Shown one piece after another: positions 1 through 63,167 of a DNA stretch of 63,167 nucleotides. Numbering within the stretch: position 1 is the stretch's first letter; each line of letters opens with the position of its first letter. The stretch comes from Syntrophaceae bacterium (GTDB lineage: Bacteria; Desulfobacterota; Syntrophia; Syntrophales; UBA2185), in assembly GCA_003153775.1 (NCBI GenBank), contig PMBI01000048.1:14769-77935 (forward strand), written 5' to 3'. The notes under the pieces were generated by a model. That model saw only the letters and a list, made by a program, of their open reading frames with translations. It was not told the origin of the DNA and searched no databases. Made by a program: the position numbers and the translations under genes.

Positions 1-1530
1 AAAAAGATGACCGATTTTCTCCTGATGGCAAGAGACCGCGGCCTCTACAGATGTATAACCGATAACGGCGCGGGCGGGCTTTCTTCCTCCGTAGGTGAGA
101 CTGCGAAACTCTCCGGCGGCTGCGAAATAGATCTTAAAAAAGCGCCTTTAAAATATGCCGGTCTGAATCCCTGGGAAATTCTTATCTCCGAATCCCAGGA
201 GAGAATGACGCTGGCTGTGTCTCCCGCTATGGTGCAGGAATTTCTCGCGCTTGCCGAGAAGATGGATGTGGAGGCGACTGTCATCGGCAGATACACGGAT
301 TCGGGTATGTTCCACGTCCTGTACGGTGATGCGACCGTCGCCTATATCGAGATGGATTTTCTCCATGACGGAGTTCCTCAGATGCAGTTGCACGCGAAAT
401 GGCAGCCGCGCATTTATCCGGAGCCCGATTTTCCCGAGCCCGCCGATATGGGGCAGTCGCTGAAAGACATGCTCGGGAGGCTTAATATCTGCAGTAAGGA
501 ATCAGTCGTCAGGCAGTATGACCATGAGGTCCAGGGCGGGAGCGTCGTCAAGCCGCTCGTCGGGGTATGCAATGACGGGCCCAGTGACGCCGCCGTCATC
601 CGGCCCATCCTGACTTCTTTCGAAGGAGTGGTTGTGGCCAACGGCATCTGCCCGCGGTATGGCGATATCGATACCTACCACATGGCTGCATGCGCTATAG
701 ATGAGGCCATAAGGAATGCCATCGCTGTCGGCGGCAGCCTTGACTTCATGGCGGGTATCGATAACTTCTGTTGGTGTGATCCTGTGCAGTCGGAGAAGAC
801 TCCTGATGGCGAGTATAAACTGGCCCAGCTTGTGCGTGCAAACAAGGCGCTGTACGATTATACGAGAGCCTTTGGCGTGCCGTGCATTTCCGGAAAAGAC
901 AGCATGAAGAATGACTATAACATCGGGAACGTGAAAATTTCCATCCCGCCGACGCTTCTGTTTTCCACCATGGGAAAGATTGATGATGCGCGGAAAGCGG
1001 TAACTCTGGATGCCAAACGGCCGGGAGATTTAGTTTATATAGTAGGTGAGACATATGATGAACTGGGCGGTTCTGAGTGGTATGCCATGCATGGCGTGAT
1101 CGGGAGCCGGGTGCCTAAGGTCAACGCGGAAAGAGCAAAAGCATTGTACAGCGCCTTGAGCAAAGCCATTAGTGCGGGACTGGTCGCTTCCTGTCATGAC
1201 TGCTCTGACGGAGGCGCAGGCATCGCCATCGCTGAGACGGCATTCGCCGGGGGATTGGGCATGCTGATCAAACTTGTCCTGTTTCCCTCTCCCGGTATCC
1301 GCCGCAACGATACACTCCTCTTTTCAGAATCACAGAGTAGATTTGTTGTCACGATCCTGCCCGCAGCAAAAAAATCTTTTGAAGCCATGATGACAGGGAT
1401 CGCCGTGGGCCAGGTGGGAGAAGTGCTTGCGGAAGGGTTCTTGAAGATAGACGGGCTCGACGGCAGGAGGATCATCGAGGAAGATATCAGCGGGTTGAAA
1501 GCGGCCTGGCAAAAGCCGCTGAATTTTTAG
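1..1530 (+). CDS. purL: Phosphoribosylformylglycinamidine synthase, synthetase (PurL) C-terminal part, 5' truncated by window edge
   Basis: C-terminal half of FGAM synthase, the ATP-dependent amidotransferase making FGAM from FGAR in purine synthesis. The reading frame is open through base 1, so the gene begins outside the window. Recognisable PurM/PurL-superfamily segments are TDNGAGGLSSSVGE near the visible start, GVCNDGPSDAAVI, the GKDSMKND loop and a Cys-Asp-Gly-Gly stretch (SCHDCSDGGAGIA) of the second AIR-synthase-like half. The glutaminase partner purQ lies 69 bases downstream on the same strand, the usual split arrangement (PurL plus separate PurQ) rather than the fused enterobacterial enzyme. 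The visible part appears intact to its TAG stop. The family assignment is secure; only the missing N-terminus is unknown. Confidence 0.95.
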   Translation, partial: KKMTDFLLMARDRGLYRCITDNGAGGLSSSVGETAKLSGGCEIDLKKAPLKYAGLNPWEILISESQERMTLAVSPAMVQEFLALAEKMDVEATVIGRYTDSGMFHVLYGDATVAYIEMDFLHDGVPQMQLHAKWQPRIYPEPDFPEPADMGQSLKDMLGRLNICSKESVVRQYDHEVQGGSVVKPLVGVCNDGPSDAAVIRPILTSFEGVVVANGICPRYGDIDTYHMAACAIDEAIRNAIAVGGSLDFMAGIDNFCWCDPVQSEKTPDGEYKLAQLVRANKALYDYTRAFGVPCISGKDSMKNDYNIGNVKISIPPTLLFSTMGKIDDARKAVTLDAKRPGDLVYIVGETYDELGGSEWYAMHGVIGSRVPKVNAERAKALYSALSKAISAGLVASCHDCSDGGAGIAIAETAFAGGLGMLIKLVLFPSPGIRRNDTLLFSESQSRFVVTILPAAKKSFEAMMTGIAVGQVGEVLAEGFLKIDGLDGRRIIEEDISGLKAAWQKPLNF

Positions 1531-1599
1531 CGTCCGCAACATGCATGCCCTCTTTACGGAAGAGGGAAGAGTTAATCTTTTCAAGTGAAGGAATGTATC

Positions 1600-2427
1600 A
1601 TGCCGAAAGAGGTTAAGTCGATCGTCATTACCGGGAACGGGACTAACTGCGAAATGGAGATGGCCCATGCCTGCAGGCTTGCAGGTTCCGACGTGGTGGA
1701 TATTGTGCACATCAGTATGCTGCTCTACGGTGAAAAAAGCCTGGATGATTATCATTTCCTTAACCTGCCCGGCGGGTTTCTCGACGGCGACGATCTCGGC
1801 TCGGCGAAAGCGGGGGCCAACCGCATCCTGCATGCGAAAATCAAAGGAAAGAAGGAGAACCTCTTCGATCAGTTTGAGAGGTTCATCGGTAAGGGCAAGC
1901 TTATCCTCGGCGTCTGCAACGGATTTCAGCTGCTTGTCAAACTGGGGATGCTGCCGGGTTTTGACGGCGATTACCGGAATCAGACAACAACCCTCACCTT
2001 CAACGACTCCGGAAGATTCGAGGACCGGTGGGTCAATCTGAGAATCAACCCTGATTCCCCCTGCATTTTTACGAGAAAGGTGACCGGTATTTATCTTCCC
2101 GTAAGACACGGCGAGGGGAAGTTCGTCACGAAGGACAAGGATGTCTTAGAAAGACTTCACAGAGATCATCAGGTTGTTGTAGAATACAGCCATGAGGATT
2201 TCAGGAATGCCGTGATGGATTATCCGGCAAACCCGAACGGCGCCATCGACGGCATCGCCGGGATCTGCAATGAGACGGGACGGATATTTGGCCTGATGCC
2301 GCATCCGGAGGCCTATCTCCACCGCACCAACCACCCGCGCTGGACGAGGGAACAGTTGCCCGAAGAGGGGATGGGACTCGCCATTTTCAAGAATGCCATC
2401 GACTTTATCCGGAAAGAGGATGTTTAG
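1600..2427 (+). CDS. purQ: Phosphoribosylformylglycinamidine synthase glutaminase subunit PurQ
   Basis: Class I glutamine amidotransferase that supplies ammonia to PurL. About 275 residues. The triad is visible: nucleophile Cys106 in LGVCNGFQ, with His235 and Glu237 in MPHPEAY. The N-terminus (ITGNGTNCEMEMAHA) is typical of PurQ. The ATG at 1600 was chosen because a GAAGGA Shine-Dalgarno sits 7 bases upstream; an in-frame GTG at 1585 would add five residues but lies on that ribosome site. It follows purL closely and is probably co-transcribed. At about 275 residues it is longer than the roughly 230 of Bacillus PurQ, with extra sequence around residues 130-170, as in the glutaminase domain of large-type FGAM synthases. 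Confidence 0.95.
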   Translation: MPKEVKSIVITGNGTNCEMEMAHACRLAGSDVVDIVHISMLLYGEKSLDDYHFLNLPGGFLDGDDLGSAKAGANRILHAKIKGKKENLFDQFERFIGKGKLILGVCNGFQLLVKLGMLPGFDGDYRNQTTTLTFNDSGRFEDRWVNLRINPDSPCIFTRKVTGIYLPVRHGEGKFVTKDKDVLERLHRDHQVVVEYSHEDFRNAVMDYPANPNGAIDGIAGICNETGRIFGLMPHPEAYLHRTNHPRWTREQLPEEGMGLAIFKNAIDFIRKEDV

Positions 2428-2458
2428 ATCTGCGGCAAATCCCCTTCTTTAGCACTCA

Positions 2459-2797
2459 TCAGGGCGTGATAATCCGTGAGGTCGATTCGCGCTGCATCTC
2501 CTTGGCCCGTTCAATCATATTCTTTATTGTCAGCGCCATGACCTCAGGAAATTTCTTTATGGCCTCCGGCAGCGTCTTTGCAGGTATCTGGCATTGAATC
2601 GGTATGGGGCCCTGGGGTGTGACCAGTTGTGTCTGTCCGATGAAATGTGATTCGCGCTTTTTGTCTCTGTTGCCGTCGGGCGTCACAGGAGTGAGCCTCC
2701 GTATCCACCCGACCTTCAGATCGGTGAAGGTCTCCTCATGGTAGAGATTGTCCTCGTCTATCCTGATTTCTGGCTCTTTCTCGTCGGTGCCGTTCAT
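2459..2797 (-). CDS. Conserved hypothetical protein, 112 residues
   Basis: Not assigned to a named family. A soluble, charged protein with no signal peptide or membrane segment. The N-terminal third is acidic (runs of Glu/Asp in the first 30 residues); the middle has a Thr-Pro-rich stretch reading TPQGPIPIQCQIP; the C-terminal third is predicted helical (LPEAIKKFPEVMALTIKNMIERAKEMQ). A good ribosome site (AAGGAGA) lies 6 bases before the ATG, and the gene runs convergently towards purQ, with 31 bases between stops. Its 5' end backs on to the cimA control region, so the promoters diverge. The ribosome site and protein-like composition argue that it is real; the function is unknown. Confidence 0.7.
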   Translation of the reverse strand: MNGTDEKEPEIRIDEDNLYHEETFTDLKVGWIRRLTPVTPDGNRDKKRESHFIGQTQLVTPQGPIPIQCQIPAKTLPEAIKKFPEVMALTIKNMIERAKEMQRESTSRIITP

Positions 2798-2932
2798 GGG
2801 TTGTCTCCTTCAAGAAGTATAAGCGCTTACGTATACCACAGTGGAAATGACGTCAAATCTTATTATTTGGGGATTAACTCCTGTGCATTTCTTCATTGCC
2901 ACTTCTTGGAAAAGTATGAAGACTTTTTTCTG

Positions 2933-2961
2933 TTGACAAATCGGAATATATATCTTATAAA
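2933..2961 (+). promoter_or_regulatory. Sigma-70-type promoter for the cimA leader
   Basis: TTGACA at 2933-2938 and TATAAA at 2956-2961 are separated by exactly 17 bases, close to the full consensus. Transcription would begin near 2968, giving a leader of roughly 200 bases before the cimA start at 3173. That leader contains the Ile-rich peptide and terminator described separately. Confidence 0.8.
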
Positions 2962-3007
2962 TATCACAAGTGAATTGTTCAAACGCAAAAGGATACAGTT
3001 ATTCATT

Positions 3008-3070
3008 ATGCGAAGCACGTACACCATCAGGCCGATTAGTATTGAAGGCATAATTAGGCTCATTACATAG
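3008..3070 (+). CDS. Isoleucine-rich leader peptide of the cimA attenuator (20 residues)
   Basis: A 20-codon frame from ATG 3008 to TAG 3068-3070. Six of the 20 residues are isoleucine (positions 7, 10, 12, 15, 16, 19), with three threonines and one leucine; this enrichment matches the end product of the citramalate route. An AAGGA lies about 14 bases upstream, a somewhat long spacing. The peptide sits between a consensus promoter and a strong terminator, and its stop codon ends 4 bases before the predicted antiterminator arm. That is the geometry needed for a ribosome at the stop to mask the arm. The peptide is presumably only a sensor of charged tRNA-Ile and has no function after release. 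Confidence 0.75.
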   Translation: MRSTYTIRPISIEGIIRLIT

Positions 3071-3133
3071 GAAGCCTGGTAGTGGTGTAGTGTTTCGATA
3101 AAAACAATAGAGCAGCAAGAATCCGTTATCAGG
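3022..3133 (+). promoter_or_regulatory. Attenuator arms 1, 2 and 3 (antiterminator) in the cimA leader
   Basis: Arm 2 (3075-3085, CCTGGTAGTGG) can pair along all 11 bases with arm 3 (3123-3133, CCGTTATCAGG), counting three G-U pairs. Arm 3 is also the 5' arm of the terminator, so the two structures exclude each other. Arm 1 (3022-3031, CACCATCAGG), inside the leader peptide codons, can pair with arm 2 at 9 of 10 positions. A ribosome stalled on the paired Ile codons at 3050 would leave arm 2 free to form the antiterminator; one that reaches the stop codon would cover arm 2 and let the terminator form. Pairings were worked out by eye. Confidence 0.75.
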
Positions 3134-3156
3134 TTATCTGGTAGCGGTTTTTTTTT
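3123..3156 (+). terminator. Intrinsic terminator of the cimA attenuator
   Basis: Stem of 10 base pairs (two G-U) between 3123-3132 and 3138-3147 with a 5-base loop, followed directly by nine T residues (3148-3156). It stands 16 bases before the cimA start codon, so it can only serve to control cimA read-through. Confidence 0.85.
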
Positions 3157-3172
3157 GGAAGAGGAGAGAGTT

Positions 3173-4771
3173 ATGGATTCGTCTGATGTTTTGATTTACG
3201 ACACGACATTGAGAGACGGGGCTCAGGGCGAGCAGGTAAATTTTTCGGCGGAAGAAAAGTTACGCATCGCTGAACGCCTTGATGAGCTTGGCTTTCACTA
3301 CATTGAAGGCGGGTGGCCGGGATCAAATCCGAAAGATATGCGTTTCTTTGAGATGGCCAAGGGCGTGTCATTCAAGCATGCGCGCCTCACCGCATTCGGC
3401 AGCACCAGAAAGCCGCATATGAAAGCTGCGACTTGCCCCAATATAATGGCTCTCTTAGAGGCGGAAACTCCTGCAGTAGCCATTTTCGGCAAGAGCTGGG
3501 ACCTTCATCTCTCAGACATCCTCAATGTATCCCTCGATGAAAATTTAGAAATGATTCGTGATTCCATTGAATTCGTGAAATCAAAAGGGAAGGAAGTCAT
3601 CTTCGATGCGGAACATTTCTTCGACGGATATAAGAATAATCCCGCTTGTGCGCGCCGGGTGATAGAGACTGCCCTTTCCGCGGGGGCCGACATGATCGTG
3701 CTCTGCGATACCAATGGGGGGACGATGTCCGGTGATCTGATTAAGATCATTAATGAGATCGTCCCTTCCGTGCCTCGCCATCTCCTCGGTATTCATGTAC
3801 ATAATGATTGCGGCCTCGCCGTGGCAAACTCGCTCGCGGCAGTCCAGCAAGGTGTAAGAATGGTTCATGGAACGATCAACGGATATGGAGAAAGGTGCGG
3901 AAACGCCGACCTGATCTCCATAATAGGGAATCTCCAGTTGAAAATGAATAAGAGATGTCTGCCCGATGCGTCCATAAGGCAATTGACACACCTCTCTAAT
4001 TACGTGAGCGACGTTGCTAACATTCCCCCCCTCAATTCCAGGCCGTTCGCAGGCAGGAGTGCGTTTGCCCATAAAGGCGGCGTCCACGTTGATGCGGTAT
4101 TAAAGAATCCGGCGGCATATGAACACATCAGACCGGAGCTTGTGGGAAATCAGCAGCGGGTGCTGGTTTCGGACCTCTCGGGTAAAAGCAATATTGCATA
4201 CAAGGCAAAGGAGCTTGGCATCGACCTGGGTGAGGAATCCTCTGTCAGCAGAAATATTGTTCAACAGGTAAAGACTATGGAAGATCAGGGGTATCGTTTT
4301 GACACAGCCGACGGTTCCCTTTCCGTATTGATGAAGAAAATAAAAGGTGAATTCAGGGATCCGTTTATTCTGGAGAGCTTTCAGGTGATAAATGCAAAAA
4401 CAGGAAATAATCCATCCGTATCACAGGCTACGATCAAGATATCGGTGGGCGGTGAGGAAGAATTGACCGCCGCAGAGGGCAATGGCCCGGTAAATGCCCT
4501 GGATAACGCCCTGAGAAAGGCATTGATAAAATTTTATCCCCAGATCAACGCGATGCATCTCGTTGATTTCAAAGTGCGGATTCTCGAGGGCTGCGAAGGA
4601 ACGGCGGCCAAGGTTACGGTGTTTATAGATTCAACCGACGGTGCGGATATATGGAGTACTATGGGTGTATCCACAAACATCATCGAGGCAAGCTGGCTTG
4701 CCCTCGTGGACAGTATCCAGTATAAATTGAGCAAAGATGAAGAAAACAGGAAGGGAAGCGTTTTAAAATAG
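3173..4771 (+). CDS. cimA: (R)-citramalate synthase CimA
   Basis: Condenses pyruvate with acetyl-CoA to citramalate, the threonine-independent entry to isoleucine. About 532 residues, the usual length for the long citramalate synthases of Geobacter-type bacteria. Visible features: DTTLRDGAQ at residues 10-18, the substrate Arg14-Asp15, the metal motif HVHND at 208-212, the glycine-rich GTINGYGERCGNADL, and a C-terminal regulatory domain (about 400-532) where isoleucine feedback is expected. ATG 3173 was chosen over TTG 3155 because the GAGGAGAGAG ribosome site lies just upstream and the TTG falls inside the terminator T-run. Control by the Ile-codon leader supports CimA rather than isopropylmalate or homocitrate synthase. 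Confidence 0.92.
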   Translation: MDSSDVLIYDTTLRDGAQGEQVNFSAEEKLRIAERLDELGFHYIEGGWPGSNPKDMRFFEMAKGVSFKHARLTAFGSTRKPHMKAATCPNIMALLEAETPAVAIFGKSWDLHLSDILNVSLDENLEMIRDSIEFVKSKGKEVIFDAEHFFDGYKNNPACARRVIETALSAGADMIVLCDTNGGTMSGDLIKIINEIVPSVPRHLLGIHVHNDCGLAVANSLAAVQQGVRMVHGTINGYGERCGNADLISIIGNLQLKMNKRCLPDASIRQLTHLSNYVSDVANIPPLNSRPFAGRSAFAHKGGVHVDAVLKNPAAYEHIRPELVGNQQRVLVSDLSGKSNIAYKAKELGIDLGEESSVSRNIVQQVKTMEDQGYRFDTADGSLSVLMKKIKGEFRDPFILESFQVINAKTGNNPSVSQATIKISVGGEEELTAAEGNGPVNALDNALRKALIKFYPQINAMHLVDFKVRILEGCEGTAAKVTVFIDSTDGADIWSTMGVSTNIIEASWLALVDSIQYKLSKDEENRKGSVLK

Positions 4772-4857
4772 ATTCAATAAGTTCATTGATATTAATGCCC
4801 ATTTCTGGTAAATAACTAAGGTTATAAATAAGGGGAATTTAATAGCATCAGAATACA

Positions 4858-5478
4858 ATGAAATATATGTATCTATCCATTAACAGTCAAAATCCGCAGA
4901 TGCGGCTGATCAAGAAGGCTGTTGATGTCCTGCAGGACGGGGGTGTCATCATCTACCCTACGGATACTGTCTATGGGTTGGGTTGCGCCCTTTCCAATAA
5001 GAAGGGCATTGACAGGATTTACGAGATAAAAAGGAGGAGCAGGAAACGGCCGTTGAGTTTTGTTTGTGCAGACCTCAAGGACATCAGCCGTTACGCCCGC
5101 GTTTCGGATTTTGCCTATAAGACCATGAAACGCCTCCTGCCGGGACCATATACATTTATCCTCGAGGCGTCCCGGCTGGTCCCGAAGACCATCCTGCCGA
5201 AGAGACTGGCGACAGGGATCAGGGTGCCGGATAATGAGATCTGCCTGTGCTTGGTCAGGGAGCTGGGGCAGCCCATTATCAGTACGAGTGTGTCGACCGA
5301 GGACGGCGAGGTGCTCAGTAATCCGGTTGAGATCAAGGATAAATTCGGTCATACCGTGGACATGATAATAGATGGAGGCATTCTGGTTTCCGAGCCGTCG
5401 AGTATTATCAGTCTTGTTGATGACACGATTGAGATAGTCAGGGAGGGGAAGGGTGATGTATCCACTCTTGTCCGATGA
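4858..5478 (+). CDS. Sua5/YciO/YrdC family protein (threonylcarbamoyl-AMP synthase-like)
   Basis: About 206 residues with the YrdC fold signature: IYPTDTVYGLGC near residue 32, the KRRSRKRPLSFVC block (the KxR...SxxN-type nucleotide site) and LLPGPYTFIL. True TsaC/Sua5 makes threonylcarbamoyl-AMP for tRNA t6A37. The phrase KRRSRKRPLSFVCADL and the overall length are closer to the YciO branch, whose role is less settled, so no gene symbol is given. It lies between cimA and the RNase E/G gene with about 90-base gaps on either side and may share their transcript. No truncation is seen. Confidence 0.85.
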   Translation: MKYMYLSINSQNPQMRLIKKAVDVLQDGGVIIYPTDTVYGLGCALSNKKGIDRIYEIKRRSRKRPLSFVCADLKDISRYARVSDFAYKTMKRLLPGPYTFILEASRLVPKTILPKRLATGIRVPDNEICLCLVRELGQPIISTSVSTEDGEVLSNPVEIKDKFGHTVDMIIDGGILVSEPSSIISLVDDTIEIVREGKGDVSTLVR

Positions 5479-5573
5479 TTATCTCGTAAAAATATAAATA
5501 GCGGCCTGGAGTTGGCCGCAGCGCAGCCCCTGCACATATTTGCGAGGCTGAGATTTAAAGAACAAGGATATTT

Positions 5574-7448
5574 ATGAAAAGAGTGATGTTAATTAATGCT
5601 GTTCATCCGGAACAGAAGCGGCTGGCCATTGTGGACGGGGGGAAACTCATCGAATACAACATCCAGATGGCGGACAAGGAACCCATAACCGGCAATATCT
5701 ACAAAGGCGCCGTGATGAAAGTGGAGCGCGGTCTCCAGGCGGCTTTTGTAAATTACGGGGGCAGGAGGGATGGATTTCTGCCGTTGCACGACGTCAGTCC
5801 CGAGTATTTCACAGAGCAGACGGGAAAAGAAGGCGGCACATCGAGTCAGAGACCTTTTCTGAAGGCGGGTCAGGAGGTGCTGGTTCAGATAGTGAGAGAA
5901 GAAAGCGAACGTAAAGGGGCGCTTCTTACGGCCTACATATCATTGCCCGGAAGATATTTGGTTCTCCTGCCGAATAAGGAAAGCAGCGGCATTTCCCGGA
6001 AAATAGAGGATGAGGAAGACCGGAAGCGACTGAAGACATTAATGGAGCAAATAAAAATTGATGAAGGCCTTGGTTTTATAATCCGTACGGCAGGCATGCA
6101 CAGAACAAAGCAGGAGCTTTCCCGGGATTATCAAATGCTGTCCCGGCTGTGGAAGGAGATTCAAAAGAGGGCAAAGAGCGCCCCTGCGCAGTCACTCATC
6201 TATCAGGAAAGTAATTTCGGTGTGTGCTCTCTCCGCGACTATTACACATCGGAAATAGAAGAGATCCTCGTAGACGATGTGGAGACGTACAGAAAGATGA
6301 GGGAATACTCCAAAGCCGTCGTCCCGAGGACCGTAAAACTCATCAAGCTCTATAAGGACAAGACACCGCTCTTTGATAAGAATCGGCTTGAGGAGCAGAT
6401 TCGCGTTATTTACCAGGACAGGGTGGAGTTGAAATCCGGCGGTTATATAATAATAAATCCGACGGAAGCCATGACTACCATAGATGTCAATTCGGGGCGG
6501 GCATCAAACAAGAGGAACGTGGAAGAAACGGCCTTCAAGACCAACATGGAAGCGGCAGAGGAGATTGCCAGGCAGCTGCGCCTGCGAGACCTGGGCGGAT
6601 TGCTTGTAATCGACTTCATCGATATGCGTGACCGAAAACACGAAGCCGAAGTGGAGAAGACCTTCAAAAAGGCCCTCAATATCGACAGGGCAAGGATACA
6701 GATGTCGCGCATATCCAAGTTCGGAATCCTTGAACTTTCCAGACAGAAGAAGCAGTCGACCATACAGGAAATCAGCTATAACGTCTGCCCTTACTGTAAG
6801 GGACGCGGTGTCAGGCCATCTTTGGAATACACGGCCCTCGGCGCCTTCCGGAAAATTGAATCACAGGCGGTAAAGGGGGATTACTCCGCTCTCAAAGTGA
6901 AGCTGCCATACGAGATAGCCGATTATCTTCTGAACAGGAAGAGAAGCGAGATCAGTAAACTTGAAAGCACGTATAACGTGTCTATTCACATTTCCGGGAA
7001 CCCTGACACGCCGTGGGACGAATTGAAGATCGAAACCGTAGCCAGAGAGGTAATTGAGGAAGCTTCTCAGGAGGAGGAAAGCCGTCCTGTTGAGATGTCT
7101 GATAAACAGGAAAATGGGCGCACCGAACCCGCTGTCGAAGTATTAACACAGGACGAAGTGAGCTCCCTTCCGCAGGAGAGCAGCGAAGGAGCAGAGGCAA
7201 GTCCCAAGCCTGCCAAGAAGAAGTCAAGATGGAGACCAAGACGCAAGAGAAAGAAAACGGACGATAAATCCGTTGAACCCGTATCCCGACCTCCGGCTGA
7301 GCAAAGCGCCAATACGACGACCTACAGGAAAATAGAACAGGCCCAGGACAGCGCAGTTACTCCGCCGGCGCAGTCCGGTGGAACAAGCGGAGAAGGACAG
7401 GACCTTTTAACAAGACTCCGCAAGGTGTTTGAACAAATCGAGGAGTAG
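5574..7448 (+). CDS. rng: Ribonuclease E/G family endoribonuclease
   Basis: Single-strand endoribonuclease acting in mRNA decay and rRNA maturation. About 624 residues. An N-terminal S1 RNA-binding region (GNIYKGAVMKVERGLQAAFVNYG) is followed by the catalytic DNase I-like domain. Asp304 (TTIDVNSG) and Asp347 (VIDFIDM) match the magnesium ligands Asp303/Asp346 of E. coli RNase E, and Cys405/Cys408 (CPYCKGRG) match the zinc link Cys404/407. The last 130 residues are low complexity, with an Arg/Lys-rich patch (KKKSRWRPRRKRKK) resembling the RNA-binding region of RNase E. The length lies between RNase G and RNase E. A hairpin with GCGGCC/GGCCGC arms is present at 5501-5519 in the 5' leader; whether it matters is not known. 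Confidence 0.93.
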   Translation: MKRVMLINAVHPEQKRLAIVDGGKLIEYNIQMADKEPITGNIYKGAVMKVERGLQAAFVNYGGRRDGFLPLHDVSPEYFTEQTGKEGGTSSQRPFLKAGQEVLVQIVREESERKGALLTAYISLPGRYLVLLPNKESSGISRKIEDEEDRKRLKTLMEQIKIDEGLGFIIRTAGMHRTKQELSRDYQMLSRLWKEIQKRAKSAPAQSLIYQESNFGVCSLRDYYTSEIEEILVDDVETYRKMREYSKAVVPRTVKLIKLYKDKTPLFDKNRLEEQIRVIYQDRVELKSGGYIIINPTEAMTTIDVNSGRASNKRNVEETAFKTNMEAAEEIARQLRLRDLGGLLVIDFIDMRDRKHEAEVEKTFKKALNIDRARIQMSRISKFGILELSRQKKQSTIQEISYNVCPYCKGRGVRPSLEYTALGAFRKIESQAVKGDYSALKVKLPYEIADYLLNRKRSEISKLESTYNVSIHISGNPDTPWDELKIETVAREVIEEASQEEESRPVEMSDKQENGRTEPAVEVLTQDEVSSLPQESSEGAEASPKPAKKKSRWRPRRKRKKTDDKSVEPVSRPPAEQSANTTTYRKIEQAQDSAVTPPAQSGGTSGEGQDLLTRLRKVFEQIEE

Positions 7449-7450
7449 AA

Positions 7451-8269
7451 TTATTTTTTCCTGCCGAGTTCCTTGGCTCTGAGCGTGGCAGCTTCAACGG
7501 CCGCCATCATGGTAGCCCTCAGCTTCCCCTCTTCTATGGCCTGCAGGCCGGCTATGGTCGTCCCTCCGGGAGAGGTGACCATGTCCTTGAGCGCTGCGGG
7601 GTGTTTATCCCCGATAAGGCAAAGTTTGGCCGCGCCGAGAAGGGTCTGTGCCGCAAGTTTCAGGGCAATCTCTCTCGTAAGCCCCATGTTGACGCCGGCA
7701 TCGGCAAGCGCGTCGATTATTACAAATGCATACGCAGGTCCGCTCCCGCTCAAACCGGTTACCGCATCCATGAGTTCTTCTTTAACGGCAACGGCAATCC
7801 CGACAGCTTCAAAGATGTGAAGAGTGAAAGCGAAATCCTTGTCAGTCGCAAGTGAGCCTCTCGCGATTGCGGCAGCCCCTTCACCGATCAACGCGGGGGT
7901 ATTCGGCATGACCCTCATGACGCGAGCACCCTTCTTGAGGTATTCCTCGATAAACCCTGTAGAAATACCAGCGGCGATGGTGATGATAAGCTTGTCCGTA
8001 TCGATGCCGGCTGATATACCTTCCAGCACTTCCGCCATGTTCTGTGGTTTTACAGCGAGGATGATGATGTCTGCATCCCTGACGGCCTTCTTATTGTCTT
8101 TGGTCGTAAGGACGCCGTACGTCTTTCTGAGCTCTTCGAGTTGTCCTTCTACCACATCGGCTACGGTGACCTTGCCCGGAGCTATGAGATTGCGGGCCAG
8201 GATGCCTTTAATAAGGGCGCTGCCCATTTTGCCTCCCCCGATAAAGCTGATCTTTTTTCCTTTCAACAT
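7451..8269 (-). CDS. proC: Pyrroline-5-carboxylate reductase ProC
   Basis: Last step of proline synthesis: NAD(P)H reduction of pyrroline-5-carboxylate. About 272 residues. The Rossmann motif GGGKMGSA is at residues 11-18, the conserved IIILAVKPQNM is present, and the C-terminal dimer domain carries the family signature (DMVTSPGGTTIAGL). The ATG is preceded by a GGGGGAAG ribosome site. It is convergent with the RNase E/G gene, with only two bases between the stops, so no terminator is visible between them. Confidence 0.95.
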   Translation of the reverse strand: MLKGKKISFIGGGKMGSALIKGILARNLIAPGKVTVADVVEGQLEELRKTYGVLTTKDNKKAVRDADIIILAVKPQNMAEVLEGISAGIDTDKLIITIAAGISTGFIEEYLKKGARVMRVMPNTPALIGEGAAAIARGSLATDKDFAFTLHIFEAVGIAVAVKEELMDAVTGLSGSGPAYAFVIIDALADAGVNMGLTREIALKLAAQTLLGAAKLCLIGDKHPAALKDMVTSPGGTTIAGLQAIEEGKLRATMMAAVEAATLRAKELGRKK

Positions 8270-8534
8270 TTTCTTCCCCCCGTGTTTACCCTCTTATGGG
8301 CCGTAAGTAATTTGCTCCAGTTTACGAATTTTTACAATATTATCAATCTTTATTTGTACAAGATGCACGATATATGATAGGCACTGGATACCTCTTTATA
8401 TGCAGGGGTGGAGTTGTAACATCACTTTAATTCTCGGTTGTTGATGCGGAAGACAGACGGAGAACCTGTTCCGTCGTTCTCCTGGCAGGGCCTTTCGCCC
8501 GCCGCTCTCTCTTGTCAGAAGGAAGATATGTAGA

Positions 8535-9311
8535 ATGGTAATATTTCATGAAATCAACGGTGCGAAGACAGCCTGCTGGGTGAGCAGCAAGAACTTTTCT
8601 CAGGAGAAAAAGACACTCTTCTTTGTTCACGGGTCGGGCGGGGACCATAGGATCTGGATAGAACAGTATACGAGAATGAAGGACGAGTTTAACATTGCGG
8701 TAGTTGACCTGCCCGGTCATGGACAGTCTCACGGCCGGGGTGAACAGGATGTATCGCAGTATGTTGAATGGATAAAAAAGTTCATCGGCGTCATTGCCTT
8801 GGAGAAACCTGTTCTGATCGGCCATTCCCTCGGTGCGGCTATAAGCCTGGTATTTGCGATAAAATATGGAGGGATGCTCTCCGCCATTGTTCCCGTGGGC
8901 GGTGGAGCCAGAATGCCCGTGAATGCGATGATTCTCGAAGGCCTGAAAACGGATCCCGCTTCCGTTATCGCTTTGGCCGCCAAATTTTCCGTTACCAGGG
9001 AAAATAGAGAACGCCTGTCCCGAACCGTTATTGAGGGTCTCTCGCGCTGTAATCCTGAAACATTGTACGGCGATCTTTTCGCCTGCGACAGACTCGACAT
9101 TGTCGGCGAGATCGCGAGTATCGGAAAGCCGACCTTCGTTATGTGCGGCGCCGATGACAAGATGACGCCTCCTGCGCTGTCGCAATTCCTGAAGGATAAC
9201 ATTCCCTGTGCGCAGTTGACGCTGATTGAAAATGCCGGTCATATGGCGATGCTGGAAAATGCGGAGGCCTTCAACGGAGCTCTCAAATCATTCGCTCTAA
9301 GCATTACCTGA
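8535..9311 (+). CDS. Alpha/beta-fold hydrolase
   Basis: About 258 residues with a clear alpha/beta hydrolase plan: oxyanion segment FFVHGSGGDHRIW near residue 30, DLPGHGQS, nucleophile elbow GHSLG (Ser about residue 98), acid residue in CGADDKMTPP, and the catalytic His in ENAGHMAMLE near the end. This places it with the small esterase/enol-lactonase/MhpC-like hydrolases; the substrate cannot be read. The GGAAG ribosome site is 9 bases upstream of the ATG. The first gene of a co-directional run with yggT and yggU-type genes. The 265-base divergent gap to proC holds an inverted repeat (GGAGAAC...GTTCTCC around 8458-8482) of unknown role. Confidence 0.85.
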   Translation: MVIFHEINGAKTACWVSSKNFSQEKKTLFFVHGSGGDHRIWIEQYTRMKDEFNIAVVDLPGHGQSHGRGEQDVSQYVEWIKKFIGVIALEKPVLIGHSLGAAISLVFAIKYGGMLSAIVPVGGGARMPVNAMILEGLKTDPASVIALAAKFSVTRENRERLSRTVIEGLSRCNPETLYGDLFACDRLDIVGEIASIGKPTFVMCGADDKMTPPALSQFLKDNIPCAQLTLIENAGHMAMLENAEAFNGALKSFALSIT

Positions 9312-9363
9312 TATGGAGAGACGATAAAGAAACTAAGAATCTTTGTTGTCAGGAGGGGTTCAT

Positions 9364-9663
9364 ATGTTTGTACTGGGAAACTTTATCATCGCGGTGGCAA
9401 AAATTATCCACATCGTGCTTAACATCTATATGTGGATTATCATTGCCAGGGCCATCCTCTCCTGGGTGAACCCCGATCCGCACAACCAGATCGTGCAGTT
9501 CTTGTATCGCGCGACGGAACCGGTCCTGGCACAGGTGCGTAGATGGCTGCCTTTCGGACGTATGGCTATTGACGTATCGCCGATAGTCGTTATTCTGGCA
9601 ATTTATTTCTTGGATGAATTCCTCATCAAGAGCATGATTGAATTGGCGGTGAACTTGAAGTGA
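9364..9663 (+). CDS. YggT family integral membrane protein
   Basis: About 99 residues with two hydrophobic segments (roughly 5-32 and 68-90) joined by a loop bearing the family motif SWVNPDPHNQIVQFLYRATEPVLAQVRRWLP, split here only for description. YggT proteins are small inner-membrane proteins linked to osmotic stress and, in Gram-positives, to division-site assembly. ATG 9364 was chosen because an AGGAGGGG ribosome site precedes it; the upstream TTG at 9343 would put that site inside the coding region. The next gene is the DUF167 protein, a pairing common in bacteria. Confidence 0.9.
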   Translation: MFVLGNFIIAVAKIIHIVLNIYMWIIIARAILSWVNPDPHNQIVQFLYRATEPVLAQVRRWLPFGRMAIDVSPIVVILAIYFLDEFLIKSMIELAVNLK

Positions 9664-9669
9664 CGATCC

Positions 9670-9978
9670 ATGCAAACGCATCTCTGGTCTGATATGGTTA
9701 ACATCAAGGAAACGGCGGATGGGGTAATCCTCCAGGTTCATGTCGTGCCGCGGTCTGCCAAAAGCGAGGTTGCCGGTGTCCAGGGCGATGCTCTGAAGCT
9801 TAGAATAGCGGCGCCGCCTGTGGAGGGGCAGGCTAACAAGGAATGCATCAGGTTCCTATCCGATATCCTGGGGATCAGGAAAAAACAGGTGATAATCGTA
9901 GGCGGCAGCAAATCAAAGAATAAAACTATTGCCATAGAAGGCATCAGAAAAAAAGACATCGAGGCTTTGATTCCATGA
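9670..9978 (+). CDS. DUF167 (YggU) family protein
   Basis: About 102 residues with the complete DUF167 core: the VHVVPRSAKSEVAGV strand-turn, LKLRIAAPPVEGQANKECIRFLS and the basic VGGSKSKNKTIAIEG. The family is small, soluble and still without a firm biochemical role. It starts 7 bases after the yggT stop; an internal ATG at 9694 would remove eight poorly conserved residues and may be the true start, since neither has a strong ribosome site. Confidence 0.88.
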   Translation: MQTHLWSDMVNIKETADGVILQVHVVPRSAKSEVAGVQGDALKLRIAAPPVEGQANKECIRFLSDILGIRKKQVIIVGGSKSKNKTIAIEGIRKKDIEALIP

Positions 9979-10081
9979 GGAGTCGCCTGTCAGAATGGCG
10001 GTGCTCACGAATAGTTTTGTCTAACTCGCACAAGCCGCCGTACGTGACATTTACTCGCACTGCTTTTTGTCAGCTCACGAT

Positions 10082-11671
10082 ATGGAAGAAGGTCGAATAA
10101 CAGGCACGGAAAATAGAAGAGTCGCCCGGGCAGCAGGGGTGGTCGGTCTGGCGACGATGCTTTCCCGCATATCCGGCTTTCTCCGGGATATGGTCGTCGC
10201 AGCTTTTTTTGGCGCCGGTCTCACAACGGACGCCTTTTTTGTTGCCTTCCGGATTCCCAACATGCTCAGGCGTCTGCTCGGCGAAGGATCGCTGACTGTA
10301 TCCTTCGTGCCTGTCTTTACTGAATACCTGAAAAAAAAGACGAAGGCCGAGGCCTATGAACTGGCCGATGTCGCATTTACGGCGCTTTCGATCATCCTCG
10401 TCATTGTATCTATTGCAGGCATTATTTTTTCGCCGCTTATCGTGACGATCATGGCGCCCGGATGGTACATTGATCACTCTGCCCACTATCACCTGACGGT
10501 TTTTCTCAATCGTCTGATGTTCCCCTACATCTTCTTCATCGCTCTGGTGGCGCTGTGCATGGGCATCCTCAATTCCCTGCGCCACTTCGCCGCCCCCGCC
10601 CTTTCACCCATCATCCTCAACATCTGCATGATCATGGCGGTGCTCTTGCTCATGGACTTTTTCGCGGAACCGATCACGGCTCTTGCCGTGGGAGTCATGA
10701 TAGGAGGAGTTTTGCAGCTCGCCATGCAGTGGCCTTTTCTTGCTAAATTCGGATTAAAGCTCAAGCTGGACTTCAACTTCAGGCATCCTGGCCTTAAAAA
10801 AATCGGGATACTCATGCTTCCCGCAGTTTTTGGTGCGTCGATCTATCAGATCAATATTTTCATCTCCACAATACTGGCCTCTCTCCTCCCTTCCGGCAGC
10901 GTCTCCTATCTCTATTACGCCGACCGGATCGTGGAGCTTCCCCTCGGCGTATTTGCAATTGCTATAGGAACTGCTGCGCTTCCCAGTTTTTCGGAGCAGG
11001 TGGCAAAAGGCGACTTTCATGAATTAAAGGGAACAATAAATTTTTCCCTGAGACTGATACTCTTTGTCACGATACCGGCAACTGTCGCACTCATAGTGCT
11101 CCGGGTGCCGATAATCTCGGTGCTTTTCCAGAGAGGCGCGTTTGATATCCAGTCAGCCCTTCTAACAGCGCAAGCCCTCTTGTGCTACGCCCTCGGCTTG
11201 TGGGCCTTTTCGGTGATCAGGGTTATTGTGTCGGCTTTTTATTCACTTCAGGATTCAAAAACACCGATGAAAGCGGGAATTGTCGCATTCATTGTTAATG
11301 TTATATGCAGTATTACTCTCATGTATCCTCTAAAGCATAGCGGGCTTGCACTTGCAACGTCCATCGCCACGACTGTAAATGTCATCATGCTGACAGTTGT
11401 TCTTAAGAGAAGGATAGGGGTTTTCTTGGATCAGGAGTTTTATAAGTCCGTCTTCAATATATTTGTGTCGTCGTTCGCAATGTGCGTGGTTATCATCCTC
11501 ATAGGAACTTTCCTGCCCTGGAGTGATGAGGGGCCGTTTAACGAGAGATTATTGTACCTCATGATCTGTGTCTTTGCAGGGATGGCCGCATTCTTCATCA
11601 CTGCCTGCTTAACTAAGTGCTCGGAAATGACGATGATTATTGATGTTGTCAAGAGGAGGATGACGGGCTAA
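10082..11671 (+). CDS. murJ: Lipid II flippase MurJ (MviN)
   Basis: Moves the peptidoglycan precursor lipid II across the inner membrane. About 529 residues with some 14 hydrophobic segments. The family signature is at the N-terminus: GLATMLSRISGFLRDMVVAAFFGAG, followed by TDAFFVAFRIPNMLRRLLGEGSL, which carries conserved arginines. The start is uncertain: ATG 10082 gives a natural N-terminus ahead of the first helix, but no clear ribosome site is seen; TTG 10067 would add five residues. It is separated by about 100 bases from the DUF167 gene and followed after 118 bases by serS. Confidence 0.93.
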   Translation: MEEGRITGTENRRVARAAGVVGLATMLSRISGFLRDMVVAAFFGAGLTTDAFFVAFRIPNMLRRLLGEGSLTVSFVPVFTEYLKKKTKAEAYELADVAFTALSIILVIVSIAGIIFSPLIVTIMAPGWYIDHSAHYHLTVFLNRLMFPYIFFIALVALCMGILNSLRHFAAPALSPIILNICMIMAVLLLMDFFAEPITALAVGVMIGGVLQLAMQWPFLAKFGLKLKLDFNFRHPGLKKIGILMLPAVFGASIYQINIFISTILASLLPSGSVSYLYYADRIVELPLGVFAIAIGTAALPSFSEQVAKGDFHELKGTINFSLRLILFVTIPATVALIVLRVPIISVLFQRGAFDIQSALLTAQALLCYALGLWAFSVIRVIVSAFYSLQDSKTPMKAGIVAFIVNVICSITLMYPLKHSGLALATSIATTVNVIMLTVVLKRRIGVFLDQEFYKSVFNIFVSSFAMCVVIILIGTFLPWSDEGPFNERLLYLMICVFAGMAAFFITACLTKCSEMTMIIDVVKRRMTG

Positions 11672-11789
11672 ATACAAATAAAAACAGAAAGATGAAACTG
11701 ATGGCCGGATAAAAGGTATTGACTGCCGGGGCCTGAAGTGATAGGGGAAATTTCTTTTTGACGGGGTAATCTTAAAGGAAGGTCAGATT

Positions 11790-13070
11790 ATGCTGGATAT
11801 AAAATTTCTGAGACAGAATATTGATTTTGTCAGAAAGAAAATGCTCGAGAGAGGTCAGGAAATCAATCTCGAAACCTTCGCCGCTCTGGATGAAGAGAGA
11901 CGCAGAGTTCTTCAGGAAGTGGAAACCCTGCGGAACGAGCGGAATATCGCCTCCAAGGAGATAGGAGAGAAGAAGAAGAAAAAAGAAGACGCGTCCTCGC
12001 TTATTGCCAAGATGAGCGATGTCTCCAATCGTATTAAAATACTGGACGAGTCTCTAAAGAAAATAGAGGAAGCCCTGGGCAATATTCTGATGATTATTCC
12101 CAATGTGCCTCATGAGTCCGTCGTGTACGGAACGGGTTCGGAGGATAATCCGGTAATCCGCGTGTGGGGGGAAAAGCCGCAGCTTGCGTTCACGCCGAAA
12201 CCGCACTGGGAAATTGGTGAGGATCTGAACATCCTCGATTTTGCAAGGGGTGCAAAGATTACAGGGGCGCGGTTTACCCTGTACCGGGCATGGGGAGCCA
12301 TGCTGGAGCGTGCCCTCATAAATTTTATGCTTGACCTGCATACGTCGGAACACGGCTACACAGAGGTCCTGACGCCCTTCATGGTGAACAGTGAAAGCAT
12401 GACGGGGACCGGACAACTCCCGAAATTTGCCGAGGACCTTTTCAAGATCGAGAAATTTGACTATTACCTCATTCCCACGGCAGAAGTGCCGGTAACCAAC
12501 ATCCACCGTGACGAGATTCTGGATGAGCGTGATCTTCCAACTTTGTATGTCGCATATTCGCCGTGTTTTCGCTCCGAGGCCGGTTCATACGGAAAGGATA
12601 CGCGAGGACTCATAAGGCAGCACCAATTCAACAAAGTGGAAATGGTCAAATTTACCACACCGGAAACATCCTACGATGAGCTGGAAAAGCTGACCCTCAA
12701 TGCTGAAGAGATACTGAAAAGGCTGAACATCCATTTCCGGACGGTAAGCCTCTGTACAGCGGATTTGGGGTTTTCTTCCGCCAAGACCTATGATGTTGAG
12801 GTCTGGCTTCCCGGGCAGGATTCCTACAGGGAGATATCGTCCTGCAGTAACTTCGAGGATTTCCAGTCGCGCAGAGCGTCCATTCGATTCAGGCGGGAAG
12901 ACAGCGGCAAGGTGGAGTTTGTTCATACCCTCAATGGTTCCGGGCTCGCTGTCGGAAGGACCGTTGTGGCTGTTCTGGAAAATTTCCAGCAGGCCGACGG
13001 GAGCGTCATTATTCCTGAGGCGCTCAGGCCTTACATGAAAGGAATTGACAGGATTACCGCTCGGGTCTAA
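11790..13070 (+). CDS. serS: Seryl-tRNA synthetase
   Basis: Charges tRNA-Ser (and tRNA-Sec where present). About 426 residues, the usual length. An N-terminal long-arm coiled coil (residues about 25-105, rich in Glu/Lys/Arg) is followed by the class II catalytic core: motif 2 [21 protein letters not shown] and motif 3 [17 protein letters not shown] strong ribosome site (AAGGAAGG) precedes the ATG. Two tRNA-Ser genes lie immediately downstream, so enzyme and substrates are clustered. Confidence 0.96.
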
Positions 13071-13103
13071 TATAAATTCCGGTTCTGAAATCAGTGTCGT
13101 CAC

Positions 13104-13189
13104 GGAGGGATGGCCGAGTGGTCGATGGCGGCGGTCTTGAAAACCGTTAACCGAAAGGTTCACAGGTTCGAATCCTGTTCCCTCCGCCA
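13104..13189 (+). tRNA. tRNA-Ser (anticodon TGA)
   Basis: Acceptor arms GGAGGGA and TCCCTCC pair fully, with discriminator G and encoded CCA. The anticodon loop CTTGAAA gives anticodon TGA (UCA codons). A type II tRNA with an extra arm (CCG...GGT region) and the T-loop GGTTCGAATCC. Confidence 0.95.
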
Positions 13190-13267
13190 GAATAGAAATA
13201 AAATCCCTGCCCTATTCAGTAATTGGGGTTCACGGGACACGTAAGAGATAATAGATCGGCTGCACAT

Positions 13268-13362
<95 letters not shown>

Positions 13363-13374
13363 TGATTTTACGGA

Positions 13375-13451
13375 GCGCCCATAGCTCAGCTGGATAGAGC
13401 GTTGGACTACGAATCCAAAGGCCCCAGGTTCGACTCCTGGTGGGCGCGCCA
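13375..13451 (+). tRNA. tRNA-Arg (anticodon ACG)
   Basis: 77 bases with acceptor arms GCGCCCA/TGGGCGC, discriminator G and encoded CCA. The anticodon stem TTGGA/TCCAA holds loop CTACGAA, anticodon ACG; A34 is expected to be converted to inosine by TadA. Confidence 0.95.
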
Positions 13452-13522
13452 GTTTACGTGAGACAGGTGATTTTTTCCGCAGCCCTTTCCAAATCTCTTT
13501 TCGGGAGAATTAGCCAACGCAT

Positions 13523-13876
13523 ATGGTTGCCCCAAAATCTGAAGAGCACCGGCCGTGGGGTTATTTCTGTGTGCTTGCCGATGAGCCGGACCATAAAGTG
13601 AAACGCATTGTCGTCTTCCCGAAGCAGCGTCTGAGTCTCCAGAGGCACCTTCGCAGAAGGGAACACTGGTATATCGTCCAGGGCAGCGCCGTCGTGACCA
13701 TCGACGAACTTCAAGTCCATCTGGAGCGCGGCCAGGCTGTGGATATTCCCCAGGGCGCATGGCATAGGATCATGAACAGCGGAGAGGAGAATGTTATTTT
13801 CATTGAAGTGCAGGGCGGAGATTATTTCGGGGAGGACGACATCGAACGGGCAGAGGACGACTACGGCCGAGTTTGA
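13523..13876 (+). CDS. Small cupin protein, mannose-6-phosphate isomerase type II-like
   Basis: A 117-residue single-domain cupin matching the isolated C-terminal domain of ManC/type II phosphomannose isomerase: RPWGYF near residue 11, KRIVVFPKQRLSLQRHLRRREHWYIVQGSA with His/Glu metal ligands, and a second cupin motif with VDIPQGAWHRI. The pyrophosphorylase domain that normally precedes it is absent, as in many stand-alone homologues. It may isomerise a sugar phosphate or bind one. The ribosome site is poor (GGGAG 16 bases upstream), so the start is not certain. Confidence 0.85.
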   Translation: MVAPKSEEHRPWGYFCVLADEPDHKVKRIVVFPKQRLSLQRHLRRREHWYIVQGSAVVTIDELQVHLERGQAVDIPQGAWHRIMNSGEENVIFIEVQGGDYFGEDDIERAEDDYGRV

Positions 13877-14035
13877 CGGTTTCAGCAGCAAATCATGAGA
13901 TGAAAACAAGCCTTAGGCAGAGGTAATCAGTAGATGGCGACAATTGTTGCCTGCATATGCTGCTGTCCAGGAAATACCCGCCGATTTGGCAAGACAGGCG
14001 CCACAAAATTTTAGGAAATATTAGGCAGATTTATC

Positions 14036-14063
14036 TTGACAAGGAAAAAAAAGGGAGTATGTT
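14036..14063 (+). promoter_or_regulatory. Probable promoter of the Gly-Ala-Pro lipoprotein gene
   Basis: TTGACA at 14036-14041 and TATGTT at 14058-14063, spaced 16 bases. The only good promoter-like pair in the 252-base gap before the lipoprotein gene. Confidence 0.55.
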
Positions 14064-14128
14064 TCGACCCTAAAGAAATGGGTTTAGCACCCAGCGTCTG
14101 AAAAATTTTGAAAGGAGGTACTACGTTG

Positions 14129-14392
14129 ATGAAGAAGGTGTTTGCTTTCATGCTTTCGGTGCTGATGTTAATAGCATTTACGCTTGTATTAGTCGGCTGT
14201 CCGTCCGCACCCGAAAAGAAAGCGGCAGAGCCCGCGAAGAAAGAAGCAGCAGCGCCGGCAGCACCTGGAGCACCGGCAGCACCTGGAGCACCTGGAGCAC
14301 CTGGGGCACCCGGAGCACCCGGAGCACCCGGAGCGCCCGGAGCACCTGGAGCACCTGGAGCACCAGCTCCTGCAGCGCCAGCGCACAAGTAG
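14129..14392 (+). CDS. Small lipoprotein with a collagen-like Gly-Ala-Pro repeat tail
   Basis: About 87 residues. The N-terminus is a lipoprotein signal: Met-Lys-Lys, a hydrophobic core of some 18 residues and a lipobox ending VLVGC, so the mature protein starts at the lipidated Cys. A Lys/Ala/Glu linker follows, then nine uninterrupted Gly-Ala-Pro triplets and a short Ala/Pro end. The repeat resembles collagen-type Gly-X-Y but has no length for stable trimers to be assumed. It may be a flexible periplasmic tether. A strong ribosome site (AAAGGAGG) and a downstream terminator show a single-gene unit that is probably well expressed. The function is unknown. Confidence 0.85.
   Translation: MKKVFAFMLSVLMLIAFTLVLVGCPSAPEKKAAEPAKKEAAAPAAPGAPAAPGAPGAPGAPGAPGAPGAPGAPGAPGAPAPAAPAHK
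14285..14365 (+). repeat. Nine tandem 9-base repeats coding for Gly-Ala-Pro
   Basis: Nine units of the form GGA-GCA-CCT/CCC with only synonymous third-base changes, 81 bases in all. Such in-frame short repeats tend to change copy number by slippage without breaking the frame. Confidence 0.95.
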
Positions 14393-14420
14393 TAATATCT
14401 TTATTAAGACCTTACAAAAA

Positions 14421-14459
14421 AACAACCGAGCATCTCAATGGTGCCCGGTTTGTTTTTTT
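14421..14459 (+). terminator. Intrinsic terminator after the lipoprotein gene
   Basis: Imperfect stem between AACAACCGAGCA and TGCCCGGTTTGTT (one bulge, one mismatch), ending in seven T residues (14453-14459). It lies 28 bases after the stop. The convergent gene that ends at 14470 may use the same hairpin in reverse. Confidence 0.75.
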
Positions 14460-14469
14460 GAGGGAGGAG

Positions 14470-14928
14470 TCAGTTTTTACAGGCTGTGCTTTGTATCTTT
14501 TGCCAGAGACTCCCGGAATAAATTATTTTCCATTCGTAATCTGCTGAGGCAGCAGCGTGGATTATAGATCCCTGTGCATTGAGATAAAGAATCTGCAGGA
14601 ACCTGATCTTGCTTCCTCTGCAGTCAATTTCATTCAGTATCTCAGCGTACTTCAATCCCTTTGCCGATTTTTTTAACTTCTTTAACTCTCCTTTTATTTC
14701 CTGACGATATTTACTCTTTTCAGACGGGGCAATCATAGACCAGACCCGGGCAATATCAGGGGATGGATAGGAAACGCTTTTCTTCTCGATATAAAGTGCA
14801 TCTCTGTACTTGGTAAAACCCACAAAAATCCACTGCTCTTTTCCTGCCTGTGCGCAAACGGAAGTTGCTCCCAGGAAAGATGCGCCAATAAAGAAAATAA
14901 CAACATATGATAACTGAGTCAGTTTCAT
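14470..14928 (-). CDS. Secreted protein, surface-adhesin-E-like, 152 residues
   Basis: A Sec signal peptide is visible (MKLTQLSYVVIFFIGASFLG..., cleavage likely after VCAQA around residue 27). The mature part begins EQWIFVGFTKYRDALYIEKKSVS, followed by VWSMIAPSE, an EINCRGSKIR-like segment (here ILNEIDCRGSKIRFLQ) with a Cys, and a last Cys near the C-terminus. This order resembles the surface-adhesin protein E/DUF family of small periplasmic proteins. The two mature Cys residues could form a disulfide. The family assignment is from memory of the pattern and only moderately sure; the role is unknown. Confidence 0.65.
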   Translation of the reverse strand: MKLTQLSYVVIFFIGASFLGATSVCAQAGKEQWIFVGFTKYRDALYIEKKSVSYPSPDIARVWSMIAPSEKSKYRQEIKGELKKLKKSAKGLKYAEILNEIDCRGSKIRFLQILYLNAQGSIIHAAASADYEWKIIYSGSLWQKIQSTACKN

Positions 14929-15038
14929 GGAGAGACTCTCTCTTTTATTTACTTGCCATACTGTTTATAATACTCTATTTTCCGCGCATAATAAATAGTA
15001 TATTTACCTTGCACATCATGGGATGCAAAGAAATGGAA

Positions 15039-15157
15039 CTGAATCCGGCAGCGAGCACATCCCCGTGGCTTGCTGCGGGGTAAGCGAGCGAATATGGAAC
15101 ATCGTTATTCCTTAAGGATCGGAGATTCTCCGCAGTTCACTGCGGAGGGCTTCAATT
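15039..15157 (+). repeat. Dispersed palindromic repeat, copy A
   Basis: About 119 bases aligning with copy B at 20915-21035. The best kept part is the hairpin-forming CTTGCTGCGGGGTAAGCGAG and a second hairpin TCTCCGCAG...CTGCGGAG (15127-15147). Copy A runs into the coding region of the metalloprotease gene. Confidence 0.8.
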
Positions 15158-15828
15158 ACGAAGTCGTGAGAAGCAGAAAAAGAAAGCGGACGATTTCGTT
15201 GCACGTGAAAGCAAACGGGGCTGCAGTCGTCTATGCCCCGCATCGAACCCCGATTCCGGAAATAGATAGATTCGTCAGAGAGAAACAAAGCTGGCTACGG
15301 AAAAAGATCAGGGAGAGCGGGGAAAGGCAAAAAAAAATCCGGATAAAGAACTATGTAAAAGGTGAAATATTTTTCTTCCTGGGGGAACCCTATCCGTTGA
15401 AGATCGGGGCTGCAGCTCTCGGATGCGATAAACTGGATTTCCTTTGCGGCCAATTTGTCCTTGCCGAAGATAGCGCCCTTCAGGGAAAGGAGCTCTTTGT
15501 CGACTGGTACAGGAAAAGCGCGCAGGAATATATCGGGGAAAGAGTCGATCATTTCAGCCAGGCCCTCAAGCTTATTCCCAAAGGCGTCAAGATAAGCAAC
15601 GCCCGCTGCCGCTGGGGTTCCTGTTCTCAGGATAATCACCTGCATTTCAGCTGGCGGCTCATAATGGCGCCGCGTTCCGTCATTGATTACCTGGTCGTAC
15701 ATGAATTAGCCCACGTGCAGGAAAAGAATCATTCGGGACGTTTCTGGGATATTGTAGGGAATACAATTACCGATTATAAGAAACAGAGAATCTGGTTAAA
15801 AGATAACGGGCATACATTGGATATTTAG
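15094..15828 (+). CDS. YgjP-like (SprT/M48-type) zinc metalloprotease domain protein
   Basis: About 244 residues in the YgjP/DUF45 family. The zinc motif HELAH is present in VVHELAHVQEKNHSGRFWDIV, with the third ligand expected in the NHSGRFW region. Upstream is the family block SNARCRWGSCSQDNHLHFSWRLIMAP. The protein is soluble with no signal peptide. The conserved N-terminus seems to begin around YEVVRSRKRKRTISLHV; the 25 or so codons before it lie within dispersed repeat copy A, so both ATG 15094 and TTG 15070 are supplied by repeat sequence and neither has a good ribosome site. The start is thus uncertain while the domain call is firm. Confidence 0.82.
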   Translation: MEHRYSLRIGDSPQFTAEGFNYEVVRSRKRKRTISLHVKANGAAVVYAPHRTPIPEIDRFVREKQSWLRKKIRESGERQKKIRIKNYVKGEIFFFLGEPYPLKIGAAALGCDKLDFLCGQFVLAEDSALQGKELFVDWYRKSAQEYIGERVDHFSQALKLIPKGVKISNARCRWGSCSQDNHLHFSWRLIMAPRSVIDYLVVHELAHVQEKNHSGRFWDIVGNTITDYKKQRIWLKDNGHTLDI

Positions 15829-15931
15829 AAATAATGAGATACGTGAATCCGGAGAGCCTGTGTCTTGCGATCATCTTGTACTTCCTTGTACAGGGAATCG
15901 GGCAACAGCTTCTTTTTGTGTATTTTCCGGC

Positions 15932-15967
15932 ATAATTTTGGTATAAGCGGGCACGTATAATTTTGGT
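15932..15967 (+). promoter_or_regulatory. Direct repeat upstream of feoB
   Basis: ATAATTTTGGT occurs at 15932-15942 and again at 15957-15967, 25 bases apart, ending 15 bases before the feoB start. The second copy contains TATAAT (15956-15961). It may be a promoter with a duplicated regulator half-site; it does not resemble a Fur box. Confidence 0.35.
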
Positions 15968-15982
15968 TAATGAAATAGGCAT

Positions 15983-18229
15983 ATGAGCACCGAATTGATA
16001 CCGGTTACATCGATGGGCGTAGGCGAAGAGGGCATTATTCAAGCCATCTCCGGAGGGGGCGCGCTCACAAGCAGACTCGCAGGCATGGGCATTGTGTCTA
16101 ACGCCAAGCTCAAGGTCCTCCGCAAGAGCGGCGGGCTGATTATTGTCCAGGTAGCGGATACGAGGGTGGCCCTGGGAGGTGGTGAGGCATCGAAGATACT
16201 GGTATTCAAGGTTGCGGCAGTGCGGGATGAGGGAGAGCAGAAGAGGGTTGAGAAGAAACTTCTTGTTGCACTTGCCGGTCAGCCCAATGTGGGGAAATCC
16301 ACTGTATTCAATATCCTTACCGGTTTATCGCAGCATGTCGGCAACTGGCCGGGAAAAACGGTAGAGAAGAAAGAAGGCGCCCATTGTTCGGATGACGTGG
16401 AACTTCAGATTATCGACCTGCCGGGCACCTACAGCCTAACCGCCTTTTCCGAAGAGGAGAGGGTTGCACGGGATTTTATCATCAGTGCAAATCCCGATGT
16501 TATTGTCCATCTCGTGAATGCATCTGCTCTCGAAAGAAGCCTCTATCTCTTATCGGAGTTGCTGCTCTTAGGACCGCCCATCGTTGTGGCCGTCAATATG
16601 ATCGATGTTGCTGAAACTCAGGGGATCCATGTTGATGTGAAGGCCTTGCAGGAATCTCTGGGGATACCCGTTGTACCGATGGTTGCTACAAAAAACAGGG
16701 GAATCAAGGAGCTCGTATCCACTGTCATCGCTGCGGCAGCGGGGGAACTGCATTACAAGCCGAGGATACCCGATGTTTCCCCGGATCACAGGGCGATTTT
16801 TGATAGCCTCATGGATCTCATCAAAGAATATGTGCCGCTTCCGTTCACCGTCCGCTGGACTGCTACGAAACTCATGGAAGGCGATCCGGAAATATCAAAG
16901 TTGATGGAGGGACTTGTGCCCGCGGATGTGTGGAACGGGATACAAACGCTTCTCATCAAGCATGAAGACTCCCTCCACGCCGTGGTCGGCGGCAGGTACG
17001 ACTGGATCGAAGAGGTTACCAGGGCCGCCGTTTCGAGATTCAAAATGGGAGAGGTCGTAATGACCGACAGGATCGATCACATTCTCACCCGCCCCATCCT
17101 CGGCATTCCTATTCTCTTTGCAGTTTTTGCAGGCGTCTTCATGGCGACATACAAGATAGGGTTCCCCCTGCAAAAGCAGGTTGAATGGACGGTCGCTGCC
17201 CTCGCGCGGTGGGTGGATGCGGCAATCGTCTCTTCCGATCCCTGGATCAGGGGAATCGTAATCGACGGCGTTATCGGAGGTGTGGGGTCGGTATTGACCT
17301 TGCTCCCCATATTGCTGATATTTTTTGCGGTCATGGCTTTTTTGGAAGACGTTGGATACATGGCCAGGGCGGCTTTTGTAATGGACAGATTCATGCATCT
17401 TGTGGGTCTTCACGGGAAGAGTTTTATTCCCATGTGTTTGGGTTTCGGGTGTAATGTGCCGTCTGTACTGGGCACGAGGATTGTGGAGTCCAAAAGAGAG
17501 CGCTTGCTCACGATATTTCTTATTCCCTTCGTCCCCTGTACGGCGCGGCTTGCCGTCCTGACGTTTGTCTCTGCCGCTCTATTTGCAGACAAGGCAGCCC
17601 TTGTTTCCTGGGCGTTACTGACGATGAATATACTTGTACTGGGCGTCATCGGCATGGTCATAGATAGATTTATTTTGAAGGACGAGCCCATGCCTTTCAT
17701 CATGGAACTGCCGCTCTATCATAAACCCGATCCCAAGACGATCGGAATCGTTGTGTGGGCGAGGACCGTAGCATTTGTGAAGAAGGCGGGCACCGTGATA
17801 CTAACGGTTTCCGTCGTCATATGGGTTCTCTCCTATTTTCCGGGCGGCAATACGGAGGGCAGCGTTCTCGCGTGGTTCGGCCGTCTCCTGGAGCCCGTGG
17901 GGAAGCCGATGGGACTCGACTGGAAGATGCTGACAGCCCTGATTACGAGCTTTGTGGCGAAGGAGAATGCAATTGCCACCCTCGGAGTCCTTTACGGCGT
18001 AGGCGAGCAGGGGCTGCTCAAGGTCCTGCCGAATGTCGTGAGCCACGCCTCGGCGCTGGCTTTCCTGGTTGTTCTCATGCTTTTTATTCCCTGCGTTGCC
18101 ACTTTGACGGTGATGAAGAAAGAAATGGGAAGTGCGAAATGGTTTGCGTCCTCCCTGCTCGCGATGCTGATTGTATCTTTTTCCAGCGGCATCATCGCCT
18201 ACCATGTGGCCCTGTGGGCGGGACTATAG
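15983..18229 (+). CDS. feoB: Ferrous iron transporter FeoB with fused FeoA domain
   Basis: About 748 residues. Residues 1-78 form an SH3-like FeoA domain (LTSRLAGMGIVSNAKLKVLR). The G domain follows: G1 GQPNVGKS at 99-106, G3 DLPGTYS, G4 VNMID. After the helical insertion come FeoB core and gate helices (about eight membrane segments) with GCNVPSVLGTRIVESKRERLLT and PCTARLAVL, the Cys-containing pore segments. It imports Fe(II) into the cytoplasm, fitting an anaerobe. The FeoA-FeoB fusion removes the need for a separate feoA, and none is adjacent. It starts at ATG 15983. Not truncated. Confidence 0.95.
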   Translation: MSTELIPVTSMGVGEEGIIQAISGGGALTSRLAGMGIVSNAKLKVLRKSGGLIIVQVADTRVALGGGEASKILVFKVAAVRDEGEQKRVEKKLLVALAGQPNVGKSTVFNILTGLSQHVGNWPGKTVEKKEGAHCSDDVELQIIDLPGTYSLTAFSEEERVARDFIISANPDVIVHLVNASALERSLYLLSELLLLGPPIVVAVNMIDVAETQGIHVDVKALQESLGIPVVPMVATKNRGIKELVSTVIAAAAGELHYKPRIPDVSPDHRAIFDSLMDLIKEYVPLPFTVRWTATKLMEGDPEISKLMEGLVPADVWNGIQTLLIKHEDSLHAVVGGRYDWIEEVTRAAVSRFKMGEVVMTDRIDHILTRPILGIPILFAVFAGVFMATYKIGFPLQKQVEWTVAALARWVDAAIVSSDPWIRGIVIDGVIGGVGSVLTLLPILLIFFAVMAFLEDVGYMARAAFVMDRFMHLVGLHGKSFIPMCLGFGCNVPSVLGTRIVESKRERLLTIFLIPFVPCTARLAVLTFVSAALFADKAALVSWALLTMNILVLGVIGMVIDRFILKDEPMPFIMELPLYHKPDPKTIGIVVWARTVAFVKKAGTVILTVSVVIWVLSYFPGGNTEGSVLAWFGRLLEPVGKPMGLDWKMLTALITSFVAKENAIATLGVLYGVGEQGLLKVLPNVVSHASALAFLVVLMLFIPCVATLTVMKKEMGSAKWFASSLLAMLIVSFSSGIIAYHVALWAGL

Positions 18230-18259
18230 ATACTTCTAACATTCAATACGCTGTTTGGG

Positions 18260-19024
18260 TTGGCTGTAGTGGATACAAATCATGATTTGAAGCGATCGCC
18301 GCGCTCCGAATTCGTCGCAGGCGTCAGGGCCGAGCTGCCGATCTTATTGGGTGTCGTTCCGTTCGGCATGATTTACGGGGTGCTGGCCGTGAGCGCCGGA
18401 CTGAGCGTCGGCGCGGCCATGGCGATGTCGTCCATTGTCTTCGCCGGTTCGGCACAGTTCGTGGGCGTGCAGCTCATCCACGCAGGCGCGCCGGGCATGG
18501 TCATCGTCTTTACGACGTTCATCGTGAATCTGCGGCACATACTGTACAGCGCCTCCATTGCCCCTTATCTCGCACAGCTGAGCCGCAGGTGGAAGTGGCT
18601 GCTCGCCTATCTCCTCACCGACGAAGCCTACGCCGTCACCATCACGCGCTACAATCAGGAATCGGCCTCAGCCGTGAAATCCGTCAACAGGCACTGGTAT
18701 CTCTTGGGGGCGGGCTTGGCGATGTGGACCACTTGGCAGGTCAGCACCGCGGCAGGGATCTTCCTCGGCGCTCAGGTTCCCTCCAGTTGGTCCCTTGATT
18801 TCACTATAGCCCTCACGTTCATCGCCCTCGTCGTACCGGCGCTGCGCGACCGCCCGAGCGTGGCGGCGGCGCTTTCCGCCGGCGTCATCGCCGTCTTGGC
18901 TTTTGGCCTGCCCTACAAGCTCGGGTTGATAGTTGCGGCCATTAGCGGCATGGCAGTTGGTCTTTGGGTAGAGGCGCGACTGCTGTCAACAGGCCGCCGT
19001 CGCGAGCGGGAGGACAGCCGATGA
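18260..19024 (+). CDS. azlC: AzlC family branched-chain amino acid exporter, large subunit
   Basis: About 254 residues with seven or eight hydrophobic segments. AzlC signatures: LPILLGVVPFGMIYGVLAVSAGLS near residue 30, SSIVFAGSAQFVGVQLI and FIVNLRHILYSASIAPYL, then LLTDEAYAVT. With AzlD it exports branched-chain amino acids or similar compounds. Start TTG 18260 (GTG 18269 possible); the ribosome site is weak. The stop overlaps the azlD start (ATGA). The gene pair is markedly richer in G+C than its neighbours: 47 of the 60 bases from 18841 are G or C. Confidence 0.9.
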   Translation: MAVVDTNHDLKRSPRSEFVAGVRAELPILLGVVPFGMIYGVLAVSAGLSVGAAMAMSSIVFAGSAQFVGVQLIHAGAPGMVIVFTTFIVNLRHILYSASIAPYLAQLSRRWKWLLAYLLTDEAYAVTITRYNQESASAVKSVNRHWYLLGAGLAMWTTWQVSTAAGIFLGAQVPSSWSLDFTIALTFIALVVPALRDRPSVAAALSAGVIAVLAFGLPYKLGLIVAAISGMAVGLWVEARLLSTGRRREREDSR

Positions 19025-19341
19025 ATGTATGGCTGCTCCTCATCTGCATGGGCGTGGTCACCTACGCGATTCGCCTGTCGATGATCGGGCTGATCGGACG
19101 TGTGAATCTGCCGTCTGTTGTTCAATGGGCATTGTGTCTCGTGCCTCCGGCAGTGCTGTCTGCGATTATTTTTCCGGAACTGCTGATGCCCAAAGGCACA
19201 CTCGATCTCTCCTTCGGAAATCTCCGGCTGCTGGCGGGAGCGCTGGCCGCCGCTGTTGCCTGGCGCACCAGGAACGTTCTCTTGACGATCGGAGTAGGCA
19301 TGGTGGCGCTTTGGGTCTTGCAGGCCGTGATTCCGCATTGA
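19021..19341 (+). CDS. azlD: AzlD family branched-chain amino acid exporter, small subunit
   Basis: About 106 residues with four hydrophobic segments; motifs GVVTYAIRLSMIGLIGR and LPSVVQWALCLVPPAVLSAIIFPEL are typical of AzlD. It is the partner of AzlC, starting at an ATG that overlaps the azlC stop by 4 bases with GGGAGGA upstream, so translation is coupled. It ends the pair; no clear terminator follows, and the next 150 bases (19342-19495) hold nothing recognisable. Confidence 0.9.
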   Translation: MNVWLLLICMGVVTYAIRLSMIGLIGRVNLPSVVQWALCLVPPAVLSAIIFPELLMPKGTLDLSFGNLRLLAGALAAAVAWRTRNVLLTIGVGMVALWVLQAVIPH

Positions 19342-19495
19342 GTGAGCGTAACTTCGGTCCTGTGAATCTACCCGGGGATTGGATTGCTATCGCAGACGGG
19401 AACGTATCCACCAAACAGCGCCCCCAAAAATCTCCTCCCGACACTGTTCCATCCTGCCGGACCGCACAACACCTGTGTGTTGAATTCATATTTTC

Positions 19496-19525
19496 TTGAC
19501 ATAGCGGAACTCACTCTCCTATAAT
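19496..19525 (+). promoter_or_regulatory. Consensus sigma-70 promoter for the lpdD-like/ubiX pair
   Basis: TTGACA at 19496-19501 and TATAAT at 19520-19525, both perfect hexamers, spaced 18 bases. Transcription would begin about 25 bases before the ATG at 19560. Confidence 0.8.
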
Positions 19526-19559
19526 TCCCACACGTAATAGAAATATCCTGAGATGGACT

Positions 19560-19952
19560 ATGAATGAAGAGCCCATAATCTTAAAGACGCACGCAGGGAC
19601 ATTTGATCTGAGCGCCTCAGTCGTGAAAGTAGGTCAAGATTTTGTTGTTGCCATTTGGGGAGGGGAGAAACCCCATATCGGTGCGGTGGCTTTAGCCCAG
19701 TCCCGGCAGAGTCTCAAGGATCATGATAAGAGAAGCGCGACTGCCTCAGTCCTCAGTATCCTTGGACATAAAGAGGATACCGTCGTCAAATCCGTATCGG
19801 AACGACTGGCAGCTGTTGCCGATCGTCCCGTGGTGGTCACTGCGGGGATGCACTGGGACAACCTGAAGGAATCAGACCTTAAACAGATCCTTAACAATGT
19901 GGAAATACTTACTCAGATGATCGAAGCGCATATGCTAACAGCTCGTTCCTGA
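19560..19952 (+). CDS. LpdD-like protein, prenylated-flavin chaperone/decarboxylase accessory subunit
   Basis: About 130 residues, soluble. The pattern (VAIWGGEKPHIGAVALAQSRQSL, then SVLSILGHKEDTVVKSVSERLA and VVVTAGMHWDNL) matches the LpdD family found next to UbiX and UbiD in gallate- and hydroxybenzoate-decarboxylase loci, where it is thought to help load or stabilise prenyl-FMN on UbiD. That role comes from family knowledge, not from this sequence. It is the first gene after a consensus promoter and 19 bases ahead of ubiX, so the two are one unit. The UbiD partners lie about 9-13 kb downstream on the same strand. Confidence 0.72.
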   Translation: MNEEPIILKTHAGTFDLSASVVKVGQDFVVAIWGGEKPHIGAVALAQSRQSLKDHDKRSATASVLSILGHKEDTVVKSVSERLAAVADRPVVVTAGMHWDNLKESDLKQILNNVEILTQMIEAHMLTARS

Positions 19953-19971
19953 GAAGGCGGAGATTGGAGAA

Positions 19972-20541
19972 ATGATACCTGTGCCAAGAAGAATGATTAT
20001 TGCAATTACCGGGGCAAGCGGAGTGATTTACGGAATTCATATGCTGCGAGCCATGCGGGAAACGCCCTATGAAACACACCTGATTATTTCGGAGTCCGGT
20101 TGTCGTAATATCGAGATTGAGACCGGCATGAATCCTGACGAGATAAAACAGATGGCCGATTACAATTACAGTTACGTCGACGTAGGCGCCGCCTTGGCCA
20201 GCGGGTCGTTTATAACGGAAGGCATGGTGGTGGTTCCGTGCACCATCAAAACCCTTTCTGGAATTGCCAATTCCTACACTGATAATTTGATTGTCCGCGC
20301 CGCGGATGTTACCCTCAAAGAGAAAAGGAAATTATTGCTCGTTGTGAGGGAGACGCCGCTTCACATTGGGCATCTAAGACTGATGACTATGGCCGCCGAA
20401 ATGGGAGCACATCTTTTGCCGCCTGTTCCCTCTTTTTACCATCAACCCAAGACCATCGAGGATCTCATAAACCATACCATCGGGAAGATTTTTGACTACT
20501 TCCATATAGAACATAATCTCTTCAAACGGTGGGGCAGTTAG
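19972..20541 (+). CDS. ubiX: Flavin prenyltransferase UbiX
   Basis: Makes prenyl-FMN, the UbiD cofactor, from FMN and dimethylallyl phosphate. About 189 residues. The N-terminal flavodoxin-like IIAITGASGVIYGIHML is the FMN-binding loop; VVVPCTIKTLSGIANSYTDNLIVRAADV and the conserved basic VVRETPLHIGHLRLM are also present. A GGAG lies 5 bases before ATG 19972; a second in-frame ATG at 19993 would also leave the domain complete. Its presence with two UbiD genes in the same region makes a local prenyl-FMN system. Confidence 0.93.
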   Translation: MIPVPRRMIIAITGASGVIYGIHMLRAMRETPYETHLIISESGCRNIEIETGMNPDEIKQMADYNYSYVDVGAALASGSFITEGMVVVPCTIKTLSGIANSYTDNLIVRAADVTLKEKRKLLLVVRETPLHIGHLRLMTMAAEMGAHLLPPVPSFYHQPKTIEDLINHTIGKIFDYFHIEHNLFKRWGS

Positions 20542-20767
20542 TCCTGACCAGTTGGCAGTGTTTCCGTTAGGTACCTGTCTTTGCCTCGAGGAAAGATACC
20601 GCAGATTCACCCGACGACTACCACTATTCGTTGCATTGAAAATGTGGCTTTAAATCTACCGCCGAAGATGGATTGCTCACCAGACTCGACAATTCTGCTT
20701 TTCGACAATTTTGTACCATGCCCCCCTCACAAACTCAAAAAAAGAGAGCATTAGCAGGGAGACATAT

Positions 20768-20793
20768 ATTATTGACAATATTATCGATATTAT
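20768..20793 (+). repeat. 26-base AT-rich direct repeat, copy 1
   Basis: Identical over 26 bases to 20877-20902, with 83 bases between the copies. Each contains TTGACA and the palindrome TATCGATA. It lies in the 527-base gap after ubiX. Bases 20542-20760 of that gap hold no recognisable feature. Confidence 0.8.
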
Positions 20794-20876
20794 TGATATT
20801 TAAATTTATTGAATAAAGTTCACTGACTTTTCCCTTGACAAGTCTAAAAAGCGGTGCTACGTAGGCAACGAAACGC

Positions 20877-20902
20877 ATTATTGACAATATTATCGATATT
20901 AT
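20877..20902 (+). repeat. 26-base AT-rich direct repeat, copy 2
   Basis: Second copy of the 26-base repeat; ends 13 bases before dispersed repeat copy B. The TTGACA inside it has no matching -10 hexamer at the normal distance. Confidence 0.8.
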
Positions 20903-20914
20903 CACTGGCAATTT

Positions 20915-21035
20915 TCTTGAATTCGACAGCCAGCGCATTCCCCGTAGCTTGCTGCGGGGTAAGCGAGCGAATGACGAATGATACTGTTCCCTAAGAATCG
21001 AAGCTTCTCCGCAGCTTGCTGCTGAGAGCTTCAAT
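20915..21035 (+). repeat. Dispersed palindromic repeat, copy B
   Basis: Aligns with copy A at 15039-15157 over about 120 bases, including an almost unchanged CTTGCTGCGGGGTAAGCGAG core. Here it is intergenic, between ubiX and the GntR gene, and forms hairpins from CCCCGTAGCTTGCTGCGGGG (20939-20958) and the following CTCCGCAGCTTGCTGCTGAG. Confidence 0.8.
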
Positions 21036-21068
21036 AAAGCTCCTTGCATCTACGGAGGACTTTTCTGA

Positions 21069-21212
21069 ATGCAGACAATCCATCAATATACCAGAGAAAA
21101 TGTGAAGGAGCATTTTGAGCTCCGGCAGATGGACAGCCCGCTAAGAAGAGCCTTCTTCAGGGGCATGCGAGGCATCGAGCGGTTAAGAATTCGGGTGCAC
21201 GATTTTGAGTGA
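21069..21212 (+). CDS. Small basic protein of unknown function, 47 residues
   Basis: ATG 21069 to TGA 21210-21212, with GGAGG about 9 bases upstream. The protein is hydrophilic and Arg-rich (a C-terminal stretch RRAFFRGMRGIERLRIRVHD), with no membrane segment or Cys. Its stop lies 4 bases before the ATG of the GntR regulator, so the two are probably translationally coupled. No family was recognised. The ribosome site and coupling favour a real gene, but chance cannot be excluded. Confidence 0.45.
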   Translation: MQTIHQYTRENVKEHFELRQMDSPLRRAFFRGMRGIERLRIRVHDFE

Positions 21213-21216
21213 AGCC

Positions 21217-21966
21217 ATGACTGTCATAAATTCGGATGATGCATGCAGGAGAATGGCCATGGCCATTCTGACGGGTGAGCTGAAACCCCGGGAGCGCCTG
21301 GTCGAGTCAGAACTGATAAAAAAATTCAATGTGAAGCGTTTCACCATTCGCAAAGCCATTCAGGAGCTTGTCCATCTCGGATTCGTCGAGTTCACTCCGA
21401 ATAAGGGTGCGAGGGTGGCAGACATTACCGATGAAGAGCTGGAGGATCTCTACTGCGTGCGGTTGAGTTTGGAGCTACTGGCAGCGGAGCTCCTGATCAA
21501 GAAGATTACTCCGGACAAATTGGGCCTTCTCTGGAAGATTCATAAGGAATATTCCAGAGCCGTCGAGAGCGGCGTGCTTGAGGACATGGTGATGAAGAAT
21601 GAGGAGTTCCACCAGGCCATCTATGCGATGACTGAAAACAGGTTTCTCGCAGACAATCTTGAAAGATTGAAAAACGGCATCTTCGCTCTCCGGTACAACG
21701 CCTACGTCTCGCTTGGCATACCCCGGGTAAGTATTGCCCAGCACGAAGCCATCATCATAGCTCTCGCTGAAGGCGATTTGGAGAAACTCAAAAGGTGTGT
21801 GAGAGAAAATATCATTTATCCGAAGATGATTCATGAGGCAAAAAAACCGAAGCAGCCTTCTGCCGAGGGCGCCAAAGGTTTTGTGGACGGGATGCTGCGG
21901 GAGAAGCGGGAAACAAATGGAAAGACGATCGACGGCCCGGCGCTCGCAGGTACAAGAAGTACGTAA
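21217..21966 (+). CDS. GntR family transcriptional regulator, FCD (FadR/VanR) type
   Basis: About 249 residues. The N-terminal winged helix-turn-helix is clear: LVESELIKKFNVKRFTIRKAIQELVHLGFVEFTPNKGARVADI. An FCD ligand domain follows (DLYCVRLSLELLAAELL, NEEFHQAIYAMTENRFL, QHEAIIIALAEGDLEKLKRCVREN), in which Asp/His residues usually bind a metal and a carboxylate ligand. It stands at the head of the Liv transporter/UbiD region and is probably its local regulator. A palindrome TGTGAAAGATTCACA at 22051 lies between it and livH. ATG 21217 was preferred to TTG 21205, which overlaps the preceding small gene. Confidence 0.9.
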   Translation: MTVINSDDACRRMAMAILTGELKPRERLVESELIKKFNVKRFTIRKAIQELVHLGFVEFTPNKGARVADITDEELEDLYCVRLSLELLAAELLIKKITPDKLGLLWKIHKEYSRAVESGVLEDMVMKNEEFHQAIYAMTENRFLADNLERLKNGIFALRYNAYVSLGIPRVSIAQHEAIIIALAEGDLEKLKRCVRENIIYPKMIHEAKKPKQPSAEGAKGFVDGMLREKRETNGKTIDGPALAGTRST

Positions 21967-22050
21967 TATGGGACCGCCATCTGTGATGAGAAGGTTCCGC
22001 TAAGGGTTTTTCGGGCCCCTGTCGGCGTCTTCTCGTGAGTCGAAGAAAGG

Positions 22051-22065
22051 TGTGAAAGATTCACA
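22051..22065 (+). promoter_or_regulatory. Candidate operator, 15-base inverted repeat
   Basis: TGTGAA-AGA-TTCACA, perfect 6-base arms, 59 bases before the livH start and just after the GntR regulator gene. The size and symmetry suit a GntR-family operator; this is inference from position only. Confidence 0.4.
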
Positions 22066-22123
22066 TTTCGCTATCCGGAAGGGGAAAGTCTGAAGTCACG
22101 CATTTAATCTACGGGGTGAATCT

Positions 22124-22996
22124 ATGTTTGTATCGATCTTGATCAACGGGTTAGTTTCAGGCGCGGTTTATGCCATTCTTGCTATTGGCTTCTCCCTTAT
22201 TTTCGGCGTTGCGAAGATAATGAACATGGCCCATACCGCCTTTTACATGCTCACCGCTTTTCTCATACTCGGCGCTATAACATTCCTCGATGTGCCGCTT
22301 CCCCTTGCCGCCATCGCATCCATTATTGTCGCAGGCCTCTTGGGAGTGGTCTGCTATAAACTGTGTTTTGACAGGATCAAAGTGCACGAAACAGCAGTGA
22401 TGATTATCTCAGTGGCTATAGCAATGTTGTTTGAGGAAACGATCCTGTTAACATTTGGTGCGCAATACCAGAGAATACCTCCCTTTGTAGAAGGATATTT
22501 CGAACTCGGAGGGGTCAGCATCCTGAATCAGCATTTCTTTACGGCTGGAGCAAGCATCGCTACGCTGGTCGGGGTATGGCTGTTATTGTCAAAGACAAAA
22601 CTCGGCATGTCGATAAGGGCGGTGGACCAGGATCGTGAGATAGCAAACGTCATGGGAATCAATGTAACCAAGACAAGCATGCAGGTTATGGGCATATCGG
22701 TAATCTTGGCAGGCGTAGCAGGTGCGGTAACGGCTCCTACAATTATGGTAAACCCTTTAATGTGGACTAACCCGCTTGTTATCGTGCTGTCTGCGGTTGT
22801 GCTGGGCGGGCTCGGAAGCATCAAGGGGAGCGCCATCGCGGCATTCATTCTGGGATATGCAGAGACCCTTGTGGTCTTTCTCGTCCCTGACGGAAGCTTC
22901 TTAAGAGGCGCAGTTTCCTTAATCGCGATGGTATTGGTGCTCCTGATAAGACCTGAAGGCTTGTTTGGAGTAGCATTCGAGGAAGAGAGATTATAA
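22124..22996 (+). CDS. livH: Branched-chain amino acid-type ABC transporter permease LivH
   Basis: About 290 residues, eight or so membrane segments. Family features: NGLVSGAVYAILAIGFSLIFGVAKIMNMAHTAFYM at the N-terminus and VVLGGLGSIKGSAIAAFILGYAETL near the C-terminus (the EAA-like loop contacting the ATPase). It forms a heterodimer with LivM. It is the first gene of an operon with livM, an acyl-CoA ligase, livG, livF and a binding protein. In anaerobes Liv-type systems often carry aromatic acids rather than amino acids; the neighbours point that way here. Confidence 0.93.
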   Translation: MFVSILINGLVSGAVYAILAIGFSLIFGVAKIMNMAHTAFYMLTAFLILGAITFLDVPLPLAAIASIIVAGLLGVVCYKLCFDRIKVHETAVMIISVAIAMLFEETILLTFGAQYQRIPPFVEGYFELGGVSILNQHFFTAGASIATLVGVWLLLSKTKLGMSIRAVDQDREIANVMGINVTKTSMQVMGISVILAGVAGAVTAPTIMVNPLMWTNPLVIVLSAVVLGGLGSIKGSAIAAFILGYAETLVVFLVPDGSFLRGAVSLIAMVLVLLIRPEGLFGVAFEEERL

Positions 22997-22997
22997 A

Positions 22998-24089
22998 GTG
23001 ATAACACGAATTCTATGGATGTGGATGTGGTTTCGTAAATCCGTCCTCGTTATTCCCGGGCGGGTAATTGCGCTGTTGTTCGGCATAACGTTGCTTCTTT
23101 TTCCCCTCATTACGGCTGACGAGGCGATATTGCGCATTGTCACCTTTGCAGCAATATTTTCCCTTTACGCCGTGAGTTGGGACACCTTGAGCGGATATAC
23201 CGGACAGTTAAGCCTCGGCCACGCACTTTTCTTCGGGGTCGCCGCCTACGCGAGCGCCTTGCTTGATTTGCACTTTGAATTATCCGTGTGGCTAACTATT
23301 CCCATCGGGAGCTGCGTCGGCGCTTTGATAGGGTTGATCGTAGGTCTGCCCGCTTTGCGTCTCCGGGGCATATATCTGGGGCTCGTAACACTTGCCTTTC
23401 CGATAATTCTTTCCGGGATCATATTTTATTTTTCAGACTTTACAGGCGGCGAGGCCGGTCTTTACGGGTTAAGTCGTCTTGCGGAAGACAAGGTCACTGC
23501 ATACTACATCGTTATTGCGATAGTGATGTGTTCCATTTTCATCATGTTTAAATTTACCGATGCAAAAAGCAGGATCCTGAGGACCGGGCTTCTTCTGCGT
23601 GCGATTCGGGAAGACGAGATGACCGCGCGCGCCTCGGGGATAGATACTATCAAATATAAGTTGCTCGCTTTTGCGATAAGCGGTTTTTTTGCAGGAATTG
23701 CCGGAGGCCTGTATGCTCATTATATCAGAGTTGCCGGACCCTCCACACTGGAGCTTATCTTTTCCATTCAAGTAGTACTATGGGCTATTTTCGGAGGCAT
23801 GGGGACGATCTATGGACCCGTTGCGGGAGTTTTCATTTTATACCCGCTCACAGAAATCATCAGGTTTTATCCCCATGGAGAGGAAGTACGGTTCATCCTT
23901 CTTTCGCTAATCTTAATTCTTTCCCTGCTTTTCATGCCGGAAGGGATTACAGTCTGGGTGCGTGATAAAATTGAGCAGGAATGCACAAGATGCAAAGTCA
24001 TAAATGCAGCTACAAGGCGCACCTGCAGGGCATGCCGGGCGCCGATGTATCTGACGAAAAAGGAAAACGCAAATCAAGGAAAGGAATAA
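22998..24089 (+). CDS. livM: Branched-chain amino acid-type ABC transporter permease LivM with C-terminal zinc ribbon
   Basis: About 363 residues from GTG 22998, one base after the livH stop. Typical LivM segments: SGYTGQLSLGHALFFGVAAYASALL, GLPALRLRGIYLGLVTLAFP and IFGGMGTIYGPVAGVFIL. Unusually, the cytoplasmic C-terminus continues past the last helix into a Cys4 motif (CTRC, 10 residues, CRAC) about 25 residues from the end, resembling a zinc ribbon. LivM proteins normally stop soon after the last membrane segment. The extension could mediate contact with another cytoplasmic protein. Confidence 0.92.
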   Translation: MITRILWMWMWFRKSVLVIPGRVIALLFGITLLLFPLITADEAILRIVTFAAIFSLYAVSWDTLSGYTGQLSLGHALFFGVAAYASALLDLHFELSVWLTIPIGSCVGALIGLIVGLPALRLRGIYLGLVTLAFPIILSGIIFYFSDFTGGEAGLYGLSRLAEDKVTAYYIVIAIVMCSIFIMFKFTDAKSRILRTGLLLRAIREDEMTARASGIDTIKYKLLAFAISGFFAGIAGGLYAHYIRVAGPSTLELIFSIQVVLWAIFGGMGTIYGPVAGVFILYPLTEIIRFYPHGEEVRFILLSLILILSLLFMPEGITVWVRDKIEQECTRCKVINAATRRTCRACRAPMYLTKKENANQGKE

Positions 24090-24091
24090 GA

Positions 24092-25801
24092 ATGACTCAG
24101 AAATCTGTATATTTGAACAGGCCTTGGCTTAGCTCCTATTTGCCTTCGGCTCCGCATGAGATTGAGGTCCCAAAGATATCGGTGACGGAAGCTTTTAATC
24201 AAGCGACCGAGAAGTGGAAGGATAAAACTGCGCTGATGTTTTATGGCAGAAAAATATCGTACAAGGAACTGAGGGAGAAGGTGGACAGGCTCGCAACCGC
24301 CTTCGCAGATCTCGGCGTCAAGAAAGGAGACAGGATAGCAGTATTATTGCTCAACTCCCCCGAATACATTATAGCGTCCTACGCGGCATTTAAATTGGGC
24401 GCTGTCGTAACGGCAGTAAGTCCTGTTTATGTATCGAGTGAGATCAAACATCAGTTGGAGGATGCGGGAGTAGAGACGATAGTTTGTCAGGACATACTTT
24501 ATGAAGCCGTAGAGAAAACAGGCATCAAATTCAAAAACGTGATTTTAACCAATATATCCGAGTCCCTTCCTAAATTGACAAAATTTGTCGGCAAGACCAT
24601 CCTGAGCGCTGTATATCAGAAGATGGCCGCGCCGGCCCCGGAAATACTTGCTAGGGAAGGTTTTCATAAATTGGTGGACTTGATAAAAAAATATCCCCCG
24701 AACCCGCCCAAGGTTGACATAGGTCCCGAAGATCTTATTACACTCCCATATACGGGAGGGACGACCGGGCAGCCAAAAGGCGTCATGCTCTCGCACGGAA
24801 ATGTCATGGCCTCCGTAGCGATATATAAAGCTGCAAATATGTTTCTTGAAGACGGTAATGAAACTATCATCGGCCTCATGCCGTTCTATCACGCCGGAGG
24901 TCAATTCAACGCCGTCTTTTATTCGATCTTATGCGGCTACAAAATATCAATACTTACAACCCCCGAACCTGATGAACTGCTCTATACCATTACCAACCAG
25001 AAGGCGACGTTCTTCATCAGCGCTCCATCTCTGTATGAAAAACTCAAGGACTATGAGAAGACTGACAGGGTAAACTGGCAAAAATTTAAGATTATTACTA
25101 GCGGGGGCGATGCACTGAATGAATATACTGCCAGGGACTGGGAGGTTAGGACAGGCACGAAACTCCACGAAGTGTATGGCATGACCGAATTCGTATGTTT
25201 AAGCCATTGCGTTCCTCTGGGGAAGGTAAAGATCGGCTCTGTCGGCACCCCGATGCCCGGTGTTTTGGCTGCCATAGCCGATCAGGACAAAGATGAATTT
25301 ATCCCGATCGGCGAATTGGGTGAACTCGTAGTGCATGGTCCGCTGGTAACGAAAGGGTACTGGAAAAATCCGCAGGCGACAAAGGATTCTGAAGCCATCA
25401 TAGACGGCATGACATGGTGGAGGACCGGTGATCTGGCGAGCATGGACGAAGAAGGCTACTTCTTTATTTATGACAGAAAACGGGATCTCATAAAATACAA
25501 GGGGCTGCGGGTCTATGCGAGGGAGGTGGAGGAGATAATAAAGAGTCATCCAAAAATTAAGGAGGTAGGGGTCGTCGGGGTGAAGGACATAAAGGTAGGA
25601 CAGAACGTAAAAGCCTTTGTGGTCCTGGAAAGCGACGCACGCGGTAATTTGTCCGAAGAGGATATCCGTGAATACTGCAAGGACAAAATGGCCTCTTACA
25701 AGATTCCTAAGATCGTCGAATTTGTCGGTGAAATTCCCAAGACTGATATTGGGAAAGTATCCCGTAGGGACTTAAGGGAGGAGGAAGAAGCTCAAAAATG
25801 A
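24092..25801 (+). CDS. AMP-forming acyl-CoA ligase (ANL superfamily)
   Basis: About 569 residues. It activates a carboxylic acid to its CoA thioester through an acyl-AMP. Motifs: A3 LPYTGGTTGQPKGVMLSH, A5 LHEVYGMTEF, A7 WWRTGDLASMDEEGYFFIYDRKRDLIKYKG, and the A10 lysine in PKTDIGKVSRRDLR. ATG 24092 was chosen (ribosome site AAGGAAAGG); a longer frame upstream overlaps the livM zinc-ribbon codons. It sits inside the transporter operon between livM and livG, and its stop overlaps the livG ATG, so ligase and transporter are co-produced. The closest general class is medium/long-chain or aromatic acyl-CoA ligases; the substrate is unknown. Confidence 0.9.
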   Translation: MTQKSVYLNRPWLSSYLPSAPHEIEVPKISVTEAFNQATEKWKDKTALMFYGRKISYKELREKVDRLATAFADLGVKKGDRIAVLLLNSPEYIIASYAAFKLGAVVTAVSPVYVSSEIKHQLEDAGVETIVCQDILYEAVEKTGIKFKNVILTNISESLPKLTKFVGKTILSAVYQKMAAPAPEILAREGFHKLVDLIKKYPPNPPKVDIGPEDLITLPYTGGTTGQPKGVMLSHGNVMASVAIYKAANMFLEDGNETIIGLMPFYHAGGQFNAVFYSILCGYKISILTTPEPDELLYTITNQKATFFISAPSLYEKLKDYEKTDRVNWQKFKIITSGGDALNEYTARDWEVRTGTKLHEVYGMTEFVCLSHCVPLGKVKIGSVGTPMPGVLAAIADQDKDEFIPIGELGELVVHGPLVTKGYWKNPQATKDSEAIIDGMTWWRTGDLASMDEEGYFFIYDRKRDLIKYKGLRVYAREVEEIIKSHPKIKEVGVVGVKDIKVGQNVKAFVVLESDARGNLSEEDIREYCKDKMASYKIPKIVEFVGEIPKTDIGKVSRRDLREEEEAQK

Positions 25802-26565
25802 CTGTACCATTCCTTCAGGTTGAAAATTTGACCAAAGACTTTGGCGGGCTCAGGGCCGTAGAGGACGTAAGTTTCACCATCGATCGGAACGAGGTTGTCG
25901 GTTTGATAGGTCCAAACGGCGCAGGAAAGACGACATTGATTCGTCTCTTGATGAATATACTGAAACCGACCGCCGGCAAGGTAACATTGAAAGGCGAAGA
26001 CATTACGGGGCAGAAGACTGCAAAGATTGTAAATAAGGGAATGGCATCGACCTTCCAGGTGGTAAAGCCGTTTCGTCACCTGCCGGTTGCGGCCAATGTT
26101 ATGGTAGCATGCCTTAGCCCCAAGACGAAGAGGAAGGGAGAGTGGGTAAAAACAGTTGAGCTGCGGGCCCTCGATGCGCTTGAGTTCTGCGGCATTGCCG
26201 ACCTTGCCCTTGAACCGGCGTCAGTTCTATCTCACGGAGACCTGAAGCGTCTGGAATTAGCGAGGGCAATTGCTACCGAACCCGAGCTTCTCCTCCTCGA
26301 TGAGCCTTTTGGCGGATTGAGTCCTGCGGAAACGACGCTCGTTGCCGGGTCTTTAAGACGGCTGCATAAAGGGGGGCGATTTGGGAGACTGCACAGCGAG
26401 GGACCGGCAATGCTTATTGTCGAGCACAAGTTGTCCGAGCTGATGAAGATTGTGGACCGGGTGATTGTTATCAACTTTGGAAAGGTAATTGCGATAGACG
26501 TCCCGGGCAATGTAGTAAAAAATAAGGACGTAATAGAAGCTTATATCGGGAAGGGGGGCAAGTGA
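25798..26565 (+). CDS. livG: ABC transporter ATP-binding protein LivG
   Basis: About 255 residues. Walker A GPNGAGKTT near residue 40, signature loop LSHGDLKRLELARA (the LivG variant of LSGGQ), Walker B LLLLDEPFGGLSP, and switch His in IVEHKL. The C-terminal extension typical of LivG/BCA ATPases is short but present. About 13 residues between Walker B and the His (KGGRFGRLHSEGP) are longer than usual. It starts at an ATG overlapping the ligase stop. Confidence 0.93.
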   Translation: MTVPFLQVENLTKDFGGLRAVEDVSFTIDRNEVVGLIGPNGAGKTTLIRLLMNILKPTAGKVTLKGEDITGQKTAKIVNKGMASTFQVVKPFRHLPVAANVMVACLSPKTKRKGEWVKTVELRALDALEFCGIADLALEPASVLSHGDLKRLELARAIATEPELLLLDEPFGGLSPAETTLVAGSLRRLHKGGRFGRLHSEGPAMLIVEHKLSELMKIVDRVIVINFGKVIAIDVPGNVVKNKDVIEAYIGKGGK

Positions 26566-27314
26566 GCCTGTATCTGGAAGTAAAAAACCTGTCTGTCTTA
26601 TACGACAGGGCGATCGTGTTAAACGGATTGAGTCTGCATGTCAATTCAGGGGAACTGGTAAGCCTGGTAGGTCCGAATGGAGCCGGGAAGAGCACCCTTC
26701 TTAATGCCATGTCCGGGTTGATAAAATGGCAGCATGACACGCTTAAGGGAACTGTAAGCGGGAAAATTACCTTGAATGGAAGCGTCAAGTTTGACGGAGC
26801 GGAGCTCATCAATCTTCCGGCCCACGAGATCGCAAGAAAAGGCATAATTCTCTGCCCGGAGAGGGGAAGACCATTTCGCGAGATGACTGTGCAGGAGAAC
26901 CTGGAAGTGGGCGCTCTTTTTCTCGACAAGAAGGTCGCTGATGATAATCTTGAAAAAGTATATGCCCTGTTTCCAGTCTTGAAAAAAAGATCCTCTCAAG
27001 TTGCAGGGACCTTGTCCGGCGGCGAGCGCACCATGTTATCAATCGGCCGGTCGCTGATGTCAGAACCAAAGATTCTGTTGATTGACGAACCCTCGGTTGG
27101 GCTCGCCCCATTGATTAAGGATAGCTTATTCGAACGCATCAGGGACGTACAGGGAATGGGAGTGACCATCCTCTTGACTGAACAGGATGTAAGTTTCGCC
27201 TTTGATCTCGCCTCGAGAAATTATGTGATTTCACGGGGGAAAATAATCGCAGAAGGAACTTCGCAGGAATTGCTTGCTAATGAGCTCATCAGGGAGACTT
27301 ACTTGGGCCTCTAA
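26562..27314 (+). CDS. livF: ABC transporter ATP-binding protein LivF
   Basis: About 250 residues from GTG 26562, overlapping the livG stop. Walker A GPNGAGKST near residue 38, signature LSGGERTMLSIGRSLM, Walker B ILLIDEPSVGLAP, Q/H loops present (LTEQDVSFA). A segment between Walker A and the Q-loop is slightly longer than in E. coli LivF (KWQHDTLKGTVSGK). It pairs with LivG to drive LivHM. Confidence 0.93.
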   Translation: MSLYLEVKNLSVLYDRAIVLNGLSLHVNSGELVSLVGPNGAGKSTLLNAMSGLIKWQHDTLKGTVSGKITLNGSVKFDGAELINLPAHEIARKGIILCPERGRPFREMTVQENLEVGALFLDKKVADDNLEKVYALFPVLKKRSSQVAGTLSGGERTMLSIGRSLMSEPKILLIDEPSVGLAPLIKDSLFERIRDVQGMGVTILLTEQDVSFAFDLASRNYVISRGKIIAEGTSQELLANELIRETYLGL

Positions 27315-27434
27315 TACGCCGGATGAAATTCCGTCGCGGAGGCGGGGATACAAAGAGCGGACAACGTTTGTTGGAAGGATATTTTAGTACAGCGGCTTTA
27401 TAATGCGAAAATAGAGAGAAGAAAAGGAGGTGAG

Positions 27435-27545
27435 ATGCCGGCGGGAAATGGGACTCGCTTTTGGATCATTCTAAAGGGGAGGAAAAGGATATTCCAAATT
27501 GTTGGGATAATTAAGGCAGGAGGAAGCTATGATAAGCAAGTATAA
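27435..27545 (+). CDS. Possible small protein or leader peptide, 36 residues, upstream of the Liv binding protein
   Basis: ATG 27435 follows an excellent ribosome site (AAAAGGAGGTGAG) at 5-base spacing; the frame runs 36 codons and its stop lies 14 bases inside the start of the binding-protein gene at 27529. The peptide is basic with a mildly hydrophobic C-terminal half (IFQIVGIIKAGG). No family was recognised. The strong ribosome site so close to livK suggests translational coupling or a leader role; it may equally be a relic. Confidence 0.4.
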   Translation: MPAGNGTRFWIILKGRKRIFQIVGIIKAGGSYDKQV

Positions 27546-28851
27546 GAAATCAGTATACGGCATATTGGTGTTTTTCTTGATAATGGCTATGGCAACGATG
27601 GCTCATGCCCAGAATACGATCAAGTTCGGGTATATCGGTCCCACGAAATTCATCATCGGCCAGGAATGTGCTTTAACAGCGGACATTGCCGTCGAAGACA
27701 TAAACAAAGCAGGCGGCATCAAGATCGGAGGTAAAAAATACAAGGTTGAGCTCGTCAAGGTAGACAGTAATGAGATCCTCAACGTGGCGGATGCGGTAAG
27801 CGCGATGGAAAGACTGATAACCGCCGACAAGGTGAATTTCATAGTGGGCGGCTACAGGTCGGAAGCGGTCCTCGCGATGCAGGAAGTCATAGGGGACAAA
27901 AAGGCCATTTGGATTAACTGCTATACCGGTTCACCGGAGCCCGTTGCCAGAGTGGCGAAGAACTATGACCGCCTGAAGTATTTCTTCAAGATCGCAACAC
28001 TAAACTCCAAGTACATCGGTGACGTGGTATTCAACGGCCTTCTCATCGTCCGTGACAAAGTAATAAAAGACCTCGGAATTGCGAAACCCAGGGTAGCCCT
28101 CCTGGGCGAAAAGGCACTATGGGTGGAGCCGGTGATCAAAGACATGCAGAAAAGGATTCCTGAGAACGGCATGGAACTTGTGGGTGTCTGGAGACCATCC
28201 ATCACGGCGCAGGATGTAACTGCCGAACTGTCGGCTATCAAGCAGGCCGGTGCGCATATAATCCGGTTCGATGCCTGTGGTCCCATCGGGGCGGTTGTGC
28301 CGAAACAGTGGGGCGAACTCAAGATACCGGCCGCCATGATTGGATTCGACTGTGCGTCAATGAATGACCGGAACTGGCAGTCAAGCGGCGGCTTGATCAA
28401 CTATGAGGCAACACTGGCCCCGTTCGGTGATGCCCAGATCACGGCTAAGACGCTTCCTTATGTCAAGAAGCTTAAGGCCCGCTACGGATACAGCCCCTCC
28501 TACTGCGGTGTCTGCTACGATGCTTACCAGTTGATGAAGGAAGCTATTGAAAGAGCAGGCACTACCGACAAGGATGCCGTGGTCGCGGCCATGGAGAAGA
28601 CCGACTATGTCGGCGCTTCGGGAAGGATCCAGTTTACTCAGAAAGGCCAGCAGTGGGTGCATGACGTGGTATTCGGACCTGGCTATACGACGACCACCAT
28701 TATCCAGTGGATAGACGGTAAGCCCAAAGTTATCTGGCCTGACGGCAAGGCATTCTTGGGCGACAAGAAGTGGGTAGGTGTAAAATACGGAGGTACGGCG
28801 GAATATCAACTGCCTCCCTGGATGGTGAACTACTGGAAGGGCAAGAAGTAA
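27529..28851 (+). CDS. Liv-type periplasmic substrate-binding protein
   Basis: About 440 residues with a Sec signal (basic start, hydrophobic core, cleavage after MAHA near residue 27), so it is periplasmic. The mature start NTIKFGYIGPTKFIIGQ and the pattern VEDINKAGGIKIGGKKYKVELVKVDSNEI mark a type I periplasmic binding protein (peripla_BP_6) of the LivJ/LivK group. The usual NADAV/SxxP ligand loop is seen only loosely (GGYRSEAVLAMQEVI). It closes the transporter set started at 22124, although a 214-base gap and its own strong ribosome site (AGGAGGAAG) allow separate, higher expression. The ligand is not predictable; aromatic acids are plausible from context. Confidence 0.9.
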   Translation: MISKYKKSVYGILVFFLIMAMATMAHAQNTIKFGYIGPTKFIIGQECALTADIAVEDINKAGGIKIGGKKYKVELVKVDSNEILNVADAVSAMERLITADKVNFIVGGYRSEAVLAMQEVIGDKKAIWINCYTGSPEPVARVAKNYDRLKYFFKIATLNSKYIGDVVFNGLLIVRDKVIKDLGIAKPRVALLGEKALWVEPVIKDMQKRIPENGMELVGVWRPSITAQDVTAELSAIKQAGAHIIRFDACGPIGAVVPKQWGELKIPAAMIGFDCASMNDRNWQSSGGLINYEATLAPFGDAQITAKTLPYVKKLKARYGYSPSYCGVCYDAYQLMKEAIERAGTTDKDAVVAAMEKTDYVGASGRIQFTQKGQQWVHDVVFGPGYTTTTIIQWIDGKPKVIWPDGKAFLGDKKWVGVKYGGTAEYQLPPWMVNYWKGKK

Positions 28852-28885
28852 GCAACCGTTGCTTACTCACTTCGTTCTTTTGTTA
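28847..28885 (+). terminator. Hairpin at the end of the binding-protein gene, possible terminator
   Basis: AGTAAGCAAC at 28847-28856 and GTTGCTTACT at 28858-28867 are perfect 10-base inverted arms overlapping the stop codon, followed by a T-rich but interrupted tract to about 28885. It may reduce read-through into the ubiD genes. Confidence 0.5.
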
Positions 28886-29188
28886 ACTTTTTTACCAAGG
28901 AACCACATCTGTCTGTAACATATGTTCTGTAATCTATCGGCTGAGGGGGCCTGCGATACCGGAGGCTCCCCTCAACGCTACAGGTGCAACTTCTTTCCAG
29001 GCGGTTGCATTCCGCTGGGCACTGACGCAGGGTTTAGAAAGCGCGGAGGACGAAACAACCGGGCCTTGGGCCGGGCCGGGTGAAATTACAAGAGACCATA
29101 TTGGGTCACACACAATCATTTGTAGCCCCAATTGGAAACTATAGAAGATTGAAAATTCATCAATGCAAGATTATCACAAGGAGGAAGC
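28886..29188 (+). other. Intergenic stretch before the first UbiD gene
   Basis: About 300 bases with no gene found. An imperfect GC-rich hairpin lies at 28942-28975 (TGAGGGGGCCT with AGGCTCCCCTCA), without a T-run. The rest shows no convincing promoter. The end carries the AAGGAGG ribosome site of the UbiD gene. Confidence 0.5.
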
Positions 29189-30658
29189 ATGAAGGCAAGA
29201 CTGACAGACCAAAAGGGGGCCTTAGATTTTTGTGTGAAAGAAGGGGAGCTTATCACCATTTCCAAAGAGGTGGATCCTCTGTATGAAATAGCCGGTATCT
29301 CGAAGAGCTTTGACGGAGGTCCAACGGTCCTTTTCGAAAATATCAAGGGGTATCCGAAATGGAAGGCCGTGACGAATATCTTCGCGAATCGCGACCGGGT
29401 GGCAAGGTACTTCGGGACAACCAAGCAGGGGCTTCCGAAGCGGATTCTGGACGCAGCGAGAAATCCCATCCAGCCGAAATTGGTGACGCAGGCTCCGTGC
29501 CAGGAGAACGTCATCACTAAGGACATCGATATCCTGAACTTCCTGCCCGTGATTACGCACACGAAATTGGATATCGGCCCTGTTATTTCAGGCGGCGTGG
29601 TGATGATCAGCGTTCCCAAGGAGCTGGGCGGTGGAGACCAATCCTTCAATCTTTCTTTCCATCGCATAAACCCGAGTCTTGGAAAAGACTGGGTGAGTAT
29701 GGCAACGTTGTACAGCCGCCACTTCCTCGAAGTTCTGTATCATCATAAATCGAAGAAGCAGGAGTACCCCGTTACGATTAATATCGGCATGAGCCCGGGG
29801 TGCAATGTCGTTGCGTCCGGCGGCGACTTCCCTCAAATCCGCCCGATCGGGACGGATGACCTGGGCATGGCCGGGAACCTGGAAGGGCAGGCCGTTGAGT
29901 ACTGCAAGGCGAAGACTGTCGACGCCTACGCCCTTGCCCACGCAGATATCGTCCTCGAAGGAAAGGTGATTTATACTGAAAAGATAACCGAAGAACTTCC
30001 CTCCAAGGCGAAGGGACCCGGGAAGACTTATTTCTTCCCTGAACAACTTGGCTACGAAGGTCTGGCAGCCGCGGGCTTCAAGATTCAGATTTCGGCCATT
30101 ACCTACAGGAATAATCCCTGTTACTTCACCCCCCTGGCTGATGCCTATGAGACAAATAACCTACAGGTACTCATCTCTGAAGCGAGCATCTATAATGCCT
30201 GTAAGATGACGGCCCCGAACATCTTCACGAACTGTCATGTCCTGGACTGTATGAAGGGACATATGGGGGTGGTTATCCAGTGCCGTGTGCCCCATGAGCA
30301 GGAACAGGGAATTTCGCAAAACCTGATCGGTGCAGCCTTTGGGGCAGTCAGGAATCTTAATTTCGTGATTGCCGTTGATGAGGACGTGGATATCTATGAT
30401 CCTTCGGATGTCATTTGGGCGATGGTGAGGAGGACGCGCGCTGCTGAAGACGTCAATATCATAAAGGGGGCGGGCATCGGCAATAACTTCGCAAAGTGGT
30501 CTGTTGACACAACCGTTCCCGTTGCAGAAAAATATCGGGCATTGAGACCCAAATTCGAGCCCATGGATTTAAGCAAGTGGCTGACCCCGGAAGAGATCGC
30601 GAAAGGGCTCGCCCTGATGGACGATGGGGCAAAAAGTATCGCGAGGAGACGGGTCTAA
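29189..30658 (+). CDS. UbiD family protein, divergent paralogue (UbiD-A)
   Basis: About 489 residues, aligned by eye with fungal Fdc1. UbiD enzymes decarboxylate or carboxylate aromatic and alpha,beta-unsaturated acids with prenyl-FMN. The Asn and Arg matching Fdc1 Asn168/Arg173 are kept (NLSFHRI), as is the following His (YSRH). The EGPFGE box holding catalytic Glu277 and Glu282, however, reads KGPGKT, so both acids are missing. The sequence FFPEQLGYEG follows instead, and the C-terminal VDEDVDIYDPSDVIWAM is conserved. It is therefore either an inactive or structural subunit or one with different chemistry, like the paired UbiD-like subunits of phenylphosphate carboxylase. ATG 29189 has a strong AAGGAGG upstream. 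Confidence 0.85.
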   Translation: MKARLTDQKGALDFCVKEGELITISKEVDPLYEIAGISKSFDGGPTVLFENIKGYPKWKAVTNIFANRDRVARYFGTTKQGLPKRILDAARNPIQPKLVTQAPCQENVITKDIDILNFLPVITHTKLDIGPVISGGVVMISVPKELGGGDQSFNLSFHRINPSLGKDWVSMATLYSRHFLEVLYHHKSKKQEYPVTINIGMSPGCNVVASGGDFPQIRPIGTDDLGMAGNLEGQAVEYCKAKTVDAYALAHADIVLEGKVIYTEKITEELPSKAKGPGKTYFFPEQLGYEGLAAAGFKIQISAITYRNNPCYFTPLADAYETNNLQVLISEASIYNACKMTAPNIFTNCHVLDCMKGHMGVVIQCRVPHEQEQGISQNLIGAAFGAVRNLNFVIAVDEDVDIYDPSDVIWAMVRRTRAAEDVNIIKGAGIGNNFAKWSVDTTVPVAEKYRALRPKFEPMDLSKWLTPEEIAKGLALMDDGAKSIARRRV

Positions 30659-30690
30659 AGAAGGAATACCAGAAACAGAGGAGATTATTT

Positions 30691-32115
30691 ATGGAGCCGA
30701 AAGAACGAGAGGCTTTGGACAAGTTTTTTTACCCTCAGTCCGTGGCGATAATCGGAGCTTCCGCTGAGCCCAAAAAAACAGGTTATGTGTGGGTGAAGAA
30801 CTTCGTTGAGTATGGATATAAAGGAAAGATCTATCCCATCAATCCCAAGGAGGATGAGATCCTCGGATTCAAGGCGTATAAAAGCGTTTTGGACGTCCCC
30901 GATGAAATCGACCTTGTCATATTTATCGTCCCCGCTGCGGCCATGGTGAAGATCATGGAGGAATGCATCAAGAAGAATATCCCTGCGGGGATCATTCATT
31001 CCGCCGGCTATGCAGAAACGGGTAAGGAAGGGGTACTTCTTCAGCAGAAGCTGGTGGACATGGCCCGCCAGGGCGGCATGAAGCTCATAGGACCGAACTG
31101 CGTAGGCATCCTCTGCCCGGAATCCGGTCACCCCTGGGCGAGGAGAAGCACATTCCCGAAAGACGTAGGCGGAGTTGCCGTCATCAGCCAGTCGGGAGGC
31201 GGGGGAGGATATTTCATCAATATGGGTGAGGTCCGGGGGCTCTCGTTCAGCAAGTTCATCTCCATTGGAAACGAATGTGATGTCTCCGTGATTGATTTCA
31301 TGGATTACTTGAAAGACGACCCCAAGACAAACGCGGTCTTCGTCTATCTGGAGGGCTTCAGAGACGGGCAGCGTTTTCTGGAAATAGCCAAACCCCTCTC
31401 CCGAGTCAAACCCGTACTCGTCTATAAGGTCGGGAGGACGGAGGTGGGCCGAAAGATGACAGCCTCCCACACCGGTTCTATTGCCGGGTCTATCGCAGTT
31501 TATGACGGCGCCTTCCGACAGGCCGGGGTTCTCCGTGTGGAAGACTTCGAGCAGGCCCAGGATTACCTTACCGCCTTCGAGAACGTGTGGTTCGGACAAG
31601 GAATTCCCAAAGGGCCGAGGGTCGGCATCATTGCGGGGCCCGGAGGTCCGGGTGTTGCGGCGGCTGACATGTGCGGAGAGGTGGGCCTGGAAGTTCCCCC
31701 GTTTTCGGAAGAGACCGTCAGGAGACTCGCGGAAGAGATCCCCGGAGCCAGCAGGACGAACCCGACTGACATCGACCTCGGTGCGATGGCAATGCTGAAA
31801 GGAAAGAATCCGTTTGTTGTACGGGCCAACATCATCGACGCGGACGACAATATTGATATGATGGCCTTCGTCGGCCTGGGAGAAAATAACCCCAAGGCTG
31901 CCATGGACGCTATGCTGGAGATACAGGCCAACTGCAAGAAACCGTTCATTGTAATCTGGCCCTCCGCCGGGAAAGAAGTGGATGAGTGCAAGGAAGTCCT
32001 GCTGCAGAAGAAAGTCCCCCTCTTCCTGACTCCGGAAAGGGGAGCAAAAGCGCTGGGTGCCCTGATAAGATACAAGAAAGCGGTGGAGCGATTGGAGAAG
32101 GAGGCAGTGCGATGA
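30691..32115 (+). CDS. Acyl-CoA synthetase (ADP-forming), alpha subunit
   Basis: About 474 residues. CoA-binding Rossmann domain first (FFYPQSVAIIGASAEPKKTGY), then two succinyl-CoA-ligase-like domains. The phosphohistidine is in MTASHTGSIAGS (His about residue 258), typical of NDP-forming acetyl-CoA synthetases. With the beta subunit it converts acyl-CoA + ADP + Pi to acid + CoA + ATP, a fermentative ATP-yielding step. ATG 30691 was chosen on the GAGGAG ribosome site 8 bases upstream. The stop overlaps the beta ATG. It lies between the two UbiD genes. Confidence 0.92.
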   Translation: MEPKEREALDKFFYPQSVAIIGASAEPKKTGYVWVKNFVEYGYKGKIYPINPKEDEILGFKAYKSVLDVPDEIDLVIFIVPAAAMVKIMEECIKKNIPAGIIHSAGYAETGKEGVLLQQKLVDMARQGGMKLIGPNCVGILCPESGHPWARRSTFPKDVGGVAVISQSGGGGGYFINMGEVRGLSFSKFISIGNECDVSVIDFMDYLKDDPKTNAVFVYLEGFRDGQRFLEIAKPLSRVKPVLVYKVGRTEVGRKMTASHTGSIAGSIAVYDGAFRQAGVLRVEDFEQAQDYLTAFENVWFGQGIPKGPRVGIIAGPGGPGVAAADMCGEVGLEVPPFSEETVRRLAEEIPGASRTNPTDIDLGAMAMLKGKNPFVVRANIIDADDNIDMMAFVGLGENNPKAAMDAMLEIQANCKKPFIVIWPSAGKEVDECKEVLLQKKVPLFLTPERGAKALGALIRYKKAVERLEKEAVR

Positions 32116-32819
32116 ATACCCATGAGCAGGCAAAAGAAATTCTGAGCCGGGCCAGAAAAGCCAAGAGGAATGTTTTGTTGGAGCCGGAAGCAAAAGCGCT
32201 TCTCGCCTCCTATGGCTGCGCCGTTACAAAGGAGAAGGTGGCCGTCTCGGCTGAAGAAGCAGCGGCATTCGCGAGCGAACTCGGATTCCCGGTTGTGGCC
32301 AAGATAGTCTCACCGCAAATCATACATAAAACCGATGCCAAGTGCGTGAAGGTGAATCTTGAAAATCCGGAGAAGGTCAAAGGGGCATTCAAGGAAATCA
32401 TGGCCAATGCAAAGGCCTATGATGCAAACGCCAGGATAGAGGGGGTTTTGCTCTATCACATGGTGAGCGGAGGCGAAGAGGTCATAATAGGACTGGCGAC
32501 TGACCCCACCTTCGGGAAGGTGATCATGTTCGGGCTGGGCGGAATCTGGGTGGAAGTCATGAAAGACGTCTCCTTCCGTGTTGTTCCCGTGAGCCGCGAG
32601 GACGCACGGGACATGGTGGAAGAGATCAAGGGATATCCTCTTCTTACCGGGATCCGGGGAAAATCCGCGAAAGACATCGATGCCCTGTGCGATATGCTGG
32701 TACAAGTTTCGAAATTGGCCGAGGCGAACTCGGAGATTGCAGAGATGGATCTCAATCCTATTTTCGTCATGGAGAAGGGGGCCATCATAGTCGATGCCCG
32801 GATTATCCTCAGTGAGTGA
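32112..32819 (+). CDS. Acyl-CoA synthetase (ADP-forming), beta subunit (ATP-grasp)
   Basis: About 235 residues, ATP-grasp_5 type. LLEPEAKALLASYGCAVTKE at the N-terminus, FPVVAKIVSPQIIHKTDAKCVKVNL (nucleotide-binding Lys and His region) and the C-terminal EMDLNPIFV (metal-binding Asp/Asn) are all present. Alpha and beta are separate as in Pyrococcus Acd, not fused as in many bacteria. The start codon overlaps the alpha stop by 4 bases (ATGA), so the two are made together. Confidence 0.92.
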   Translation: MNTHEQAKEILSRARKAKRNVLLEPEAKALLASYGCAVTKEKVAVSAEEAAAFASELGFPVVAKIVSPQIIHKTDAKCVKVNLENPEKVKGAFKEIMANAKAYDANARIEGVLLYHMVSGGEEVIIGLATDPTFGKVIMFGLGGIWVEVMKDVSFRVVPVSREDARDMVEEIKGYPLLTGIRGKSAKDIDALCDMLVQVSKLAEANSEIAEMDLNPIFVMEKGAIIVDARIILSE

Positions 32820-32906
32820 ATGAAAGCGTCCATGTCGGCGCTAAAATGAGATGACATTCTTATCGGAAGATCTATACAGAAAGTTACATGCGAGGAGGAG
32901 CATACG

Positions 32907-34307
32907 ATGAACCAAGGTCTGCGAGCGTATATAGAACACCTGGAAAGGGATATGCCGTCCCATATTCTCAGGGTTAAGAAGGAGATTTCTCCAGAGTTTG
33001 AAATTCCGGCTATCCTGCAGCAGGTCGAGTCCAGGAAGAAGCAGCCTGTTATCATCTTCGAGAAGGTCCGGAACCTGAACGGATCAATCTCAAAGCTGCC
33101 GGTCGTGATCAATCTTTTTGGCTCGAGGGAGAGGCTCGCAGATGCCATAGGGTCAACGGTAGAGAGGCTTCCCCTGGACTATATAGAGAAAGAGAAGCCT
33201 GTGCCTCCGGTCGTAATCGATAAGTCCAAAGCGATGGTCAAAGGCGTTATCCAGAAAGGCGATGATGTAGATTTGTATGAACTGCCAATCGTGACTCATC
33301 ATGAAATGGATTTAGGGCCATACTTCACCAGCCCCAGCGTCTGGATAAAAGACCCGGAGACAGGATGGGTCAATTGCGCAATCATCAGGATCTATGTCGC
33401 AGGCCCCAAGAGCCTTGTCGTAAATTTCAACGCGGCGCGTCACACAAATTATGTCTTCCAGAAATACAAGGCCCTCAAACGCAACATTCCTATAATCATT
33501 ATGATTGGACATCATCCTGCTTTCTATATGGGGGCGCAAACGAAGATCTTCACGGATGAACCGCAGATAATCGGCGGTATCATAGGCGAACCCGTCGAGC
33601 TGACCCCTTCCGAAACTTGGGGGAAGGACATGCTCGTTCCAGCACAGGCGGAGATCGTCATAGAAGCCGAAATGTCCTACGAGCAGGTTGATATCGAGGC
33701 GCCCTTCGGCGAATATACCCAGTATTACGGCGGCCAGCGGCTAAACCCCGTGACGTCGGTGAAAGCGATAACGCGGAGGAAAGACGCCTTCTATCTCGAC
33801 ATCATGCCGGGCCATGCGGATCACCTCCTACTTGACGCACCGATGATCGAGGCTTATCTTTATAACAGAATCAGGGCGGTGGTGCCGGGGGTTTTGGGGG
33901 TGCACGTACCTGTCTCAGGGACAGCGAGGCTCCACGCGTATATCCAGATCCGGAAGTCCAACGATGGAGAGCCTAAGACCGCCATAGCAACAGCCCTTAG
34001 CTCCGATTACCGGATAAAACATGTTGTTGTGGTGGATGATGACGTCAATATCTTTGATGATGAGCATGTGCTCTGGGCGATTGCTACACGATCACAGTGG
34101 GACAAGGACCTTGTGGTCATCCCCGGCATGATGGGCACGAGGTTAGACCCGTCGGGCAATGACATCTTGACGACAAAGGGCGGGATTGATGCGACCAAGC
34201 CTGTCGATCCCCGCGGCTTTGCTAAGAGGCTCTGCATACCTGAATCGGTGATGTCCAGAATAAGGCTGGAGGATTTCCTGGAGCCGGATGTCCTGAAACA
34301 GTTTTAG
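32907..34307 (+). CDS. ubiD: UbiD family (de)carboxylase, canonical active site (UbiD-B)
   Basis: About 466 residues. All principal UbiD landmarks align by eye with Fdc1: Asn and Arg in NCAIIRI (Asn168/Arg173), metal His in NAARHT, Glu in FTDEPQIIGG (Glu233) and both catalytic glutamates in EAPFGE (Glu277/Glu282), followed by YTQYYGG. It should therefore be an active prenyl-FMN enzyme served by the UbiX 12 kb upstream. A GAGGAG ribosome site precedes ATG 32907. It is followed 15 bases later by a small zinc-ribbon gene. The substrate is unknown; direction (carboxylation or decarboxylation) cannot be told from sequence. Confidence 0.92.
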   Translation: MNQGLRAYIEHLERDMPSHILRVKKEISPEFEIPAILQQVESRKKQPVIIFEKVRNLNGSISKLPVVINLFGSRERLADAIGSTVERLPLDYIEKEKPVPPVVIDKSKAMVKGVIQKGDDVDLYELPIVTHHEMDLGPYFTSPSVWIKDPETGWVNCAIIRIYVAGPKSLVVNFNAARHTNYVFQKYKALKRNIPIIIMIGHHPAFYMGAQTKIFTDEPQIIGGIIGEPVELTPSETWGKDMLVPAQAEIVIEAEMSYEQVDIEAPFGEYTQYYGGQRLNPVTSVKAITRRKDAFYLDIMPGHADHLLLDAPMIEAYLYNRIRAVVPGVLGVHVPVSGTARLHAYIQIRKSNDGEPKTAIATALSSDYRIKHVVVVDDDVNIFDDEHVLWAIATRSQWDKDLVVIPGMMGTRLDPSGNDILTTKGGIDATKPVDPRGFAKRLCIPESVMSRIRLEDFLEPDVLKQF

Positions 34308-34322
34308 ATAAAGGAGATTACC

Positions 34323-34496
34323 ATGGCAAAAGTGCATTACATAGAGTGTGCGGTGTGCGGAAAGGAATATTACCTGGACAGGATTCTTGCAGAGGTCGTC
34401 GAAGTAAACCCCAAGCAAAAGCTGAAGTGTCCATTCTGCAAAAAGGAATTTCACCTGGGCATGAAACGCAAGCAGGGGAAGGATGCGCGACCCTGA
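34323..34496 (+). CDS. Small Cys4 zinc-ribbon protein, possible UbiD accessory subunit
   Basis: A 57-residue protein with two CxxC knuckles, Cys9/Cys12 and Cys36/Cys39 (IECAVCGKE and KCPFCKKE), and a basic tail. It begins 15 bases after the UbiD-B stop with a very strong ribosome site (AAAGGAG). Known class I-type hydroxybenzoate/vanillate decarboxylases (VdcBCD type) carry a small Cys-rich D subunit of about 75 residues beside the UbiD-like C subunit; the similarity here is in size, Cys pattern and position, not demonstrated homology. Coding is well supported; the role is inference. Confidence 0.75.
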   Translation: MAKVHYIECAVCGKEYYLDRILAEVVEVNPKQKLKCPFCKKEFHLGMKRKQGKDARP

Positions 34497-34561
34497 AATT
34501 GTAAAAGAAAGACCACTCCATGAAATATGGTCTTTTGATTGAGAGGAAGGGCAGAAAAGCT

Positions 34562-36586
34562 ATGAAAAAGGTTATAACGAATTCACATTTTATTTTGGAA
34601 AAATGTATCGGCTGCAAAACATGCACCCATGTTTGCCCGACGAAGGCCTACACCCCATCCATGAGCCGGCCTCTGGAGAAGATCAAGGTCTCTCCTTGTA
34701 CCGTTCAATGTCCGATTGGAAACGACATCGAAGGGTTTAATTATCTGATCGGGCAGAAGAAATACCTTGAGGCTTATGATTTACTCCGGGAGACAAACCC
34801 GCTTCCCGGTGCTACGGGCCGGGTCTGTAATCATCCCTGCGAAAAAGAGTGCAACCGGATCGAATTTGACGAAGGCGTGTCGATCAAGTCTGTAGAGCGT
34901 TTTATTGCCGATACTGCCGTGAAGATGGGCTATAAGCCGGTCAAGCCAAAGGTGGTCCGGATGGAGAGCGTCGCCGTGGTGGGATCGGGACCGGCAGGTC
35001 TCTCCTGCGCCTTCCACTTGGGCCGGATGGGTTACCGTGTCACTCTTTTCGAGGGTGCTGAGAAGGCAGGCGGCATGATGCGTTACGGTATCCCGGAATA
35101 TCGGCTGCCGAAGCAGGTTCTGGATAACGAGATCAGATATATCGAAGAATCAGGAGTCGACGTCAAGACGAATACGCCTGTAAAGGACGCCAAAGAGCTC
35201 TTTAAGCAGGGATACAAGGCGGTTTTTGTCGCAACAGGTTCATGGGCAAGTCTTAAGGTCGGTGTTCCTGGGGAAGAAACCAAGGGAGTCTTGTCTGCGG
35301 TCGATTTCCTCACGAGGGCGAACTCTGGGGAAAAGGTGAAAATGGGGGACTGCGTAGCGGTCATCGGCGGCGGCAATGTGGCCATTGATTCTGCCAGGCT
35401 TTCCCGGCGACTCGGGGCCAAGGAGGTTCACCTGATTTGCCTGGAGTCCTGCGACCTGACCTGCAAAGACAGGATGCCGGCCCAGAATGTGGAGATCGAA
35501 CAGGCCGAAGGGGAAGGGGTTATCATCCATCCCACCCTGGGGGTTAGAAAGATATTAGCCGATCGGGGCAAAATCGTGGGTCTGGAAACGATCCAGTGTA
35601 CGAGCGTCATTAATGAACAGGGAAGATTCGCGCCGGAGTTTGGAGATGGCGCTGCCCCAACCATCGCGGCCGATATGGTGATCGTTGCGATCGGTCAGAG
35701 ACCGGACGATAAAGATTTTGTCGAGTTGGAGAGAAACCCCGGGAAAACTATCAAGATCGACGATATGACTTTCGAGACAAATATCAAAGGCATTTTTGCC
35801 GGAGGGGATGCAACCAAGGGGGCAGGCACCGTATCCGAGGCAATCGGTGCGGGCAAGAAAGCGGCTTTTGCCATCCATCGTTTCCTCGAGAAGGGGGATG
35901 CGCGCCAGGAGATTGCCGCGCGCGAGGTCGTGACTTATGAAGAGATGAATCGCGATTACTTCTATCCGGCGGCGAGGAACGAGACCGGTCATCTCGACCT
36001 GGGGCAGGCGGTCCTTTCATTTTCCGAGGTCAGCCTCGGCTACCAGGAGGACCAGGCCGTGAACGAAGCACAAAGGTGTTTCGGATGCGCTGCACCGCCC
36101 ACTTACACGTTCGCAGAGTGCAAAGGCTGTTTGAACTGCGTGGACCGATGTCCTGTATTCGCGATCACCATCGAACCAATACAGGAGCCTTATACCGTAG
36201 CCGTCGACGCCAGCGAGTTCGATCAAGAAGAGATCATGCGCATCTGCAAGAAGGTGCATATCCATCCGAAGCAGATCATCTGTTACTGCAATGTGACACG
36301 CGCTGAAGAGGTCGTTGCCGCCATTCTGAAAGGGGCCAAAACGCCTGAAGACATCTCCCGGATGACAGGGGCGCGCACCGGTTGCGCCGTCCTTTGCATC
36401 CAGTCAATCGTCAAACTTCTGGAGGCGTCCGGATTCCCGGTTACGTTGGGGGACACGCACCAGACCTATGGAAAGACCTTTACACTGTGGGACCTGGACC
36501 CCGAACTGAAGAAGAAGTATGAGCCACGGGGATTTCATTTTGATGATGACATTAAACTAATCGAAACTGTTTTTAAGAGTAAGTGA
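34562..36586 (+). CDS. GltD-like FAD/NAD(P) oxidoreductase with ferredoxin and BFD-like domains
   Basis: About 674 residues, multi-domain and soluble. In order: a [4Fe-4S] motif Cys15-18-21-25 (CIGCKTCTHVCP); a Fer4_20-type helical domain (CTVQCPIGNDIEG, CNHPCEKECNR) of glutamate synthase small subunits; FAD loop GSGPAGLS near 141; NAD(P) loop IGGGNVAIDSAR near 267; a second ferredoxin CKGCLNCVDRCP near 520; and a C-terminal BFD-like [2Fe-2S] motif (CYC...ARTGCAVLC) near 574-610. Such proteins pass electrons between ferredoxin and NAD(P)H. PadH-type flavoproteins do this for phenylglyoxylate oxidoreductase. The gene-fusion evidence at 43481 ties it to the oxidoreductase that follows. ATG 34562 is favoured; ATG 34520 is also possible. 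Confidence 0.88.
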   Translation: MKKVITNSHFILEKCIGCKTCTHVCPTKAYTPSMSRPLEKIKVSPCTVQCPIGNDIEGFNYLIGQKKYLEAYDLLRETNPLPGATGRVCNHPCEKECNRIEFDEGVSIKSVERFIADTAVKMGYKPVKPKVVRMESVAVVGSGPAGLSCAFHLGRMGYRVTLFEGAEKAGGMMRYGIPEYRLPKQVLDNEIRYIEESGVDVKTNTPVKDAKELFKQGYKAVFVATGSWASLKVGVPGEETKGVLSAVDFLTRANSGEKVKMGDCVAVIGGGNVAIDSARLSRRLGAKEVHLICLESCDLTCKDRMPAQNVEIEQAEGEGVIIHPTLGVRKILADRGKIVGLETIQCTSVINEQGRFAPEFGDGAAPTIAADMVIVAIGQRPDDKDFVELERNPGKTIKIDDMTFETNIKGIFAGGDATKGAGTVSEAIGAGKKAAFAIHRFLEKGDARQEIAAREVVTYEEMNRDYFYPAARNETGHLDLGQAVLSFSEVSLGYQEDQAVNEAQRCFGCAAPPTYTFAECKGCLNCVDRCPVFAITIEPIQEPYTVAVDASEFDQEEIMRICKKVHIHPKQIICYCNVTRAEEVVAAILKGAKTPEDISRMTGARTGCAVLCIQSIVKLLEASGFPVTLGDTHQTYGKTFTLWDLDPELKKKYEPRGFHFDDDIKLIETVFKSK

Positions 36587-36596
36587 GGTATATAAG

Positions 36597-38057
36597 ATGG
36601 GAAATACACTAAAACCTGCCGCTCCTAACAAGTCACAGTACTGCATTGCTCCGGAGCTGTTGAAGATGAGAGCCGCTGAATTGCCGGGGATGACCTCCCT
36701 GACCGTTCGGGAACTCATTCCCTCTATTCCCAAGCCCATTTTCCCGAGCGAGCGTGGGATTGAAGCGATCCGTCAGGCGACCCGCGATTCTCTGAACGGG
36801 GTTGATATGACCAAGATCAAGCCCGGGGATTCTGTCAACATCCTGGCGTCGCACCACGGTTTCACGCTCTATGGCGGGACTGCCTATGCGGAGATGATCA
36901 AGGTTACACACGATGTGATCGCGGAGAGGACCGGCAGCAAGGATATACGGCTGCGCGCTGGTGTGGGGCTGAGGTTCAGGGAGACAGAGGAGTACATCAA
37001 GAAATTCGGGCTTGACGAGCATTTCAAAGGGAAGGCCATGGGGATGACGCCCATTGATGAAGGTTTTCCCATAAAGACAGAGTTCGGCACCCTTTTTGGA
37101 CTTAAGAGGGCCTATGATGCAAAGTGGGTTATCCACGCCCACAACAATGATCTGCGGGAGCTCCACAACCATCGGATGCTCAACCGTATCGTCAAGCCCT
37201 TTGCCATGTCCTATGCGAGGATGGAGACCCGTTCCACATATCACCAGAACTTCGGTCCGAGATCGTCGAACATCATTCCCAGAGCTATGTTCACCTCGGA
37301 CTTCGTCCAGAGCAAGTTTGTCTTTTCCATCATGCTGAACGTTGCACCCAGCGGGATCGCCGAGGTCAGCGCGAACAACGATCTCTTGAAGCAGGACGAG
37401 TATATGGCGGTCGATACGTTGAGATGGTATGGAAAACTGCTTACCTTGCTGGAACACATCGACCAATGCAATGTGATCGTCGACGGTCCCATGCCCATCG
37501 GGTACATGAGAGCGGGCGGGATCGTGTACGACAATTTTGCAGGGCTCTCTGTGGATGAGTTCGATCTGGATCAGGGATTCCCGCCGTTTTCACGCTACAC
37601 GGAGATGTATTTTGACGAACTGGGCCATCGTCTTATCGAGCAGCTCCCTCCTTTGAATCCAGCCGTCAAATGGATGATCAACAACTACTGCATGAGCGGA
37701 CTGCCATGCACCTTCTTTTCCCAGCATGTTCCAACCGTTGTGGTGGGTCGCGCCATGGTGAACCATATGAACGCGGACCCGCAGAATCCCCAGTACATGA
37801 AATATGCGGTGATGACGGAAGGGCTGCAGGAGGCGGTCGACTTCGTGACGCGGGCGAGCGGTACCTCGAATATCCTCGTATTTGACGGTGCGGCAAACGG
37901 ATTCAACATGACCGAGCCCCTGGCCGATCTGCTCAAGTCCAAGGTCTCGGGCATTGAAGAGAAGGTGGAGGTAGAGTTGCTTCCGAAGTGGTGCCGTCAG
38001 CGCGGTCTAAGTGCTGCGGTGCTGAAAGACAAACAGGTAAAGGTTAGCAGGCAATAG
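36597..38057 (+). CDS. Uncharacterised protein, weakly LarA (DUF2088)-like
   Basis: About 486 residues, soluble, no signal peptide. The middle third resembles the N-terminal domain of LarA/DUF2088 in layout: a KPGDSVNILASHHG block, a RLRAGVGLRFRETEEYIKKFG block where LarA has its GxHR...E segment, and IHAHNNDLRELH where LarA has a catalytic His. The match is in order and spacing only, and the usual SDxTRP motif is not seen, so this is a weak call. The sequence is rich in His and Arg (HNHRMLNRIVKPFAMSYARMETRSTYHQNFG region). It lies between the GltD-like gene (10-base gap) and the first oxidoreductase, in the same operon. It could be a racemase/isomerase-like enzyme preparing the 2-oxoacid substrate. 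Confidence 0.4.
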   Translation: MGNTLKPAAPNKSQYCIAPELLKMRAAELPGMTSLTVRELIPSIPKPIFPSERGIEAIRQATRDSLNGVDMTKIKPGDSVNILASHHGFTLYGGTAYAEMIKVTHDVIAERTGSKDIRLRAGVGLRFRETEEYIKKFGLDEHFKGKAMGMTPIDEGFPIKTEFGTLFGLKRAYDAKWVIHAHNNDLRELHNHRMLNRIVKPFAMSYARMETRSTYHQNFGPRSSNIIPRAMFTSDFVQSKFVFSIMLNVAPSGIAEVSANNDLLKQDEYMAVDTLRWYGKLLTLLEHIDQCNVIVDGPMPIGYMRAGGIVYDNFAGLSVDEFDLDQGFPPFSRYTEMYFDELGHRLIEQLPPLNPAVKWMINNYCMSGLPCTFFSQHVPTVVVGRAMVNHMNADPQNPQYMKYAVMTEGLQEAVDFVTRASGTSNILVFDGAANGFNMTEPLADLLKSKVSGIEEKVEVELLPKWCRQRGLSAAVLKDKQVKVSRQ

Positions 38058-38224
38058 GCTCTGCATCCTGAATAGATCGACTCAAGATAGCGACCTGAGA
38101 GGGATGCGCCAGCGGAGCATCCAATCCCTATTGAGGGGAGATATTTCACTGCCGGCGGTTTTTCGAGAAGGGGATTCCTGCCCGGCCATCAGGCAGGCGC
38201 AAATAAGAAATGGAGTGGAAGCGA

Positions 38225-38773
38225 ATGTACGAAATCAGGTTTCATGGAAGAGGAGGACAGGGCGCGGTCGTAGCATCGACGGTTCTCGCCTCCGCCTTCT
38301 TCAAGGAAAAGAAATTCGTTCAGGCTTTCCCGAACTTTGGGGCTGAGAGAAGAGGTGCGCCCGTAGTCGCCTTTACGCGCGTGAGCGACCATGAGATCAG
38401 GGAGAGATTCGGAATCTATGAGCCGGACTGCCTGATCATTCTTGACTCAAGCCTGACCAGAAGGAAGGGCATTGCCGAGGGTCTGAAAGAAGGCCACTGG
38501 ATCATCATCAACAGCGATAAGAAACCGGAGGAATATGTTTTTCTGGGCCTCTATCGCGTGGCTACACTGGATGCGAACACCATCGCACAGGAGCACGGCC
38601 TGGGGAGCTCATCCGTTCCGATCGTCAATACGACGATCCTCGGTGCGTTCTCAAGGGCAACCGGGATGGTCGCTATAGAATCGATCATGGATGCCGTGCG
38701 CGAGAATGTACCAACACATCCCGAGGATAATGCCAAGGCCGCCCGGGAGGCTTATGAGAAGGTGGTTTTTTAA
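38225..38773 (+). CDS. 2-oxoacid:acceptor oxidoreductase gamma subunit, set 1
   Basis: About 182 residues with the gamma/PorG/IorB fold: FHGRGGQGAVVASTVLASAFF at the N-terminus, PNFGAERRGAPV, and VNTTILGAFSRATGM. This domain binds CoA in the four-subunit enzymes. ATG 38225 is favoured by a GGAAG 6 bases upstream over ATG 38210. The 167-base gap before it carries two hairpins (around 38103-38124 and 38176-38196) without T-runs, so some independent control is possible. Confidence 0.92.
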   Translation: MYEIRFHGRGGQGAVVASTVLASAFFKEKKFVQAFPNFGAERRGAPVVAFTRVSDHEIRERFGIYEPDCLIILDSSLTRRKGIAEGLKEGHWIIINSDKKPEEYVFLGLYRVATLDANTIAQEHGLGSSSVPIVNTTILGAFSRATGMVAIESIMDAVRENVPTHPEDNAKAAREAYEKVVF

Positions 38774-38805
38774 GTAGAGTAATCTTGCATCAAGAGGTTG
38801 ATTAA

Positions 38806-39090
38806 ATGAAAAAGCGATATAGCCTGAAATCCTTAGATACGTTGCCGATCACAGCCATCTCCTTCATCACCACAGAAGGAAACGAAACCGGTGAGTGGCG
38901 TTCACAAAGACCAATCCTCGATCAGGAAAAATGTAATCGCTGCGGCCTTTGCTGGATGTACTGTCCGGATAACGCGATCCATGCGGAGGGCGGTGCATTT
39001 CAAATCTCCTACACTTATTGCAAGGGTTGCGGAATCTGCGCGAAAGAGTGTCCCAGAGGAGCCATTTTGATTGAGAAGGAAGAAAGATGA
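38806..39090 (+). CDS. 2-oxoacid:acceptor oxidoreductase delta subunit (2x[4Fe-4S] ferredoxin), set 1
   Basis: A 94-residue PorD-type ferredoxin. An N-terminal docking strand (AISFITTEGNETGEWRSQRP) is followed by two cluster motifs, CNRCGLCWMYCP and CKGCGICAKECP. It relays electrons from the thiamine enzyme. Its stop overlaps the alpha ATG. The same docking strand heads the flavoprotein fusion at 43481, a key clue to how the second set is built. Confidence 0.93.
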   Translation: MKKRYSLKSLDTLPITAISFITTEGNETGEWRSQRPILDQEKCNRCGLCWMYCPDNAIHAEGGAFQISYTYCKGCGICAKECPRGAILIEKEER

Positions 39091-40232
39091 AGAAAGTTAT
39101 TTCTGCCAACCAGGCCGTCTCGTATGCTGTTCTGGCCGCTAAGGCCCAAGTCATTGCAGCGTATCCCATCACCCCTCAGTCTTCCATAGTGGAGATGTTG
39201 TCCGGGTTCTGTGCAACGGGAGCTCTTCAGGCCAAGTTCATCAACGTGGAGTCGGAGCATTCCGCCATGGCCGCGTGCATTTCCGCGTCAGTGATGGGGG
39301 CCAGAACATTCACGGCAACAAGCTCCCAGGGGCTGGCGCTGATGCATGAGTTGCTGCATTATGCCTCAGGGTTGCGGCTCCCGATAGTCATGGCAAACGT
39401 CAACAGGGCGCTGGCAAGCCCTTTCAATCTGAAGGCGGATCTCTCCGACAGCCTCTCCCAGCGGGATACGGGTTGGCTGCAGTTCTACTGTGAGAGCGGC
39501 CAGGAGGTCTTTGACACAATCATTCAGTCCTACAGGATATCGGAGAAATTACTGCTTCCTGTCATGGTCAATCTGGAAGGGTTCATCCTTTCTCACACCT
39601 ATGAGATAGTTGACCTTCCGGAGCAGAGCCAGATAGACCTCTTCCTCCCGCCCGCGCCCGCCCGGGAGTGCCTCGACGTTGATAATCCCTGCATGTTCGG
39701 GTCAACGACGGATTACTATATCAATTTCCGGTACAAGATGCATCAGGACATGGAGGAGGCCAAGACCTTCTGCAGTGAAATCGATGCCGAATTTAAAAAG
39801 GTGTTTGGCCGGGATTATGGTCTCGTCTCAACCTATCTCTGTGAAGATGCCGACCTTATATTGGTTACAGCAGGAACAATCGCCGGTACATGCCGCGTCG
39901 TTGCCGACCGCTGCCGGGCTAAGGGAATGAAGGTGGGCGTCCTCCGGGTCCGCATGTTTCGTCCTTTCCCCGGAAAGCAGATCTGTGAGCCGCTTCGAAA
40001 AGCAAAGAAGGTGGCTGTGATCGACCGTGACTTCTCTCCCGGATGCGGAGGGATTTTTGCACAGGAGGTCAAAGCCTCCCTCCAGGGGATCAATTGTGGT
40101 CTGCCTGTTTATGAGTTTATCGCCGGCTTGGGAGGCAAGGATGTGACCGATAAAGACATTGAATTAATCATTGAACAAACGCATAAGATGCCGAACCGAG
40201 GAGAAAGCACATGGATAGGCCTGCTCAAATAA
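39087..40232 (+). CDS. 2-oxoacid:acceptor oxidoreductase alpha subunit, set 1
   Basis: About 381 residues, PorA-type. AAYPITPQSSIVEML near the start, ESEHSAMAACISASVMGARTFTATSSQGLALMHELL and SLSQRDTGWLQFYCESGQEVFD are family blocks lining the thiamine site; the C-terminal transketolase-like domain contains RVRMFRPFPG and AVIDRDFSPGCGG. Together with beta it oxidatively decarboxylates a 2-oxoacid to acyl-CoA. It is separate from beta, unlike IorA. The substrate is not deducible; Glu/Gln and aromatic residues near SQRDTGW could be compared with PadG. Confidence 0.93.
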   Translation: MKKVISANQAVSYAVLAAKAQVIAAYPITPQSSIVEMLSGFCATGALQAKFINVESEHSAMAACISASVMGARTFTATSSQGLALMHELLHYASGLRLPIVMANVNRALASPFNLKADLSDSLSQRDTGWLQFYCESGQEVFDTIIQSYRISEKLLLPVMVNLEGFILSHTYEIVDLPEQSQIDLFLPPAPARECLDVDNPCMFGSTTDYYINFRYKMHQDMEEAKTFCSEIDAEFKKVFGRDYGLVSTYLCEDADLILVTAGTIAGTCRVVADRCRAKGMKVGVLRVRMFRPFPGKQICEPLRKAKKVAVIDRDFSPGCGGIFAQEVKASLQGINCGLPVYEFIAGLGGKDVTDKDIELIIEQTHKMPNRGESTWIGLLK

Positions 40233-41101
40233 AATTCCCTATACCCGAAGAGGAGCTTGTTTACTCAGGACATACGGCCTGCCCCGGCTGTGGAGCCGCG
40301 CTGGCTATGAAGTATGTATTGAAGGGACTGGGTCCGAGAACCATTATTGTCATTCCGCCCTCGTGCATGGGGACCATTGCCGCGGGTTTCCCTTTTTCTT
40401 CACTCAAGATTCCTGTCCTCAGGATTCCTTTTGAATCGACGGCCATATCGGCTTCAGGAATTCGGGCGGCCCTGGATGTCATGGGCAAGGAAGACATACA
40501 TGTCCTCGCGTGGGCCGGCGACGGAGGCACGTTTGACATTGGCCTTCAGGCCCTGTCGGGATCGGCCGAGAGAAATGACAATATCATATACGTCTGCTAT
40601 GATAATGAAGGTTATATGAATACGGGGATTCAGCGAAGCTCTTCAACCCCTGCGGGCGCCTGGACGACTACGACTCCCGCCCCCTTCGTGAAAGATACGC
40701 CCAAGAAGGATATCGTCCGCATCATGGCCGCGCACAACATCCCTTACATTGCGACGGCCTCCATCGGCTATCCCGCCGACCTGATCAGGAAGGTGAAGAA
40801 AGCGAAGGAGATAGGGGGCACGAGGTTCATCCTGATCTTTTCTCCCTGCCCAACAGGGTGGCGCTATTCTCCGGAGATGACGATCAGGCTTGCCAAGCTG
40901 GGCACCGAGACAGGAATATTTCCCCTTTATGAAATTGAAAACGGGGAGAAGTACACCCTGAGTTCCAAACGGTCGGAGAAACCGCTCCGGGATTATTTCG
41001 CCCTTCAGGGACGCTTCCGCAATCTCACGAAAGAGAACCTCCAGCAGTTTGAAGAAAGAGTGGAGAAGGAACGGGAATATCTGAAGCGTCTGGCAGGTTA
41101 A
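40211..41101 (+). CDS. 2-oxoacid:acceptor oxidoreductase beta subunit (TPP-binding), set 1
   Basis: About 296 residues, PorB-type. The first cluster ligands are in GHTACPGCGAAL; the thiamine diphosphate motif is WAGDGGTFDIGLQALSGSAERN, followed by YDNEGYMNTGIQRSSSTPAGAWTTTTP. The start overlaps the alpha gene by 22 bases, so expression is coupled. It is strongly similar to the set 2 beta subunit throughout, marking a local duplication. Confidence 0.93.
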   Translation: MDRPAQIKFPIPEEELVYSGHTACPGCGAALAMKYVLKGLGPRTIIVIPPSCMGTIAAGFPFSSLKIPVLRIPFESTAISASGIRAALDVMGKEDIHVLAWAGDGGTFDIGLQALSGSAERNDNIIYVCYDNEGYMNTGIQRSSSTPAGAWTTTTPAPFVKDTPKKDIVRIMAAHNIPYIATASIGYPADLIRKVKKAKEIGGTRFILIFSPCPTGWRYSPEMTIRLAKLGTETGIFPLYEIENGEKYTLSSKRSEKPLRDYFALQGRFRNLTKENLQQFEERVEKEREYLKRLAG

Positions 41102-41104
41102 ATA

Positions 41105-41944
41105 ATGATACCTCAACAGGATATCCGTGATATCATCTTCGCCGGCATCCGGGAAAAGAAGTACATTGCCCACATCTCCGCCCAGACAGAGGGCGTCCTT
41201 TCCGGAATCGAACGGCTGAAAAAGGCCTGCGAGAATCTGGGAATCCATTTGAAGAAATGCAAGAAAAACGGGGCGACGGTCAGGCCGGAGGAGGTCATCG
41301 CCGTTCTCACGGGAAGCGCCAGGCAGCTGGCCGCGGGTGAAGAGCAGCTTATCGGCTGGATCTCAAAGGCCTCCGGTATTGCCACAGCCGCCCGGAAGGC
41401 AAAGAAGGCTGCCGGAAAGAACCTGAAGGTGGTATGCGGGGCATGGAAGAAAATGCCGCTGCCGATCAAAGACCTGGTCCGGCAGGCGATCGCCGACGGA
41501 GGCATCCCGTACCGCATGGCAGATATACCATTTCTTTACCTGGATAAGAACTACGTCAAAGCATTGGGCGGGGTCGCAAAGACGCTGCAATCCGTGAAAG
41601 GCCTGAAGAGACACACCCTGGTTATACAGCTGAAAGGGGAGGGACATAACCTCCTCCGGGAAGCAATCGTCGCAGCAGAGGGCGGCGGCAACATCATCAT
41701 GATCGATACAGGCAGAAGAGAGGATATCGTAAAGATCGATTCCGGGTTGCGGGCAAAGGGGCTGAGAGACCGCGTACAAATCGCTTTTGCAGGAAACATC
41801 GGAATCGGCGATCTCCAGGAACTGAAGCGGCTGCCTGTAGAGATTGTTGACATCGGCCAGGCCGTTGTCGATGCGCCGCTTCTCGACATGAGAATGGATA
41901 TTACGGCAGAGACGGGGGAGAAGATTGGAACTCGAACTTTTTGA
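41105..41944 (+). CDS. Quinolinate phosphoribosyltransferase (NadC/ModD)-like protein with altered active site
   Basis: About 279 residues with the two-domain plan of NadC/ModD: an N-terminal sandwich (AHISAQTEGVLSGIERL, KKNGATVRPEEVIAVLTGSARQLAAGEEQLIGWISKASGIATAARKA) and a barrel. The NadC box TRKT-PGLR...GGG-HR...IKDNH is recognisable by position but changed: CGAWKKMPLPIKDLVRQAIADGGIPYRMADIPFLYLDKNYV. The TRKT Arg and the His of HR (here YR) are gone, and the barrel acid expected as VEVE reads VIQLK. It is therefore unlikely to make nicotinate mononucleotide. It sits 3 bases after the set 1 beta gene and overlaps the next gene. The function is unknown; a different phosphoribosyl or pyridine-type ligand is possible. 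Confidence 0.7.
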   Translation: MIPQQDIRDIIFAGIREKKYIAHISAQTEGVLSGIERLKKACENLGIHLKKCKKNGATVRPEEVIAVLTGSARQLAAGEEQLIGWISKASGIATAARKAKKAAGKNLKVVCGAWKKMPLPIKDLVRQAIADGGIPYRMADIPFLYLDKNYVKALGGVAKTLQSVKGLKRHTLVIQLKGEGHNLLREAIVAAEGGGNIIMIDTGRREDIVKIDSGLRAKGLRDRVQIAFAGNIGIGDLQELKRLPVEIVDIGQAVVDAPLLDMRMDITAETGEKIGTRTF

Positions 41945-42815
41945 AAAGACGGAGATCTGGATAAGTCCCATCCATATCGTCGATGTCGACCTCGGATTGA
42001 TCGCAGAGAAATTTGCGGGGATTCTGCACCTTGACAAGAAGGAGGTCATGGTCGTCGACGTGCGTGAGGAACTCATCACCCTTGACGTCCTGAAGAAATC
42101 CGTCAGGGCCGAGGATATTATCGGCAAGAAGGACGCCCTGCTCAAGGCGCTGGCGGCGATCCCCGGGGTCAGTCTCACCCCCGAGACAGGTCTCCACTCC
42201 GATGGCATCCTCGGGTTGATTGCCGTCGAGAATCAGGAGACGGCGGGCGAGATCCTCGGTGGAATGGAGCGGATGCAGCGCGAAATCTCAGAGCGGATAC
42301 GGAAGAGGGCAATCGTCTTTCCATCGGGGTTCGAGGTCCGGAAGGGCATGATTCAGGACACCAACAGCCCCTACATCACAGACCGGCTGACGAAGGAAGG
42401 ATACAGCGTCACAGTAGGCGATACGCTCGAGGACGACCTGGAGAGCATTGTCCCGGTACTTCGCCGGACCCTGAGCGAGGGATACGGACTGATCATCACA
42501 ACCGGCGGAGTCGGTGCAGAGGATAAGGACAGGATGGTTGAGGCCCTTCTGAGGATCGACCCTTCGGCATCCACGCCGTACATAATCCATTACGAGAAAG
42601 GAACGGGGCGTCACGAAAAAGACGGCGTCAGGATCGGGGTCGCGTACGTTCATCCCTCTTACGTTATTGCCCTGCCGGGACCGCACGAGGAAGTGAAAGC
42701 CGGCGTGGATGTCATCATCGAGGGATTAAAGGGGGGAATGGGAAAAGAGGACCTTGCTTCCTCCCTTGCAAACAAATATGTCGGTCGCCTGAAGCGGCTT
42801 CACCATTTGAAGTGA
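41925..42815 (+). CDS. MoaB/CinA-type (MoCF) domain protein with novel N-terminal domain
   Basis: About 296 residues from TTG 41925, overlapping the previous gene by 20 bases, with GGGGGAG upstream. Residues about 125-270 form a MoCF_biosynth domain: GMIQDTNSPYITDRLTKEGYSVTVGDTLEDDLESI and the phosphate loop LIITTGGVGAEDKDRMVEAL. The first 120 residues (VDVREELITLDVLKKSVRAEDIIGKKDALLKAL region) match nothing I recognise. Domains of this type bind molybdopterin or, in CinA, hydrolyse ADP-ribose. No other Mo-cofactor gene is in the window. Its overlap with the QPRTase-like gene suggests they act together, possibly on a nucleotide cofactor. Confidence 0.75.
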   Translation: MELELFEKTEIWISPIHIVDVDLGLIAEKFAGILHLDKKEVMVVDVREELITLDVLKKSVRAEDIIGKKDALLKALAAIPGVSLTPETGLHSDGILGLIAVENQETAGEILGGMERMQREISERIRKRAIVFPSGFEVRKGMIQDTNSPYITDRLTKEGYSVTVGDTLEDDLESIVPVLRRTLSEGYGLIITTGGVGAEDKDRMVEALLRIDPSASTPYIIHYEKGTGRHEKDGVRIGVAYVHPSYVIALPGPHEEVKAGVDVIIEGLKGGMGKEDLASSLANKYVGRLKRLHHLK

Positions 42816-42906
42816 CACTGAACATCAGTAACAACTCCACCCCTACGCCCTGCTGGGTAATAAGGGGAGATCAGCTTAAGCTACTAAAGTAAGAGGAGAA
42901 AAAAAG

Positions 42907-43458
42907 ATGCTCGAAGTCCGCTTTCACGGACGCGGCGGCGGCGGTACCGTTGTGTTGGCCACCTTACTCGCCAAGGCTTTTTTCCAGGCCGGTTACCAGG
43001 TCCAGAGCTTCCCCTTCTTTGGCGTTGAACGGCGGGGAGCCCCGGTAGAGGCTTATCTCCGCCTCGCGAGCAAGAAGATTTTAGCGCGAACCGGTGTGAC
43101 CACGCCTGATCATGTGGTCGTTCAAGATCAGAGCCTGATTGAAGACATCGGCGTCACGGCAGGACTCAAGCCGGGCGGCTGGATTCTGCTTAACTGCCCC
43201 ATACCCCCTTCCGACATGAGCGCCTTCGCAAACCACAGGGTTGCCATTGTGGATGCAACGAGCATTGCCCTCAAGAACAGGATAGGAAGCCGGACGCATC
43301 CCATTGTCAATACAGCCATGATCGGCGCCTTCGCGCGCATGATGGAGGCGCCGCCTATGGATACCGTCATTGCTGCAATAAGGAAGGAAGTGCCGTCCGA
43401 TCCCGAGAGGAATGTGGCCGCTGCAGAAGCAGCGTATCGAGAAGTCCGGTTTTTATAA
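42907..43458 (+). CDS. 2-oxoacid:acceptor oxidoreductase gamma subunit, set 2
   Basis: About 183 residues; LEVRFHGRGGGGTVVLATLLAKAFF, FPFFGVERRGAPVEAYLRL and VNTAMIGAFARMM parallel the set 1 gamma subunit. The Gln of GRGGQG in set 1 is Gly here. It follows a 91-base gap after the MoCF gene, with GAGGAG upstream, and starts the second oxidoreductase set. Confidence 0.92.
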   Translation: MLEVRFHGRGGGGTVVLATLLAKAFFQAGYQVQSFPFFGVERRGAPVEAYLRLASKKILARTGVTTPDHVVVQDQSLIEDIGVTAGLKPGGWILLNCPIPPSDMSAFANHRVAIVDATSIALKNRIGSRTHPIVNTAMIGAFARMMEAPPMDTVIAAIRKEVPSDPERNVAAAEAAYREVRFL

Positions 43459-43480
43459 GAAGCATAAATGAGGCGAAGAC

Positions 43481-45226
43481 ATGAACGTTGCGATGGGCCA
43501 AAAACCGTTTGTAGCCATAACTTATGAAACAACGGAAAGCAACAAGACGGGCTCCTGGCGTTTTCTGAAACCTCTGTACCAGGACAAGCAATCGCCCTGC
43601 AGCGCGGGTTGTCCGGCCGGCGAGGATATCGGCATGATTGAGATGCTGGCAAGGCAAGGGCTGTTCAAGGAGGCGTGGGAAACGATCCTCCGGGAAAATC
43701 CCTTGCCGGGCGTATGCGGACGTGTCTGCTTCCACCCCTGCGAGAGCGTTTGCAACAGAAAGGATTTCGATTCGCCCATCGCCGTTCACGCCCTTGAACG
43801 CTTTCTGGCAGATGCGGCTGTCGGGGCCGCTCTCACGACTAAATGGGAAAGACTCCCACAAAAGAATCAAAGAATAGCCGTCATTGGCGCCGGTCCGGCC
43901 GGACTTTCCATGGCCTGGTTCCTGTCAATGCTGGGTTATCCATGTGATATTTTCGAGGCGCTTCCTGAAGCAGGGGGAATCTTGCGCTGGGGGATACCGG
44001 AATATCGTCTGCCCCTGGCTGTTCTTCAATCCGAGATTGCACGCATTGAACAACTCGGAGTGCGTATGCGTACGAATAACGCGGTGGTATCTGAAACATT
44101 TGATGAACTCAGAAGAAGTTACAGCGCCGTTTTTCTCGGCTGCGGCCATGCGCACGGCGCGCCTCTCGGCATAGCGGGAGAGACCCCGGAATCCGTTAAG
44201 GACGGACTGGATTTTTTGCGAAGAGCGAGGCAGGGTGAGAGGCCTTTATGTGACGGCTTTTCAGTTGTCATCGGGGGCGGCAACACGGCGGTTGACGTTG
44301 CCAGAACCATCACCAGGTTTGGCGGGAATGCCGCCATCCTGTACCGCAGGCGCCGGGAGGATATGCCGGCATTCGGAGATGAAATAGCGATGGCGCTGGA
44401 AGAGGGCGTGGAACTGGAAGAGCTTGTGGCCCCGTCGGCCATTGAATATCATAACGGCCGGCTCAGACTCCTTTTGCGGAAAATGAAAATCAAGGGCCAG
44501 GATAAAGATGGCCGCGGCCGGATAGTATTCGACGGAAAAAAGACCGTTAAAAAAGTTATCGATCACGTATTTGCGGCGACCGGCGCCACAGCGGCTGAAC
44601 CCTGGTATAGCCCGCCATTGGCGCAGCGGGGAGTTATGGGCTTTAGTCACTGCGTGTTACTTCTGGAAGCAGGCGGCGCGCCGGTAATCTACGGCGGGGA
44701 TCTGACCAATGAAGCAAAAAATGTTGCACAGGCCATAGCCTCCGGCAAGCAGGCGGCGATGGTGCTGGACACCTATTTTGAAAGAGGAATCGATGAGATC
44801 AAATCCCGGCTTGAGGCATGCGTGGTCGGAGACGGGCCAGCGCTTTCCATGGAAGCATATCTCGGAGGACCGCGCGGAGGCCGCAGTTCCCATCTTGTCC
44901 AATACGGAGAGATCAATACGGACTATTTCCAGAATGAAACCAGGGTAACTCAACCGCGCCTTGCTGTAGAAGATCGCAGCTGCTCGTTTAATGAGATCGA
45001 GCTTCCGATAACCGCTGAGTCGGCTCTCCGGGAGGCCGGACGCTGCTTCAATTGCGGCCTCTGCGACGAGTGTGACAACTGCTACGTATTTTGCCCGGAT
45101 GCGGCGGTTATCAGAAGTGGGAACATGGAGAACCGGCATATCAACTATGATTACTGCAAAGGATGCGGCGTATGTGCTGTGGAGTGCCCGCGCTACGCCT
45201 TAATCATGGGTGGGGAGGGGTTATGA
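43481..45226 (+). CDS. Delta-ferredoxin/GltD-like flavoprotein fusion, set 2
   Basis: About 581 residues. The first 30 (FVAITYETTESNKTGSWRFLKP) match the docking strand of the set 1 delta subunit. Then comes a complete GltD-like module: SPCSAGCPAGED and CFHPCESVCNR helical domain, FAD loop GAGPAGLS near 136, NAD(P) loop IGGGNTAVDVAR near 263 with the basic RRRREDMPA suited to NADPH. The protein ends with a delta-type ferredoxin (CFNCGLCDECDNCYVFCP and CKGCGVCAVECP). The flavoprotein is thus inserted inside a delta subunit, so electrons from the 2-oxoacid enzyme should pass straight to NAD(P). The stop overlaps the alpha ATG. Confidence 0.9.
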   Translation: MNVAMGQKPFVAITYETTESNKTGSWRFLKPLYQDKQSPCSAGCPAGEDIGMIEMLARQGLFKEAWETILRENPLPGVCGRVCFHPCESVCNRKDFDSPIAVHALERFLADAAVGAALTTKWERLPQKNQRIAVIGAGPAGLSMAWFLSMLGYPCDIFEALPEAGGILRWGIPEYRLPLAVLQSEIARIEQLGVRMRTNNAVVSETFDELRRSYSAVFLGCGHAHGAPLGIAGETPESVKDGLDFLRRARQGERPLCDGFSVVIGGGNTAVDVARTITRFGGNAAILYRRRREDMPAFGDEIAMALEEGVELEELVAPSAIEYHNGRLRLLLRKMKIKGQDKDGRGRIVFDGKKTVKKVIDHVFAATGATAAEPWYSPPLAQRGVMGFSHCVLLLEAGGAPVIYGGDLTNEAKNVAQAIASGKQAAMVLDTYFERGIDEIKSRLEACVVGDGPALSMEAYLGGPRGGRSSHLVQYGEINTDYFQNETRVTQPRLAVEDRSCSFNEIELPITAESALREAGRCFNCGLCDECDNCYVFCPDAAVIRSGNMENRHINYDYCKGCGVCAVECPRYALIMGGEGL

Positions 45227-46398
45227 AGCAGGTGCTCGAAGGCAACTCTGCCGTCGCGGAGGCCGTCCGGCTGGCAAGGGTTCAGGTAATCTCTGCGTAT
45301 CCTATCACACCCCAATCGCACATCGTAGAGGTCTTATCGGACTATTGTGCAAGCGGCAAAATGGATGCCCGTTATTTAAGGGTGGAGAGTGAGCATTCCT
45401 GTCTCGCGGCCCTTGTCGGAGCAGCGTGCGGTGGCGTCAGGACATTTACTGCGACCTCCTCAGCCGGCCTTGCTTATATGCACGAAATGCTGCACTGGAC
45501 GGCAGGATCGCGTCTGCCTATTGTTATGGCCGAAGTGAACCGGGCGCTCGGCGCACCCTGGAATATCTGGTCAGACCAGACCGACAGCCTGTCCCAGCGC
45601 GACACAGGCTGGATACAGTTATACTGTGAAGACGGGCAGGAGGTTTTTGACACAACCCTCCAGGCCTTCCGCCTGGCGGAATGGGTAAACCTTCCGGTCA
45701 TGGTTGTCACAGAGGGCTTCTTAATTTCCCATACCTATGAACCCGTGGACATTCCCGAGCAGGAAGAAGTGGATCGTTTTCTTCCCCCGTACAATCCCGC
45801 ATTCAAGGTCGATACCAAGAATCCGTTTACAGTGAATTCCATCGCGCCTCCTTCAATATATATGGAAATTCGTCATGACAATGCAATGGCTATGGATGAG
45901 GTGCCGGAGCGCTTTGATGACGTTGAAAAGGAATTTGAGGTTTTATTCAACCGCCGCTATGGCGCTGTCGAGGCGATCAACTGTGACGATGCGGAGATCA
46001 TTCTCGTCACGTCGGGAACTATTACGAGCACCGCCCGTCTGCTTCTTGAAGACCTGCGGGACAGAGGCGAGAAAGTCGGTCTCCTGAAGATGAAGATGTT
46101 TCGGCCGTTTCCAGTGGAACAGGTTTGCAGGGCGCTTAAATCGGCAATGAAAGTTGCTGTTATTGACCGCAATTTTTCATCCGGTGCAGGGGGCATATTT
46201 CTGCAGGAAGTTCGGGCTGCGCTCTGCAATAGAGAGGACCGTCCCCTTGTCTTCGGTTATATTGTCGGCCTCGGCGGCAGGGATGTCACGAAGGCTGTTC
46301 TCGAAGATATCTATAAGATGACCAAGAACAGTGATGTCCCGTCGGATAAGAGCGTCTGGATAGGACTGCGAGAGGTGAAACATGCGATTGGACGCTGA
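45223..46398 (+). CDS. 2-oxoacid:acceptor oxidoreductase alpha subunit, set 2
   Basis: About 391 residues. SAYPITPQSHIVEVLSDYCASG, ESEHSCLAALVGAACGGVRTFTATSSAGLAYMHEML and SLSQRDTGWIQLYCEDGQEVFD align block for block with set 1 alpha. ATG 45223 was chosen because it overlaps the fusion gene stop (ATGA) and has GGGGAGGGG upstream; a longer frame would run back through ferredoxin codons. It should pair with the beta subunit that overlaps its 3' end. Confidence 0.93.
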   Translation: MKQVLEGNSAVAEAVRLARVQVISAYPITPQSHIVEVLSDYCASGKMDARYLRVESEHSCLAALVGAACGGVRTFTATSSAGLAYMHEMLHWTAGSRLPIVMAEVNRALGAPWNIWSDQTDSLSQRDTGWIQLYCEDGQEVFDTTLQAFRLAEWVNLPVMVVTEGFLISHTYEPVDIPEQEEVDRFLPPYNPAFKVDTKNPFTVNSIAPPSIYMEIRHDNAMAMDEVPERFDDVEKEFEVLFNRRYGAVEAINCDDAEIILVTSGTITSTARLLLEDLRDRGEKVGLLKMKMFRPFPVEQVCRALKSAMKVAVIDRNFSSGAGGIFLQEVRAALCNREDRPLVFGYIVGLGGRDVTKAVLEDIYKMTKNSDVPSDKSVWIGLREVKHAIGR

Positions 46399-47323
46399 CG
46401 AGCGTGAATTCATGTGCTCAGGGCACGCGGCCTGTCCGGGCTGCGGCGCAGTTATTGCTCTGCGGATTTTCACAAAGGCTATGGGAGAAAATACCATTCT
46501 GGTTATCCCCGCAAGTTGCACAGGTGTCATCGTCGGGGTTTATCCCCAGTCCGTCATGCGGATCCCCGTAGTCCACGCCCCCATGCCGGCGGGCGCCTCC
46601 GTGGCTTCCGGACTGCGTGCTGCCCTCGATATGAGGGGCGATACGGATACCACGGTCGTTGCGTGGGCCGGCGACGGCGGCACATTCGACATCGGTTTTC
46701 AGGCCCTGAGCGGCGCCGTCGAAAGGAACGAGGATTTTATTTATGTCTGCTACGACAATGAAGCCTATATGAATACCGGCATCCAGCGCAGCTCTTCGAC
46801 GCCGTATGGGGCATGGACGACGACCACACCCGGACAGGACTGGAAAAGATTGCGCAAGAAAAATATCGTTGAAGCCCTCGTGGCGCACCGTATCCCCTAC
46901 GTGGCGACGGCAAACATAGCATTTCCGGAGGACCTTGTTCGGAAGGTTAAAAAAGCCAAATCAATCAAAGGATCGAAGTTCCTGCACATCTTCGCGAGTT
47001 GTCCCCCCGGATGGCGCATTCCCTCCGAGATATCGGTAAAAACGGCGCGGATGGCCGTCCAGGCAAATATCTTCCCCCTGTACGAGGTGGAAGACGGCGT
47101 CCGCTATACCATCAATTACAAGGGCAAGCAACGACCTGTGCAGGACTATTTCGAGGTTCAGGGACGATTCAGTCACCTGACTGCCGAAGACTTCGAGCAG
47201 ATCCAGAAAATGGTTGAAGAAGATTGGGGGCTGTTGCAGAGAAAGGCTGGATACCAGGCAGCCGACGCATGCATCCAATCATCGAGCGCTCAGCGAGCGA
47301 TTAAGACTAATAAAGTATTTTGA
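46382..47323 (+). CDS. 2-oxoacid:acceptor oxidoreductase beta subunit (TPP-binding), set 2
   Basis: About 313 residues. Cluster ligands in GHAACPGCGAVIAL, TPP motif WAGDGGTFDIGFQALSGAVERN and YDNEAYMNTGIQRSSSTPYGAWTTTTP, nearly the same as set 1. The tail of some 25 residues beyond the set 1 length (AADACIQSSSAQRAIKTNKVF end) is not conserved. It overlaps alpha by 17 bases. This is the last gene of the catabolic region; a new transcription unit starts 63 bases later. Confidence 0.93.
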   Translation: MRLDADEREFMCSGHAACPGCGAVIALRIFTKAMGENTILVIPASCTGVIVGVYPQSVMRIPVVHAPMPAGASVASGLRAALDMRGDTDTTVVAWAGDGGTFDIGFQALSGAVERNEDFIYVCYDNEAYMNTGIQRSSSTPYGAWTTTTPGQDWKRLRKKNIVEALVAHRIPYVATANIAFPEDLVRKVKKAKSIKGSKFLHIFASCPPGWRIPSEISVKTARMAVQANIFPLYEVEDGVRYTINYKGKQRPVQDYFEVQGRFSHLTAEDFEQIQKMVEEDWGLLQRKAGYQAADACIQSSSAQRAIKTNKVF

Positions 47324-47386
47324 TAGGCATCTTACGACGAGGATGCTATACTGGCATTATAATTCGTACGTTGGCAAGGAGGAAGG

Positions 47387-48097
47387 ATGAAAAAGAAAAT
47401 CGCAGTATCCATTTTTTTTGCGTTGGTTTTTGTCTCTGTAATTTGCGGAAACCTGCGCGCTGAAACAGTAGAAGAGACTCTGACAAGAGAATTTCCCGGA
47501 GCAGATTTTGATGCTGTTAAACCGACCGATATAAAGGGCATGTACGAGATCGTCAAAGACACAGATATCATCTATTACGTTCCGGTTCCCGGTTATCTTA
47601 TCGTCGGGGATATCTACGACAAAGACGGAAGGAATGTCACCGAAGAGAGAAAGGGCGAGCTTTTTGCCGCAAGCGCAAAAACCCTCCCGTTGGATAAGGC
47701 CATCAAGATCGGAAACGGCAAAAATATTATTGTAGAATTTACTGATCCCGATTGCCCCCACTGCAGGACGGCGTCCGCTTTCTTAGAAAAGAGAAAGGAT
47801 GTAACCCGCTATATTTTCTTTTTCCCCCTCCCCATGCACCAGGATGCTGAGAACAAAATTAAATATATCTTTTGCGCCACCGACCGGGCGAAGGCTTACG
47901 AAGATGCCATGCAGGGCAAGTTTGATGATCAGAAATATGAGAAATGCTCAAAACCTGAGGCAGCGGAACTTCTGGAGCTTCACAAACAGATCGGACTGAA
48001 GATGCGCGTACGCGGCACGCCATTCTTTATCATTAACGGCAAGAAGTCCGTCGTTGGGGCAAATATTCCGGAGCTCGAAGAAGCTCTCAAGAAGTGA
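47387..48097 (+). CDS. dsbC: DsbC-family periplasmic thiol:disulfide isomerase
   Basis: About 236 residues. A Sec signal (MKKKIAVSIFFALVFVSVICGNLRAE, cleavage near residue 25) places it in the periplasm. An N-terminal dimerisation domain (IKGMYEIVKDTDIIYYVPVPGYLIVGDIYD) is followed by a thioredoxin fold with active site CPHC in FTDPDCPHC and the cis-Pro loop RGTPFFI. Two further Cys residues (IFCATD, EKCSKP) match the structural disulfide of DsbC. A TATAAT at 47358-47363 with AAGGAGGAAGG before the ATG suggests its own promoter, though no good -35 is seen. Confidence 0.88.
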   Translation: MKKKIAVSIFFALVFVSVICGNLRAETVEETLTREFPGADFDAVKPTDIKGMYEIVKDTDIIYYVPVPGYLIVGDIYDKDGRNVTEERKGELFAASAKTLPLDKAIKIGNGKNIIVEFTDPDCPHCRTASAFLEKRKDVTRYIFFFPLPMHQDAENKIKYIFCATDRAKAYEDAMQGKFDDQKYEKCSKPEAAELLELHKQIGLKMRVRGTPFFIINGKKSVVGANIPELEEALKK

Positions 48098-48160
48098 CGT
48101 TTATTTGGCCGGCCTTAGCATGTCCGTTGCGGCCTGATTATTTCTCTGAAAAAACTATAA

Positions 48161-48191
48161 GGGCCTTCAGTATTGCGTCTGAAGGCCCTTT
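48161..48191. terminator. Intrinsic terminator between dsbC and the flavin reductase gene
   Basis: Perfect 10-base stem GGGCCTTCAG/CTGAAGGCCC with an 8-base loop; TTTG follows on the plus strand and AAAAAACT-type A-rich sequence precedes it, so it can end transcription from both convergent genes. Confidence 0.8.
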
Positions 48192-48198
48192 GTATTTT

Positions 48199-48690
48199 CT
48201 ATTTCACCTCATCCTTCACGCTGTAAAAGCGGTTGAAATGCCAGGCGAGAGGAGTCAAGGCTTTGTTTACAGTGAAATCCACGGCGCCGGCGAGATAAAG
48301 AGTGTAGGTGCCGACCGGGAAGGATGTAATTACTTTGCACTCTATGGAGACAGCAGAGCCCTTAATAACAGGGGCGCTTACCACTCGCGCTTTTTCTGTT
48401 GCGATGGAGAATTTCTTGAATTTATCGACCCTGTCGCCGTGTGTGGAACCCAGACCCCTGGCGAGCTTTACCTGCCCTACGGAGGCTACGTTCAGAACGA
48501 ACTGGCCTGTTTCTTCAATAAGGGCGTGGGTAAGGTGACCCCTGTCAACACTGACGACGAATAAGGGCGGGTCTTCGGAAACAAACATGGAGGTGGCTGT
48601 CATGGCGTCCTTTTTCGTTCCGTTTCCTGCGCTCAAGAGGACTACGGAGCATGGCATCAAGTGGCTTACGGCCAACATGTCTTTCTTCAT
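48199..48690 (-). CDS. Flavin reductase-like, FMN-binding split-barrel protein
   Basis: About 163 residues. The pattern is typical of the flavoredoxin/flavin reductase family: PCSVVLLSAGNGTKKDAMTATSMFVSEDPPLFVVSVDRGHLTHALIEETGQFVLNVASVGQ, then GDRVDKF and a C-terminal FNRFYSV. It binds FMN and probably transfers electrons in the cytoplasm. The ribosome site GGAAGGAG lies before the ATG at 48690. It is a single gene, convergent with dsbC and divergent from the DUF488 gene. Confidence 0.88.
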   Translation of the reverse strand: MKKDMLAVSHLMPCSVVLLSAGNGTKKDAMTATSMFVSEDPPLFVVSVDRGHLTHALIEETGQFVLNVASVGQVKLARGLGSTHGDRVDKFKKFSIATEKARVVSAPVIKGSAVSIECKVITSFPVGTYTLYLAGAVDFTVNKALTPLAWHFNRFYSVKDEVK

Positions 48691-48855
48691 AATCTTCTCC
48701 TTCCTTCATGACGATTCACTGAACTTCATCGATTCCCATCGGCAAATGAAATAAGACATTTGCTTGATTCAAACTTCTTTTAAAAGTATAGGAAAGCGAG
48801 AATTGCCTGTCAAGACAAATGAAAATCTACCGTGTGTAATTGTCAGGTGTTTCAC

Positions 48856-49383
48856 ATGAAGCCCGTTATATACACTATCGGCCATTCAACTCATACGATC
48901 GATGAGTTTGTGGAATTGCTTCAGGCATTCCATATCGAGACGGTAGTCGATGTCAGGTCTATTCCTAAATCTCGCCATAATCCCCAATTCAATAAAGAGG
49001 AATTAAAGAAGAGTCTGCACGAGCATGAAATTGACTACATGCACTTGGGTCTTCTCGGCGGGCTGCGTCATACAACAAACGCATCTATCAATACGGCCTG
49101 GAGGAACGCCTCGTTCCGGGGGTTTGCGGACTATATGCAGAATTCTGAATTTGCCGAAGGGATGGAGCAATTGGTGGGTCTTGCCGGGGAAAAAAGAGTT
49201 GCCATTATGTGTTCGGAAGCTGTCCCGTGGCGCTGTCATCGCTCACTTATCGGCGATGCGCTCCTGGTGCGCAATTACCATGTTGAGGATATTATGAGCG
49301 GCAAGACCACTAAGCCCCACATACTGACTTCCTGGGCAAAAGTGAAGGGCATGGAGATCACTTATCCGGAGCCCGAGATATAA
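48856..49383 (+). CDS. DUF488 family protein
   Basis: About 175 residues, soluble. The DUF488 hallmarks are clear: YTIGHSTHTIDEFVELL at the N-terminus, VVDVRSIPKSRHNPQFN, YMHLGLLGGLR, and the C-terminal IMCSEAVPWRCHRSLI, where the Cys-Glu and Cys-His-Arg are conserved. ATG 48856 with AGGTG upstream is preferred to the earlier TTG-type start. The family function is unresolved; it is often found in stress or nucleotide-related contexts. Confidence 0.88.
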   Translation: MKPVIYTIGHSTHTIDEFVELLQAFHIETVVDVRSIPKSRHNPQFNKEELKKSLHEHEIDYMHLGLLGGLRHTTNASINTAWRNASFRGFADYMQNSEFAEGMEQLVGLAGEKRVAIMCSEAVPWRCHRSLIGDALLVRNYHVEDIMSGKTTKPHILTSWAKVKGMEITYPEPEI

Positions 49384-49421
49384 GGAACGGAGGCGAGACA
49401 TAAATCTGATTCCAACGCGGA

Positions 49422-50444
49422 TTATTTTTGCTGCTCCCGGGTCTTCACGAGATGTCCCGCTTCCCGCAGCCACTGCTCTGTTATCTGCATTCCTTCCTGC
49501 AATGACAGGCGAGGCTGATATCCCAGCTCGCGCCGCGCCTTTTCAATACTGAAGCAGGCTTTTCTGGTTAGAAAACCAACGGCCTGTCGCGTGATCTTTG
49601 GCTGCCTGCTGATAAACTTTGACGTTATCTCCATCCCGAGGGCGACCATTTTTGCGAGCTGTGCGGGAACGGATCTCATCTGCGGTTTCCCGGCCATTTG
49701 CGCATAGCATCCGAAGAATTCTTTCCAGGGGAGGGCGATGCCGTCGGTGATTACATAAGCCTGCCCCACTGCTTCGTCGCGCTTTGTGGACAGGAGCGTA
49801 GCGTCAATAAGATTATCGATATACACATAATTGCAGAGACCCGTCCCGCCGTTGATGAGCATCATCTTCCCTGAGGTTATCATCTTGAGTGGTCGCAGCG
49901 TCCACGGCTTGGAATGAGGCCCGTAGACATTGGTGGGCCGGATTACCACGATGGGCAGTCCTTTGTCCCGGTGATATTCCCATACGACCTTCTCCGCGGC
50001 GATCTTTGTATCGCAGTAGAGATTGCCGCAAGGCTGAAAGGCGGTGTCTTCATCCGCCCCATCCGGAGGATTTAGTCCGTACACGGCGACACTGCTCATG
50101 TGAATGAACTTCTTGACGCCTGCCGCGACGGCATCCTTCACGATGTTATCCGTACCTTGGACATTGATCTGATAGAATTCTTTCTTCTTCCCGGTTTCAC
50201 GGACAAGGGCCGCGCAGTGGAACACAAGATCGCAGGCCGCCACGGCCCTCTTGAGAGATTGCGGATCAAGAAGATCCCCTTCAACTATTTCCAAGGGCAG
50301 CTTTGTTAGACGCCCCGCTTTCTTAGTGCTGCGCACCAGAGCGCGAACACGGACGCCTTCTTCAGTCGCCAATCTTTCCGCGAGACGGCCGCCGATGAAG
50401 CCTGAGGCGCCTGTCACCAACGCGAGCAATCCGCGAATTTCCAT
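49422..50444 (-). CDS. NAD-dependent epimerase/dehydratase (extended SDR)
   Basis: About 340 residues. Rossmann loop VTGASGFIGGRLAERLA (GxxGxxG) at residues 12-28 and catalytic YCDTK (YxxxK) near 154, with a Ser/Val region (HMSSVAVYG) before it. Sequence character is closest to 3-beta-hydroxysteroid dehydrogenase/dihydroflavonol reductase-like SDRs that act on sugars or lipid-like ketols; the substrate is unknown. Strong AGGAGG before the ATG. It lies 38 bases downstream of polA on the same strand and may be in its transcript. Confidence 0.88.
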   Translation of the reverse strand: MEIRGLLALVTGASGFIGGRLAERLATEEGVRVRALVRSTKKAGRLTKLPLEIVEGDLLDPQSLKRAVAACDLVFHCAALVRETGKKKEFYQINVQGTDNIVKDAVAAGVKKFIHMSSVAVYGLNPPDGADEDTAFQPCGNLYCDTKIAAEKVVWEYHRDKGLPIVVIRPTNVYGPHSKPWTLRPLKMITSGKMMLINGGTGLCNYVYIDNLIDATLLSTKRDEAVGQAYVITDGIALPWKEFFGCYAQMAGKPQMRSVPAQLAKMVALGMEITSKFISRQPKITRQAVGFLTRKACFSIEKARRELGYQPRLSLQEGMQITEQWLREAGHLVKTREQQK

Positions 50445-50482
50445 GCCGCCTCCTGAAGAATTCCTGTTCTCAATCTCCTGTT

Positions 50483-53167
50483 TCAGCCGTGCGCCTCGTC
50501 CCAGTTCTTTCCCGGGGAGATGTCCACCCTGAGAGGCACCTTCAGTTTGATCACCTCTTCCATCTCTTTCTTGACGAGGGCCAATACTTCTTCCTTATCG
50601 GCGAAGGGAACTTCGAAGACCAGTTCATCGTGGACCTGCATGATCATCCTTGCCAGCAGATGCTTTTTCGCAATCAGGTTTGCGATATTGATCATGGCCA
50701 CTTTAATAAGATCCGCCGCCGTTCCCTGAATCGGAGTGTTGATTGCCGTGCGCTCGGCAAACTGCCGCACAGGGGCATTGCTGCTGTTTATCTCGGGAAG
50801 ATAGCGGCGTCGGTTGAGAAGGGTGCAAACGTACCCGTCTTTGCGCGCGTTTGCAATGATTCCATCCAGGAAGGCTCTCACCTCCGGGTATTTGTTAAAA
50901 TATTCGTCTATGTAAACCTGGGCCGTCTTCTGCTGCACATTGAGTTCCTTCGATAGACCGAAGGCGCTCATGCCGTAGAGGATGCCGAAATTGATGACCT
51001 TGGCCTGCCGTCTCATTTCCGCAGTCACCATTTCCGGAAAGACGCCGAAGACATTCGCCGCTGTTGCTGCATGGATATCAACGTCCTCCATAAAGGAGTC
51101 GATCAAGGCTTTGTCGCAGGAGAGATGCGCGAGTATCCGGAGTTCGATCTGGGAGTAGTCGGCGGAGACGATTTCCCATCCGGCCGGTGCGATGAAGGCC
51201 TGCCTGATCCTTTTCCCTTCAGGTGTCCTGATGGGGATATTCTGCAAGTTGGGATTGCTGGAAGAGAGCCTGCCTGTAGCCGTTACAGTCTGGTTGTAGG
51301 ATGTGTGGATGCGCCCTGTCTCCGGGTTTATCAGCAACGGCAGGGCGTCGATGTAGGTTGATCTCAGCTTCGCCATGGTCCGGTATGACAGGATTTCTGC
51401 GGGCAGTTCGTGACTCCGGGCGAGATTGCTTAGGACTTCAATGTCCGTCGAGTGTCCGTCTTTCGTTTTCCTCCCTCTCGGGAGACCGAGCTTATCGAAG
51501 AGAACCACCTGGAGTTGTTTCGGCGAACTGATATTGAATTGTTCTCCCGCCAACTGGTAGATCTTTTCTTCAGTAAGAGACATGAGTTGTTCGATCTCCG
51601 CGGACATCGCCGCAAGGAGCTGCGTATTTAGGAGTACGCCCTTCTTCTCCACAGTGGCAAGAACGGAAACGAGAGGCATCTCCACCTCATAGTAAAGGTC
51701 TTTAAATCCGTCTTCTACAATCTTCTCATGCAGCGCCGCGGTAAGTGCCAAGACAGCGTCGACCCTCCTGCACGCATAATCCCTGACCTTCTCAATGGGG
51801 ATATCGCTGAAAGAAACAGCCTTAGCGCCGCTGCCAATCAAATCCTTCGGATATGTAATATGTCTGCCGAGGTGATTCCTGACTACATCGGCCAACTCGA
51901 AGCTGTGCTTTGCCGGATTCAGTATGTAGGAAGCCACCATCGTGTCGCATCCGAGACCCTGCAGGTCCACGCCGCTTCGGGCCAGGATGATCACTGCATT
52001 CTTCATGTCGTGGCCGTGCTTCTTGATGCCGTGACTGGAAAGGAAGGGCGTCAGGCCTTTCAGGACATCGCGTGATTTGAGCTGCTGCGGAGCTCCCATG
52101 TATGCATGGGAAAGCGGGATGTAGAAGGCTTCTCCCGGGGCAAGGCAGATGGAGATGCCGACAATATCGGCAAGCATCGGTACATCTGAACTCGCGATAA
52201 TGTCGAAGGCAAATTCTTTCGCATGCCCGAGCCGTTCAATTAAGGCCGCAAAGTCGGCATCCGTGAGGACGAGACCATATTGTCCGTTGATCGCTTCATC
52301 TTTGTTTTTCAGTTCTTGAAGGAGCGAGGAGAATTCAAATTCCTTGAACAGGGCCTGCAATACCTCATTGTCAGGTTCCGAATAGCGCGTGCTTTCGAGG
52401 TCAATATCAAAATCCGCGTCCGTCCTTATTCTGGCGAGATCGTGGCTCATTCTGGCCTGGTCGGCAAACGACCGCAGACTTTCGCGCGTCTTCGGGTTTC
52501 GCACCTTGTCGGTGTTTTGCAGAACTCCCTCCACGGATCCGAATTCCTCAATCAGGCGTTGTGCGGTCTTCGGACCTATGCCGGGAACGCCCGGGATGTT
52601 ATCCGATTGATCGCCCGTGAGGCCCAGAATCTCTACCACCTTTTCAGGGCCGACGCCAAACCGCTCCCTTACGGCTTCGACATCGTAGGACTTGTCCTTC
52701 ATGGTATCTATCATCATGACGTTATCGGAAATGAGTTGCATCATGTCCTTGTCGCCGGAGACGATGACCGTCTTGATATTCTTATCCGCGTACTTGATGG
52801 CCATAGTCCCGATAATGTCGTCCGCCTCCAGTCCCTGCATTTCCAGGACCGGTATGGAAAAGCCGCGGATAATATCCTTGATGTACGGTATCTGCAATAT
52901 CAGGTCATCGGGCGTGGGCCTTCTCGTGGCCTTGTATGCCTCGAAGGCCTCATGGCGGAAGGTGGGTCCCTTGAGGTCGAAGACAACAGCGACGTACTGC
53001 GGCTTCCAGTCCCGCAGCAGCTTCAGGAGCATCGTGGTAAAACCATAGATGGCATTGGTGGGGAAACCTTTGGAATTGGACAATTCTCTGATTGCATAAT
53101 AGGCGCGATACACATAATTGCTGCCATCGATTAAGAACAGGGTGGGTTTTTCAGTTTCTTCTTTCAT
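50483..53167 (-). CDS. polA: DNA polymerase I with degenerate 3'-5' exonuclease domain
   Basis: About 894 residues: 5' nuclease (1-290; AYYAIRELSNSKGFPTNAIYGF, EADDIIG, GDKDMMQL, GLTGDQSDNIPGVPGIGPKTA), exonuclease-like domain (about 300-500) and polymerase (motif A SADYSQIELR, O-helix RRQAKVINFGILYGMS, motif C QVHDELVFE). In the proofreading domain Klenow Asp355 is kept, but Glu357, Asp424 and Asp501 align with Ile (FDIIASS), Ala (DMKNAV) and Arg (DYACRRVD), so 3'-5' exonuclease should be absent, as in Thermus and Bacillus Pol I. The fold itself is still recognisable. It works in Okazaki fragment processing and repair. The ribosome site is weak. Confidence 0.95.
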   Translation of the reverse strand: MKEETEKPTLFLIDGSNYVYRAYYAIRELSNSKGFPTNAIYGFTTMLLKLLRDWKPQYVAVVFDLKGPTFRHEAFEAYKATRRPTPDDLILQIPYIKDIIRGFSIPVLEMQGLEADDIIGTMAIKYADKNIKTVIVSGDKDMMQLISDNVMMIDTMKDKSYDVEAVRERFGVGPEKVVEILGLTGDQSDNIPGVPGIGPKTAQRLIEEFGSVEGVLQNTDKVRNPKTRESLRSFADQARMSHDLARIRTDADFDIDLESTRYSEPDNEVLQALFKEFEFSSLLQELKNKDEAINGQYGLVLTDADFAALIERLGHAKEFAFDIIASSDVPMLADIVGISICLAPGEAFYIPLSHAYMGAPQQLKSRDVLKGLTPFLSSHGIKKHGHDMKNAVIILARSGVDLQGLGCDTMVASYILNPAKHSFELADVVRNHLGRHITYPKDLIGSGAKAVSFSDIPIEKVRDYACRRVDAVLALTAALHEKIVEDGFKDLYYEVEMPLVSVLATVEKKGVLLNTQLLAAMSAEIEQLMSLTEEKIYQLAGEQFNISSPKQLQVVLFDKLGLPRGRKTKDGHSTDIEVLSNLARSHELPAEILSYRTMAKLRSTYIDALPLLINPETGRIHTSYNQTVTATGRLSSSNPNLQNIPIRTPEGKRIRQAFIAPAGWEIVSADYSQIELRILAHLSCDKALIDSFMEDVDIHAATAANVFGVFPEMVTAEMRRQAKVINFGILYGMSAFGLSKELNVQQKTAQVYIDEYFNKYPEVRAFLDGIIANARKDGYVCTLLNRRRYLPEINSSNAPVRQFAERTAINTPIQGTAADLIKVAMINIANLIAKKHLLARMIMQVHDELVFEVPFADKEEVLALVKKEMEEVIKLKVPLRVDISPGKNWDEAHG

Positions 53168-53184
53168 TATAAACTTTCTAATTT

Positions 53185-53272
53185 AGTCACCCCCTTTTTT
53201 AAAGGGGGCCGGGGGGATTTTTTTATTCCGCCTGCAAAATCCCTCTAAATCTCCCTTTATAGAAGGGAGACT
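53185..53272. repeat. 88-base imperfect palindromic element
   Basis: The left arm (53185 to about 53221) and right arm (53236-53272) are imperfect inverted copies of about 37 bases (AGTCACCCCC... against ...GGGAGACT). Each arm folds on itself too: CCCCCTTTTTTAAAGGGGG and CTCCCTTTATAGAAGGGAG. It lies in the gap between polA and the siroheme decarboxylase gene and resembles the C-run/G-run intergenic palindromes common in proteobacteria. It could act as a terminator for the heme operon. Confidence 0.7.
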
Positions 53273-53276
53273 TGAT

Positions 53277-53723
53277 CTATAGTTCGAACGTTGCATCGAT
53301 CTTGAAAGTCTGTGCGGCGGTCATGCTGATAATATCCGTGACGCCCGTTTTGTCGCGTATTTCGCCGAGGGATTTCTTCAGCGTCTCCTCATCCGCGGCA
53401 ATAAAAGTAAACCAGACATTGTATTCATGGCTTCTTCGGTAATTGTGCGTGACGCCGGCATAAGAGTTTACTACCGCGACGAACTGTTTCAAATTCTCTT
53501 TGGGAACCTTGGCAGCGCATAGGGTGCTCGCATAGCCCATCTTCTTGGAATCAAAGACAGCCCCGATCCGGCGGATGATTCCCTTTTCCTTCAAATTCTT
53601 GATACGCTGAAAAGCCTCATCCTCACTGATGCCTGCCTTAGCAGCGACCGCCTTGAAGGGTTCTTCAACCACCGGGAAATCCCTCTGGATGATATTCAAA
53701 ATCTTCTTATCGATGCTATCCAT
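53277..53723 (-). CDS. Siroheme decarboxylase subunit (AhbA/AhbB-like, Lrp/AsnC fold)
   Basis: About 148 residues. An AsnC-like helix-turn-helix (AAKAGISEDEAFQRIKNLKEKGIIRRIG) and a RAM-like domain. The segment VTHNYRRSHEYNVWFTF is the AhbA/AhbB signature, with His and Arg/Tyr residues near the siroheme carboxylates. It converts siroheme to 12,18-didecarboxysiroheme in the alternative heme pathway, normally as an AhbA/AhbB heterodimer; only one subunit gene is in the window. The ATG overlaps the ahbD stop, so the two are coupled. An older reading as an Lrp regulator is less likely in this operon. Confidence 0.85.
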   Translation of the reverse strand: MDSIDKKILNIIQRDFPVVEEPFKAVAAKAGISEDEAFQRIKNLKEKGIIRRIGAVFDSKKMGYASTLCAAKVPKENLKQFVAVVNSYAGVTHNYRRSHEYNVWFTFIAADEETLKKSLGEIRDKTGVTDIISMTAAQTFKIDATFEL

Positions 53724-54781
53724 TATCTTTTCGGTTCATAGATACAGAATGGTTCGGGGGCTAAGTAATCTCCAGTGATTTCGTAGGCCCGCGCGCGGCA
53801 GCCGCCGCAGACTTTTATGAATTCGCAACGGCCGCATTTGCCTTTGTATTTATTCAGATCACGGAGGTCGGAAAATACAGGGGAGCTGTTCCAGATGTCC
53901 GCAAATCCTTTCTCTCTAATCCGGCCGCAATCGACTTCGAGATAGCCGCAGGGCTGCACCTGCCCCGTGTGAGAGATGAAGCAGAAGGCGCTTCCGCCGA
54001 GACAGCCGCGCGTCGTGGCATGCAGAGGGTCTCCTGCGCCCTCATCCCTGACCCCTTTCCCCTGTTTTCTCTGTTTCAGGATGCGATAATAATGGGGCGC
54101 GCATGTAGCCTTTAGTTGTATCGGACAATTGAGGCTTGCCTCGTAGAACCAGTTCAGCGTCTTTTCATAATCTGCGGGAGATATGGCCTGCTCAGCCATC
54201 TCTTTTCCCCGGCCGGTGGGAACGAGGAGAAAGATGTGGTGTGCGGCAGCGCCGAGCCTGACGGCGAGATCCATGATGCCGGGGAGTTGATCCAGATTGG
54301 CTTTGGTTATAGTCGTGTTGATCTGGAATTCCATGCCGGCTTTTTTCATTGCCTCAATGCCGGCCAGCGCTCCCTCAAAGGCGACGGCCACATTACGGAA
54401 GGCATCGTGCATTTCTGCATTCATACCGTCGATGCTGATGCTGACTCTCTTGATCCCGGATTTCAGCATATCGCCGGCAATCTGCTCTGTGACCATGGTT
54501 CCGTTGGTAGCCATTACCATGCGGAGTCCCTTCTTGTCTCCGTAGGCAGCGATTTCAAATATGTCGGGACGGAGGAGAGGTTCCCCGCCGGTGAGAATAA
54601 TCACGGGCTTGCTTACGGCTGCAATCGCGTCCAGGAGACGCAATGCCTCGTCTGTCGTGAGTTCACCGGCATAAGGGCCAGATTTGGCCGATGCCCGGCA
54701 GTGGATGCAAGCGAGGTTACAGCTCCGGGTCACTTCCCAGGCAACCATGCGGAGGGTATGAGGTAGCACTTCTTTGTTCAT
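53723..54781 (-). CDS. ahbD: AhbD-type radical SAM heme synthase
   Basis: About 352 residues. The radical SAM motif is CNLACIHC (CxxxCxxC) near residue 20, followed by the GGEP motif LTGGEPLLRPD. A C-terminal SPASM-like cluster region reads CGYLEVDCG and CGRCEFIKVCGGCRARA. AhbD converts iron-coproporphyrin III to protoheme by two oxidative decarboxylations. The closely related AhbC (iron-coproporphyrin formation) cannot be fully excluded, but the C-terminal Cys pattern and operon position next to the decarboxylase subunit favour AhbD. Its ATG overlaps the hemB stop by 4 bases. Confidence 0.82.
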   Translation of the reverse strand: MNKEVLPHTLRMVAWEVTRSCNLACIHCRASAKSGPYAGELTTDEALRLLDAIAAVSKPVIILTGGEPLLRPDIFEIAAYGDKKGLRMVMATNGTMVTEQIAGDMLKSGIKRVSISIDGMNAEMHDAFRNVAVAFEGALAGIEAMKKAGMEFQINTTITKANLDQLPGIMDLAVRLGAAAHHIFLLVPTGRGKEMAEQAISPADYEKTLNWFYEASLNCPIQLKATCAPHYYRILKQRKQGKGVRDEGAGDPLHATTRGCLGGSAFCFISHTGQVQPCGYLEVDCGRIREKGFADIWNSSPVFSDLRDLNKYKGKCGRCEFIKVCGGCRARAYEITGDYLAPEPFCIYEPKR

Positions 54782-55752
54782 TTCTGGAGAAACTTTGCCG
54801 CCTCCATCGCAAAATAGGTGATTATGATATCTGCACCGGCCCTCTTGATGGATGTGAGTGATTCCATCATCGCCCTTTCTCCGTCCATCCAGCCAAGTTT
54901 GGCCGCGGCCTTGATCATGGAGAACTCGCCGCTGACATTATAGGCCGCAATGGGCAGGTCGAACTCCTCCCGTGCGCGGCGGATGATATCGAGGTAGGGC
55001 AGGGCGGGTTTGACCATGATAATATCGGCTCCTTCTTCCACATCGAGGCTTATCTCACGGATAGCCTCGTCTCCGTTGGCCGGATCCATCTGGTAGGCCT
55101 TGCGGTCTCCGAATTGCGGGGCGCTTTCCGCGGCCTCACGAAATGGGCCGTAGAAGCAGGAGGCATATTTGGCGGAGTAGGCCATGATCGGCAGGTTGTC
55201 GAAACCGGCTTCATCGAGGGCGTCACGAATGGCGCCGACCTGGCCGTCCATCATGGCGGACGGGGCAACCATGTCCGCACCCGCTTTTGCATGAGACAGG
55301 GCGGTTTCCGCTATGACTTCGAGCGAGGCATCGTTGTCCACTTCGCCCTTCTCGATCATCCCGCAGTGGCCGTGGCTCGTGTATTCGCAGAGGCAGACAT
55401 CGGTGATGACGATAATGTCGGGAACCTTGTCCTTGATCCTCTTGACTGCCTGCTGAACAACGCCGTTTTTCATGAAGGCCCCGGACGCCACCTCGTCCTT
55501 TTTATCCGGGATGCCGAAGAGGAGAACGGCAGGGACACCCAGGTCTTTCGCCTTCTGCACCTCTTTCACCAGATTGTCAGCGGACATTTGAAAATTTCCC
55601 GGCATGGAACTGATCGGTTTTTTCAAATCCTTCCCGAAGATCGCAAAAAGAGGATATACGAAATTATCGACGGACAGCTTCGTCTCCCTGATCATCCTCC
55701 GGAAATTTTCGTTTTTTCTCAACCGCCGCGGTCTGTAAGCAGGAAAATACAT
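54778..55752 (-). CDS. hemB: Porphobilinogen synthase (delta-aminolevulinate dehydratase)
   Basis: About 324 residues. Zinc-binding Cys triad in DVCLCEYTSHGHCG (zinc type, not magnesium type), Schiff-base lysines in MAYSAKYASCFYGPFREA and MVKPALPYLD. Joins two 5-aminolevulinates into porphobilinogen. AAGGAGG lies upstream of the ATG. It follows cobA-hemD by 29 bases and overlaps ahbD. Confidence 0.96.
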   Translation of the reverse strand: MYFPAYRPRRLRKNENFRRMIRETKLSVDNFVYPLFAIFGKDLKKPISSMPGNFQMSADNLVKEVQKAKDLGVPAVLLFGIPDKKDEVASGAFMKNGVVQQAVKRIKDKVPDIIVITDVCLCEYTSHGHCGMIEKGEVDNDASLEVIAETALSHAKAGADMVAPSAMMDGQVGAIRDALDEAGFDNLPIMAYSAKYASCFYGPFREAAESAPQFGDRKAYQMDPANGDEAIREISLDVEEGADIIMVKPALPYLDIIRRAREEFDLPIAAYNVSGEFSMIKAAAKLGWMDGERAMMESLTSIKRAGADIIITYFAMEAAKFLQK

Positions 55753-55781
55753 GATTTGTCCTGACCCTCCTTTTCAGTTAT

Positions 55782-57302
55782 TCATACTTTTTTACTGAAA
55801 TATTTTATCAGTGTTTCAACCAGGCCCGGTATGGTATAGCGGTCCTGGATTATGTCAGCGGGAAGGCCGCACTTCTTGACGGCTGCGGCTGTGACCGGTC
55901 CGATACAGGCGATCCTTACTCCCGCAGGCGTCACGTATTTCCGTCCCATGATTTCCATGAAATTAAGCACGGTCGAGGGGCTGGTAAATGTGATGACGTC
56001 CACCTTTCCCTCGTTCATCAATTTTTCAAGCTCCGCTTTATCTTTTCCCGAATTGACTGTTCGATATGCCGTTACCACATCGACCTTTGTCCCGAGTTTT
56101 GCAAGTCCTTCGGGAATGACATCGCGGACCGCTTCGGCTCTGGGAAGCAGTATCCTGCTTCTCTTCAAATTGATCTTCTCAAAGGCCGTGACCACCCCCT
56201 CGGAGATGAACTCGTCAGGCACAAGATCAACCCGGATGCCTAATTGTTCAAGCTGCGTTGCTGTAGCGGGCCCGATCGTACAGATCCGGAGTCCTTTGAG
56301 ATCCCGCACATCCCGTCCGAGCTCTTTCAGACGCCTCAAAAAGAATGCCACGCCGTTGGCGCTGGTGAAGATGATCCACTGATATGCCGAAAGTTCGGCG
56401 ATGGCCCTGTCGAGACCGTCGTAGCTGACGGGCGGGACGATCTTGATCGTCGGGAAATTTATCACCCGTGCACCCTGCGCATGGAGAAGGCTTGCGAATT
56501 CTTCCGACTGCGCCTCGGGTCTTGTGATCACGATGCCTTTGCCGAAGAGCGGCTGCGTCTCGTACCAGTTGAGCACCCTCCGCAGATCCACGACGCCGCC
56601 CACCACCAAAATAGCCGGAGGGGAAAAATGTTTTTCCTCCGCTTTCCCGGCAATGTCGCTGATGGTTCCCGTCAGGGTTTCCTGATTTTCCGTCGTCCCC
56701 CAGCGGATGAGGGCGGCGGGCGTATCCGCATGCTTGCCATGTGACATCAGCTTGGCCGTGATGCGGCCGAGATTCTTGACGCCCATGAGAAAGACGACGG
56801 TGCCCATTCCCGCCAGACACTTCCAATCGATATCGCTCTCTTCTTTCGCCGCGTCTTCATGTCCTGTCACAAAGGCGACTGTGGACGTATAGCCGCGATG
56901 CGTGAGCGGGATACCCGCATACGCCGGGACCGCAGCGGCGGAGGTTACGCCTGGCACTACCTCAAAGGGGATGCCGGACTGCGCCAGGATCTCCGCCTCT
57001 TCCCCGCCGCGCCCGAAGATGAACGGGTCTCCGCCCTTGACTCTCGCGACAACGTTGCCCTGCTTTGCTTCTTCAAGGAGGAGCCGATTTATTTCATTCT
57101 GCGGAAGGGTGTGGTCTCCCCCTTTTTTCCCGGCGTAGATAAGGCGAGTCGATTCCTTCGCCTGATGAATGATCTCCTCGCTCACAAGGAAGTCGTAGAT
57201 GATGACATCAGCTTCCTTGAGGCATCTCAAGCCTTTTATCGTAAGCAGTCCGGGGTCTCCCGGGCCAGCCCCGATGATATAAACTTTACCTTTCTTCGCC
57301 AC
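55782..57302 (-). CDS. Uroporphyrinogen-III C-methyltransferase/uroporphyrinogen-III synthase fusion (CobA-HemD)
   Basis: About 506 residues from GTG 57302. The first 245 residues are the SAM-dependent methyltransferase CobA/SUMT (VYIIGAGPGDPGLLTIKG, GGDPFIFGRGGEEAE, PVVPGVTSA-like VVPGVTSAAAVPAYAGIPLTHRG). The rest is HemD (TRPEAQSEEFASLL, IFTSANGVAFFLRRL, ITFTSPSTVLNFM). One protein closes uroporphyrinogen III and methylates it to precorrin-2, sending flux to siroheme, and here on to heme. The start lies 17 bases inside the hemC 3' end. The GTG was chosen because residues before it have no family match. Confidence 0.94.
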   Translation of the reverse strand: MAKKGKVYIIGAGPGDPGLLTIKGLRCLKEADVIIYDFLVSEEIIHQAKESTRLIYAGKKGGDHTLPQNEINRLLLEEAKQGNVVARVKGGDPFIFGRGGEEAEILAQSGIPFEVVPGVTSAAAVPAYAGIPLTHRGYTSTVAFVTGHEDAAKEESDIDWKCLAGMGTVVFLMGVKNLGRITAKLMSHGKHADTPAALIRWGTTENQETLTGTISDIAGKAEEKHFSPPAILVVGGVVDLRRVLNWYETQPLFGKGIVITRPEAQSEEFASLLHAQGARVINFPTIKIVPPVSYDGLDRAIAELSAYQWIIFTSANGVAFFLRRLKELGRDVRDLKGLRICTIGPATATQLEQLGIRVDLVPDEFISEGVVTAFEKINLKRSRILLPRAEAVRDVIPEGLAKLGTKVDVVTAYRTVNSGKDKAELEKLMNEGKVDVITFTSPSTVLNFMEIMGRKYVTPAGVRIACIGPVTAAAVKKCGLPADIIQDRYTIPGLVETLIKYFSKKV

Positions 57303-58236
57303 AGAAGAGCCCCTTTCTGTAAACCTCATCCATTATCGCCTGTCCGCCGTTCGACAGGATTCTTTCCGCAAGTGACGTCCCCAGAACCTCGGCGTCCGCG
57401 CTCACTCCTCGTACTTCATCTTTTATCAACTCTCTGCCATCAAGGCTTCCGAGCAGTCCCGTAACGGTCAGGTCATTTCCTTCTTTCACACCGTAGGCAG
57501 CCACGGGCAGTTGGCATCCCCCGCCCACTCTTCTCAGAAATGCCCGCTCCGCGCTCACCTCCACCCAAGTACGGGGATGATTGAGGAAAGAGACGGCGCG
57601 ACGGACGGCGGCATCGTTCTTTCTCAATTCTATACCGAGCGCGCCCTGGCCTACGGCAGGGAGCATTATTTCCGCAGGTATGACCTCGGTGATACGGTCT
57701 GCCCATCCCATGCGCTTGAGGCCAGCTGCCGCCACAATGATGCCGTCGAGGCCGTCTGTTTGAATCTTTCTTATGCGTGTATCAAGGTTGCCGCGTATAG
57801 GAACGAGTTCCATGTCCGGAAAAAAGTGAAGGAGCTGGAAACCCCTCCTCAGCGAACCCGTGCCGATGCGGGCGCCGACCGGCATATCCGCAAGCTTTCT
57901 TTGGTCCTTCGAGATCAGCACATCGTGCGGGTCTTCCCTTTCCGACATGACGCCGATTTCCAGACCATTCGGTAGTTCCATGGGTACATCCTTCATGCTA
58001 TGGACCGCGATATCTACTTCGTCCCGGAGAAGCGCGTCCTCGATCTCTTTCACAAAGAGTCCCTTTCCCCCCACATTCGCCAAAGGTACGTCCTGGAGGG
58101 TATCTCCCTGTGTCTTGATCACTACAGTCTCTATGGTCACGGCGGGCGTTCCTCTTCGCAACTTCTCTGCAACCCAATTGGTCTGCGTCAGCGCGAGAAG
58201 GCTTCCCCGTGTTCCGATTTTCAGTATGCTTCTAAT
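57286..58236 (-). CDS. hemC: Hydroxymethylbilane synthase HemC, probable ATT start
   Basis: Polymerises four porphobilinogens. About 316 residues, normal length. The dipyrromethane-cofactor Cys is in RVGGGCQLPVAAYG. The conserved N-terminal KIGTRGSLLALTQTNWVA is encoded at about 58222-58170, upstream of the first standard start in frame (TTG 58161), which would delete it. Between the in-frame stop near the hemA end and KIGTRGS, the only candidates are ATT 58236, ATA 58227 and CTG 58224. ATT lies 8 bases after GAGGAG and is the best fit. Non-ATG/GTG/TTG starts are rare and often regulatory. It starts 12 bases past the hemA stop. Confidence 0.9.
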   Translation of the reverse strand: MRSILKIGTRGSLLALTQTNWVAEKLRRGTPAVTIETVVIKTQGDTLQDVPLANVGGKGLFVKEIEDALLRDEVDIAVHSMKDVPMELPNGLEIGVMSEREDPHDVLISKDQRKLADMPVGARIGTGSLRRGFQLLHFFPDMELVPIRGNLDTRIRKIQTDGLDGIIVAAAGLKRMGWADRITEVIPAEIMLPAVGQGALGIELRKNDAAVRRAVSFLNHPRTWVEVSAERAFLRRVGGGCQLPVAAYGVKEGNDLTVTGLLGSLDGRELIKDEVRGVSADAEVLGTSLAERILSNGGQAIMDEVYRKGLFCGEER

Positions 58237-58248
58237 TGGCCTGTCTCC

Positions 58249-59517
58249 TCATTTATCATCCAATCCGAACAGTCTCCTGATCGCCGCGATGTAAGGGAGC
58301 GCGCTGTTATCCTTGCTCTCCTCCTTCAGCCCCGTGATCGGATCGTGAAGCACCTTGTTGATAATGGAATTTGCCATGATCTCTATATTTCTTCTTTCAT
58401 CTTCCGTGAGATTCTCCATCCATGCAGAGGACTTCGCAATCTCTCCTCTAATGATGCCCTCCATTTTTTCGCGCAGGGAGATGATCGTCGGCACAACTTC
58501 CAGGGCGCTGTACCATTCGAGATACTTTGTTATCTCTTCGTCTATAATGGTCTCCGCCTTCTCGGCCTCCCTCTTCCGGCTTTTCAGGTTGCTGTCCACA
58601 ATATCCTGAAGGTCGTCGATATTGTAGAGGTACACGTTATCGATCTCACCCACGGCAGGGTCGATGTCTCTCGGCACGGCAATGTCGATGAGAAAGAGGA
58701 GACGGTTCTTGCGCCTGCGGATGGCCGCTTCGATCATAGGGGGCGTAAGCACGTAGCCGGGCGCCCCTGTCGAGGTTATCACAATATCGACTTCGTGCAG
58801 CCTTTCCGGGAGCATGTCAAACTCTATGGCGGTCCCGTGAAAATCTTCAGCCATCTTCACCGCGCGCGCATACGTCCTGTTGGCGATGAACATCTTTCCC
58901 ACCCTGCGGCTGATAAGATGTTTTGCTGCAAGCTCCGACATCTCACCGGCGCCGATGAGGAGGACATTCCTCCCTTCAATAACGCCGAATATCTTCTTTG
59001 CCAGCTCCACGGCGGCAAAACTGACGGACACGGCGTTGTTGGCAATTCCCGTTTCGCTCCTCACCCTCTTTGCCACCCGGAACGATTGATGGAGGATCTT
59101 ATTCAGTATGACACCGGTTGCGTTGTGTTCAACGGCCGTGCGAAAGGCGTCCTTGATCTGCCCCAGTATCTGCGGTTCCCCCATGACCATAGAGTCGATG
59201 CTTGCCGCCACGCGGAAGAGATGGCGCACGGCTTCATGGTCATGGTGCAAATAGAGGCACTTGCTCATCTCTTCTGCGGACAGATTGCCGTGATGAAAAA
59301 TAAAATCCCTTAGCCTCGCAACAGCGCCCTCACCATCTGTGGCATTTGCGAGGACCTCCACGCGGTTGCAGGTGGCAAGATACAGTCCCTCCTTTATTTC
59401 CGGGATGTTCATTATTTCCGCAAGATGGTTGACGTCGTCCCCGCATGATAGAGAAAGGCGCTCCCTGATTTCGAGGGGGGCCGTTTTATGGTTCATGCCG
59501 ATAAGAATGATATTCAT
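58249..59517 (-). CDS. hemA: Glutamyl-tRNA reductase HemA
   Basis: About 422 residues. The catalytic Cys50 is in YLATCNRVEVLA; other blocks are MNHKTAPLEIRERLS, ASIDSMVMGEPQILGQIKDAF and the NADPH loop LLIGAGEMSELAAKHL. First committed step of C5-pathway aminolevulinate synthesis, as expected outside alphaproteobacteria. The hemL partner is not in the window. It starts 4 bases after the cytochrome-assembly gene stop. Confidence 0.96.
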   Translation of the reverse strand: MNIILIGMNHKTAPLEIRERLSLSCGDDVNHLAEIMNIPEIKEGLYLATCNRVEVLANATDGEGAVARLRDFIFHHGNLSAEEMSKCLYLHHDHEAVRHLFRVAASIDSMVMGEPQILGQIKDAFRTAVEHNATGVILNKILHQSFRVAKRVRSETGIANNAVSVSFAAVELAKKIFGVIEGRNVLLIGAGEMSELAAKHLISRRVGKMFIANRTYARAVKMAEDFHGTAIEFDMLPERLHEVDIVITSTGAPGYVLTPPMIEAAIRRRKNRLLFLIDIAVPRDIDPAVGEIDNVYLYNIDDLQDIVDSNLKSRKREAEKAETIIDEEITKYLEWYSALEVVPTIISLREKMEGIIRGEIAKSSAWMENLTEDERRNIEIMANSIINKVLHDPITGLKEESKDNSALPYIAAIRRLFGLDDK

Positions 59518-59521
59518 GGTG

Positions 59522-60340
59522 TTATATGAATCTGTGAGCAGTTACAAAGAGGAGGCTCGTAAGCACAAGCGAAATCAAGAGTACAGCAAATGCCAGCAGG
59601 GTGAAAAGCGCCGCCTTGTGGCCCTTCCAGCCCATGGCAAGCCTTTGATGAAGCAGCACGGCATAGGCGAACCACGCCGCGAGCGTCCATGTCTGCTTGG
59701 GGTCCCATTGCCAAAGGCTGCCCCAGACGCTTCTCGCCCATATGGAACCTACGAGGATGCCGAGAGTGAGCAAGGAAAATCCCAGCATGAGGCATATATG
59801 GTTAATCCTGTCCAGGTCCGTAAGGGAAGGCAGCACCTTGCTGAAGCTGCTCACCTTCTTATTCTTTAGTAAGCCTTCCTGGATGAGATACATAGCGCCT
59901 GCGCAGGTGGCCAGGGCAAAAAGAGCCTCTCCCGTTACGGCGAGTATCACATGAACCGCCACGAGGTTGCTCTGCAGTGCAGCGGGAATGGAAACGTATC
60001 CTGCCATGTCTTTTGAGGCCGCAATCATGAGGAGAAAACTCACGGGAGAGACGAAGGCGCCCAGCACCCTCGTCTTCGTCTTCAATTGGAAGGCAAGATA
60101 GATACCGGCCATTGCCCAGGCGAAAAAAGAAAGCATCTCATGGAAGCTGACCACAGGATTCTGGCCGGTCTTGATGCATCTCATTGCGAAAAACAAGGTG
60201 TGGAACGCAAAGGCGGAAAATAGAATCCATGTGGAGACTCTCGCTACCAGCACCCTTCTGGTATACAGGGAGCCTAAGTATCCTAAGGCGCTGAGAAGAT
60301 AGACGGCAAGAGCCAGCCTGAAAAAAATGATATCCATCAA
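59522..60340 (-). CDS. CcsA/HemX-like cytochrome c assembly membrane protein
   Basis: About 272 residues with eight hydrophobic segments. The tryptophan-rich heme-handling motif WGSLWQWDPKQTW lies near residue 205, with conserved His before and after it (e.g. VAVHVILAV, LLHQRLAMGWKGHKAA). This matches CcsA/ResC/HemX proteins in the ABC-transporter-independent cytochrome c system or HemX, which tunes HemA levels; the position directly before hemA suits HemX. Which of the two it does cannot be told. The ATG overlaps the preceding gene's stop. Confidence 0.85.
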   Translation of the reverse strand: MMDIIFFRLALAVYLLSALGYLGSLYTRRVLVARVSTWILFSAFAFHTLFFAMRCIKTGQNPVVSFHEMLSFFAWAMAGIYLAFQLKTKTRVLGAFVSPVSFLLMIAASKDMAGYVSIPAALQSNLVAVHVILAVTGEALFALATCAGAMYLIQEGLLKNKKVSSFSKVLPSLTDLDRINHICLMLGFSLLTLGILVGSIWARSVWGSLWQWDPKQTWTLAAWFAYAVLLHQRLAMGWKGHKAALFTLLAFAVLLISLVLTSLLFVTAHRFI

Positions 60341-60984
60341 TCACCAACTTTTATTTTTTCGCCGGTAATGTCATAAATGATTTTCTTTACATTATCCCAG
60401 TTCTTATCTCTTATGTGCGTGAGGATGTCCGAATGCACGACCGCTTCAAACATGCGCCTGTTCTCGTGGGAGGAATGCCCCTTTACGACCAGCTTCTCTC
60501 TCAGTTGGGCCAGCACATCGAGGAGGGTCTGATATTCCGTCCCGAAGAGCTGTTCCATCTCTTCCCTCAGTTTCTTCGCGAGGGCCGGGCTTTTTCCGCC
60601 GGTGGATACGGCGATCAGAAGGTCTCCCTGTGTGAGGAGAGAAGGGAGCACGAAATCACACTTGTCGGGGTCATCCACGATATTGACTAGTATCCCCTTA
60701 TCCTGCGCATCGCGCGAGATCTTCGCATTGATGTCATCCCGGTCCGTGGCGCCGATTACGAGGAAGGCATCATCTATGAAGGACTTGTCGTAATCGGCAG
60801 CGATGTGATTTATTCTGCCGTTTTCCTTCATCGTTTCAAGGCCGGGTGTCAGCGTCTTTCCCACAAGAGCGACACGGGCACCGAAGTCGAGAAGACGCGC
60901 CACTTTCCTCTCGGCGACATCGCCTCCGCCTATGACGACACATCTTCTATCTGTGATATCCAGAAATAACGGGTAATATTTCAC
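60337..60984 (-). CDS. Precorrin-2 dehydrogenase/sirohydrochlorin ferrochelatase (Met8/CysG N-terminal type)
   Basis: About 215 residues. YYPLFLDITDRRCVVIGGGDVAERKVARLLDFGARV is the CysG-N NAD-binding domain; FLVIGATDRDDIN and NIVDDPDKCDFVLPSLLTQGDLLIAVSTGGKSPALAKKLREEME complete the family, with the catalytic Asp in the DDPDKCDF block. Turns precorrin-2 into sirohydrochlorin and may insert iron to give siroheme, linking CobA to the Ahb enzymes. First gene of the minus-strand tetrapyrrole operon; the promoter must lie in the 185-base divergent gap to prmA. Confidence 0.93.
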   Translation of the reverse strand: MKYYPLFLDITDRRCVVIGGGDVAERKVARLLDFGARVALVGKTLTPGLETMKENGRINHIAADYDKSFIDDAFLVIGATDRDDINAKISRDAQDKGILVNIVDDPDKCDFVLPSLLTQGDLLIAVSTGGKSPALAKKLREEMEQLFGTEYQTLLDVLAQLREKLVVKGHSSHENRRMFEAVVHSDILTHIRDKNWDNVKKIIYDITGEKIKVGD

Positions 60985-60999
60985 AGCCCTTCCTTACAA

Positions 61000-61022
61000 G
61001 TCCCCCTTTCAAAAAAGGGGGG
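61000..61022. repeat. Short C-run/G-run hairpin
   Basis: TCCCCCTTTC-AAAAAAGGGGGG, similar to one arm of the palindromic element at 53185-53272. It lies in the divergent gap between the precorrin-2 dehydrogenase gene and prmA. Confidence 0.55.
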
Positions 61023-61169
61023 AACAAGAGACAAATTCTACTTTCAGATTAATACTAGAGAATCAGCGCAAGCTATCACGAAGACCCTTAAAATTCAAGC
61101 TGCTTGAAATATCATCGAAAAGAGGATATAGAAGGATATTCAATCGTTTCAGGTCAGGGAGGGACGCAA

Positions 61170-62129
61170 ATGCCAGAAGTGACCGGGCTGACCGGAGAGA
61201 AAAAGGGGCAATGGCTGAAGATCGAACTGTCCGTATCGCCGCTGCTGATCGATCCATTGTCAAATTTCCTTACTGAAATAGGCGTCCCGGGAGCGTTTCA
61301 GGAAGAACTGGCGCCGCAGGCGCCGGGAGACTTTGGGCTCTCTGAAACGAGAGAGGTGCTGAAAGCGTACTTACCCTTTGACGGACGCCTGGAAGATCGT
61401 ATCGCCTCCTTGAAGATATATTTGGACAGCGTTTCCGGTCTCTTCCCCGGCATGGAGGAGCCCCGCCTTTCCATGGAAATAGTTGCAGATCAGGATTGGG
61501 GGGAAGAGTGGAAGAAATATTTCAAGCCGCTCAGGGTGAGCAAGAACATCGTTATCAAACCGACCTGGGAGAGATACACCCCTGCAGGCCGGGATATTGT
61601 CATCGAGATCGACCCCGGGATGGCATTCGGAACAGGCCAGCATCCTTCGACGAGAATGTGTCTCGAAGCTATTGAGGACATACTTCTGAAGGACCGGGGC
61701 GTCAAAAAGTGGCGGGTCCTCGACGTCGGGACAGGTACAGGCATCCTGGGCATTTCCTGCGCGAAGCTCGGTGCGGAAAGAGTCGTATGCGTTGACATCG
61801 ATAAGAAGGCCGCTACGATTGCCCGCGAGAATGCGATGATCAATAATGTGGCGGACAGAGTGGAAATCATCAACCGCGACGTCAATACCATCAATGAGCC
61901 GTTTGATCTCATCGTCGCCAATCTCACGGCCAAGATACTGGTACGTGTCGGCGACCACTTGATGTCCTTGATCGAAAAAGACGGTTATCTGGTGATTTCC
62001 GGCATCACTGATCAGAATAAGACTGATATTGAAGCGCACTTCCTGAAAGGCACATTCGCCGTCCACCAGATCATCTCGGAAAAGGAATGGGTTTGCTACG
62101 TTCTGCAAAGAAAAGGAAATAAGCCCTGA
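61170..62129 (+). CDS. prmA: Ribosomal protein L11 methyltransferase PrmA
   Basis: About 319 residues. An N-terminal substrate-recognition domain (about 1-120) and a SAM domain with GMAFGTGQHPSTRMCLEAI, motif I VLDVGTGTGILGISCAKLGA and the NLTAKIL motif equivalent to post-I DLIVANL. Trimethylates L11. ATG 61170 was chosen for its GGGAGGG ribosome site; an in-frame TTG at 61104 would add 22 residues with no family match. It is followed by rsmE, a common pairing. Confidence 0.92.
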   Translation: MPEVTGLTGEKKGQWLKIELSVSPLLIDPLSNFLTEIGVPGAFQEELAPQAPGDFGLSETREVLKAYLPFDGRLEDRIASLKIYLDSVSGLFPGMEEPRLSMEIVADQDWGEEWKKYFKPLRVSKNIVIKPTWERYTPAGRDIVIEIDPGMAFGTGQHPSTRMCLEAIEDILLKDRGVKKWRVLDVGTGTGILGISCAKLGAERVVCVDIDKKAATIARENAMINNVADRVEIINRDVNTINEPFDLIVANLTAKILVRVGDHLMSLIEKDGYLVISGITDQNKTDIEAHFLKGTFAVHQIISEKEWVCYVLQRKGNKP

Positions 62130-62209
62130 GCCCGCAAGAGAGCGTTTTGCATTTTTTAGCTAAGCCAGCCTTCCGACCAATTTCCGATTGTTTTGTGAGG
62201 GAATAAACC

Positions 62210-62983
62210 TTGACAGTGCCGAGAATCTATTTCCCTGGTATCACAGGGAAGGGCGAGACATTTGATCTTGGGGGAGAGAACCTCAGATATGTCAAGTCCG
62301 TCCTCAGGATGAGGAAGGGTGACCGGCTGATTCTTTTTGACGGCGCCGGATGGGAATACGAAACCGTAATAAAGAACTTCTCCACCGATGGCATCGATGT
62401 AGAGGTCATGGGAAAGAACAGGATAGAGGATGAGTCTCCGAACATCATCCTTCTTCAGGCCCTTCCCAAGGCGAACAAGATGGATTCGATAGTCCGAAAG
62501 GCAACCGAGCTGGGCGCCCGCAGGATCATCCCTTTCCGGTCTGCAAGGTCCGTTCCTCAGTTAACGGCGGAGAAGGCGCATGTGAGGGTGTCGCGCTGGC
62601 GAAGCATAGCCACCGAGGCAGCGAGACAGTGCGGGCGGGCCGATATACCGGAAGTCAGCGACGTTCTTTCCTTTGAAGAGATGCTTGCATCTTCAGAGGA
62701 AGGGGCTCTCAAGATTATATTCTGGGAAGAAGAATCTGAAAGAGGCGTAAAAAAACTATTGCGTGAAAATAAATATGAAGGAGCAAGAGACGTCACCGTC
62801 ATGATAGGCCCGGAGGGTGGATTTTCAAGAGAGGAAGTGGAGAGCGCCGTGAGAAGGGGATTCATATCCGTAAGTTTGGGCAGGAATGTATTGAAGGTGG
62901 AGACGGCCGCCGTCACTATTCTTTCCATTATTCAGTATGAATTGGGTATCTTCGGAGGAGAACCGGAAGGAGATAATCTGTAA
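62210..62983 (+). CDS. rsmE: 16S rRNA (uracil-1498-N3)-methyltransferase RsmE
   Basis: About 257 residues. A PUA-like N-terminus (DLGGENLRYVKSVLRMRKGDRLILFDG) and a SPOUT trefoil knot: ALPKANKMDSIVRKATELGARRIIPF, the MIGPEGGFSREEVESA loop and VSLGRNVLKVETAAV. Start TTG 62210 with GAGGGAA upstream, or GTG 62216 two codons later. The stop overlaps the next gene's ATG (TAATG). Confidence 0.94.
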   Translation: MTVPRIYFPGITGKGETFDLGGENLRYVKSVLRMRKGDRLILFDGAGWEYETVIKNFSTDGIDVEVMGKNRIEDESPNIILLQALPKANKMDSIVRKATELGARRIIPFRSARSVPQLTAEKAHVRVSRWRSIATEAARQCGRADIPEVSDVLSFEEMLASSEEGALKIIFWEEESERGVKKLLRENKYEGARDVTVMIGPEGGFSREEVESAVRRGFISVSLGRNVLKVETAAVTILSIIQYELGIFGGEPEGDNL

Positions 62984-63167
62984 TGGTGAATGGTGACTAC
63001 GGCGGCTTCTGGCGAAGAGCAATGGCGTTTTCCATCGATAAGATAATTCTCTTTTTCACTTCTCTCTTCATCCTTTTTATAGGCATGCTGGCATTGAGCA
63101 TGGGTTTTCTCACTCACTACCGCGAAATGCTGCCGGAGAGATTTGAGCAAATGACAATCACATTTGT
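62983..63167 (+). CDS. RDD family membrane protein, 3' truncated by window edge
   Basis: Starts at ATG 62983, overlapping the rsmE stop, with AAGGAG 9 bases upstream; open to the end of the window (61 codons seen). FWRRAMAFSIDKIILFFTSLFILFIGML is the RDD signature, with the Arg-Asp pair at the mouth of the first membrane helix. Members are small inner-membrane proteins, some implicated in ion or sodium/proton exchange. The function of this one is unknown. Confidence 0.8.
   Translation, partial: MVNGDYGGFWRRAMAFSIDKIILFFTSLFILFIGMLALSMGFLTHYREMLPERFEQMTITF

Follow-up and report, generated by a model that had tools for sequence, protein, structure and literature searches.

A probable isoleucine-responsive transcription attenuator in front of the citramalate synthase gene of Syntrophales

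What controls the transcription of cimA in bacteria of the order Syntrophales? Many anaerobes use an isoleucine route that is independent of threonine, with citramalate synthase as its committing enzyme, and to our knowledge there is little literature on the transcriptional control of this enzyme. Most descriptions of leader-peptide attenuation in amino acid operons come from gamma-proteobacteria, with some cases in alpha-proteobacteria, Actinobacteria and others. The question is raised by positions 2933-3172 of a window of 63,167 nt (the whole stretch of DNA analysed), taken from a genome of 3.13 Mb in 98 contigs that belongs to the order Syntrophales of the phylum Desulfobacterota. Here a first-pass annotation had read a complete leader-peptide attenuator. 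The region very probably holds a classical ribosome-mediated transcription attenuator which couples the transcription of cimA to the supply of charged isoleucine tRNA.

The leader region is intergenic, flanked by a divergent small ORF (2459-2797, minus strand) on one side and by cimA on the other, and its elements follow one another on the forward strand. The -35 hexamer TTGACA (2933-2938) and, after a 17-nt spacer, the -10 hexamer TATAAA (2956-2961) match the consensus at 11 of 12 positions and would place the transcript start near 2968; a promoter scan demanding a T at the last -10 position did not call this promoter (2933-2961). Promoter-like pairs 5' of the leader reach a mean of 9.7 of 12 matching positions in the relatives against 7.7 in shuffles. 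The leader ORF (3008-3070) encodes MRSTYTIRPISIEGIIRLIT in 20 codons and ends with TAG at 3068. Its six Ile codons are, in order, ATC ATT ATT ATA ATT ATT, with ATA ATT (3050-3055) as Ile15-16; of the 776 ATG ORFs in the window that encode 12-40 aa, no other has six or more Ile and 25% Ile. A Shine-Dalgarno-like AAAGGA stands about 14-15 nt before the leader ATG, a poor spacing that is non-optimal for initiation on paper.

Downstream of the ORF, arm 2 (CCTGGTAGTGG, 3075-3085), the 5' half of the antiterminator, forms 11 bp with arm 3 (CCGTTATCAGG, 3123-3133), which is common to antiterminator and terminator. Arm 4 (CTGGTAGCGG, 3138-3147) is the 3' half of the terminator, whose stem (3123-3132 with 3138-3147) is followed by the T9 tract of an intrinsic terminator (3148-3156). 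Between the T9 tract and the cimA ATG at 3173 lies GGAAGAGGAGAGAGTT, and the Shine-Dalgarno region of cimA (3159-3168) is outside every hairpin. The gene itself (3173-4771) is identified as (R)-citramalate synthase by NCBIfam TIGR00977 (cut-off 450 bits) at a score of 721.6 bits, far in excess of those of its product against the 2-isopropylmalate synthase models. The near-consensus promoter, the 20-residue peptide with six Ile codons, the 11-base antiterminator pairing, the competing 10-bp terminator with its nine T residues and the cimA gene directly downstream are all present as the first-pass annotation had described them. Folding of the 205-nt leader RNA, which it had suggested as a check, gave a z of -4.2, with none of 200 shuffles equally stable. 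On the same strand 3' of cimA, the stretch 4858-7448 carries a threonylcarbamoyladenylate synthase gene and an RNase E/G gene, which is unusual company for an attenuated amino acid gene.

From this arrangement we infer the following course of events. RNA polymerase would start near 2968 and a ribosome would translate the leader. With sufficient Ile, the ribosome would reach the TAG at 3068 and cover arm 2, so that arms 3 and 4 would make the terminator and transcription would end near 3156. When charged Ile-tRNA is short, the ribosome would stall on the Ile codons, above all on ATA ATT at 3050-3055, some 20-odd nt before arm 2. Arm 2 would then be free to capture arm 3 once this is made, no terminator would form and cimA would be transcribed. 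If the leader is left untranslated, arm 1, within the peptide codons, would capture arm 2 and the terminator would form.

This scheme can be examined in the relatives, as matches to cimA occur in 148 of 149 related genomes, some of them weak paralogue matches only. Among the 110 cimA upstream regions gathered from Syntrophales, nearly all have a terminator with the stem CCGTTATCAGG or CCGCTGCCAGG, then a T tract. A leader ORF stands at the equivalent place in all 106 regions that were usable, with at least four Ile codons in 102, at least six in 89 and a median of eight; the remaining four relatives have a weak Ile signal. Examples of the peptides are MGTISIAIIIISIIIISFPIGGLAVE (L046) and MKINTIIIIINGIIIRPPHIKGLIMV (L080), and the peptide of L007 is identical to the leader peptide of Syntrophaceae CG2_30_49_12. 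In frame, 29.8% of leader codons are Ile, compared with 2.5% and 0.9% when the other frames are read; the in-frame figure is somewhat inflated, as the frame was picked as the Ile-richest of a few candidate ORFs. This choice cannot explain the five-fold excess, with an observed mean of 7.6 Ile per leader against 1.5 in shuffles. The Ile codons and, as shown below, both helices with compensatory changes are conserved among the relatives, which was the check that the first-pass annotation had proposed for its reading.

The ends of the peptides are less constant than their composition. ORF length varies, and the stop spans -68 to -27 relative to arm 3. In the genus of the window and its close relatives the stop codon is found just 5' of arm 2 (3068-3085 in the window), while for most members of the order the reading frame extends across arm 2 to a stop inside it or just after it, and the peptides finish in GGLAVE or GDLIMV. 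Both stop positions cover arm 2. The short, Ile-rich peptides could in principle be functional hydrophobic small proteins, for example of the type I toxin-like kind, and not sensors. There is next to no chance of this, as length and stop position are so variable and the ORF stands before branched-chain biosynthesis genes, with a composition that tracks the regulated pathway.

The competing helices were compared in an alignment of 57 leaders. The antiterminator (arms 2 and 3) is paired in 94.3% of cells, with four pairs changed on both sides, and the terminator (arms 3 and 4) in 95.2%, with five such pairs. Cells changed on both sides number 49 against 12.7 in shuffles for the antiterminator and 54 against 11.5 for the terminator; sequence relatedness inflates these double-change counts, although the changes are nonetheless seen in several families. 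Control pairings made by sliding the arms drop to 25-57% paired. The two helices are mutually exclusive, and the sequence of arm 3 has to suit two partners, arm 2 and arm 4. Where arm 3 has CTGCC in place of TTATC, both partner arms have changed to match, except for one recurrent mismatch in arm 2.

Such a switch could also act on the translation of cimA and not on its transcription, by hiding or exposing the ribosome binding site. The end of the terminator is indeed only about 10 nt from the cimA Shine-Dalgarno in many genomes, but the Shine-Dalgarno lies outside every predicted helix. Moreover, a T-rich tract follows the hairpin in almost all relatives and in some of them the hairpin is 40-190 nt before the start codon, both of which fit transcription termination. 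Control of translation is therefore extremely unlikely, and the attenuation of transcription is the preferred reading.

The attenuator model predicts that the position of the ribosome decides the fold. This was assessed by placing a ribosome on each codon in turn and folding the RNA ahead of it up to the end of arm 3. For the window, a ribosome on Ile15, Ile16 or Ile19 gives a predicted antiterminator probability of 0.97, which drops to 0.02 when the ribosome is on the stop and to 0.00 when there is none. Across 100 leaders, the best Ile codon has a median probability of 0.88 and the stop one of 0.00, and the full three-state switch is not predicted in about 41 of these relatives, either from a probability above 0.5 without a ribosome or from a weak stall state. 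The last Ile-Ile pair is 20-23 nt 5' of arm 2 in 83 of 105 leaders, which is the distance that leaves arm 2 free of a stalled ribosome. As the equilibrium fold of the full leader always favours the terminator, antitermination would depend on co-transcriptional kinetics, as in known attenuators.

Arm 1, which the first-pass annotation had put forward only as possible, is borne out by the minimum free energy fold and by an order-wide control. In the full-length fold, arm 2 is sequestered by 3011-3032, a segment within the peptide codons whose pairing partners are 3074-3078 and 3082-3097. The mean probability of the antiterminator without a ribosome is 0.30 throughout the order against 0.54 in codon-shuffled leaders (p = 5e-11). 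This implies that arm 1 is on average a selected feature, even though its sequestration of arm 2 is not present in every relative.

The last Ile-Ile pair is also conserved in its spelling. In 68 of 105 leaders it reads ATA ATT, with ATA being the least used Ile codon (22%) in the genes of the window. Ile sensing alone is not an explanation for retention at the nucleotide level.

To find further copies, a covariance model was built from the cimA leaders. In the genome of the window, strong scores are found only at the cimA leader (E 1e-22) and at an ilvB leader (2e-12), and the next match is a plain terminator at 0.001. The ilvB copy, L113 (G000:C26:210412-210547, minus strand), is a second Ile leader, MHAFSIANIIIIIIGIIIPFHRRAG, with antiterminator and terminator present, and precedes ilvB-ilvN-ilvC-ilvD, of which ilvD was assigned by family search and the other three by recognisable sequence. 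Immediately 5' of this copy there is another ilvB-ilvN-like pair. The leuA gene of the same genome (G000:C95, leuA at 10243, minus strand) has a Leu-rich leader, MKKALVNLNSDATLLLLALLRLLPNGRRPSFLGNP (L268), followed by a hairpin and a T tract; this leader is unrelated in sequence to that of cimA.

In other orders of Desulfobacterota, the model has matches in 54 of 394 genomes, and an exact-pattern search found at least 80 loci. Among the matches listed, leaders outside Syntrophales precede cimA (at least 34), ilvD (at least 25), ilvB (at least 9) and leuA (at least 4). Those before ilvD and ilvB encode peptides with a mixture of Ile, Leu and Val, those before leuA have Leu/Val, and at cimA-leuA-leuC operons Ile comes first and then Leu, as in MRNLVQNIIVIISATGILLPLLLLVVVRLKGPGLIMT (L150). 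In the Desulfobacterales relatives, where leaders stand before cimA-leuA-leuC, ilvD, ilvB or leuA, the codons match the products of the operon. Leaders have a mean of 5.3 Leu codons when leuA follows cimA and of 1.7 when it does not (p = 6e-5, a value that ignores phylogeny). Composite leaders with an Ile tract and then a Leu tract were seen before cimA-leuA(-leuC) in L150, L170, L174, L189, L196, L206 and L221, from Desulfobacterales and relatives, and are probably sensors of both amino acids. At L210, a Desulfobacterota-like cimA with a similar leader lies on a contig binned as Candidatus Aminicenantes, through either a binning error or a horizontal transfer.

This dependence on the operon also bears on the role of the ORF. 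The terminator could be a plain one, or one controlled by a ligand as in a riboswitch, T-box or protein-bound leader, with the short ORF being incidental. Terminator and alternative helix are strongly conserved on any account and translation of the leader is a prediction, yet the Ile codons are enriched in one frame only, and the residues of the peptide follow the operon, being Ile where cimA or ilv is the target, Leu where it is leuA and both where it is cimA-leuA. The region is also without a T-box or riboswitch family match: in Rfam 15, no family reaches its gathering score and there is no meaningful match at a relaxed threshold among T-boxes, riboswitches and leader families, the Thr_leader score at the ilvB copy L113 (28.5 bits, cut-off 55) being at chance level. 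An incidental ORF is thus very unlikely, and the comparative evidence supports the attenuator interpretation well. For the wider set, the chances seem evenly balanced that a single homologous attenuator family (arms CCTGATAATGG, CCGTTATCAG) has spread through Desulfobacterota and been retargeted among cimA, cimA-leuA-leuC, ilvB, ilvD and leuA by exchange of leader codons, with the sensed amino acids tracking operon content, and that the AUA-AUU pair held at the nucleotide level in Syntrophales could reflect a response to the minor AUA-reading isoleucine tRNA in particular.

The leader peptides of ilvL and ilvBN in Escherichia coli and Salmonella contain Ile, Val and Leu, whereas the cimA leader of Syntrophales is essentially Ile only. 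Classical attenuators are those of the trp, his, leu, thr, ilv and phe operons (PMC1183508). Two of the systems named there, ilvGMEDA (ilvL) and ilvBN of Escherichia coli and Salmonella, share with the present case a short ORF with many regulatory codons, competing antiterminator and terminator helices, branched-chain target genes and ribosome stalling as the sensor, the latter predicted here. They differ in that the target here is cimA of the citramalate route, in a different phylum and with arms that have no Rfam match. The ilvBNC attenuator of Corynebacterium (ilvB-II motif; PMC10272879, PMC11857589) likewise has an Ile/Leu/Val-rich uORF with antiterminator and terminator before ilvB, but is confined to Corynebacterium and has another target and specificity. 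Leu_leader (RF00512), Thr_leader (RF00506), His_leader (RF00514) and Trp_leader (RF00513) of Rfam belong to the same mechanism class, with no match at gathering score. An analysis of Rfam leaders in 255 genomes, including Desulfovibrionales, stated that Ile/Val leaders are absent from Rfam and that the motifs may be of gamma-proteobacterial origin (PMC3766115). Surveys from the Breaker laboratory (PMC8632094, PMC11109978) describe several uORF motifs, among them one for ilvB in Corynebacterium and one for cysS in Rhodobacterales, and also an ilvD motif in Veillonella. No cimA attenuator is among those reported in these three papers.

No report of a leader-peptide attenuator for cimA or in Desulfobacterota was found in the open-access literature that was searched. 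The abstract of the main comparative survey, by Vitreschak et al. in 2004, reportedly names gamma- and alpha-proteobacteria and others, not delta-proteobacteria. The statement in the first-pass annotation that no isoleucine attenuator for cimA was known to it agrees with this literature and with Rfam. The mechanism is known, and as far as could be checked the novelty lies in the target gene, the phylum and the RNA family.

An Ile-specific attenuator before cimA throughout an order predicts which amino acid is sensed and offers a ready-made expression switch. The natural series of leaders, with codons that track operon content, is a useful comparative test of attenuation theory. Attenuation as a common control of branched-chain operons in Desulfobacterota widens the range of this mechanism, and its occurrence there questions a purely gamma-proteobacterial origin (cf. 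PMC3766115).
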